Below, in pieces: positions 1 to 35,775 of a stretch of DNA of 35,775 nucleotides. This DNA comes from Paraprevotella clara YIT 11840. Its GTDB lineage: Bacteria > Bacteroidota > Bacteroidia > Bacteroidales > Bacteroidaceae. The stretch lies in NCBI RefSeq assembly GCF_000233955.1, contig NZ_JH376608.1:1468-37242 (forward strand). Direction: 5' to 3'. Every line of letters begins with the position of its first letter. The stretch's first letter is position 1. The notes under the pieces were generated by a model. That model was not told the origin of the DNA and made no database searches. It saw only the letters and a list, made by a program, of their open reading frames with translations. The translations under genes and the position numbers were made by a program.

Positions 1-38
1 GACCAGAATCTGTTGTGTTACCATTACACCATAGTCCA
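1..38 (-). tRNA. tRNA-Gln (CTG), partial
   Basis: The 5' half of a tRNA-Gln read on the minus strand: acceptor strand TGGACTA, D-arm and the anticodon loop, with anticodon CTG at bases 4-6. The 3' half lies outside the window. From the D-arm through the anticodon it is identical to the complete tRNA downstream at 78-148; only the acceptor strand differs (TGGACTA against TGGGCTA). The two genes are 39 bases apart and are probably co-transcribed. Confidence 0.85.
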
Positions 39-77
39 ATCTTCCGCAAAAATCAGGTGCCACCGACACCCTTTCCG

Positions 78-148
78 TTGGGCTACCAGGATTCGAACCT
101 GGAAAAACAGGACCAGAATCTGTTGTGTTACCATTACACCATAGCCCA
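78..148 (-). tRNA. tRNA-Gln (CTG)
   Basis: A complete 71-nt cloverleaf on the minus strand. The acceptor stem TGGGCTA/TAGCCCA is perfect, with the U1-A72 pair usual for tRNA-Gln. The D-loop contains the GG of AATGGTAAC, and the T-arm is CCAGGTTCGAATCCTGG. The anticodon loop TTCTGGT gives anticodon CTG (bases 114-116). The last pair of the anticodon stem is an A-C mismatch. CCA is not encoded. It reads CAG codons. Confidence 0.95.
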
Positions 149-372
149 TTGTCCTTTTTGCGACTGCAAATTTAGCGACTTATTTTCGAACCCACAAATT
201 TTTATTCCCTTTTTTCGTAGGGAAGCCGCCGTGTCCATAAAAATCTTCCTCTACGATGGTCTCTCTCTGTTTCCGGACGAACCGCCAGGCACAAACCGGA
301 TTATATTATCTAAAAAAGATAAAAAGCAAAGGGTTTTGAGCCTAAAAATTGGAATGATAACATATTATATAC

Positions 373-380
373 TATCTTTG
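373..380 (+). promoter_or_regulatory. Bacteroidetes -7 box for rsfS-ftsH-cdsA
   Basis: TATCTTTG matches the Bacteroidetes -7 consensus TAnnTTTG and lies 27 bases before the rsfS ATG, leaving a short leader. No clear -33 TTTG is present at the ideal distance. The rest of the 149-407 spacer shows no gene. Confidence 0.6.
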
Positions 381-407
381 CCCGACAAATTATGTATGAA
401 TTAACGC

Positions 408-767
408 ATGAACGAAACGCAACAATTAGTAAATGCCATCACGGAAGGCATACAGGACAAGAAAGGAAAGAACATCGTCGTAGCCGACTTGACGAACATA
501 GGTGACACCATCTGCCAATATTTCATCATCTGCCAAGGAAATTCGCCCTCACAGGTGCAGGCGATAGCGGAATCCATCGGGGAATCCGCACGGCTTAAGG
601 CGCACGCCAAACCTGTAGCCGTGGACGGGTTGAGAAACGCCGAGTGGGTGGCAATGGATTACACGGACATCATCGTACATGTTTTCTTGCCGCAAACACG
701 CGACTTTTACGACATCGAACACTTATGGGCAGACGCACAACTGACTTCTCTTCCCGACATTGACTAA
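408..767 (+). CDS. rsfS: Ribosomal silencing factor RsfS (Iojap family)
   Basis: A 119-aa protein of the RsfS/Iojap/DUF143 family. Family members bind uL14 on the 50S subunit, block subunit joining and reduce translation in starvation. The family core is visible: KGKNIVVADLT near residues 19-29, then ICQYFIICQGNSPSQVQAIAES, the GLRNAEWVAMDY segment and the final DIIVHVFLPQTRDFYDIEHLW. Length is normal for the family. It starts 27 bases after a TATCTTTG promoter box and is followed 18 bases later by ftsH, so it is the first gene of an rsfS-ftsH-cdsA operon, an arrangement seen widely in Bacteroidales. The assignment is secure. Confidence 0.95.
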   Translation: MNETQQLVNAITEGIQDKKGKNIVVADLTNIGDTICQYFIICQGNSPSQVQAIAESIGESARLKAHAKPVAVDGLRNAEWVAMDYTDIIVHVFLPQTRDFYDIEHLWADAQLTSLPDID

Positions 768-785
768 ACTCACCTTAAAAACATT

Positions 786-2873
786 ATGAACGAAAAAGAA
801 AACAAAAATAAAATGCCGCGGTTCAACATGAACTGGATTTACGGCATTATCATTGTGATATTGGTGTATCTCTTCTTTACGGGTACGGGTGGAAGTTCCT
901 CTAAAACGGTGGACTACACGCAGTTCGAACAATACGTAAAAAGCGGTTATGCCTCTAAAATCATTGCGCAAAAAGACAAGGGGGTATTGGAAATGTATGT
1001 GTCGAAAGAACATTTGAAAGATGTGTTCGGCACGGACGACTTCAAGAAAATAGGAACGGTTCCGATGGTCACCGTGGAATATGCCTCCAACGAAAAACTG
1101 ATGGACCTCGTGGATGAAGCCCGGGCGAACAACAATTTCAAGGGAAACTTGCGCTTCGAACAGAGCAACGACTTCATGAGCAATATCTTCTGGAACTTCT
1201 TCCCCTTGCTCTTCATTATCGCCATCTGGGTATTCATCATGAGACGGATGGGCGGCGGAAGCCCTACGGGCGGAAGCGTGTTCAACGTCGGTAAAAGCAA
1301 AGCCAAACTGATTGAGAAAGGAGAAGCCACGAGAGTGACTTTCAAAGACGTGGCCGGACAGGCCGGTGCCAAAATGGAGGTGGAGGAAATCGTGGAGTTC
1401 CTCAAAAATCCGAAGAAGTTCACCGACCTCGGAGGTAAAATACCCAAAGGTGCTTTGCTGGTAGGTCCTCCGGGAACGGGTAAGACGTTATTGGCCAAGG
1501 CTGTAGCCGGAGAGGCTAACGTCCCGTTTTTCTCTCTTTCCGGTTCCGATTTCGTAGAAATGTTCGTAGGCGTGGGAGCCAGCCGTGTGCGTGACCTGTT
1601 CCGCCAGGCTAAGGAAAAGGCTCCGTGTATCATCTTCATCGACGAAATCGACGCCGTGGGACGTGCACGCGGCAAGAACCCGGCCATGGGAGGCAATGAC
1701 GAACGGGAAAACACATTGAACCAGTTGCTGACCGAGATGGACGGTTTCGGCACCAACAGCGGTGTCATCATTCTGGCAGCCACCAACCGGGTGGACATTC
1801 TGGACAAAGCCTTGTTGCGTGCCGGACGTTTCGACCGGCAGATACACGTGGACTTGCCGGACCTGAATGAACGGAAAGCCGTATTCAAAGTCCATCTCCG
1901 TCCGGTGAAAACGGACAGCACGGTAGACATTGACTTGTTGGCCCGTCAAACGCCCGGTTTCTCCGGTGCCGATATCGCCAACGTATGCAACGAAGCAGCC
2001 CTGATTGCAGCCCGGCATGGTAAAAAGGCCGTAGGCAAAGAAGATTTCCTCAGTGCTGTAGACCGCATTATCGGAGGACTGGAGAAACAGACCAAAGTCA
2101 TGACGGTGGAAGAAAAACAGACCATAGCCTTGCACGAAGCGGGACATGCCACCATTTCCTGGTTCCTGCAATATGCCAACCCGCTGATTAAAGTGACCAT
2201 CGTGCCGCGCGGACGTGCACTGGGAGCCGCCTGGTATCTGCCCGAAGAACGACAGATTACGACCAAAGAGCAGATGCTTGACGAAATGTGTGCTACATTG
2301 GGTGGCCGGGCCGCCGAAGAATTATTCACGGGACACATATCTTCCGGAGCGTTGAACGACCTGGAACGCGTGACCAAACAGGCTTACAGCATGATTGCCT
2401 ATCTGGGTATGAGTGAACGATTGCCGAACCTCTGTTATTACAACAACGACGAATACAACTTTACGAAGCCTTATTCCGACCAGACCGCACAACTGATTGA
2501 CGAGGAAGTGAAGCACATGATTGCCGAACAATACGAACGGGCCAAATCTTTGTTACGCGAACATCAGGACGGGCATGCGGAATTGGCAAAAGTGTTGGTG
2601 GAGCGCGAAGTGATTTTCGCCGAAGACGTGGAGAAGATTTTCGGCAAACGGCCGTGGACCAGCCGTACGGAAGAGTTGCTTAGCATGAACGAAGAACTCC
2701 CGGGAGACGAGATGGCCCAGGAGTCTGACGAGCAAAAAGAAGAACAGGGTGCGCTAGCCTCGGACGAGCAACCGACGGAAGCGTCGGCCGAACATCCTAC
2801 GGAAGCCACGGCACAAGCATCCGATCACGAGGCCGAGAAACCGCAAGACACACAAGCCCCTAAAGAAAAATGA
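786..2873 (+). CDS. ftsH: ATP-dependent zinc metalloprotease FtsH
   Basis: A 695-aa membrane-anchored AAA+ protease that degrades membrane and short-lived cytosolic proteins as a hexamer. It has a TM segment at about residues 16-33, a periplasmic FtsH_ext domain, and a second TM at about 135-152. The AAA module has Walker A GPPGTGKT (about 226-233), Walker [11 protein letters not shown] (about 280-290) and the SRH with RAGRFDRQI. The M41 zinc site is HEAGH at 450-454, with the third ligand Asp near 525 ([10 protein letters not shown]). The C-terminal tail beyond about residue 640 is low-complexity and acidic (Glu/Ala/Thr/Gln) with imperfect repeats such as [17 protein letters not shown]; it is longer than in E. 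coli FtsH. The stop overlaps the cdsA start by ATGA. Confidence 0.98.
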
Positions 2874-3721
2874 CCGATAAAATAAAGAATTTATGTCTCC
2901 GTACAGCCACCGGTATCGCTTTCGTAACGGTACTGGTGGGTGGTATTTTATGGAGTAACGTCACATTCACCCTGCTCTTTGCCGTGATAACGGGTCTGAG
3001 CGTATGGGAGTTTTGCCAAGTGGTGAACCGACGGGCCGATGTACAAACCAATGCGGTGATTTGTACGGTGGCCGGGATTTACCTTTTTTTAGCCGTTTCG
3101 GGCTTTTGCAGCAATCTTACTCCTTCCGGGGTATTCATCCCGTATCTGTTGTCAGTGGTGTACCTGTTGGTCAGTGAACTTTACCTGAAAAGCGAACATG
3201 CACTGAACAACTGGGCCTATACCATGATGAGCCAGATGTACGTGGCCCTGCCGTTTGCGTCGCTCAATATCCTGGCTTACCAACCCGAAGCGTCTTACAG
3301 CATCGGTGTGGCCTATGCGGGCATGCTTCCGTTGTCCGTATTCGTATTCCTTTGGGCCAGCGACTCCGGAGCTTACTGTTTCGGTTCGCTTTTCGGTCGT
3401 CACAAACTGTTCCCGCGCATCTCTCCGAACAAGTCGTGGGAGGGTTCCGTCGGAGGAGGATTGGTCGCCGTGGCCGCTTCACAGATTTTTGCCTGTTTCG
3501 AACCGTCGCTCGACAGATGGGAATGGTTGGGACTGGCGCTCACGGTAGTAATATTCGGTACGTGGGGCGACCTTGTGGAAAGCCTTCTGAAACGGCAGTT
3601 GCAAATCAAAGACAGCGGCAATATCCTGCCGGGACATGGAGGGATGCTCGACCGTTTTGACAGTTCGTTACTGGCCATTCCGGCTTCTGTCATCTACCTC
3701 TACACCCTTACCTTATTATAA
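2870..3721 (+). CDS. cdsA: Phosphatidate cytidylyltransferase
   Basis: A 283-aa polytopic inner-membrane enzyme that converts phosphatidic acid and CTP to CDP-diacylglycerol, the precursor of the phospholipids. The C-terminal CDS signature is clear: ISPNKSWEGSVGG in the middle, then KRQLQIKDSGNILPGHGGMLDRFDS near residues 240-268, which holds the metal- and CTP-binding acidic residues. About eight hydrophobic segments precede and surround it. It is translationally coupled to ftsH (4-base overlap). It ends at a convergent junction with lpxB, separated by a hairpin terminator. Confidence 0.95.
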   Translation: MTDKIKNLCLRTATGIAFVTVLVGGILWSNVTFTLLFAVITGLSVWEFCQVVNRRADVQTNAVICTVAGIYLFLAVSGFCSNLTPSGVFIPYLLSVVYLLVSELYLKSEHALNNWAYTMMSQMYVALPFASLNILAYQPEASYSIGVAYAGMLPLSVFVFLWASDSGAYCFGSLFGRHKLFPRISPNKSWEGSVGGGLVAVAASQIFACFEPSLDRWEWLGLALTVVIFGTWGDLVESLLKRQLQIKDSGNILPGHGGMLDRFDSSLLAIPASVIYLYTLTLL

Positions 3722-3773
3722 TAAGGAGAAAAAGACAACCCGGCCATGACGGGGCCATACCTGATACAAGAAA

Positions 3774-3812
3774 CGGGAACCATTCGCTCAAAGCAACGGT
3801 TCCCGCTCTTTC
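3774..3812. terminator. Bidirectional terminator between cdsA and lpxB
   Basis: Inverted repeat CGGGAACC (3774-3781) / GGTTCCCG (3798-3805), with an extra inner GC pairing around GCTCAAAGC. It is T-rich on the right (CTCTTTC) and A-rich on the left (ACAAGAAA). It sits between the convergent stops of cdsA (3721) and lpxB (3833), so it probably serves both strands. Confidence 0.7.
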
Positions 3813-3832
3813 ATTATCCATACAGGTCTGTC

Positions 3833-5008
3833 TTAACGACAGCTATCGGAAGTGGCTCTCCGTCCCACGCCACGCTTCAACAGACGAAGCATGAGACTTG
3901 CCGCCTTCGCGGGCGCACCGGTATCTCCTAACTTGACAGCCATCTCTTCATAGCCCTGCAACATGGCCGTGCGTCCGTTTCCGCCGGGCAGAATCCGAGA
4001 AAGTTCCTCCCGTATATTCCCCACGCTCATCCCGTCGGCCACCAACTCCCTGACCACTTCTCGCCCGGCGACCAGATTGACCAGCGAAATATAACGGACT
4101 TTCAGGATATGCCGACGTAAGAAAGAAACCAGTTTGCCACAGGCCGTATAATAACACACCACTTGGGGCACCCGGAAAAGGGCTGTCTCCAACGTGGCCG
4201 TCCCGGACGTGACCAAAGCTGCGCAGGCGTGGTGCAATATACGATAGGTCTGGCCGTACAGGATTTTCACACGGCTGCCCCGTAACACTTTTCCATAAAA
4301 TTCAGGGTCTATATTAGGAGCTGCCGCCAACACCAACTCATACTGCCCCTCATAAACGGAAGCTGCTTCTACCATCATGGGCAAGTTGTCTTTGATTTCC
4401 TGTTTACGGCTCCCGGCCAACAAAGCCAAGACGGGCTTGCCCTCCAGGCCGTTGTCTTCCGCAAAACGTCCGAAGTCTTTTTCGTTTTCCCTTTTGTAAG
4501 CCTCCACTTCGTCCAATGTAGGGTTACCCACATAGTGAATAGGATAATGATGCTTCCCCTCAAAGAAATCCACTTCAAACGGAAGGATGGAAAAAAGCTC
4601 GTCCACATCGCGTTTGATATTCTTGATACGATACTCCTTCCATGCCCATATCTTGGGAGAGATATAGTAATATACCGGTATGGGACTATGCGCATGCACG
4701 AATTCCGCCACAGACAAGTTGAAACCGGGATAATCCACCAGAATCAACACATCGGGATTCCATTCCAACACGTCCCGTTTGCACGCCTTCATGTTGTGCA
4801 GTATCGTACGCAGATGGAGCAACACGGGAATAAACCCCATATAGGCCAATTCTTTATAATGCCGAACCAAAGTCCCGCCTTGCGCCTTCATCAGGTCTCC
4901 TCCCAAAAAGCGGAAATCCGCTTCGGCATCCCGGGCTTTCAGTTCTTTCATCAGATGAGACGCATGCAAATCCCCACTGGCCTCACCGACAATCAGATAA
5001 TATTTCAT
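3833..5008 (-). CDS. lpxB: Lipid-A-disaccharide synthase
   Basis: A 391-aa GT19-family glycosyltransferase. It joins UDP-2,3-diacylglucosamine to lipid X to make the lipid A disaccharide on the inner membrane. The N-terminal signature MKYYLIVGEASGDLHASHL, followed by FRFLGGDLMKAQGG, is diagnostic. Further family segments are ILVDYPGFN, YYISPKIWAWKEYRIKNIK, ILPFEVDFF, YVGNP, LLAGSRKQEIKDNLP and TSGTATLETAL. The frame is open upstream to 5287, but the ATG at 5008 gives the canonical N-terminus and overlaps the surE stop by 4 bases (ATGA), showing translational coupling to surE. Confidence 0.96.
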   Translation of the reverse strand: MKYYLIVGEASGDLHASHLMKELKARDAEADFRFLGGDLMKAQGGTLVRHYKELAYMGFIPVLLHLRTILHNMKACKRDVLEWNPDVLILVDYPGFNLSVAEFVHAHSPIPVYYYISPKIWAWKEYRIKNIKRDVDELFSILPFEVDFFEGKHHYPIHYVGNPTLDEVEAYKRENEKDFGRFAEDNGLEGKPVLALLAGSRKQEIKDNLPMMVEAASVYEGQYELVLAAAPNIDPEFYGKVLRGSRVKILYGQTYRILHHACAALVTSGTATLETALFRVPQVVCYYTACGKLVSFLRRHILKVRYISLVNLVAGREVVRELVADGMSVGNIREELSRILPGGNGRTAMLQGYEEMAVKLGDTGAPAKAASLMLRLLKRGVGRRATSDSCR

Positions 5009-5781
5009 AAAACTTCCAAGTCTTTGAGTCCGTCCATGGCCTGATAAGCCGTCACGTCCACCGTGACGGGAGTTACCGCCACATAGCCGTGCGCCAAAGC
5101 CCACGCATCCGTATCCGTACACTCCGGTTCCTTGTTGGTATACTCGCCGGTGAGCCAAAAATATTTTCCACCCCGAGGATGGTCGGCTGCATACAACTCG
5201 TTGGACCACATCCCACGGGCCATCCTGCATATCTTCGTCCCACGGTAACCCTGTCCCGACGGTCGGGGAAAGTTTACATTCAGACATACCCCTGCTGGCA
5301 ATCCCGTTTTCAACACACGCTCCACAATGCCTCGCACGTATGGGACGGTAGGAGAAAAATCAGCATCCGCATCGAAATCGCACAAGGAAAAACCGATAGA
5401 CGGGATGCCTTTCATGCAGCCTTCCAACACCACACCCATCGTCCCCGAATAATGTACGTTGACAGAAGAATTGTCCCCATGGTTGATGCCACTGACCACC
5501 ACATCCGGCTTACGGCCGGTTTCCATTTCAAGTGCCAGTTTCACACAGTCTACCGGTGTCCCGCTACACGCACAGACTTTTATGCCCGGACGCACAGCCA
5601 CGACGCGATAACGTAAAGGGTCGTGTGACGTAATCGCACACGCGGAACCGGAACGGGCACTGTCCGGCGCCATTACAAGAATATCTCCCAAGGGAGACAA
5701 CATATCTATTAATTCGTTCAATCCTTTTGCCTGTACTCCATCATCGTTCGAGAGTAGGATAAGCGGCCTCATGTCGTTCAT
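5005..5781 (-). CDS. surE: 5'/3'-nucleotidase SurE
   Basis: A 258-aa SurE-family metal-dependent phosphatase acting on nucleoside monophosphates (survival protein). Seen: the LLSNDDGVQAKGL motif, with the metal-binding Asp pair at residues 13-14; DSARSGSACAIT, with the conserved Ser; and SGINHGDN, with the metal-ligand Asn. The ATG at 5781 is chosen. An in-frame GTG six bases upstream (5787) and an ATG at 5772 are alternatives, and AGGTG lies only a few bases before 5781. surE leads a two-gene operon with lpxB and is divergent from parA. Confidence 0.93.
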   Translation of the reverse strand: MNDMRPLILLSNDDGVQAKGLNELIDMLSPLGDILVMAPDSARSGSACAITSHDPLRYRVVAVRPGIKVCACSGTPVDCVKLALEMETGRKPDVVVSGINHGDNSSVNVHYSGTMGVVLEGCMKGIPSIGFSLCDFDADADFSPTVPYVRGIVERVLKTGLPAGVCLNVNFPRPSGQGYRGTKICRMARGMWSNELYAADHPRGGKYFWLTGEYTNKEPECTDTDAWALAHGYVAVTPVTVDVTAYQAMDGLKDLEVL

Positions 5782-5802
5782 TTTCACCTATATTTGTTTC
5801 CA

Positions 5803-5810
5803 CAAAAGTA
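5803..5810 (-). promoter_or_regulatory. -7 box for surE-lpxB
   Basis: Minus-strand TACTTTTG matches TAnnTTTG and lies 21 bases upstream of the surE ATG, which places the start site a few bases before the coding region. Confidence 0.55.
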
Positions 5811-5959
5811 CGAAAAAAGGTTTAAAAGCTCAGTGCTTTCACCGAAAAACATTATCTTTGCGGCATGATGTTCCTCGCAGTTATTAACAATATAGTCGAG
5901 TTTTCAACAATTTAACGTTTCTATCTGCATTCTCTAAAGCGCAGTAGTCAGGAATACGT

Positions 5960-5967
5960 TACTTTTG
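5960..5967 (+). promoter_or_regulatory. -7 box for parA-parB operon
   Basis: TACTTTTG matches TAnnTTTG and lies 20 bases before the parA ATG. A second match, TATCTTTG at 5853-5860, could be an upstream promoter with a roughly 120-base leader. The two boxes differ in distance only; the sequence does not decide between them. Confidence 0.5.
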
Positions 5968-5987
5968 TGCAAACCAAATATTAGGAT

Positions 5988-6752
5988 ATGGGAAAGATTA
6001 TTGCTTTAGCAAATCAGAAAGGAGGGGTCGGAAAGACCACGACTTCGATGAATCTGGCCGCCTCTTTAGCGACATTGGAAAAAAAGGTCTTGCTTGTCGA
6101 TGCGGATCCTCAGGCCAATGCGTCTTCCGGTTTGGGAGTAGACGTATCTGAAATAGACTGCTCTATCTATGAATGTATCATCGATCACGCAGATCCGCGC
6201 GATGCCATTTATACTACGGATATCGAGGGATTGGACATCATTCCTTCTCACATCGATTTGGTCGGTGCGGAAATAGAAATGCTGAACCTTCCCAACCGGG
6301 AAAAAGTGCTGACGGGTATCCTTTCCCCCATGAAGAGCGAATACGATTACATTTTGATAGATTGTTCCCCTTCATTAGGCCTCATCACCGTAAACGCATT
6401 GACGGCAGCCGATGCCGTAATCATCCCGGTCCAGTGTGAATATTTCGCATTGGAAGGTATCAGCAAACTTCTCAATACGATCAAGATTATCAAATCCAAG
6501 CTCAATCCGTCTTTGGAAATCGAAGGTTTCTTGCTGACCATGTATGACAGCCGCCTGCGTCTGGCCAACCAGATTTATGATGAGGTAAAAAAGCATTTCC
6601 AGGAATTAGTCTTCAAAACCGTCATCCAACGGAACGTCAAACTCAGCGAAGCCCCAAGCCACGGTCTTCCGGTTATCCTTTACGACACGGACTCCACAGG
6701 TTCCAAGAACCATTTGGCTTTGGCGAAAGAAATTATTGAAAAAGACAAATAA
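5988..6752 (+). CDS. parA: Chromosome-partitioning ATPase ParA/Soj
   Basis: A 254-aa ParA-type deviant Walker ATPase that, with ParB and parS, segregates the chromosome. The deviant Walker [15 protein letters not shown] has its signature Lys at residue 11. Also seen are [16 protein letters not shown] (A'), [19 protein letters not shown] (Walker B) and [13 protein letters not shown]. No N-terminal HTH is present, so it is the short chromosomal Soj type. parB follows after 11 bases. Confidence 0.96.
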
Positions 6753-6763
6753 CAGAAAAAAGA

Positions 6764-7657
6764 ATGGCTGTACACAAGAAATACCCTGCTTTAGGACGAG
6801 GACTGGACGCCCTGATTTCCACCAAGGAAGTTCACACGGACGGTTCCTCTACCATCAATGAAATCGAACTGGACAAGATTTCTCCGAATCCCAACCAGCC
6901 GAGAAGGGATTTTGACCCTGAAAGTCTGCGCGAGTTGGCCGACTCCATTGCGGAAATCGGCATCGTACAACCCATCACACTCCGCAAGATGGAAGACGAC
7001 ACGTTTCAGATTATCGCCGGAGAACGGCGCTGGAGAGCTTCCAAACAAGCCGGCCTGCACACCATCCCGGCATACATACGTACGGCAGATGACGAGAATG
7101 TCATGGAAATGGCCTTGATAGAGAACATCCAACGCGAAGACCTGAATTCGGTGGAGATCGCACTGGCCTACCAACATCTTATCGAACAATACAACCTGAC
7201 GCAAGAGAAATTGAGTGAACGCATCGGTAAAAACCGCTCTACCATCACGAACTACCTGCGTCTGCTCCGTTTGCCCGCTCCTATTCAGATGGCTTTGCAA
7301 AACAAAGACATCGACATGGGACACGCACGCGCTTTACTTGCTTTGGATAACCCTACACTGCAAATCAAACTATTCCAGCAAATCATTCAGGAGAACCTTT
7401 CCGTCCGGAAGGTAGAAGAAATGGTCAAAGCTCTCACGGAGGGCGAAAGCGTAAAAAGCGGAGGTAAAAAAATCACACCGAAGGGAGCACGTCTTCCCGA
7501 AGAATACAACGTTTTGAAACAAAGTCTATCTAAATTCTTTCAAGCCAAAGTACAACTCACTTGCTCGGATAAAGGCAAGGGTAAAATCAGCATTCCGTTT
7601 GCGAATGAAGAAGAATTGGAACGTATTATCGAACTGTTTGACCGTTTAAAAAGTTGA
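6764..7657 (+). CDS. parB: Chromosome-partitioning protein ParB/Spo0J
   Basis: A 297-aa ParB-type CTPase clamp that loads at parS. It has the N-terminal ParA-activating stretch (KKYPALGRGLDALIS), the ParB/Srx CTP-binding domain (NPNQPRRDFDPESL, IAGERRWRASKQAG, ALIENIQREDLNSVEIA) and a central HTH (LTQEKLSERIGKNRSTITNYLRLLRLP). A C-terminal dimerisation region ends in IELFDRLKS. The family's GERRxRA motif is intact. The TGA stop overlaps the TTG that starts the next gene. Confidence 0.96.
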   Translation: MAVHKKYPALGRGLDALISTKEVHTDGSSTINEIELDKISPNPNQPRRDFDPESLRELADSIAEIGIVQPITLRKMEDDTFQIIAGERRWRASKQAGLHTIPAYIRTADDENVMEMALIENIQREDLNSVEIALAYQHLIEQYNLTQEKLSERIGKNRSTITNYLRLLRLPAPIQMALQNKDIDMGHARALLALDNPTLQIKLFQQIIQENLSVRKVEEMVKALTEGESVKSGGKKITPKGARLPEEYNVLKQSLSKFFQAKVQLTCSDKGKGKISIPFANEEELERIIELFDRLKS

Positions 7658-8493
7658 AGTGTATTAAACTCTTATATCGTCATTCACTCATCCTGCTCGG
7701 CATCTTGTTCATGCACGGCGGGATGTCTTCAGTTTGGGGACAAACGTCTCCGGCAGCAGACAGTATACCTGCCGTACACGATTCCGTGCCCACCGCAGTA
7801 CCCTTGCTTGCCGACACGTTGGCCGTTACGGCCAAAGACAGCATTCCACCCGTTATCACCGAAACGCCCCCCACGCCCGGCGACAGTTTGCCGTCCGCAG
7901 GAACGTTGACGGACACCACAGCAACCGCATTGGATTCCACTGCCATCGGCCTGAAAAGCGATTCATTGCTCCGCCACACGCCCTCTTTTATGGAAAAGCG
8001 TTTCATTCCCAATCCACAGCGTGCCCTATGGTTATCCCTGATTATTCCGGGAGCCGGACAGATTTACAACCGCAAACTGTGGAAGATACCTATTGTCTAC
8101 GGCGGTTTTTTAGGTTGCCTCTATGCCCTGACGTGGAACAACCAGATGTATGGCGACTATTCACAAGCCTATCTGGATATTATGGATGACGACCCCAACA
8201 CGAAGAGTTACGAAAATATGCTCCCGTTGAATTACAGCATTGCAGGCCGGGAAGACCAATACAAAGAAATATTCAAGAACAAAAAGAACTATTACCGCAA
8301 GTACCGGGACATGAGTATATTCGCCATGATAGCCGTATATCTGCTGTCGGTAGTAGACGCATACGTGGACGCGGAACTCTCGTCTTTCGACATTTCCAAA
8401 GATTTGGGTTTGCGAATCGAACCGGCCGTCTTTAATTTTGGAGGGCGGGGACGGGAGGCTTCGGTAGGCGTCCAATGTAATTTAAACTTTTAA
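7654..8493 (+). CDS. DUF5683 domain protein, secreted/membrane
   Basis: A 279-aa protein that appears to start at TTG (7654), overlapping the parB stop as TTGA. This start gives a clean signal peptide (about residues 1-29, ending VWG-Q). The next in-frame ATG would remove most of it. A Pro/Thr/Ser/Asp-rich linker (about 30-110) follows. The conserved DUF5683 core RALWLSLIIPGAGQIYNRKLWK begins near residue 123, with two hydrophobic segments (GGFLGCLYALTW, FAMIAVYLLSVVDAYVDA). The C-terminus (RIEPAVFNFGG...VGVQCNLNF) looks like a beta-strand end. The function of the family is not known. Its fixed place between parB and the lytic transglycosylase in Bacteroidales suggests an envelope role. Confidence 0.85.
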   Translation: MKCIKLLYRHSLILLGILFMHGGMSSVWGQTSPAADSIPAVHDSVPTAVPLLADTLAVTAKDSIPPVITETPPTPGDSLPSAGTLTDTTATALDSTAIGLKSDSLLRHTPSFMEKRFIPNPQRALWLSLIIPGAGQIYNRKLWKIPIVYGGFLGCLYALTWNNQMYGDYSQAYLDIMDDDPNTKSYENMLPLNYSIAGREDQYKEIFKNKKNYYRKYRDMSIFAMIAVYLLSVVDAYVDAELSSFDISKDLGLRIEPAVFNFGGRGREASVGVQCNLNF

Positions 8494-8496
8494 ACC

Positions 8497-9783
8497 ATGA
8501 TGAAGAAAATCGGATTATTCTGTATAGCAGCTTTATTGGCTACAGGGATGAAAGCACAAAACGACATCACCGTACACGACGACCAGACGGGAAAAGACGA
8601 AGTGATCGGCCTCCCGGAAGGTATGACCTATGAAATAGACAGCCTGTTGCAAGAATGGAACACCAAGAACTATCTGGGAGTGGATGAGAAATGCGAAAGT
8701 TCGGACGAGAATCCGCAATACAGCAAGGAGGAATACATCTCGCGACTCAACCGCCTGCCCAACGTCATAGAAATGCCCTATAACGAGGTGGTACGGAAAT
8801 TCATCGACCAATATTGTACACGGCTGAGACGCTCCGTATCTTACATGCTGGCAGCCAATAATTTCTATGTACCCATATTCGAGGAAGCATTGGAAAGTTA
8901 CCAGTTACCCTTGGAACTGAAATACCTGCCGGTCATCGAGTCCGCCCTCAACCCCGGAGCCACCTCCCGGGTCGGTGCAGCCGGATTGTGGCAATTCATG
9001 ATTTCTACCGGTAAAGTGTACGGCCTCGATGTCAATAGTCTGATAGACGAACGTCGTGACCCCATCAAATCCTCGTATGCAGCCGCACATTACCTGCAAG
9101 ACCTTTATCAGATTTTCGGCGACTGGACTTTGGTCATTGCTGCCTACAACTGCGGGCCGGCCAACGTAAACAAGGCCATCCGACGCGCAGGGGGAAGCAG
9201 GGATTATTGGCAAATCTATCCTTATCTTCCGCAGGAAACAAGAGGTTACGTACCGGCTTTTATTGCCGCCAATTACGTCATGAACTATTATTGCGAACAT
9301 AATATATGCCCGATGACCACCACGTTGCCTCCCAGCACGGACACCATCATCGTTGACCGCGACGTGCATTTCGACCAAATCGTAGCTGTATGCAACGTCA
9401 AGGCGGAAGAAGTCAAAGCCCTTAATCCGCAATACCGTACGGGACTTATTCCGGGCGCCAAAAAAAGCTGCATTCTCCGTCTGCCTACCCACGGTATCAG
9501 CGCGTTCATTGCGGCCGGAGATTCCGTTTACACCTATAAGTCGGACGAACTGTTCACCAACCGTAGCGAAGTGGCTGTAAGCCAATCTGCAAAAAAATCA
9601 TCTGCTACACGTTCACGCAGCAGCAAGAGCAGCCGCAGCAAATCGAGAACCCATACCATACGTTCGGGAGAGACTCTCTCGACGATTGCGAAACGTTACG
9701 GAACGACCGTATCCAAACTCAAACGCCTCAACGGTATAAAAGGTACAAGCATACGAGCCGGGAAAAAACTGAAAGTCAGATAA
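8497..9783 (+). CDS. mltD: MltD-like membrane/secreted lytic transglycosylase with LysM
   Basis: A 428-aa periplasmic murein hydrolase that cleaves MurNAc-GlcNAc bonds. It has a signal peptide at about residues 1-20 (ending MKAQ) and a GH23 SLT domain at about 110-260. The catalytic Glu is Glu148 in VIESALNP, followed by SRVGAAGLWQFM and AAYNCGPANVNKAI, the family motifs. A degenerate LysM-like segment lies near 285-335. A Ser/Arg/Lys-rich basic linker (SAKKSSATRSRSSKSSRSK) precedes a clear C-terminal LysM (about 384-428, HTIRSGETLSTIAKRYG). It starts 3 bases after the DUF5683 gene. Confidence 0.92.
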   Translation: MMKKIGLFCIAALLATGMKAQNDITVHDDQTGKDEVIGLPEGMTYEIDSLLQEWNTKNYLGVDEKCESSDENPQYSKEEYISRLNRLPNVIEMPYNEVVRKFIDQYCTRLRRSVSYMLAANNFYVPIFEEALESYQLPLELKYLPVIESALNPGATSRVGAAGLWQFMISTGKVYGLDVNSLIDERRDPIKSSYAAAHYLQDLYQIFGDWTLVIAAYNCGPANVNKAIRRAGGSRDYWQIYPYLPQETRGYVPAFIAANYVMNYYCEHNICPMTTTLPPSTDTIIVDRDVHFDQIVAVCNVKAEEVKALNPQYRTGLIPGAKKSCILRLPTHGISAFIAAGDSVYTYKSDELFTNRSEVAVSQSAKKSSATRSRSSKSSRSKSRTHTIRSGETLSTIAKRYGTTVSKLKRLNGIKGTSIRAGKKLKVR

Positions 9784-9802
9784 AACAGTCGCAAAAGACA
9801 AA

Positions 9803-9810
9803 AGGAGGTG
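9803..9810 (+). promoter_or_regulatory. Strong Shine-Dalgarno of rel
   Basis: AGGAGGTG lies 3 bases before the ATG at 9814 (5 bases from GGAGG). This near-perfect ribosome binding site is rare in Bacteroidetes. It decides the start at 9814 over the in-frame GTG at 9808, which lies inside the motif. Confidence 0.7.
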
Positions 9811-9813
9811 ACC

Positions 9814-12069
9814 ATGGAAGATTCTGCCAAAAAACAACTTGACGAAGAGAAAATGGTAAATGATGCTTTTCAGCATCTGATAAATACTTATTTGGCGTCA
9901 CGCCACCGCAAAAAGGTGGAAATCATTACCAAGGCTTTTAATTTTGCCAAACAAGCCCACAAAGGAGTGCGCCGCCTTTCCGGCGAACCTTACATCATGC
10001 ATCCGCTGGCCGTAGCCCAAATCGTATGCAGCGAAATCGGCTTGGGTTCTACCTCCATCTGTGCCGCCTTGCTCCACGACGTGGTAGAAGACACTGACTA
10101 CACCGTGGAAGACGTCTCCAACATTTTCGGTCCTAAAATCGCTCAAATCGTAGACGGGCTTACGAAAATATCGGGAGGCATCTTCGGCGACAAGGCGTCT
10201 GCCCAGGCCGAGTCTTTCAAGAAACTGTTGCTGACCATGAGCGACGACATCCGGGTGATTCTCATCAAGATTTCCGACCGGTTGCATAATATGCGTACGT
10301 TAGGCTCGCAGCCCCCCAACAAACAATATAAGATAGCAGGGGAAACTCTTTATATTTATGCGCCGCTGGCCAACCGTCTCGGACTGAACAAAATCAAAGA
10401 AGAACTGGAAGACCTGAGTTTCCGGTACGAGCATCCTGAGGAATACCAGCAAATTATCGACAAACTGGCACAAACCCGCGCCCATCGTGAAACCCTCTTT
10501 GAAGATTTCACGCGCCCCATCCGCGAGGCATTGGATAAAATGGGGCTTACCTATACCATCAAAGCACGCATCAAAACACCTTATTCCATTTGGTGCAAGA
10601 TGCAAAACAAGCATATCGAGTTCGAAGAAGTCTACGATATCCTGGCCGTAAGAATCATCTTCGAACCGCAAAGGGCAGAAGACGAAATCAGCGAATGTTT
10701 CCGCATCTACGTGTGTGCCAGCCGTATATACAAGCCGCATCCCGAACGGTTGCGCGATTGGCTGACTCACCCGAAAGCCAATGGCTACCAAGCTCTGCAT
10801 GTCACGCTCATGAGTAAGACGGGCCAATGGATAGAAGTGCAAATCCGCTCCACAAGAATGGACGAGATGGCAGAGCAAGGATTTGCCGCTCATTGGAAAT
10901 ATAAAGAAGGCAGCAAAACGACAGCAGACAGCGAAGACGAACTGGAAAAATGGCTCCACACCATCAAAGAAATCCTGGACGACCCACAGCCGAACGCCTT
11001 GGACTTCCTCGATGCCATCAAGTTGAACCTCTACGCCTCGGAAATCTTCGTAGTTACGCCCAAAGGGGAGTTCAAGACGATGCCGGCCGACTGCACGGCA
11101 CTCGATTTTGCATTCAGTATCCACACGTTTCTCGGCAGCCATTGCATCGGTGCGAAGGTGAATCATAAATTGGTACCGCTCAGCCACAAATTACAAAGCG
11201 GCGACCAAGTGGAAATCCTGACCTCGAAAACCCAACGGGTACAGAAAGAGTGGATCAACTTCGCCACCACAGCCAAGGCCAAAAACAAGATACAAGCCAT
11301 CCTGCGCCGCGAAGAACGCGAGCTGCAAAAGCAAGGAGAAGAGATACTTAACGAATTCTTCGAAAAAGCAGAGGTTGAACCCAACAGCATGAACATCGAC
11401 AAACTATGCGACTTGCACCGCATCAAGTTCCGCGAAGAACTCTTCCAGGCCATAGGCAGCAAAAACGTCGTGTTGGGCACGGCCGACTTGAATGTGCTTC
11501 ATGAGAAACAAGGGAACAAGGGCAACAGTTGGACACATTTCATCCCCTTCCTGAAGAAGAAGTCTCCTTCTTCAAAAACAAAAGAGAAACCGACCACGGA
11601 ACAACCCATCTCCATAGATCGGAAAAAAACAGTGGTTCTGAACGAAGAAAACATTCAGAATTTCATCATTGCGGAATGTTGCCACCCCATCCCGGGCGAC
11701 GATGTGTTGGGATATATCGACAGCGACAAGCACATTTACATTCACAAACGCCAATGCCCAGTGGCCGCCAAACTCAAGACCAGCGACGGCAATCATATTC
11801 TCGCGGTTACGTGGGACGTACATAAAACGCTGTTCTTCCCCGCCACCATCAAAGCCAGCGGCATCGACAATGTAGGAATCCTGCACGAAATGACGGGCAT
11901 ACTGTCCAACCAGTTCAACATCAACATCCACAAACTGTCCGTCACGACGAAAGACGGCATATTCGATTGCGAAATACAATTGGGAGTGCACGACGTGGAA
12001 GACGTCAAAAAAATCTGCAACAAACTGAAGAACATGATCGGCGTGGAAGAAGTGACCCGGATAGACTGA
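9814..12069 (+). CDS. rel: Bifunctional (p)ppGpp synthetase/hydrolase (RelA/SpoT family)
   Basis: A 751-aa long Rel enzyme that makes and degrades the stringent-response alarmone (p)ppGpp. Domain order: HD hydrolase (about 45-200) with H88-D89 in LLHDVVED and DRLHNMRTL; synthetase (about 235-365) with RIKT, YDILAVRIIF, DWLTHPKANGYQALH and E341 of IEVQIRS; TGS (about 410-472); a helical/zinc-finger-like region with CCHPIPGDD; and a C-terminal ACT domain (about 677-751). The HDxxED motif is intact, so the hydrolase is probably active. The RIKT variant is of the RxK(D) type, not the EXDD type of synthetase-only RelA, which supports a bifunctional enzyme. It is the last gene of the par cluster and is followed by a terminator. 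Confidence 0.95.
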   Translation: MEDSAKKQLDEEKMVNDAFQHLINTYLASRHRKKVEIITKAFNFAKQAHKGVRRLSGEPYIMHPLAVAQIVCSEIGLGSTSICAALLHDVVEDTDYTVEDVSNIFGPKIAQIVDGLTKISGGIFGDKASAQAESFKKLLLTMSDDIRVILIKISDRLHNMRTLGSQPPNKQYKIAGETLYIYAPLANRLGLNKIKEELEDLSFRYEHPEEYQQIIDKLAQTRAHRETLFEDFTRPIREALDKMGLTYTIKARIKTPYSIWCKMQNKHIEFEEVYDILAVRIIFEPQRAEDEISECFRIYVCASRIYKPHPERLRDWLTHPKANGYQALHVTLMSKTGQWIEVQIRSTRMDEMAEQGFAAHWKYKEGSKTTADSEDELEKWLHTIKEILDDPQPNALDFLDAIKLNLYASEIFVVTPKGEFKTMPADCTALDFAFSIHTFLGSHCIGAKVNHKLVPLSHKLQSGDQVEILTSKTQRVQKEWINFATTAKAKNKIQAILRREERELQKQGEEILNEFFEKAEVEPNSMNIDKLCDLHRIKFREELFQAIGSKNVVLGTADLNVLHEKQGNKGNSWTHFIPFLKKKSPSSKTKEKPTTEQPISIDRKKTVVLNEENIQNFIIAECCHPIPGDDVLGYIDSDKHIYIHKRQCPVAAKLKTSDGNHILAVTWDVHKTLFFPATIKASGIDNVGILHEMTGILSNQFNINIHKLSVTTKDGIFDCEIQLGVHDVEDVKKICNKLKNMIGVEEVTRID

Positions 12070-12092
12070 GACAATCCCGGCCACACACTACA

Positions 12093-12129
12093 GAAAGGAA
12101 TCAGACCAAACCGTCTAATTCCTTTTTTA
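12093..12129. terminator. Bidirectional terminator between rel and merR
   Basis: Imperfect inverted repeat AAAGGAATCAGAC (from 12094) / GTCTAATTCCTTT (to 12125), with a short AAACC-type loop followed by a T run. It overlaps the last codons of the convergent merR gene. The complementary A-rich flank can serve the minus strand less well. Confidence 0.65.
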
Positions 12130-12448
12130 TTTGCATCAACTCCTCGCGGACGGCTTGCAGGCGGCCGACAATCTCCATATTCCGCTCCACTTCTCCCTTG
12201 CTGTTCCGCAAAGCCTTGCGGGCGGCCGCCAGCTTCATGCCTTTCACCTTGACCAAATGGTGAATCAGGCGTACTTGTTCGATGTCCTCCTGCGAGTACT
12301 GCCGGATGTTCCGTCCCGATTTTTTAGGGGTTATCGTGGGGAATTCTTTCTCCCAGTAGCGCAGCAAAGTCTCGGATACCCCCAGCATTTCCGCCACTTC
12401 TCCAATGGAATAATAAAGTTTCAACTCCTTATTCGGATTCAGTGCCAT
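12101..12448 (-). CDS. MerR-family transcriptional regulator
   Basis: A 115-aa small MerR-type protein. The winged-helix N-terminus is clear: YYSIGEVAEMLGVSETLLRYWEKEFPTI, then the wing (KSGRNIRQYSQEDIEQVRLIHHLV). A C-terminal helix for dimerisation follows (VERNMEIVGRLQAVREELMQIKKEL). There is no Cys-bearing effector domain, so it is not a typical metal sensor. It is divergent from alaS with back-to-back promoters, so it may regulate itself and alaS. The pairing of such a regulator with alaS is common in Bacteroides genomes; the signal it senses is not known. Confidence 0.9.
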   Translation of the reverse strand: MALNPNKELKLYYSIGEVAEMLGVSETLLRYWEKEFPTITPKKSGRNIRQYSQEDIEQVRLIHHLVKVKGMKLAAARKALRNSKGEVERNMEIVGRLQAVREELMQIKKELDGLV

Positions 12449-12488
12449 AATTCAACTCTTTTTCCGTTCGTTTCCAGTCATTTCCTTG

Positions 12489-12496
12489 CAAAAGTA
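12489..12496 (-). promoter_or_regulatory. -7 box for merR
   Basis: Minus-strand TACTTTTG (TAnnTTTG consensus), 41 bases upstream of the merR ATG. It lies only 12 bases from the opposing alaS -7 box, so the two promoters overlap in their -33 regions. Confidence 0.55.
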
Positions 12497-12508
12497 GGCA
12501 AAACGGCC

Positions 12509-12516
12509 TATCTTTG
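12509..12516 (+). promoter_or_regulatory. -7 box for alaS
   Basis: TATCTTTG, an exact consensus form, 43 bases before the alaS ATG. It is interleaved with the divergent merR promoter. Confidence 0.6.
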
Positions 12517-12558
12517 CAAAACTTTTTGGAAAATAGTAACGCATAAAATAAAAATCAA

Positions 12559-15174
12559 ATGACTGCAAACGAAATCCGCGACTCGTTCGTCAAGTTCTTC
12601 GAGTCCAAGGGGCACCTCATTGTCCCGTCCGCGCCGATGGTCATCAAAGACGACCCGACGCTGATGTTTACCAATGCGGGCATGAACCAGTTCAAAGACA
12701 TCATCCTGGGCAACCGTCCCGCCACGAGCAAACGTTGCACCGATTCGCAGAAATGCCTCCGTGTCAGCGGCAAGCACAACGATTTGGAAGAAGTAGGCCA
12801 TGACACTTACCACCATACCATGTTCGAAATGCTCGGCAACTGGAGCTTCGGCGACTACTTCAAGAAAGAAGCCATCGAATGGGCTTGGGAATATCTGGTA
12901 GACGTGTTGAAGATCGACAAGTCCAACCTATATGCCACCGTCTTCGAAGGTTCACCCGAAGAAGGACTTGAACGCGACAACGAAGCGGCTTCTTATTGGG
13001 AGAAGTTCCTCCCGGCCGACCACATCATCAACGGCAACAAGCACGACAACTTTTGGGAAATGGGTGCCACGGGCCCCTGCGGCCCGTGCTCCGAAATCCA
13101 TATCGACCTGCGTCCGGAAGAAGAAAAAGCGAAAGTGCCCGGCCGCGAACTGGTGAACAAGGACAACCCGTTGGTCATCGAAATATGGAACCTCGTGTTC
13201 ATGCAATACAACCGTAAGGCCGACCAGACCTTGGAACCCCTTCCGGCCAAAGTCATCGACACGGGTATGGGATTCGAACGTCTGTGCGCTGTGATGCAAG
13301 GCAAACGTTCCAATTACGACACCGACGTGTTCCAGCCTATCATCAAGGTAATCGGCGACTTGTCGGATTGCCGATACGGTGAAGACGCGAAGAAGGATGT
13401 AGCCATGCGCGTAGTGGCCGACCACTTGCGTACCATAGCTTTCTCCATCGCCGACGGCCAGTTGCCGGGCAATGCCAAAGCCGGTTACGTCATCCGCCGT
13501 ATCCTGCGCCGCGCCGTACGCTATGCCTATACGTTCTTAGGCCAGAAAGAAGCTTTCATGTACAAGCTCCTGCCCGTACTCGTACAGGAAATGGGAAAAT
13601 CCTACCCGGAGTTGGAAGCCCAAAAGGTGCTCATCTCCAAAGTGATGAAAGAGGAAGAAGACTCCTTCCTGCGCACCTTGGAAACCGGTATCCGCCTGCT
13701 CGACCGCGTGATGGCCGAGACGCGTGCCGCCGGGAAGACCGTCATAGACGGCGTGGAAGCCTTCACGCTGTTCGACACCTATGGTTTCCCACTCGACCTG
13801 ACGGAACTCATCTGTCGTGAAAACGGCATGGCCGTGGACGAAGAGACATTCCATACGGAGATGCAGAAGCAGAAAGAACGCGCACGCAACGCCGCCGCCG
13901 TGGAAACGGGCGACTGGGTGGTCGTAAAAGAAGGAGAAACCGAGTTCAAAGGCTGGGACTATACTGAGCACGAATGCCACATCCTCCGCTACCGCAAAGT
14001 AACGCAAAAGAAACAGACGTTCTATCAAATCGTACTCGACTACACGCCGTTCTATGCCGAAATGGGCGGACAAGTGGGTGACCGCGGTGTGCTTTGTTCG
14101 GAACACGAGACCATAGAAATCGTAGACACTAAACGGGAAAACAACCTCCCGGTACATATCGCCAAGACTTTGCCTGAGCACCCCGAGGCCGACTTCATGG
14201 CCTGCGTAGACACCGATTTGCGCGCTGCCAGCGAAGCCAACCACACTTGTACGCACCTGCTCGACCAGGCCCTGCGCACGGTGTTGGGCGAACACGTGGA
14301 ACAGAAAGGTTCATTGGTCACTCCGGAATACCTGCGCTTCGACTTCTCTCACTTCCAGAAAGTGACCGACGAGCAACTGCGCGAAGTGGAACGTATCGTC
14401 AATGCCAAAATCCGCGAAGACCTGCCCCTGCAAGACCATCGTGACATGCCGATAGAAAAGGCCAAGGAACTGGGGGCCATCGCGCTCTTCGGAGAGAAAT
14501 ACGGTGACCGGGTACGCGTCGTGCAATTCGGCGACAGCGTGGAATTCTGTGGCGGTTGCCATGCCAAATCCACCGGACGTATCGGTATGATGAAAATCCT
14601 GAGCGAGAGTTCGGTAGCTGCCGGTATCCGTCGTATTGAGGCCATCACGGGAGAAAAAGTAGAAAACATGCTTTATACCCTGCAAGACCTGACAAACGAA
14701 CTGAGGACCATGTTCAACAATGCCCCGGACGTGAAAGCTGCCATCCTCAAATCCATTGAGGAAAACGCAACCCTGAAGAAGCAGATTGAAGAAAGCATGA
14801 AAGAAAAAGCCGCACAGGCCAAGGCACGTATTGTCTCGCAGGCCGCCATCGTAAACGGCGTAACGCTGTACCGTGGCATTCTCCCCATGCCTGCCGATCT
14901 CGTAAAAGACATGGCTTTCCAGCTTCGGAACGGTGCGGAAGACGCATTGGTCATCATCGGTAGCCTACACGAAGGCAAACCCATGCTGACGGCTGCGGCT
15001 TCGGACAATATGGTGAAGGCACACGGCATGAACGTAGGCAAAATCATCCGCGAAGCAGCCAAGTTGATTCAGGGCGGTGGCGGCGGACAGCCCCACTTTG
15101 CCACAGCCGGCGGCAAGAATGCCGACGGACTGAGTGCAGCCGTAGACAAATTCGTCGAACTGGCGGCATTGTAA
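12559..15174 (+). CDS. alaS: Alanine--tRNA ligase
   Basis: An 871-aa class IIc synthetase that charges tRNA-Ala and edits Ser/Gly mischarging. It begins with [25 protein letters not shown]. Motif 1-3 regions include [26 protein letters not shown]-like [16 protein letters not shown], and [10 protein letters not shown]. The editing domain zinc site is H562/H566 (HTCTH) with C664 and H668 (CGGCH), all intact. The C-Ala domain ends in [20 protein letters not shown]. Length is normal. A very strong terminator follows 28 bases after the stop. Confidence 0.98.
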
Positions 15175-15202
15175 ACCGCGCCACTGTCCGGCATCGAATA
15201 GC

Positions 15203-15238
15203 AAGTGGGGAGGAGCATGGCTCTTCCCCACTTTTTTT
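15203..15238 (+). terminator. Strong intrinsic terminator of alaS
   Basis: A 14-bp stem with one G-T wobble: AAGTGGGGAGGAGC (15203-15216) pairs with GCTCTTCCCCACTT (15220-15233), with a 3-base loop (ATG), and runs into a seven-T tract (15232-15238). This is a textbook rho-independent terminator. Confidence 0.92.
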
Positions 15239-15364
15239 CATCCCTCGCTCCGGCTTACGGGAGGATGTTGAATATCCAAGACAGTCCGTTCTTTCTCCCC
15301 TTACCCACGAGAGTTTTTATAAAAAACTGTCATACAATAACATACCATTCTCCGTACATTCCCA

Positions 15365-15434
15365 AATCAATCGGCTGAGAACGAAAAACGAATCTCAGCC
15401 GATTGATTTTTCGTTCTCAGCCAATTGATTTTTC
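15365..15434. repeat. Three-arm inverted/direct repeat with alternative hairpins
   Basis: Three copies of a roughly 16-base unit lie in the 320-base gap between alaS and the helicase gene. Arm A (15365-15380, AATCAATCGGCTGAGA) is the perfect inverse of arm B (15393-15408). Arm C (15415-15430) is a direct repeat of B with one change. A extended to 15388 (24 bases) also pairs with 15407-15430 over 24 bases with one mismatch. A-B and A-C pairing exclude each other. No protein is evident here. The rest of the gap (15239-15364) shows nothing recognisable. Confidence 0.85.
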
Positions 15435-15494
15435 ATTTGCCTCATGATGGAAAATCCGTCGGAGGAGTCCATCAGAAATCCGGACAGAAGCGTT

Positions 15495-16931
15495 CTATCC
15501 CATCTCACTTTCCATTTGATTCGGCGGCCAGTTCACCAGATACAAAGTTTCCGTGGCCCGGGTAAAGGCCGTGTACAGCCAACGGACATAATCGGGCGTA
15601 AGCATGTCTTCCGTCACGTAACCCTGATCTACGAAGACCCGTTGCCACTGTCCGCCCTGCGCCTTATGGCAAGTCACGGCATAGGCATATTTCACTTGCA
15701 AGGCATTGAAATACGGGTCGGTTTTCAACTTCTTCAACCGTTCACGCCTCACCGTAATGTCCATATAATCCGCTTCTACGGCAAAGAACAAGGCATCGGA
15801 TTGGGTTTTCGTCAAGGCCGGCGCTTCGCTCTGTAACGTATCCAGCAATACCGTCGCCTCCAACTCCACATCGTCATAATCGGGAAAGCGCAGCCACACA
15901 TCGGCAAAGCGAAACCCGTACATTTCACGCGTACGCCGCACTTTCCGCACGACCGCCACGTCACCGTTGGCCAAAAAATCAAAGGGACAGTCCTTCTGTC
16001 CCGCAGTCCAGAAATAATTGTTCTTGGCCACTAATAATTGGTCGCCTCCCGTAAGCTCTTCTTCCCGCCCCAGGATACGCCCCCTTATGCCGTTATTATA
16101 AATGTTGGCCCGTTTGTTCGACCGGGTCACCACGATGGTCTGGTCCAGTCCGCACCGGCTGTAGGCTTCTTCCAAAGCTTCTATCAATTCATCTCCGGGT
16201 ACACGACGGATGTCGGGAAAACCTTGGATGCGCACTTGGGGCAGGCCGGTGTACTCATCCGCTGTAATCCAATGTCTCAGGCGTGTGGCATTCCACAATA
16301 TGCCGCTCTCGTCATGCTGCCGGACCACTTGCGTCAGTTCGCCTTCCCATACATGCAAGCCATATCCTTCCAATGCGCGTCGCGAGAGGGCCGGACTGAG
16401 TTCTTCCCCCACGGGAGGCAACTGTGCCGTGTCGCCCACCAACATCAAACGGCATCCCTCGCCCGAATACACGAACTGTATCAAGTCGTCCAACAAGCAA
16501 CCGGAACCGAAATGCCCCACTCCGCCGGTACTCCCCGAAATCATGGAAGCCTCGTCCACAATAAATAAGGTATGTTTTTGCAGGTTGACATTCTGTAAGA
16601 AATTGTCCGTCTCATTGGAAAAAGTCTTCTGACGGTATATGCGCTTATGAATGGTAAAAGCCGGATGCCCCGCGTGCAGGGCAAAGACTTTGGACGCCCG
16701 ACCCGTAGGCGCCATCAGGACGGTTTTCTGCTTCAAATCGTCCAAAGCCCTGACCAATGCACTTAGGACGGAAGTCTTGCCCGTACCGGCATATCCGCGC
16801 CACAAACAAAGCCCGTCTTTGTCCCCCGACAAAAGGAAATCTGCCGTCATGGCTATCATCTCCCGTTGCCCGTTTGTAACTTCAAAAGGGCATTTTCCCT
16901 CTATAAACCGCTCTAAATCCTTATTTATCAT
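15495..16931 (-). CDS. RecD/Dda-like SF1B ATP-dependent DNA helicase
   Basis: A 478-aa superfamily 1B helicase with RecD-like AAA modules. Seen: Q-motif-like GQREMI at 21-26, Walker A RGYAGTGKTS (45-54), motif Ia VLMAPTGRASKV (71-82), Walker B IVDEASM (124-130), motif III LVGDTAQLPPVG (about 160-171), and QVVRQ. The C-terminal UvrD_C_2 fold has AYAVTCHKAQGGQW (motif V) and WLYTAFTRATETLYLV (motif VI). It is shorter than RecD2 (over 700 aa) and lacks its long N-terminal region, so Dda- or Pif1-like is the closer shape. It is often annotated as an AAA/exonuclease V alpha-like protein in Bacteroidales. No partner recB or recC is nearby. Its biological role is not shown. Confidence 0.88.
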   Translation of the reverse strand: MINKDLERFIEGKCPFEVTNGQREMIAMTADFLLSGDKDGLCLWRGYAGTGKTSVLSALVRALDDLKQKTVLMAPTGRASKVFALHAGHPAFTIHKRIYRQKTFSNETDNFLQNVNLQKHTLFIVDEASMISGSTGGVGHFGSGCLLDDLIQFVYSGEGCRLMLVGDTAQLPPVGEELSPALSRRALEGYGLHVWEGELTQVVRQHDESGILWNATRLRHWITADEYTGLPQVRIQGFPDIRRVPGDELIEALEEAYSRCGLDQTIVVTRSNKRANIYNNGIRGRILGREEELTGGDQLLVAKNNYFWTAGQKDCPFDFLANGDVAVVRKVRRTREMYGFRFADVWLRFPDYDDVELEATVLLDTLQSEAPALTKTQSDALFFAVEADYMDITVRRERLKKLKTDPYFNALQVKYAYAVTCHKAQGGQWQRVFVDQGYVTEDMLTPDYVRWLYTAFTRATETLYLVNWPPNQMESEMG

Positions 16932-16983
16932 AAAACCGAGATAAAAAGTTCGTCGAAAAGTCGAATATTAAATTTATTTATCT

Positions 16984-16991
16984 TACTTTTG
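16984..16991 (+). promoter_or_regulatory. -7 box for the 17028 operon
   Basis: TACTTTTG (TAnnTTTG), 36 bases before the ATG at 17028, in the AT-rich spacer divergent from the helicase gene. No good matching box was found for the helicase strand. Confidence 0.55.
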
Positions 16992-17027
16992 CGATGCGAA
17001 TGTAACAAATAAAATTATAAATGTATC

Positions 17028-17702
17028 ATGAAAAAAGCAATTAATGTCATCCTGGGCTTATGCGCAGTGGTTTTGCTTTATCTCTGCTACGAGAGCATCA
17101 TGCAACCCATCCAGTTCAACAAGGAGAAGGACATACGGGAAGCAGCAGTTAAGGCACGTTTGATTCAAATCAAAGATGCGGAAGAACAGTACCGCCAGCA
17201 ACATCAAGGCGAGTTCTGCGACACGCTCGACGTGCTGATCAACTTCATTAAAACGGCACGAATTCCTCACGTGACCAAGGTAGGAGAACTGAGTGACAAA
17301 CAAATGGAAAGCGGGCTGACCGAATCCAAGGCTGCCGCCATTGTGAACAGCGGAGATGCCGCTGCCATCGCAGCCAACGGTTTGCAGAATTTCCGTCGCG
17401 ACACGACATGGACTCCCATGGCCGAAGCCATTGTGGGTACAGACGGTAACGCAGATTCACTCAAATTCATCCCGTATAGTGACGGGCAGACTTTTGAATT
17501 GGAGAAAACCATTCACGTAGGCCGCTCCGGTGTGACTCAAAATGTGATGGAATGCCGTGCTCCTTATTCTGCTTACCTGAAAGGCCTGAGCGAACGCGAG
17601 ATTTACAACCTGACAGACGCGGCTGAGAAACAAGGCCGTTATGCCGGACTGAAAATTGGTGACCTCATGACCCCGAACAACAATGCAGGAAACTGGGAAT
17701 AA
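17028..17702 (+). CDS. Single-pass membrane protein of unknown function
   Basis: A 224-aa protein that I do not recognise by name. A lone N-terminal hydrophobic helix (about residues 6-24, INVILGLCAVVLLYLCY) is followed by a charged amphipathic stretch (EKDIREAAVKARLIQIKDAEEQYRQQHQGEFCDTLDVLINFI, split here only by sense) and a periplasmic or extracytoplasmic domain without other TM segments. The N-terminal helix running into AEEQYRQQHGEFC-like sequence recalls pseudopilins, but no prepilin peptidase site (G before F and E5) is seen. It overlaps the following DUF3822 gene by 20 bases, so the two are probably translated together. It is the first gene of a three-gene operon ending with rsmD. 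Confidence 0.8.
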   Translation: MKKAINVILGLCAVVLLYLCYESIMQPIQFNKEKDIREAAVKARLIQIKDAEEQYRQQHQGEFCDTLDVLINFIKTARIPHVTKVGELSDKQMESGLTESKAAAIVNSGDAAAIAANGLQNFRRDTTWTPMAEAIVGTDGNADSLKFIPYSDGQTFELEKTIHVGRSGVTQNVMECRAPYSAYLKGLSEREIYNLTDAAEKQGRYAGLKIGDLMTPNNNAGNWE

Positions 17703-18498
17703 TCAAAGTCAAACTTATAATCTGTCCATCCGCCTGCACGCGGATGGATTTTCTTTTTATAGCTACAACCCGACAAGAACGGAACCGGTAGCTATAGAAG
17801 ACTATATTTATCATGAAGAAGAGAGCGTCGCGGAAACCTTGAAGAAGGCCATTGCGCAATCCGCCATAGTCCGAAAAAGGAATAACCCCGTGGTTTATGG
17901 CTTGGTGACAGGACTTTCCATGCAAGTGCCTTTAGAGTGTTTCCGGAAAGAGGAAGCCCATGCGCTCTATCGCCTGACGTACGCTCAGGAAAAAACAGGC
18001 AAAACTTATTATAATATCCTGCCTCATCTGGAAATCGCCCAGATATTTACAGTAGACCATGAAGTGGAGCGCATACTCAACCAATACTTCCCCGGTATAC
18101 GGTTTTACCACAGCCATACCATGATATTGGAAAAGCTGTGGCTTTTGGCCCAACAGGACAAACGGCAATTATACGCTTATTTCGACGAAAAAGAAGTTTT
18201 CGTATTCGGCTATCGGGCACAACAATTATGTTATGCCAATACCTTTCCGGCCGACGTGGCGGACAATGCGGTCTATTTTATCCTTTCCGTATGGAAAGAC
18301 CTGAAAATGGATGTACGTCAGGAGGAATGCATACTATTGGGTAACGGCAATATAAAGGATGACACAGCCCAACTCCTTGCCCGATACTTGCAGAACGTCA
18401 GAAACACGAACGCGGCCGATATTTACCGCCGTTCCACACTGGCACGGAATCAGCAGCTCCCGTTCGACCTGCTGGCTTTATGGGTCCATGTGATATAA
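17683..18498 (+). CDS. DUF3822 family protein
   Basis: A 271-aa soluble protein with no signal peptide or TM segment. It matches, by its overall sequence style (LSIRLHADGFSFYSY near the N-terminus, FYHSHTMILEKLWLLAQQDKRQLYAYFDEKEVFVFGYRAQQL in the middle), the Bacteroidetes DUF3822 family, whose fold is thought to be actin/HSP70-ATPase-like. No biochemical function is established. The start at 17683 lies inside the end of the upstream membrane-protein gene; rsmD begins 14 bases after its stop. Its constant linkage with rsmD in Bacteroidetes is known from gene order only. Confidence 0.82.
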   Translation: MQETGNNQSQTYNLSIRLHADGFSFYSYNPTRTEPVAIEDYIYHEEESVAETLKKAIAQSAIVRKRNNPVVYGLVTGLSMQVPLECFRKEEAHALYRLTYAQEKTGKTYYNILPHLEIAQIFTVDHEVERILNQYFPGIRFYHSHTMILEKLWLLAQQDKRQLYAYFDEKEVFVFGYRAQQLCYANTFPADVADNAVYFILSVWKDLKMDVRQEECILLGNGNIKDDTAQLLARYLQNVRNTNAADIYRRSTLARNQQLPFDLLALWVHVI

Positions 18499-18512
18499 TA
18501 TAAATCATCGTT

Positions 18513-19067
18513 ATGAGAGTCATCACCGGTATATACAAGGGCAGGTATTTCGATGTCCCCCGCAGTTTCAAGGCACGTCCCACAACGGATTTTGCCAAAG
18601 AAAACCTGTTCAACGTACTCAACGGCTATCTGGATTTCGACGAAGAGCCGGAGGCTTTGGACCTCTTTGCCGGCACCGGCAGCATTACCATAGAACTGCT
18701 TTCAAGAGGGTGCGGAAAGGTGGTCTCCGTGGAGCGTGATGCCCAGCATTTCCGCTTCATCAGCCAGATTGTCGACACGCTGAAAGCCCCCAACTGCTAC
18801 CTGCTACGTACCGACGTATTCCGTTATTTAGACCGGTGCAATGAACAGTTCGACTTTATCTTTGCAGATCCTCCGTATGCCTTGAAGAATCTGGAAGACC
18901 TTCCCGACCTCGTATTCCGGCACAACCTGCTGAAACCCGACGGCCTGTTCGTGCTGGAGCATGGCAAAACCAATGACTTCAGCGCCCATCCTTCTTTCAA
19001 AGAACATCGCGCATACGGAAGCGTGAACTTTTCTTTCTTCAAAGCAAAGGAGACAGCAAACGAATAG
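18513..19067 (+). CDS. rsmD: 16S rRNA (guanine(966)-N2)-methyltransferase RsmD
   Basis: A 184-aa SAM-dependent methyltransferase that modifies G966 of 16S rRNA in the assembled 30S subunit. Seen: the N-terminal MRVITGIYKGRYFDVPRS...ARPTTDFAKENLFNVLNG signature, the SAM site LDLFAGTGSITIELLSRG (about 49-66), VERDA, and the catalytic DPPY (FADPPY, Asp near residue 119). Length is normal. The last 29 bases overlap the convergent cardiolipin synthase gene. Confidence 0.95.
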   Translation: MRVITGIYKGRYFDVPRSFKARPTTDFAKENLFNVLNGYLDFDEEPEALDLFAGTGSITIELLSRGCGKVVSVERDAQHFRFISQIVDTLKAPNCYLLRTDVFRYLDRCNEQFDFIFADPPYALKNLEDLPDLVFRHNLLKPDGLFVLEHGKTNDFSAHPSFKEHRAYGSVNFSFFKAKETANE

Positions 19068-20505
19068 AGGATTCGGCCACACGGCACCAAATGGAGCGCG
19101 TCTCCCACGTCTCCAGATTCAACATCCGACAATGGCTCTGGTCTTCCTGAAACACTTTTTTCATGTGCAATGCCGCCTCTTTGTCGTACACAAAGGCATT
19201 TACTTCGAAATTGCGCTCAAAGCTTCTGAAATCTATGTTGGTCGACCCGCAGGACATCAACGTATCATCGCACACCAACGTCTTGGAGTGCAGGAAACCC
19301 TTCTGATAAAGGTACACCCTCACTCCGGCGCGAATCACGTCGTGAAGGAACGAACGCGAGGCCCACGTCAGAAATCGCTTATCCGTGCGCTCCGGTATCA
19401 TCAAACGCACGTCCACTCCCGCCAGGGCAGCCGTTTGCAATGCAAACAACATACGCTCCGTAGGCATGAAATAAGGGCTTTGCAAGTAACAATACTGACG
19501 TGCACGCAGGAGCGCCAGAATCATTCCCTGCATGATATCCGGCCACGGTGCCGTAGGTATGGAGGTCACAATCTGTATCAAGGCATTCCGGCTCACGTAG
19601 GGTTCGCGGTCGCAGGCCATGATCTTACGGCACTCCTCTTCCCGAGGATAATAGACTTGGTCTGTAATCGTCTGCCCGGCCGCCACATACCAATCCGAAA
19701 GGAAAGCACGCTGCAAACCGCCTACAGCATTCCCCATGATGCGCACGTGCGTGTCGCGCCATACAGGCTGGTTTTTATCCACCTGATAAAAATAACGCTC
19801 CGCCAGATTCATGCCGCCCACATAGCCTATAATACCGTCGATGACCACAATCTTCCGATGATTCCGGAAATCCACCTTACTGGTAAACTTCGGAAAACGT
19901 ACCGGAAGGAAAGCCGCCACCTGTATACCCTCCGCTTCCATCTGCTTGAAAAAGCGATTCTTCACGTTCCAACATCCCACGTCGTCGTACACCAACCGGA
20001 CGCTCACCCCCTCACGGGCTTTGACTGCCAGAGCCTCGCGTACTAGTCGTCCCACCTTGTCGTCTTCTATGATATAAAACTCCACATGGATATGATGCCG
20101 AGCCGAGGCAATGTCGCGCAGGAGGTTATCGAGCATCTCCTCTCCGGAAATGAAGAAACGTATTTTATTGTCGGGATAAGGAAATGAGCCGCTTTGCCGA
20201 CGAAACAGCTTGATCAAAGGCTTATGCTCTGCCGGAAGTTCCGGAAAACCTCCCTGATAGAAACGCACGGCCGAACGACGTGCAAGCTGACTGGCACACG
20301 CCCGGCTTACAAAATGTTCCCGTTTACGGTTTCTGCCGAAAAAGAAATAAATGACCAGCCCCACGACGGGTAAGGAAAACAACACCATCAGCCATGCCAC
20401 AGTCTTCACCGGCTGACGATTTTCCAAAATCACCACCAGCATCTGGCTCAAAACTATAAACAAGTAAAAAGCACCAAGTACACTATAAATTACCACATCG
20501 AACAC
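19039..20505 (-). CDS. cls: Cardiolipin synthase (PLD family)
   Basis: A 488-aa inner-membrane phospholipase D-type enzyme that condenses two phosphatidylglycerols to cardiolipin. Two N-terminal TM helices (about 2-20 and 34-53) are followed by two HKD catalytic motifs: HRKIVVIDG near residue 217 and HSKTLVCDD near residue 404, the latter followed by SCGSTNIDFRSFERNFEVN. Both have intact H, K and D. The C-terminus runs past the end of rsmD on the opposite strand. A -7 box lies 24 bases upstream. Confidence 0.94.
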   Translation of the reverse strand: MFDVVIYSVLGAFYLFIVLSQMLVVILENRQPVKTVAWLMVLFSLPVVGLVIYFFFGRNRKREHFVSRACASQLARRSAVRFYQGGFPELPAEHKPLIKLFRRQSGSFPYPDNKIRFFISGEEMLDNLLRDIASARHHIHVEFYIIEDDKVGRLVREALAVKAREGVSVRLVYDDVGCWNVKNRFFKQMEAEGIQVAAFLPVRFPKFTSKVDFRNHRKIVVIDGIIGYVGGMNLAERYFYQVDKNQPVWRDTHVRIMGNAVGGLQRAFLSDWYVAAGQTITDQVYYPREEECRKIMACDREPYVSRNALIQIVTSIPTAPWPDIMQGMILALLRARQYCYLQSPYFMPTERMLFALQTAALAGVDVRLMIPERTDKRFLTWASRSFLHDVIRAGVRVYLYQKGFLHSKTLVCDDTLMSCGSTNIDFRSFERNFEVNAFVYDKEAALHMKKVFQEDQSHCRMLNLETWETRSIWCRVAESSIRLLSPLL

Positions 20506-20528
20506 GTCTCAATCCGGTTTCTTTATAA

Positions 20529-20536
20529 CAAACATA
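20529..20536 (-). promoter_or_regulatory. -7 box for cls
   Basis: Minus-strand TATGTTTG (TAnnTTTG) lies 24 bases upstream of the cls ATG. Confidence 0.5.
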
Positions 20537-20600
20537 CAAAAAAGTATTGAATTTCGGTTAAACATACGAAGAAAAAGTGACTTGGCTTGAAATCTCGTCA

Positions 20601-20642
20601 CAAAAAGAAAAGCTAAAGTCCCATCGAAATGAGACCTTAGCC
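20601..20642 (-). terminator. Terminator of the outer-membrane barrel gene
   Basis: On the minus strand, GCTAAGGTC / GACTTTAGC (one A-C mismatch), an inner CAT/ATG helix and a TTCG-type loop form a hairpin, followed by TTTTCTTTTTG. It begins about 27 bases after the stop of the barrel gene. Confidence 0.7.
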
Positions 20643-20668
20643 TTATTCATAAGCATTCCGTTTCCGAC

Positions 20669-23650
20669 TCAAAAACGCGGACCACCGAAGCCGCCGGGTC
20701 CCCTTCTCGGTCCGCCCGGTCCGCCGTGCCTGTCCTGTCCGCCGCCCATGGCGTTGCGTCCGCCCATCAGATTGAGCTTGTAGATGAAATGCACCAACAC
20801 ATAACTGTTGATGGCATTGGTCCATGTGTCCGTACGCTGTGTGGCAGAAAGCGAGCGGCTGATATTGCTGCGTTCACGCAAGATGTCGTACCATTGCAGC
20901 GATACCGTGGCGGCATTCCCTTTCAGGAAGCTTTGCGAAAGCTGCGCGTTCCAAATCAACTCATCGGTATTCATGGACGCGTCGTCGTAACCACGGCGAC
21001 TGCTTTGCCCGATATTCGTGGCCAAACTCATGTTCCACGGCATGTTGACTTGCACATTGCCCCCGTACGAAAAGCTGTAAGTGTCAAGATTGGCATTCTC
21101 CTGCAAATCATTACGTGCATGTTGGTAGTTGATGTTACCGTTCACGCCCACTTCAAACAAATCATTACGGAAATTGAAATTCACCCGTTCGCCAACATTG
21201 GAACTCTTCGTCGTGCTCTTTTGGCTAAGGTTCACGATTTGGTCGGAAGTCACGTTGTCGTTGATTTGCGAACCGGAACTGATGTACCCTACATCATTGG
21301 CATAACGGAAAGTTGTAAATGTGAAAAAGTTGAAGTACTTCTTCTCCCCCATCGCGGTGTTGAACATAAGCCCCGTCCAGGCATTCCAATTGCCGTTGAT
21401 ATTCATCGGCATGGTGGTACGCCGTCCCGAAGCCTCATCGTAAAGCACAGCCGTACTGATGCTGTTGTTGGTCATGCTCATGTTCGCATGCACCATCCAT
21501 CCACGCTGCAAGTCGGGTATGTAATTGTTGTAGAACAGTTCCATGCGGTTGGTCCACGAAGGCTTCAGCCCAGGGTTACCTTTCGAGATGTTCAGCGGGT
21601 CGGAGTCGTCTGTCACGTCGAGCAAGTTCGTCATTGAGGGTTGTGAAGAACGCCCGTTATAACGCAAGCGCAACTGCCCCGTCTCGGAAAACTTGTAGCG
21701 GAAGTCTATGCGCGGTGCCCAGTTCAGCACGTTGCGCACCACGGTAGTGTCGAGGCTTCCTTTGGTATAATCCATGTAGGTCTTCTGCGGCTGCACGGAA
21801 ATACCCGCGCTGAAACGCACCTTTTCCTTCCGGTAACGGAACATCACCGTAGCATCTTGATTGTGCTCCTTGTAAGTGGCATATTGGCTATTCTGGTAGT
21901 TCCGCGCCAAATCCAACCAATCCACGCCCGGGATATATTCCAAAGGATACGTCTCCAATTCCTCCTGCGTGATGACTCCTTTGGATACCAAACTGTCCAA
22001 AGAATACATGGAGCGGTCGGAATCGGAATAACGGTACTGGTAACGGTAGCTGAACTGCAAATGCGCCCCGGCAAACAAGGGTTCACTGTAGCTCAAATCC
22101 GCACTTCCGTTGTAACTCTTCGAGGGATTGACGTTATATTGGTGCATATAGGAACGGTCGTACCCTCCGCCCGGCTTGCGCTGAAGGAAATAGTTCACGT
22201 CCGAGATGTTGAACGACTTGTTGTCCGAATCGGAATAACCGCCCCGCATCCGCAAGGTAAGGTTGCGCCCCTTGCTGTTCAGCCGACGGTTCACCATCAA
22301 CATCCCGTCCACGGAATAGCTTTGGCCGTCGCTATGGCTCCAACGCCGGTTGTCGTTCACCACGATGCTGTCCGACACATAATCGCGATATTGCGAAAGC
22401 GGGTCGGTCATGCCCCGTGTATAAGGGTTGTCGTTGAACGTCACACTGCTGCTCTGCCCGTCGCTGTAATTCTGCGAGAAAGAAAAGTTCGGACGGAACA
22501 TGATGCGCGTCATCGTGTCCGGTGACCATTCGAGCCTGAAATTTGAATTCACGTTCGTATTGCCCGACTTGGAACGGTTCATCCTGTTGGAAAACGAACT
22601 GTTCGCCCCCGACGTAAGGAAAGATTCCGAATTGGTCGTGCTCAACTGGTCGGTACTGCTATGGCGGTAGCGCACGTTTCCGCCCACTTTCAACCGTCCG
22701 GCCTCGTTTTCCTTTTTACCGTTCTCCCAGACAAAGTCCATACCGGCATCCTTGTTGGCCACGAGACCGCCGTTGCCGCCCCAACCTCCATGGAACCCGC
22801 CGGAGAACCCACGGTCGTTCACATTGTTGGCACCTCCAAGCAACGTCAACCGCAACCTGTCGGTAAAGCGGTTCACCATGAAACGACCCGTATAGCGGTC
22901 TTCCGTACCGTATCCGAGATCTACATCCGCCAACCAGCTTTTCTTCATTTCAGGTTTCACCGAGAGGTCGATCACCGTTTCTTCTTCCCCGTCGTCGATA
23001 CCCGTCATGCGCGTGTAGTCGCTCTTGCGGTCGTATGCCTTGATTTTTTCTACCATGTTGGTGGGCAAGTTCTTCATCGCCACCTTGGTGTCGTTATCGA
23101 AGAATTCCTTGCCGTCTATCATGATTTTCTTCACTTCCTTTCCGTTGATGGTGATGGTTCCGTCCTCTGAAACTTCCGCTCCCGGCAATTTCTTTACCAA
23201 TTCTTCCAAGGCGGAACCTTCGGGCACACGATAGGCACCTGCATTATAGACGAAAGTGTCAGCTTTCATTTCCACCTGAGCCTGCCGGGCTGTCACCTCG
23301 ACTGCATCCAACAAAGCCGCATTGGTCTGCAACTTGATCGTCCCTATAGCCATCGAAGGCTTCGAAGCCACCAACACCACATCCTTATAATAAGGCTTAA
23401 AACCGACCGACGTCACCCGGAATATATACTTTCCCGGTTTCACGCCCGGAATGGAAAACTTCCCTTCCAAATTGGAACTGGCACCTGTGACCAACGTGCT
23501 GTCCGTCGTTTTCAACAATACGGCCGAGGCCGAAAACGCAGGTTCGTTGGTATCTTCTTCAATCACCGTTCCGCTGACCGTCACCTTCTGCGCCCACGAG
23601 CACACGCTCCACACACACAGCATAAAAGCCAGCACGTTTCTCTTTTTCAT
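20669..23650 (-). CDS. TonB-receptor-like outer-membrane beta-barrel protein
   Basis: A 993-aa outer-membrane protein of the Bacteroidetes OMP_b-brl_3 (PF14905-like) type. It has a signal peptide (about 1-20, ending SWAQ) and a carboxypeptidase-regulatory-like beta-sandwich (about 23-105: VSGTVIEEDTNEPAFSASAVLL to FRVTSVGFKPYYKDV). A plug-like domain follows (about 115-230: ALLDAVEVTARQ, SALEELVKKLPGAEV, INGKEVKKIMIDGKEFF), then a long beta-barrel rich in Tyr, Asn and Ser. The C-terminal tail is a low-complexity Gly/Pro/Arg segment (about 963-993) that ends in Phe. There is no adjacent SusD-like gene, so it is not a SusCD glycan importer. Substrate unknown. It may be an iron or peptide transporter or a non-transporting barrel. 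Confidence 0.88.
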   Translation of the reverse strand: MKKRNVLAFMLCVWSVCSWAQKVTVSGTVIEEDTNEPAFSASAVLLKTTDSTLVTGASSNLEGKFSIPGVKPGKYIFRVTSVGFKPYYKDVVLVASKPSMAIGTIKLQTNAALLDAVEVTARQAQVEMKADTFVYNAGAYRVPEGSALEELVKKLPGAEVSEDGTITINGKEVKKIMIDGKEFFDNDTKVAMKNLPTNMVEKIKAYDRKSDYTRMTGIDDGEEETVIDLSVKPEMKKSWLADVDLGYGTEDRYTGRFMVNRFTDRLRLTLLGGANNVNDRGFSGGFHGGWGGNGGLVANKDAGMDFVWENGKKENEAGRLKVGGNVRYRHSSTDQLSTTNSESFLTSGANSSFSNRMNRSKSGNTNVNSNFRLEWSPDTMTRIMFRPNFSFSQNYSDGQSSSVTFNDNPYTRGMTDPLSQYRDYVSDSIVVNDNRRWSHSDGQSYSVDGMLMVNRRLNSKGRNLTLRMRGGYSDSDNKSFNISDVNYFLQRKPGGGYDRSYMHQYNVNPSKSYNGSADLSYSEPLFAGAHLQFSYRYQYRYSDSDRSMYSLDSLVSKGVITQEELETYPLEYIPGVDWLDLARNYQNSQYATYKEHNQDATVMFRYRKEKVRFSAGISVQPQKTYMDYTKGSLDTTVVRNVLNWAPRIDFRYKFSETGQLRLRYNGRSSQPSMTNLLDVTDDSDPLNISKGNPGLKPSWTNRMELFYNNYIPDLQRGWMVHANMSMTNNSISTAVLYDEASGRRTTMPMNINGNWNAWTGLMFNTAMGEKKYFNFFTFTTFRYANDVGYISSGSQINDNVTSDQIVNLSQKSTTKSSNVGERVNFNFRNDLFEVGVNGNINYQHARNDLQENANLDTYSFSYGGNVQVNMPWNMSLATNIGQSSRRGYDDASMNTDELIWNAQLSQSFLKGNAATVSLQWYDILRERSNISRSLSATQRTDTWTNAINSYVLVHFIYKLNLMGGRNAMGGGQDRHGGPGGPRRGPGGFGGPRF

Positions 23651-23768
23651 TTTATATCTTCATTAATTTTTAAACGCCATACGGAAATTGGACGGACAAC
23701 CCTCCCTTCGGTTTAATTCCCGGACGGCTTTTTAACAAAAAAAAATGTATTTATTACCTAACCACCTG

Positions 23769-23776
23769 CAAAATTA
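23769..23776 (-). promoter_or_regulatory. Candidate -7 box for the barrel gene
   Basis: Minus-strand TAATTTTG (TAnnTTTG) lies 119 bases upstream of the ATG at 23650. It implies a long AT-rich leader. Weak evidence. Confidence 0.35.
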
Positions 23777-23828
23777 AATAATCCACAAGAAATAAAAGGC
23801 AAAATGGAACATTATCTTCCAAAAAACC

Positions 23829-23836
23829 TATCTTTG
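23829..23836 (+). promoter_or_regulatory. -7 box for aroB
   Basis: TATCTTTG, an exact consensus form, 27 bases before the aroB ATG. Confidence 0.6.
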
Positions 23837-23862
23837 CAATCGAATTATCATGAACAAGCGCT

Positions 23863-24924
23863 ATGCAAAAGCAGAAAATCATTATTTCACAAAATCTGAG
23901 GGAGAGTTTGGAACAAGCTATAATCCAACAACCTCATGACAAGTTATTTGTCCTGACGGATGAAACCACATACAAAAAGTGTTGGCCGGTTATCTCCGGT
24001 TTCCCGTCCATGCAACAGTCGGAACATATCGTCATCGGTGCCACAGACGAACATAAAAGCATAGAGACCCTTATTTCAGTGTGGACAGAATTAAGCCAAA
24101 AAGGCGGCACACGCCATTCCCTGTTGGTCAATTTAGGCGGTGGAATGGTAACCGATCTTGGAGGATTTGCTGCCTCCACCTTTAAAAGAGGCATTCCGTA
24201 CATCAATATCCCTACCACTTTGCTGGCCATGGTGGATGCCGCTGTCGGCGGAAAAACAGGCATCAACTTCAACGGTTTGAAAAATGAAATAGGAGCTTTC
24301 ACACCGGCCGCAAGCGTATTGTTGGATACAGAGTTTCTGAGAACACTGGACTATAAGAACATCTGTTCCGGATATGCGGAAATGCTGAAACACGGCCTTA
24401 TCAGCACAGAAAAGCATTGGGCAGAATTGGTTTCATTCGACTTGGACGACATCGACTATCTCCGACTGCAAGAGATGGTAGCCCAAAGCGTAGCCATCAA
24501 GGAAAACATCGTCGCACAGGATCCGTATGAACAGGGTATCCGCAAGGCGCTGAACTTAGGACATACAGCCGGACATGCACTCGAAAGCCTGGCCTTGGCA
24601 GAAGAGCGTACCGTACTGCACGGTTACGCAGTAGCCTGGGGATTGGTATGCGAACTTTACCTGAGTTGCCTGAGAGAGGATTTCCCTAAAGACAAGCTAC
24701 GCCAGACTACGGACTTTATCAAAAGGTACTACGGCGTGTTCCCTTTCGACTGCAAGGCATACGAAACGCTATACCAATTCATGACCCACGACAAAAAAAA
24801 CACATCGGGAGAGGTCAACTTCACACTATTGGGCGGCATAGGAGATATCCGTATCAACCGTACAGCCGGAAAGGACGAAATCTTCAACATGTTGGACTTC
24901 TACCGTGAAACCATGGGTTGCTGA
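23863..24924 (+). CDS. aroB: 3-dehydroquinate synthase
   Basis: A 353-aa NAD- and zinc-dependent enzyme of the shikimate pathway (DAHP to 3-dehydroquinate). Seen: GGGMVTDLGGFAASTFKRGIPYINIPTTLLAMVDAAVGGKTGIN (NAD and phosphate binding; quoted by sense in two overlapping family blocks), the zinc ligands in LKHGLIS and NLGHTAGHALE (His), and HGYAVAWG. The length matches the family. No other aro gene is nearby. A GH43 gene follows after 23 bases in the same direction, perhaps by read-through from the same promoter. Confidence 0.95.
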   Translation: MQKQKIIISQNLRESLEQAIIQQPHDKLFVLTDETTYKKCWPVISGFPSMQQSEHIVIGATDEHKSIETLISVWTELSQKGGTRHSLLVNLGGGMVTDLGGFAASTFKRGIPYINIPTTLLAMVDAAVGGKTGINFNGLKNEIGAFTPAASVLLDTEFLRTLDYKNICSGYAEMLKHGLISTEKHWAELVSFDLDDIDYLRLQEMVAQSVAIKENIVAQDPYEQGIRKALNLGHTAGHALESLALAEERTVLHGYAVAWGLVCELYLSCLREDFPKDKLRQTTDFIKRYYGVFPFDCKAYETLYQFMTHDKKNTSGEVNFTLLGGIGDIRINRTAGKDEIFNMLDFYRETMGC

Positions 24925-24947
24925 CACATTTAATTTTTAATATAAAC

Positions 24948-25973
24948 ATGATGAAAAAAACATTAACCATTCTCGCCATTGCCGGTTTGCTGGGCATTCC
25001 GGCACATCTTTCGGCTCAAAGAGCCAAGACAGGCAATCCCGTACTCCCGGAATTTCATGCCGATCCTGAAATCCTGTACGCGAAACAGACTAAAAAGTAT
25101 TACATCTATTCCACTACCGACGGAACTCCGGGATGGGGCGGATACTATTTCACGGTTTTCAGTTCCAAAGATTTGACCGACTGGCGCCACGAAGGTATCA
25201 TGCTCGACTTGGGTACCGACCAAGTGAAGTGGTCCGACGGTAACGCCTGGGCACCGTGTATCATCGAAAAGAAAATAGACGGAAAATACAAATATTTCTT
25301 CTATTTCAGCGGCAACACACCCAACGGGAAAGCCATCGGAGTAGCTACCGCAGACCACCCTTGCGGACCGTTCACCGATGCCGGACATCCTATCGTAGAC
25401 CGTCGGCCGGAAGGTCAGAAACACGGGCAGCAGATAGACGTGGATGTGTTTGAAGATCCCGTAAGCGGAAAAAGCTATCTTTATTGGGGCAACGGCTACA
25501 TGGCCGGCGCAGAACTGAACGAAGACATGATGAGCATCAAACCGGAAACGGAAACACTCATGACCCCACAAGGCGGTACGCTGCAAGATTATGCCTTCCG
25601 CGAGGCTCCTTACGTGTTCTACCGCAAAGGCACTTACTATTTCTTGTGGAGCGTGGACGATACGGGTTCCCCCAACTACCACGTAGCCTACGGTACGGCC
25701 AAGTCTCCGCTCGGACCAATCGAGGTAGCCCAAAATCCGGTTATCCTCATCCAACGTCCCGAACAGGAAATCTATGGCCCGGCACATAACGCCGTCCTAC
25801 AGATTCCCGGTAAAGACGAATGGTACATTGTGTATCACCGCATCAATAAGAATTACATCAAACACCAGCCGGGCGTACACCGCGAAGTATGTATCGACAA
25901 AATGGAATTCAATGAAGACGGTACCATCAAACCGGTCATTCCTACACACGAAGGAATCAAACGGGTGAAATGA
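24948..25973 (+). CDS. Secreted glycoside hydrolase family 43
   Basis: A 341-aa five-bladed beta-propeller hydrolase of GH43, the family of arabinanases, arabinofuranosidases, xylosidases and galactosidases. It has a signal peptide (about 1-24, ending LSAQ). The three family carboxylates are visible: general base Asp39 in FHADPE, pKa-modulating Asp164 in QIDVDVFEDP, and general acid Glu219 in FREAPYVF. No carbohydrate-binding module or SusCD pair is attached. The frame is open to a TTG at 24918, but the ATG at 24948 (or 24951) gives the signal peptide. The exact substrate cannot be read from the sequence. Its 3' end overlaps that of pgl on the opposite strand by 17 bases. Confidence 0.85.
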   Translation: MMKKTLTILAIAGLLGIPAHLSAQRAKTGNPVLPEFHADPEILYAKQTKKYYIYSTTDGTPGWGGYYFTVFSSKDLTDWRHEGIMLDLGTDQVKWSDGNAWAPCIIEKKIDGKYKYFFYFSGNTPNGKAIGVATADHPCGPFTDAGHPIVDRRPEGQKHGQQIDVDVFEDPVSGKSYLYWGNGYMAGAELNEDMMSIKPETETLMTPQGGTLQDYAFREAPYVFYRKGTYYFLWSVDDTGSPNYHVAYGTAKSPLGPIEVAQNPVILIQRPEQEIYGPAHNAVLQIPGKDEWYIVYHRINKNYIKHQPGVHREVCIDKMEFNEDGTIKPVIPTHEGIKRVK

Positions 25974-26688
25974 CCTGAATATCGGTAAACAATTCCGCAT
26001 GAAGCGCGGATTGCCACACATAAGCAGCCGGATAACGGTTGCGCACGTCAGGGCAGGATAAAGACTGTATAACGCCGGCTTTATCCTGCCCTGTGACGTA
26101 AAACCATGTATGACGGGCACGGACCATGACTTCACCGGTCATAGCAATGCGACGTTGCCCGGTAACAGGATGAGTACTAAGCGCATAAGGAGCCAAAGTA
26201 TGAAGCAGTTTCTCCTGCCCAGGAAAGACGGAAGAGGTATGCCCATCTGCTCCAATACCTAACAACACAAAATCAAACACGGGTATGCGCCCGTCCAATG
26301 GTAACTGCGACAACACCATCGAAGAATAGCGCAATACTTCTCTTTCCGCATCCTCTTGCTCTCCGCGTATCCGGAAAACCTGTTCCGAGGTTAATGGAAC
26401 CTTATCCAACAAATGTATCTTAGCCAACCGGTAATTGCTGTCTTTATTCTCAGAAGAAACACAACGTTCATCCACCCAATACACTCGAAAACGATTCCAA
26501 GGCGTCAATTCAGCGAACTCCTCTACCCACACATCAAACAAGATAGCCGGTGTACTGCCTCCTGAGAAAGCGACATTGACCGTACCTCCTTCACCTCCTG
26601 CCCCAGAAGGTTGCCTAATGACGGCCAGCATATTCCGAAGCAACATTCTTGCCGCTTCACGGGCATTATCCGCTACATGTATGTTCAT
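25957..26688 (-). CDS. pgl: 6-phosphogluconolactonase
   Basis: A 243-aa enzyme of the SOL/DevB (NagB-like) family that hydrolyses 6-phosphogluconolactone. Seen: NVAFSGGSTPAILFDVW (phosphate loop), VYWVDERCVSSENKDSNYRLA, DFVLLGIGADGHTSSVFPG (catalytic His in GADGHT), and RIAMTGEVM. The start overlaps the zwf stop by 4 bases (ATGA). The last gene of a gnd-zwf-pgl operon, it meets the GH43 gene tail to tail. A perfect 15-bp inverted repeat lies inside its 3' part (26049-26093). Confidence 0.94.
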   Translation of the reverse strand: MNIHVADNAREAARMLLRNMLAVIRQPSGAGGEGGTVNVAFSGGSTPAILFDVWVEEFAELTPWNRFRVYWVDERCVSSENKDSNYRLAKIHLLDKVPLTSEQVFRIRGEQEDAEREVLRYSSMVLSQLPLDGRIPVFDFVLLGIGADGHTSSVFPGQEKLLHTLAPYALSTHPVTGQRRIAMTGEVMVRARHTWFYVTGQDKAGVIQSLSCPDVRNRYPAAYVWQSALHAELFTDIQVISPV

Positions 26689-28202
26689 AGCTCACAATAT
26701 AAATGAGTATTCGTCAAATTCTTACACGGATTGGTCCACGACGCTCCTTGACGAGCCACCAGGCTATCTGCCTCCAACGGCCCCCACGAGCCTGCCGGAT
26801 AACCGTAAAGCGGGCATTCCGGCACATCCTGCCAATATTTCAGTATCGGATCGAAAAAACGCCATCCGCTTTCTACGGCATCGCTACGGATAAACAACGT
26901 AGGGTCGCCCGCAATACAATCCTCTATTAAGCGTGCATAAGCATCCTCCGTAGGCAGGCGACCTAATTCGGCATAACTGAAGTCCATATCCATCGGGAGT
27001 ACCTCGAAGCCTTCACCCGGTTTTTTCATGCCGAGACGCAATACAATCCCTTCATTGGGTTGTATACGTATCACCAAACGATTGGGTAGCGGACAAGTAC
27101 CTCCTTCGCAACGGAACAAGGAATAAGGTGCCGATTTGAAGTGTATCACAATCTCACTCACTTTTGTAGGCATCTGTTTACCCGTGCGGATATAAAAAGG
27201 TACGCCGCCCCAACGCCAGTTGTTCAGTTCCAACCGCATAGCCAAATAAGTTTCCGTTCGAGACAAGGCAGGCACTTGCTCTTCCTCTCTATATCCTTTA
27301 CGCCCCTCTGAAGCCATATATTGCCCACGCACCACCGAATGACGGATGTCTTCTCCAGTCAATGGTGTCAAGGACTGGTAGACTTTCACCACCTCATTCC
27401 GGAATCCCGAAGCATCAAAAGCAGCAGGCGGCTCCATGGCTGTCACAGCCAACAACTGTGCCAAATGGTTCTGCACCATGTCGCGTAAGGTCCCTACTCC
27501 GTCATAGAAACCTCCCCGCGTCCCGATTCCCATATTCTCCACGGCCGTAATCTCTACGTAATCTATATAATTTCGATTCCATAAAGGCTCGAAGACACTG
27601 TTGGCAAAACGGAGAGCCAGTATATTCTGTACCGTCTCTTTCCCCAAAAAATGATCGATACGATAGATCTGTTCCTCCCGAAAGGCATCCAAATAAATAC
27701 GGTTCAGTTCCAACGCCGACGACAAGTCATAACCGAAAGGTTTCTCCACGACGATACGCCTGAAACCATCGCCTTCCCGATTCAATCCCTCTGCCTTCAA
27801 ATGGCGGGGAATCACGCCGTAAAGCAACGGTGGAGTAGCCAAGTAATACAAATAATTATGAGGATTATCTATTGTCCGGTCTATCTCCTCCAAGCGTGTC
27901 TTCAACTCCGCATAAGCTTCCGGCTCCGAAGGATCGGCTGAAAGATAATGCAAGCAGGACAAAAATGCTTGGATTGCTTTTTCGTCCACCTCGTCCGGCC
28001 GTACGAAAGAAAGCAACCCCTCACGTATAGATGTACGGAAACGGTCGTCATCATAAGACGTACGCGCCATCCCCAACACAGCAAAACGGCGGGGCAACCG
28101 TCCCGCTTTATATAATAGGTAAAGTGCCGGCATCAGTTTACGCCTTGTCAGGTCGCCCGACGCACCGAATATCACAAGAGTCAAAGCATCCGGTTTGTTC
28201 AT
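26685..28202 (-). CDS. zwf: Glucose-6-phosphate 1-dehydrogenase
   Basis: A 505-aa enzyme of the oxidative pentose phosphate pathway (glucose-6-phosphate + NAD(P) to 6-phosphogluconolactone). The nucleotide-binding GASGDLTRRKLMPALYLL is at residues 13-30. The active-site signature RIDHFLGKETVQN is intact, with EKPFGYDL before it and YIRTGKQMP later. It lies between gnd (14-base gap) and pgl (4-base overlap). Confidence 0.97.
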   Translation of the reverse strand: MNKPDALTLVIFGASGDLTRRKLMPALYLLYKAGRLPRRFAVLGMARTSYDDDRFRTSIREGLLSFVRPDEVDEKAIQAFLSCLHYLSADPSEPEAYAELKTRLEEIDRTIDNPHNYLYYLATPPLLYGVIPRHLKAEGLNREGDGFRRIVVEKPFGYDLSSALELNRIYLDAFREEQIYRIDHFLGKETVQNILALRFANSVFEPLWNRNYIDYVEITAVENMGIGTRGGFYDGVGTLRDMVQNHLAQLLAVTAMEPPAAFDASGFRNEVVKVYQSLTPLTGEDIRHSVVRGQYMASEGRKGYREEEQVPALSRTETYLAMRLELNNWRWGGVPFYIRTGKQMPTKVSEIVIHFKSAPYSLFRCEGGTCPLPNRLVIRIQPNEGIVLRLGMKKPGEGFEVLPMDMDFSYAELGRLPTEDAYARLIEDCIAGDPTLFIRSDAVESGWRFFDPILKYWQDVPECPLYGYPAGSWGPLEADSLVARQGASWTNPCKNLTNTHLYCEL

Positions 28203-28216
28203 ATTCCCTCCTTATT

Positions 28217-29653
28217 TTATTGTAATGAAACCCATTCTTCATGATAAAACTTTCCCCTTTCACCATCCGTCCGCTCAAAAGTATGCGCACCGAAATAATC
28301 ACGTTGTGCCTGAATCAAATTGGCAGGCAAAAAGTCCGTAGTCAAAGAATGGAAATAATTGAGCGCAGAGGCAAATGCCGGTACAGCCACCCCTTCACAT
28401 ACAGCCGTAGCCACCACTCTACGCCATGCAGGCAAAGCCTCCCTGACTTGCGTGGAGAAGGCTGGGAACAACATCAGATTCCCTCGTCCTCCCCCTGCCT
28501 CGTAAGCCCGGGCAAGTTCGTCCAAAAAAGCAGACCGAATAATACAGCCTCCCCGCCACATTCGGGCTATCATGGCCAAATCCAGATTCCACCCAAACTG
28601 TTCGGAAGCTCTCGACAGCAAATCAAACCCTTGAGCATAAGCCACTAACTTGGAGGCAAACAAAGTCTGTTCTACTTCATCAGCCGAGAATGAAGCATAC
28701 GGTTCTTTCTCCAATCGGGAAGCATATACACGTGCCGCCTCCACACGCAGTTCCTTCTGTGTAGAGATATTACGTTGGAAAACAGCTTCCGCTATCAATC
28801 CGAACGATTCTCCCAGTTCGAGCGCGTTCTTCACCGACCATTGTCCCGTACCTTTCTGCCCTGCCACATCCAGAATACGATCCACCAAATACCCACCGTC
28901 AGCTTCTTTATAAGCCAATATGTCGGACGTTATTTCCACTAAATAACTTTTTAAACGGCCTTCGTTCCAGCGACCGAACAAACGACTCATCCGTTCATTG
29001 TCCATTCCACCGGCCCGTTTCAACAGGAAATAGGTTTCGGCAATCAGTTGCATGTCGCCGTACTCTATGCCGTTATGTACCATTTTAACAAAATGTCCGG
29101 CTCCGTCCGGCCCCATCCAGTCACAACAAGGGGTTCCGTCGGCTGCCTTTGCAGCCATATCCTGTAAAAGAGGGCGAATCAACGGCCAAGCCTCTTTCGC
29201 TCCGCCCGGCATGATGGAAGCCCCCCGAAGGGCACCCTCTGCCCCGCCGGAAACTCCAGCTCCAACAAACAGCAATCCACGAGCGCGGCAAGCAGCTACC
29301 CGTCGCCCAGTATCCATATAATCCGAATTACCTCCGTCTATCAGAACATCCCCCTCTGCCAGAAAAGGACTCACTTGGTCGATAAGTTCATCTACTGCAT
29401 CACCCGCCCGCACCATCATCATAATAATTCTCGGTCGGTTCAAAGATGCCACAAACTCTGACAAGTCCGAAAAACCCAAAATTTGCTTTCCGGCGGCACG
29501 TCCTTCTACAAAACGCTCCGCAACACCTTCTTCCACGCCAGGCACAGTCCGGTTCCACACCGAGACCCTACGCCCGTTTCTTTCCATATTCAGCGCAAGG
29601 TTTTCTCCCATAACGCCCAGCCCAATCAAGCCTACATCCGACAACTGCTCCAT
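28217..29653 (-). CDS. gnd: 6-phosphogluconate dehydrogenase, decarboxylating
   Basis: A 478-aa enzyme that oxidises 6-phosphogluconate to ribulose 5-phosphate, CO2 and NADPH. Seen: GLIGLGVMGENLALNMERNG (nucleotide fold) with VSVWNRT; the substrate site with DGGNS and VGAGVSGGAEGALRGASIMPGG; and HFVKMVHNGIEYGDMQLIAE (catalytic Lys). The length fits the long, dimeric type. It is the first gene of the gnd-zwf-pgl operon, which gives the whole oxidative branch. No consensus TAnnTTTG was found directly upstream on this strand. Confidence 0.97.
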   Translation of the reverse strand: MEQLSDVGLIGLGVMGENLALNMERNGRRVSVWNRTVPGVEEGVAERFVEGRAAGKQILGFSDLSEFVASLNRPRIIMMMVRAGDAVDELIDQVSPFLAEGDVLIDGGNSDYMDTGRRVAACRARGLLFVGAGVSGGAEGALRGASIMPGGAKEAWPLIRPLLQDMAAKAADGTPCCDWMGPDGAGHFVKMVHNGIEYGDMQLIAETYFLLKRAGGMDNERMSRLFGRWNEGRLKSYLVEITSDILAYKEADGGYLVDRILDVAGQKGTGQWSVKNALELGESFGLIAEAVFQRNISTQKELRVEAARVYASRLEKEPYASFSADEVEQTLFASKLVAYAQGFDLLSRASEQFGWNLDLAMIARMWRGGCIIRSAFLDELARAYEAGGGRGNLMLFPAFSTQVREALPAWRRVVATAVCEGVAVPAFASALNYFHSLTTDFLPANLIQAQRDYFGAHTFERTDGERGKFYHEEWVSLQ

Positions 29654-29845
29654 AAGTTCTATCTTTTTATCGTTTATTCTTTTCCAAAGGTCAGAAAAGA
29701 AGCAGGTAAATCCAAATGTTTACGGAAATAATTCGTCTAACTTAACAACTTTATGGTTTTCATAAAATGCCAGTGCAAACTTTTTATTGTGTTATACATT
29801 TTCAATCATCTAATAAACAACGAATTGCGAATCTTCAGCCAGATA

Positions 29846-29895
29846 AAAATGCAAACTCAAATATTAGGTGCATTTGGCTTTATTTACTAAATTTG
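29846..29895 (+). promoter_or_regulatory. Shared upstream element plus promoter of the peptide-system operon
   Basis: The 23-bp element (29846-29868) reads AAAATGCAAACT, C, AAATATT, A, GG. It is followed by the -7 box TAAATTTG at 29888-29895, 17 bases before the ATG at 29913. The end of the element (TTAG, 29864-29867) occupies the -33 position, 20 bases from the -7 box. The same element recurs at 34733-34755. A partial match, TGCAAACT, is also at 29774-29781, without a promoter box behind it. Confidence 0.75.
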
Positions 29896-29912
29896 CTTCA
29901 AACATTAAAGCC

Positions 29913-31472
29913 ATGAAGAGCAAGCTAACTGTTTTATACTTTTCCATTTGGCTGGGAAGCACTTTTTGGAGTGTCTCCGGCCAATTTATAGATGCGGAAA
30001 CAGCTCCTAAATGGTATTTTGCCCTTTTTGGAGGGACATTTTTATGTTGGATGTACGGAATGAGCCACTTCAGAAGTATACCGACTACTAAAAAGCCCCA
30101 TTTCACCGATATTTTCCTCTCCATTTCGCTTTGTGCCACAGCATTGGCTTTCCATGGCCTATTGCAATGGAGCGGACTTTGGACGCCACAGCCCATGTTT
30201 CCGGTATGCGGCAATTTCGACAACCCGGCCGGCATAGCTTCCGCACTGGCTTTTTCACTACCCTTCAGCCTCCACTATACCCAATCTCCCTGCACCCCCT
30301 TTCGTTACACCGCCCTCGCAAGTACCCTCTTCATTGCATGTGCCATCATCGCTTCCGAATCACGGGCAGGAATCCTTTCCATGGGATGTATTTTCCTTTT
30401 ATATTTCCCGATGAAATGGCCTAAAATCGGCAAAGCCCTGACTTTCGGACTTGTGATGCTGTTCACCGCCTCTTCTGTGTTCCTTTATCATTATAAAAAA
30501 GATTCGGCGGACGGAAGGTTGCTTATCTGGCAGTGTACTTGGAATATGATAAAAGAGCGCCCGCTATACGGATACGGTTACGGCGGTTTTCAAGCAAACT
30601 ATATGGACGAACAGGCACAGTTTTTCCGTACTCACCCCAACAGCCGTTATGCACAGTTGGCAGACGATGTGAAATCTCCTTTCAACGAGTATCTCGGGGT
30701 TTTGACCGAATTCGGATTTATCGGCGGTACGGCCATGCTTCTCTGTGCCGTCGTGCTTTTCCGTATGTGGCGGAAACATCCTGGGGGAAGTTCGCGACCG
30801 ACTCTGCTCTGCCTGACAGCCATTGCCGTCTTTTCCCTGTTCTCTTACCCATTCCGCTATCCGCACACGTGGATACTGTGTATGGGTTCCGCCTTTGTTT
30901 TGGTACTTAACGGACACCCGGCATTACGACAGACAACGGGATGTCTTCCTTTCGTGGCAGCCCTCCTTCTCACAACGCTCTCTGTTTTCGCATTCAAACG
31001 TATGCGGGCAGAAATTCTATGGTGTGATACCGCTAACCGCTCCCTCTGCGGCATGACAAAAAAGATGTTGCCCGTCTACAAGGGACTTTACGATAAATTG
31101 GGAAACGAACCGCTGTTTTTATATAATTATGCCGCCGAACTGAACGTAGCCGGCCAGTATGAGGAGAGCCTGCGTATATGTAAGGTAAGCTCGGTACGGA
31201 TGTCCGATTACTACACCCGGCTTCTTCTGGCAGACAACTGCAAACAGTTAAAACGCTATAAAGAAGCTGAACGCCATTTGCAGCAGGCCTCATACATGTG
31301 CCCCAACCGTTTCACTCCCCTTTATGAGCTTTACACCATATATGAAGCCCAAGGAGACACGGCATCTATGCACCGCACGGCAGAAGCCATCCTTCGGAAA
31401 CCCATCAAAGTGGACTCCCCGGAAGTGCGACAAATCATCGCAAAAATGAAACGATTCAAACAGATTAATTAA
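29913..31472 (+). CDS. O-antigen ligase/Wzy-like membrane protein with C-terminal TPR
   Basis: A 519-aa protein with about ten TM helices in residues 1-350, a large periplasmic loop and a soluble C-terminal TPR-like region (about 370-519: YNYAAELNVAGQYEESLRIC, LLLADNCKQLKRYKEAERHLQQA). The Wzy_C/O-antigen ligase signature is seen in SESRAGILSMG and, in the loop, DGRLLIWQCTWNMIKERPLYGYGYGGF and SPFNEYLGVLTEFGFIGG. These enzymes move lipid-linked glycans to lipid A, to another glycan or to protein. There are no other polysaccharide genes here; the following gene encodes a Cys-rich lipoprotein, so a protein target is possible but unproven. The frame is open to a GTG at 29868, but the promoter lies in that part, so the ATG at 29913 is preferred. 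Confidence 0.85.
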   Translation: MKSKLTVLYFSIWLGSTFWSVSGQFIDAETAPKWYFALFGGTFLCWMYGMSHFRSIPTTKKPHFTDIFLSISLCATALAFHGLLQWSGLWTPQPMFPVCGNFDNPAGIASALAFSLPFSLHYTQSPCTPFRYTALASTLFIACAIIASESRAGILSMGCIFLLYFPMKWPKIGKALTFGLVMLFTASSVFLYHYKKDSADGRLLIWQCTWNMIKERPLYGYGYGGFQANYMDEQAQFFRTHPNSRYAQLADDVKSPFNEYLGVLTEFGFIGGTAMLLCAVVLFRMWRKHPGGSSRPTLLCLTAIAVFSLFSYPFRYPHTWILCMGSAFVLVLNGHPALRQTTGCLPFVAALLLTTLSVFAFKRMRAEILWCDTANRSLCGMTKKMLPVYKGLYDKLGNEPLFLYNYAAELNVAGQYEESLRICKVSSVRMSDYYTRLLLADNCKQLKRYKEAERHLQQASYMCPNRFTPLYELYTIYEAQGDTASMHRTAEAILRKPIKVDSPEVRQIIAKMKRFKQIN

Positions 31473-31490
31473 CTATTAAAAAAAACACTC

Positions 31491-32150
31491 ATGAAAAAAG
31501 CATTTTTCATAACGATTATGTCAGCATTGCTGATTTGCAGTTGCCAAAAAGAGAACGAAGAGGTGTACAGTTGCAACAAACATTTGAACGAATGGGCGCA
31601 CGAAAACTTGCAATCCATTCGTTCTATGGACCGTGACGCTTGGCTGAATTTGGATGAAGAGTACAAACGTCCAGCTTTCAACGCCCTCACTCCCGAACAA
31701 AAGTTACTCTTCTGGAAAGACAAACTGAAAGAAGTCATGACTTCTTTCGAATGGAGCGAACCGGAAAGACAACATCTCATGAAAATGTACCGATATTTGG
31801 AAGAACATCCGGACATTTATGAACCGGATTTTTTTGCAGATTCTATCCGAGAGGAAAACTTCGATAAGTTTATTGCAACTTGGACTGTTGATGCTATGAT
31901 TGATTATGAATGGACTGAAGAGCTGCTCTATGGTATTTTATATACAGGAAACCGAATGACAGATAAAGAGGGTCATTTTCAGATTGTACATAAGAAAAGG
32001 GTTATGAGTAGAAAAGAAAGTGCCCCTGATGAGAACTGTAATTGTAATAAAGAAACAGAATATAAGAACTGTAGAGGGGAGGCGTGTACAGGAACGGAAC
32101 GTGGATGCGGCCCCGCAAGTGCAAAACCGTGCGATGGAAAAAAACATTAA
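31491..32150 (+). CDS. Fulvocin C-related Cys-rich lipoprotein
   Basis: A 219-aa protein resembling the Bacteroidetes "bacteriocin fulvocin C-related" family. It has a lipoprotein-type signal (MKKAFFITIMSALLICSC, lipobox Cys near residue 18), a charged helical middle part (about 25-165), and a Cys-rich C-terminal segment with six Cys at 183, 185, 194, 199, 206 and 214 (ENCNCN, GCGPASAKPC). The C-x-C start and GCG resemble the Cys framework of the myxobacterial peptide fulvocin C. Whether it is cut, active or toxic is not known. It follows the ligase-like gene after 18 bases and overlaps the next gene by 17. The second half (from about 31860) is more AT-rich than the core genes. Confidence 0.75.
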   Translation: MKKAFFITIMSALLICSCQKENEEVYSCNKHLNEWAHENLQSIRSMDRDAWLNLDEEYKRPAFNALTPEQKLLFWKDKLKEVMTSFEWSEPERQHLMKMYRYLEEHPDIYEPDFFADSIREENFDKFIATWTVDAMIDYEWTEELLYGILYTGNRMTDKEGHFQIVHKKRVMSRKESAPDENCNCNKETEYKNCRGEACTGTERGCGPASAKPCDGKKH

Positions 32151-33189
32151 ACAAAAGGCCGTTTATATATCGGCCTACATATTTTGCCTGATATGTCCCC
32201 CACTGATATTAAGTGGGGGCCTAGGCCATGGTATTACTCTTTGGAGAGATTGGTGGATATATCTACCGCTGTTTCTAATTGGGATTTTTGCATCATTTGG
32301 AAACAAGAAAATACGGAATCTGGCATTTGTGTTTCAAATGCCAATAACTATTAACGGTATATTTACTACCGTTTTTTCCCCTCTCCTTTATTTGGAACAT
32401 ACTTATTATGTGGTAATCACCACTGGCCTCTACTGTGCATTCTTTATTATATGGCATTCCTATTCTCTGACCATAGTTTCTGCATGGCAAATACTTGGAA
32501 CCATATATCTCGGTATGTTGTTTATACAGGTCGCTCTGATGTTATACTTAGGAATGTACTGGAATGACTTTATAAATTCAATAGCAGGAAGTTTCTCTAC
32601 AGACATTGTATATTCGATTGGGTTGTTGTTCACAACATTGTTTTGCCACATTAAAACTTATATATTGAAATGGGTGATACTATTTAACGGCCTCTGCATA
32701 TACATATTTGTAGGTGGGTTCTATATAGATCCCTATGTATTTAACAAATTACAATATGGTACATTTACTGGAGAAACAAAAGAGAAGGCAGTCCTCATCC
32801 TGCCAGAGACGGACAAAGAAAAAGGATCCGAAACGAATATTCCCCAGGGATATCAGGTATGCATGATTGCTCATAGCCTTAACCCTTGGACAACCAAAAT
32901 GTTTGAAGGTATTGCCTTACAATTCCATAACCATCCCGTCAGGTTTTTCATCTTGGGAGTGACCGACACGCCGACCGAAGCCGAGGTTCTCTCACGGGAA
33001 CATAAGACCATGCATGTGACCGTACCCTTATACTTCATTAGCAGGGAAAAACTGAAGAAATCTCCGCTTAAAGCTAACGCATACGGAGACTATATTTGTA
33101 TACTCAAGAATGACACATTAATATATAAAGGAGAAGCAGACCCGACAACCCGGGCAATCCGCTTCTTATCAAATGAATTACAACCATGA
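32134..33189 (+). CDS. Polytopic membrane protein with degenerate thioredoxin-like domain
   Basis: A 351-aa protein. Residues 1-210 form about seven TM helices (for example WWIYLPLFLIGIFASFG, YYVVITTGLYCAFFIIW, LGTIYLGMLFIQVALMLYLG). After a linker, residues about 230-351 form a soluble domain with thioredoxin/redoxin-like order: GYQVCMIAHSLNPW where a CxxC loop would be, FFILGVTDTPTEAEVL, VPLYFISREKLK, then the strand ICILKNDTLIYKGEAD. The two active-site Cys are absent (HSLNPW), so it is not an ordinary thiol oxidoreductase. MauE/DoxX-type membrane proteins in Bacteroidetes can have such a tail; no CxxC is seen in the membrane part here. The start at 32134 overlaps the upstream gene by 17 bases. 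It is coupled to the next gene by ATGA. The region is AT-rich. Confidence 0.7.
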   Translation: MEKNIKQKAVYISAYIFCLICPPLILSGGLGHGITLWRDWWIYLPLFLIGIFASFGNKKIRNLAFVFQMPITINGIFTTVFSPLLYLEHTYYVVITTGLYCAFFIIWHSYSLTIVSAWQILGTIYLGMLFIQVALMLYLGMYWNDFINSIAGSFSTDIVYSIGLLFTTLFCHIKTYILKWVILFNGLCIYIFVGGFYIDPYVFNKLQYGTFTGETKEKAVLILPETDKEKGSETNIPQGYQVCMIAHSLNPWTTKMFEGIALQFHNHPVRFFILGVTDTPTEAEVLSREHKTMHVTVPLYFISREKLKKSPLKANAYGDYICILKNDTLIYKGEADPTTRAIRFLSNELQP

Positions 33190-34646
33190 AGATTTATTTC
33201 AAAACATCCGCCATCATCATTTTATCCTTGCTCTTCACCAACTGCCGCAAGGAGTCTACCTCTTACCTGCAAAGAGCTTATGAAGAAGCTGTCAAACTCC
33301 ATCAGGAAGGTAACCTGAACGATGCAGTCTTTTATTATCAGTTGACCGCCTTGAACTGCCAATACCACCCCGAAGACAGCCTGACTTATTGGTGGAAAGC
33401 CATGTGTGGACAAGGAGAAGTTTGGAGACAAAAGAACTTCTTGGACCGTGCCCAGACTGATTTTGAAACTGTCTTGCAAAATGCCCCTAAATACCGGCTT
33501 GACACGGCTGAATACATTGCAAGCCGCAAATTGACCCTTATCGCCTTGGAACGACAACACTATGACAAGGCTTATTCTTACGCCATGCGTGCCTGGAAAA
33601 CGGCTGCAAAAAAGCAATTTCCCGAGACGATGACGGACGGACAGGAAAACGAAAGGATATTGGCAGGGTTCGCTTGTGCTTTGAATAACGGACAAGCCGT
33701 TTCGGATACGGTATTCGGACAAATGGAAAAACTGGCAGCAAGTCCGTCATTGGAACTACGGACTACTGCCCTTAAACTGCTTTCATTATATGAAATGCAG
33801 GGTTCCGGCAAGCGCAGCCATCTATCCCAGTATATTGAAAATGAAAACGAATACTGGAACCGTCGGTTTCAAAGTTTTACCGATGCCTCGGAAAGTGAGA
33901 AGAAACAACTAATTGCAGAAAGGGATGCCATTGCCGCTGAACAAAAAAATACGTTATTCATATCCCTGACCATCTTTACCTTGTTACTTGGAGGCAGTCT
34001 CTACGCCATGGCAGACCATCGTCGCAAGCATGAACTTGACCGTATCCGGCTCATCTTGAATCAAAAGGAACAAACCATCCACTTTTTGGAAACGAAACAA
34101 GAAAACTCTGAAAAGCTACTCTCACAGCTAAAAGAAAAAGAAAAAAGAATGGTTGAACTGGAACGACGTGCACAAAAACTGAACGAAATGCAGAGGTTAT
34201 TAGGAGACAGAAAAGAAGATACGAAAAAAGTGACTCGACAATTAGAAGATTTAAACACTCTTAAAGACCAAATACAACAAAAAGAAAAAGAATGGGAAAC
34301 TACCGAACAGCAACTTAGGAATCGTCTTTTATACCACATGGAAATCGGACGCAACCTACCCACAGCCGACAATCCGAACAAACCTACTCCCAAAGAATAC
34401 ACAAACTTAATCGCTACGGAGGAAAAGAAAATTTTATTCTTGAAAGAAATAGATTATTGTTTCAATAACTTTGCAAGCGGACTCAAAAAAATTACACCCA
34501 ATTTAACTATGCATGATGTGGTTCATTGCTGCCTCTTCCGCTTAGGTATCCGTACGTCAGACATCGCTGCAATGTGCAGCCTGACTAATAGTACCATATC
34601 GTGTCGACGGAAACGCCTTGAAGCCAAAATGGAGGCTAAAACCTAA
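33186..34646 (+). CDS. Membrane-spanning TPR/coiled-coil/HTH regulator
   Basis: A 486-aa protein. It has a lipoprotein-like or signal-anchor N-terminus (LSLLFTNC, Cys20; Asn at -1 is unusual), then a TPR-rich extracytoplasmic domain (about 25-250: YEEAVKLHQEGNLNDAVFYYQL, YDKAYSYAMRAWKTA), one TM helix (about 256-277, NTLFISLTIFTLLLGGSLYAM), a long coiled coil (about 285-385) and a C-terminal helix-turn-helix (about 430-486: LTMHDVVHCCLFRLGIRTSDIAAMCSLTNSTISCRRKRLEAKM). This is the architecture of a Bacteroidetes one-component regulator that would sense outside and bind DNA inside. A TPR-TM-LuxR/sigma-4-like HTH of this sort is known in the phylum. It is coupled to the previous gene (ATGA) and is the last gene of the operon. 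Confidence 0.85.
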   Translation: MKIYFKTSAIIILSLLFTNCRKESTSYLQRAYEEAVKLHQEGNLNDAVFYYQLTALNCQYHPEDSLTYWWKAMCGQGEVWRQKNFLDRAQTDFETVLQNAPKYRLDTAEYIASRKLTLIALERQHYDKAYSYAMRAWKTAAKKQFPETMTDGQENERILAGFACALNNGQAVSDTVFGQMEKLAASPSLELRTTALKLLSLYEMQGSGKRSHLSQYIENENEYWNRRFQSFTDASESEKKQLIAERDAIAAEQKNTLFISLTIFTLLLGGSLYAMADHRRKHELDRIRLILNQKEQTIHFLETKQENSEKLLSQLKEKEKRMVELERRAQKLNEMQRLLGDRKEDTKKVTRQLEDLNTLKDQIQQKEKEWETTEQQLRNRLLYHMEIGRNLPTADNPNKPTPKEYTNLIATEEKKILFLKEIDYCFNNFASGLKKITPNLTMHDVVHCCLFRLGIRTSDIAAMCSLTNSTISCRRKRLEAKMEAKT

Positions 34647-34732
34647 GTTTCAATACACGATGCAAATTATTTTTTGGATGAGAATTTTATAAATAACAAA
34701 TATTCAGATATATATAAAATTTCCAATACCCT

Positions 34733-34783
34733 AAAATGCAAACTAAAATATTTGGATTTTACTCGACAACGTGCCTAACTTTG
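34733..34783 (+). promoter_or_regulatory. Second copy of the shared upstream element plus promoter
   Basis: The 23-bp element (34733-34755) reads AAAATGCAAACT, A, AAATATT, T, GG: 21 of 23 positions equal the copy at 29846. It ends in the -33 box TTTG (34751-34754). The -7 box TAACTTTG is at 34776-34783, 21 bases further. The distance from TGCAAACT to the -7 box is 31 bases here and 30 at the first copy. It drives the unit with the lipoprotein gene at 34930. Confidence 0.75.
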
Positions 34784-34802
34784 CCATGTAAGAATCAAAA
34801 TT

Positions 34803-34895
34803 ATGTCGAACATATCAAACAAAGTCCAATGGATTAAACGGAAACAAGGAGGATACGGCAATGAGATGTTACCGGCTTCAAAAGAGGAAAAGTAA
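34803..34895 (+). CDS. Possible 30-aa leader ORF
   Basis: A short frame starting with ATG 20 bases after the -7 box: MSNISNKVQWIKRKQGGYG followed by NEMLPASKEEK, then TAA. It is the first ATG of the predicted transcript, but no ribosome binding site precedes it. Its interior carries AAGGAGGA (34846-34853), the binding site for the ATG at 34861. It might be a leader peptide that controls downstream translation, or be meaningless. Confidence 0.2.
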   Translation: MSNISNKVQWIKRKQGGYGNEMLPASKEEK

Positions 34896-34929
34896 CAACG
34901 CTAATTTCAATTTCCTAAAAATTACCATC

Positions 34930-35577
34930 ATGAAAAAAGTAAAAGTTTTCATTGCCATGATTGCCGTGGCACTGGGTGGACTTATCATTTGGAGTTGTAC
35001 CCAAGACGAAATGGAAAACGGACAAGGCACCTACCGTTATTCAGCAGAAGAAATCGTCACGCTACGTGCTATGGCAGAAAAGTATGGAGTGCCGGAAGTT
35101 GTATTTGAAACAGAGTCGGGAATCCCACTTCCGACATTGGAAGAAATGGAAGAAACTTTTAAAAACTTCGGGCTGATAAAAGCTTCATTAACGGCTCAGT
35201 TGGAAGTAATAGACTCAACCTCCCACTCAATGGTCTTCAAAACAAAAAAAATCCCATTCAAACGATTATCTTCCATATCCGAAAGCATGAAGACAGAACG
35301 CGAAATCACATATGGAACTTTAATATGGAACATATCCTGGCAACAAAGTGTTTATAATGGAAGTTACCAATGTCCAGTCGTTAGTGCAACGGGAACAATA
35401 GAATTTTCTCCTGAAATGCAACGTCTTGGATATTTTACAAGCAACAATAGAAATTTTTGTTCTATACGTGGGACAGAGTTATACATAACATTTGAATGCC
35501 AAATAAACTACAGTCGTTCTCATTTTAACTTTGCATACTCAGACTGGGTGCATTCTGGATTTAGGCCATATCGGTAA
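34930..35577 (+). CDS. Predicted lipoprotein of unknown function
   Basis: A 215-aa protein that I do not recognise. It has a signal peptide with a lipoprotein-like end (MKKVKVFIAMIAVALGGLIIWSC, split by sense; Cys near residue 23), then an acidic helical stretch (SAEEIVTLRAMAEKYGVPEV, LEEMEETFKNFGLI), then a C-terminal part of beta character with three Cys (YQCPVV, FCSIR, FECQI). The frame is open to an ATG at 34861 that has an ideal AAGGAGGA eight bases before it. That start adds 23 residues with many basic side chains before the same signal peptide. I prefer 34930 because it gives a normal signal, but 34861 has the better binding site. The coding part is AT-rich compared with the core genes. 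Confidence 0.75.
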   Translation: MKKVKVFIAMIAVALGGLIIWSCTQDEMENGQGTYRYSAEEIVTLRAMAEKYGVPEVVFETESGIPLPTLEEMEETFKNFGLIKASLTAQLEVIDSTSHSMVFKTKKIPFKRLSSISESMKTEREITYGTLIWNISWQQSVYNGSYQCPVVSATGTIEFSPEMQRLGYFTSNNRNFCSIRGTELYITFECQINYSRSHFNFAYSDWVHSGFRPYR

Positions 35578-35585
35578 CAATACAC

Positions 35586-35616
35586 ATGAGGTTGCCTCAG
35601 AATCAGGCAACCTCAT
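35586..35616. repeat. Perfect 12-bp inverted repeat after the lipoprotein gene
   Basis: ATGAGGTTGCCT (35586-35597) / AGGCAACCTCAT (35605-35616), with a 7-base loop. It begins 9 bases after the lipoprotein stop and ends 18 bases before the next ATG. No T tract follows on either strand, so it may be a processing or attenuation hairpin rather than a full terminator. Confidence 0.75.
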
Positions 35617-35634
35617 CAAACCAATTAGCTGTAT

Positions 35635-35775
35635 ATGAAACAAATTATCTTTATTTCCATTTTTATCTTTTGGAATTATCTTTGCTTTGGCGCAACTACA
35701 TTCAATACAGATTCTTTACAACGTAGAATGTCACTCTTCGGAACGATGCTGCCGCAAGAAAAGGTATACGTGCAC
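35635..35775 (+). CDS. Partial secreted protein, MG2/alpha-2-macroglobulin-like start
   Basis: The first 47 codons of a gene cut by the window end. It has a signal peptide (KQIIFISIFIFWNYLCFGA) followed by NTDSLQRRMSLFGTMLPQEKVYVH. The final QEKVYVH resembles the P/Q-EKVYLHLD start of Bacteroidetes secreted proteins with MG2-like domains, often followed by a TonB plug. This is a family guess from seven residues. It follows the lipoprotein gene after 57 bases. Confidence 0.6.
   Translation, partial: MKQIIFISIFIFWNYLCFGATTFNTDSLQRRMSLFGTMLPQEKVYVH

Follow-up and report, generated by a model that had tools for sequence, protein, structure and literature searches.

Activators of the ToxR/CadC type act from the membrane, often together with a partner membrane protein, and members of the family proper carry an N-terminal winged helix-turn-helix (HTH) and a C-terminal periplasmic domain. 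We analyzed a window of 35,775 bp of Paraprevotella clara YIT 11840 (contig NZ_JH376608.1) that encodes a putative regulator, here called D. Like ToxR and CadC, D is predicted to combine an extracytoplasmic sensor, a single transmembrane (TM) segment, and a DNA-binding domain in the cytoplasm, all in one chain, but sequence and model place the sensor at the N terminus and the HTH at the C terminus, the reverse of the ToxR/CadC order, and D falls outside that family. It also differs in its TPR sensor, lipobox-like cysteine, and long coiled coil, and in operators that come in pairs with a spacing of about 65 or 76 bp.

Other known systems resembled single parts of the locus. The TPR part of the D model resembled, among many TPR proteins, RapH, RapI, and Rap(pLS20), and the similarity was weak and generic (all E values at least 7.6e-3). 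Rap proteins are cytoplasmic and, to our knowledge, have no HTH output domain of the kind found in D. The C-terminal part of D (residues 326–483) resembled the BT3442 family (NF053779; 35.7 bits, E 4.1e-9), scoring far below the curated cut-off of 940 for membership. The likeness to the fulvocin C-related family (NF033852) concerned gene B, a member of the operon, and not the regulator. In Bacteroides thetaiotaomicron, a TPR protein of the BT3442 family sits in one cluster with the MACPF protein BT_3439, in a putative lipoprotein-rich operon (PMC2954219); the content of this cluster differs from that of the D locus, and the available parts of that paper describe no operator. Full-text literature searches gave no paper on a TPR-TM-HTH regulator of this kind among the matches listed, and a search for fulvocin in Bacteroides returned no paper. 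A further search on regulons, promoter motifs, and transcription starts gave no mention of Paraprevotella among the matches listed. The analysis proposes an operator at the level of single letters, and a regulon, for a TPR-TM-HTH regulator.

We also considered a link to the trypsin-degrading locus of P. clara, whose 00502 and 00509 are T9SS-dependent proteins; nothing in the available parts of that report ties them to the D cluster (PMC9477747).

The Putative Regulator, Its Operon, and Candidate Target Genes

The layout of D was predicted from its sequence and an AF2 model: TPR-like helices (residues 27–206) precede the TM segment and the C-terminal HTH-like domain. The latter was modeled with a pLDDT of 93 and helices at 49–56, 62–72, 77–84, and 88–103 (domain numbering). 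A PDB fold search with this domain gave no significant match, and the LuxR/GerE HTH model PF00196 reached 15.1 bits (E 0.018), below its gathering cut-off of 23.5, in one of nine members; further HTH models in Pfam gave equally weak, subthreshold matches to D. The residue Cys20 was invariant in all nine members, and judged by sequence, the N terminus is probably lipid anchored. Gene C lay directly upstream of the regulator in 9/9 loci inspected, its stop overlapping the start of gene D in ATGA, and its product probably forms part of a sensing complex with D. A PADLOC scan of seven proteins returned only a weak match to the coiled-coil part of D (E 0.0043), and we rejected a defense system as an explanation.

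Among the other genes (Table 1), the product of gene A was multi-pass by hydropathy, while the TPR models remained below their cut-off, and that of gene B was a member of NF033852 (91.7 bits; cut-off 35). In G014 and G017, relatives of gene E were found next to the regulator (BLASTP identity of 62% across 123 aa and 49% across 216 aa); a second cluster of G008 contained another (44% across 123 aa). The motif PQEKVYVH of gene F also occurred in the large MG2-like proteins, about 900 aa long, that related regulons encode, the MG2 matches being below the Pfam cut-off and present in two of the four large proteins scanned.

Table 1. Positions of the operator boxes, promoter elements, and genes within the window
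Feature	Position	Strand	Remarks
Distal box TGCAAACT, operator 1	29774..29781	+	76 bp upstream of proximal TGCAAACT; other two genome sites spaced alike
Proximal element, operator 1	29846..29868	+	TGCAAACT at 29850-29857; right end TTAG in -33 place
-7 box TAAATTTG, promoter 1	29888..29895	+	
Gene A, Wzy_C (O-antigen ligase-like), multi-pass, C-terminal TPR, 519 aa	29913..31472	+	PF04932, E 9.6e-19
Gene B, fulvocin C-related lipoprotein, Cys-rich tail, 219 aa	31491..32150	+	NF033852; Cys 183-214
Gene C, multi-pass membrane protein	32134..33189	+	No family match
Gene D, regulator, 486 aa	33186..34646	+	Lipobox-like Cys20, TPR, TM 256-276, coiled coil, C-terminal HTH-like domain (predicted)
Distal box TGCAAATT, operator 2	34661..34668	+	76 bp upstream of proximal box
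Proximal element, operator 2	34733..34755	+	TGCAAACT at 34737-34744; TTTG 34751-34754 in -33 place
-7 box TAACTTTG, promoter 2	34776..34783	+	
Gene E, lipoprotein, 215 aa	34930..35577	+	Lipobox-like WSC23
Gene F, start only, cut by contig end	35635..35775	+	PQEKVYVH motif

A Two-Box Element at Three Promoters

The original prediction, made from the window alone, held that two near-identical 23-bp elements stand at equal distances before two promoters, each joined to the -33 region. Both points were borne out. The elements AAAATGCAAACTCAAATATTAGG and AAAATGCAAACTAAAATATTTGG agree at 21 of 23 bases (repeat family D4, 91%), TGCAAACT within them lies 30 bp before the box TAAATTTG at the first promoter and 31 bp before TAACTTTG at the second, and the right end of the element is the -33 region itself. 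Dinucleotide shuffling of the window gave no same-strand 23-mer pairs with two or fewer mismatches in 20 replicates, while the real window contained two, the 23-bp elements and another direct repeat at its left edge with an offset of 110 bp. Given the shuffles and the lack of matches for a reversed control pattern, we dismissed a chance repeat.

Each element turned out to be only the proximal part of an operator with two boxes, the second TGCAAAYT lying exactly 76 bp upstream. These distal boxes were absent from the original prediction and are an addition of the present analysis. All five occurrences of TGCAAAYT in the window are on the plus strand, and four of them make up the two operator pairs. 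The distal box was also considered as a second promoter and rejected, as inspection by eye found no TAnnTTTG suitably placed downstream of either distal box in the window.

Searching the whole genome for the element pattern with up to three mismatches gave three matches, against none for the reversed pattern. The third copy, on another contig (G000:C16), likewise has a distal box at 76 bp and precedes two BT_3535-like genes. The box on its own, with up to two mismatches, matched at 21 places; 18 of these had neither a -7 box nor a second box, and only 3 had both. Random scatter of the element over the genome, which would contradict the prediction, was thus not seen: the full element occurs at three promoters only, and the genes behind it encode secreted or membrane proteins in each case. 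The putative regulon as originally predicted gains a third unit elsewhere in the genome and a site that appears bipartite.

The geometry was retained in related genomes. Among 21 promoters inspected in seven genomes, the -7 box lay at 30 or 31 bp in every case (with a single mismatch in G013_a; the boxes of G013_a and of two of the 21 promoters were assigned by eye). A distal box was found in 20 of them, at 65–66 bp (n = 8) or 75–78 bp (n = 12) and nowhere in between, the values being nonindependent as they include duplicated promoters; Rayleigh values computed on such promoters are not taken here as a probability. A few promoters had the short distal motif at a further place, for example G010_e at 65 and 80. 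The two spacing groups are one helical turn apart, and the operators are perhaps helically phased.

A Putative Membrane-Tethered Activator

The -7 boxes were of the Bacteroides-type housekeeping form TAnnTTTG at both window promoters and at 19/19 others in the seven genomes, matching the consensus TANNTTTGY (PMC12632263). Some 20 bp upstream of the -7 box, where promoters of this type have a TTTG-like -33 element, site 2 reads TTTG and site 1 reads TTAG.

We consider it probable that D activates its own operon and operons of surface proteins through the paired operators. In the proposed mechanism, D would sense through a periplasmic TPR domain, cross the membrane with one helix, and continue in the cytoplasm as a long coiled coil that ends in the HTH. 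When triggered by a signal, it would, as a dimer or higher oligomer, grip the proximal box beside the -33 region and, six or seven helical turns farther upstream, the distal box; as these would lie on the same DNA face, both boxes could point toward the membrane, with the DNA between them possibly looped. D would then recruit RNA polymerase to the housekeeping promoter, raising the output of its own A–B–C–D operon, of the lipoprotein/MG2-like unit that starts at 34930, and of the BT_3535-like unit elsewhere. The original prediction had proposed an activator site, D as its candidate binder, and a single autoregulated regulon; at the level of sequence, the specificity for three promoters and the co-occurrence of D and the element (below) support this.

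The position of the boxes is compatible with either sign of control, and paired, phased operators would in general also fit a repression loop. D could then be a repressor that binds at the -33 side and the upstream box and blocks the polymerase until a signal lifts the block. We regard this as unlikely: the proximal box stops where the -33 region starts and leaves the -7 box uncovered, and the -33 sequences are poor at promoters of the regulator operon or gene A (TTAG in G000; no TTTG at the -33 place of the A promoters of G010 and G017), as expected for activator-dependent promoters.

If D is indeed an activator, a more speculative extension suggests itself, which we put forward as doubtful though possible. 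A membrane-tethered activator would be limited to DNA laid along the membrane, so that its operators face alike; the periplasmic TPR part, together with C, would sense something that the regulon itself secretes, making the locus a density- or contact-sensing surface-protein/bacteriocin island; and, from one Paraprevotella species to another, the operator letters would have diverged in step with the DNA-binding domain. One product that such a circuit might sense is the fulvocin-like protein of gene B, through its Cys-rich tail.

Apart from this extension, the sites paired at 65 or 76 bp would provide a simple test case for the need of helical phasing in membrane-tethered activators, and four little-characterized secreted families (fulvocin C-related, BT_3535-like, MG2-like, and Wzy_C-TPR) would be joined in one candidate Paraprevotella surface program. 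Tools for gene deletion exist for P. clara (PMC9477747), making the predictions directly testable.

Element and Regulator across Paraprevotella

Of the 18 Paraprevotella genomes, 7 carried a full-length D, and in all seven the element occurred, in lineage-specific versions, near D and near the C–D pair. No element was found in the 11 genomes lacking full-length D (class 1 with up to three mismatches, class 2 with zero or one), six of which are less than 90% complete. The class-2 version, at zero or one mismatch, gave 12 matches, all within four D-bearing genomes and all with a -7 box and a second box, the latter at 65–66 or 75–77 bp. Half of these lay outside the initial site set, which had been picked partly by the -7 spacing, and still kept that spacing.

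In G000, G001, G008, G013, and G017, an element stood ahead of the presumed D operon. In P. xylaniphila (G014), the A–D operon has a distal box and no proximal box, implying that autoregulation is not universal, and the site of the E unit lacks the distal box. The gene A orthologue in the second G008 cluster (C56) has no element. BT_3535-like proteins were found in 4 of the 18 genomes, all D-bearing; upstream of the lone BT_3535-like genes G010:C7 and G017:C77, a search allowing five mismatches did not find the element. Nor was it found near the Wzy_C-TPR paralogues on C21, C23, and C41 of the source genome, whose neighbors include no regulator homologue. The co-occurrence partly reflects co-inheritance, since physical linkage holds the operator, the regulator, and most targets together; the only clearly unlinked units were G000:C16 and G014:C7.

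The operator class tracked the DNA-binding half of D, in which class-2 regulators formed one group (support 99/100 with G055a in the tree and 86/100 without), with alternative groupings not rejected by AU tests (p 0.284 and 0.205). Different trees for the TPR and DNA-binding halves, hinted at by identity tables, are not claimed, as a common grouping was not rejected by the AU tests. Around the distant regulator homologues of G055 (two loci), the known element gave one match with four mismatches, inside the regulator region and lacking a -7 box.

These distributions bear on whether the operator, though real, is bound by another, unlinked DNA-binding protein, with D merely encoded within the regulon. 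The C16 unit shows no linkage to D, an ORF next to it looks by eye like a response regulator (L004 5999-6616), and the HTH of D is weak in family models and has no PDB fold match. We nevertheless find such a binder quite improbable, given that the site is missing from all 11 congeners without full-length D at the above thresholds, lies near C–D in 7/7 genomes, and changes class with the DNA-binding half of D.

The element might instead be an extended core promoter for a special sigma factor that needs no activator, as the constant 30/31-bp distance to the -7 box would allow. This is very improbable: the -7 box follows the housekeeping consensus, sigma recognition has no use for a distal box 65–78 bp upstream, and the box letters vary between species along with the regulator.

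The original prediction had described the flanks of the elements as unrelated. This held for sites 1 and 2 (identity at most 47% in the spacer and 20% in the 20 bp downstream). Site 2 and the third copy, however, have paralogous flanks (69% in the spacer and 65% downstream). The paralogous flanks would fit repeats that are functionless relics of duplicated cassettes, a scarcely credible reading given that site 1 keeps boxes and spacing amid unrelated flanks and that class-2 boxes have outlasted their spacers. In five mutually distant promoters of the 12 in class 2, the boxes were 73–100% identical and the spacers 25–48%.

Results

The two 23-bp elements that the original prediction placed before the operon of the candidate regulator (genes A–D) and before the lipoprotein gene E lie at the positions proposed and agree at 21 of 23 bases. 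At site 1, TGCAAACT stands 30 bp ahead of TAAATTTG; at site 2, the distance to TAACTTTG is 31 bp. In Bacteroides, TAnnTTTG is established as the –7 box, with the consensus given as TANNTTTGY (PMC12632263). The proposed fusion with the –33 region also held: the right ends of the elements (TTAG at site 1, TTTG at site 2) occupy the –33 place, some 20 bp ahead of the –7 box, and the distinctive portion is thus on the left, comprising TGCAAACT and the A/T stretch that follows it. When the window was shuffled 20 times with dinucleotides preserved, no comparably good 23-mer pair arose.

The original prediction had missed a second, distal box. The plus strand of the window (35.8 kb) contains TGCAAAYT five times and the other strand not at all; four of the five form two pairs, both with a spacing of exactly 76 bp. 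A third copy lies on a separate contig of the same genome (G000), 40 kb or more from either end of it, and here too the second box is present, again at 76 bp. Searching 18 Paraprevotella genomes for paired boxes with a fixed 68-base gap and up to three mismatches returned these three sites as exact matches and one three-mismatch match in G004, against none for the reversed control. Consistent with the unrelated flanks originally described, site 1 showed no clear flank similarity to site 2 or the third copy (20% identity over 20 bp downstream); flank comparison identified site 2 and the third copy as paralogous cassettes.

Coordinates of the features discussed, in the window unless a contig or locus is named
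Feature	Coordinates	Strand	Remark
Direct repeat, left edge	1 to about 150		copies of about 40 bp, starting at 1 and 111
Site 1, distal/proximal box	29774/29850	+	
Site 1, element	29846-29868		
Operon A-B-C-D	29913-34646		
Gene D	33186-34646		
Site 2, distal/proximal box	34661/34737	+	
Site 2, element	34733-34755		
Leader reading frame	34803-34895	+	promoter 2 to gene E; 30 codons
Gene E	34930..35577		
Inverted repeat	35586-35616		between genes E and F
Third copy	G000:C16:40247-40269	-	
G014, before gene A	L069, upstream of 12497	-	
G013, element to gene C	L072, about 10200-10350	-	

By itself, the short box is not uncommon (21 matches with up to two mismatches in G000, 20 in the reversed control). 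In the genome search proposed with the original prediction, a –7 box at 30/31 bp and TGCAAAYT at 76 bp accompanied only the three exact matches of the 21; none of the other 18 had TAnnTTTG 20–41 bp downstream or TGCAAAYT within 95 bp upstream. Across 150 genomes (G000 and relatives), the 23-mer with up to three mismatches gave 37 matches in 30 genomes, against 23 in the reversed control. Matches without mismatch were confined to G000 (three) and G014 (one); two had two mismatches (G038, G129) and all remaining ones three. The three-mismatch matches are background, with the one in G013 probably an exception.

Full-length relatives of D were found in 7 of the 18 Paraprevotella genomes, plus two in G055, and in those same 8 genomes in a family sample of 399; G005, matching the C-terminal domain only (E 5.8e-6), was counted as lacking D. 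A lineage-specific version of the element occurs near each of the seven Paraprevotella D genes: TGCAAACT in G000 and G014 (class 1), TTTGTCAAC in G001, G008, G010, and G017 (class 2), and TGCGAAYA in G013 (class 3), with one G014 site, TTTGCGAACT, intermediate between classes. Six of the 11 genomes that lack a full-length D are less than 90% complete, and class 3 was covered in the 11 only as a three-mismatch variant of class 1. The initial class-2 sites were chosen partly by –7 spacing, a condition dropped in a genus search for TTTGTCAACnnnAAAATTTGG with up to two mismatches, which gave 19 matches against 1 in the reversed control. All 12 matches with zero or one mismatch fell within the four class-2 genomes, and each had a distal box as well as a –7 box at 30/31 bp; among the seven with two mismatches (G003, G008, G010, G014, and G017), none had a distal box and one (G003) had a –7 box, at 30 bp.

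We read 21 promoters in seven genomes, counting the A promoters of G010 and G017 by hand. The –7 gap was 30 or 31 in all 21, with one box mismatch in G013_a; in G013_b, a second, chance TAnnTTTG was not the one counted. A distal box, searched in class 2 as TCAAC with context (A/GTCAAC or TTCAAC), was present in all but G014_a. Spacings between boxes were 65 (seven promoters), 66 (one), 75 (two), 76 (four), 77 (five), and 78 (one), forming two clusters one helical turn apart, both of which occur in G010; the promoters are partly duplicates, so this is a hint of helical phasing rather than a statistic. A few promoters contain additional TCAAC elsewhere; in G010_e, candidate boxes lie at both 65 and 80, the one at 65 having the full GTTAAGTCAAC. 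In five mutually distant class-2 promoters, the boxes were 73–100% identical and the spacers 25–48%.

At its start D has a lipobox-like signal, in which Cys20 is conserved without exception (9 of 9 members). The AF2 model has TPR-like helices (27–206), one long helix (213–325) passing through the single TM (256–276), and a C-terminal helical domain. Modelled alone, that domain reached pLDDT 93 with an HTH-like layout; it had no significant fold match in the PDB and matched GerE weakly. Membership of D in the BT3442 family was rejected, the curated cut-off not being reached. Gene C lies directly 5′ of D in all nine loci read. The tree of the DNA-binding half grouped the four class-2 regulators (99/100 with G055a included, 86/100 without), and that of the TPR half, which included G055a, left the class-2 branch open. 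A class-2 grouping of the TPR half was not rejected by the AU test (p 0.284), and neither was the alternative grouping of the cytoplasmic half (p 0.205); we therefore limit the claim to operator class being in agreement with regulator phylogeny.

The units 3′ of the elements encode secreted or membrane proteins: in the operon, a Wzy_C-TPR protein (A), a fulvocin C-related lipoprotein (B), a membrane protein (C), and the regulator; elsewhere, E-like lipoproteins, large MG2-like proteins containing the motif QEKVYLH, and proteins like BT_3535. BT_3535-like proteins (4 of 18 genomes) and Wzy_C-TPR orthologues above 50% identity (five genomes) were confined to D-bearing genomes. The presumed regulator operon has the element in front of it in G000, G001, G008, G013, and G017, and probably in G010, where the link is only probable because A-B with the element end one contig and C-D begin another. 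In G013, a short reading frame between element and gene C seems by eye to join an A-like start to a B-like end, as though an internal deletion had removed A and B and left the operator and C-D in place. G000 encodes five Wzy_C-TPR proteins; the neighbourhoods on C21, C23, and C41 (L167, L166, and L168) contained neither a regulator homologue nor the element, and the C21 gene adjoins one for an MG2-like protein.

Several loci departed from the pattern. The G014 regulator operon keeps the distal box, after which the sequence departs from that of the window and no proximal box follows; by eye, the departure before gene A is abrupt and just past the distal box, which suggests promoter replacement. 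The G014 E-type site has no distal box, and no element accompanies the A orthologue on G008:C56 or two lone BT_3535-like genes (G010:C7, G017:C77). Gene linkage makes the co-occurrence of operator and regulator partly trivial; the clear unlinked cases are the units on G000:C16 and G014:C7.

Discussion

Most likely, D sits in the membrane and binds the two boxes from there. The proximal box touches the –33 region, the position of a polymerase-contacting activator. Activator-dependent promoters have poor –33 sequences, as do the A promoters of G000, G010, and G017. Repression by a loop is a possible alternative. We infer activation by D, as well as a role for C and a signal. A tethered D should require the two boxes to be turned towards the membrane, and this would account for spacings close to six and seven turns. 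D would belong to a known kind, the membrane-bound one-component regulators; the order of its domains, its TPR sensor, and its paired operators set it apart. In the literature searched, mostly outside subscription papers, neither this operator nor this regulon was found described.

The leader of gene E contains the reading frame MSNISNKVQWIKRKQGGYGNEMLPASKEEK, and the third site, whose leader is paralogous, has ATGTCGAAC as well; in the leader of the E unit of G014, the corresponding frame by eye stops after four codons. The inverted repeat beyond E is perfect over 12 bp, with a 7-base loop and no T run after it, and is possibly an attenuator or processing site.
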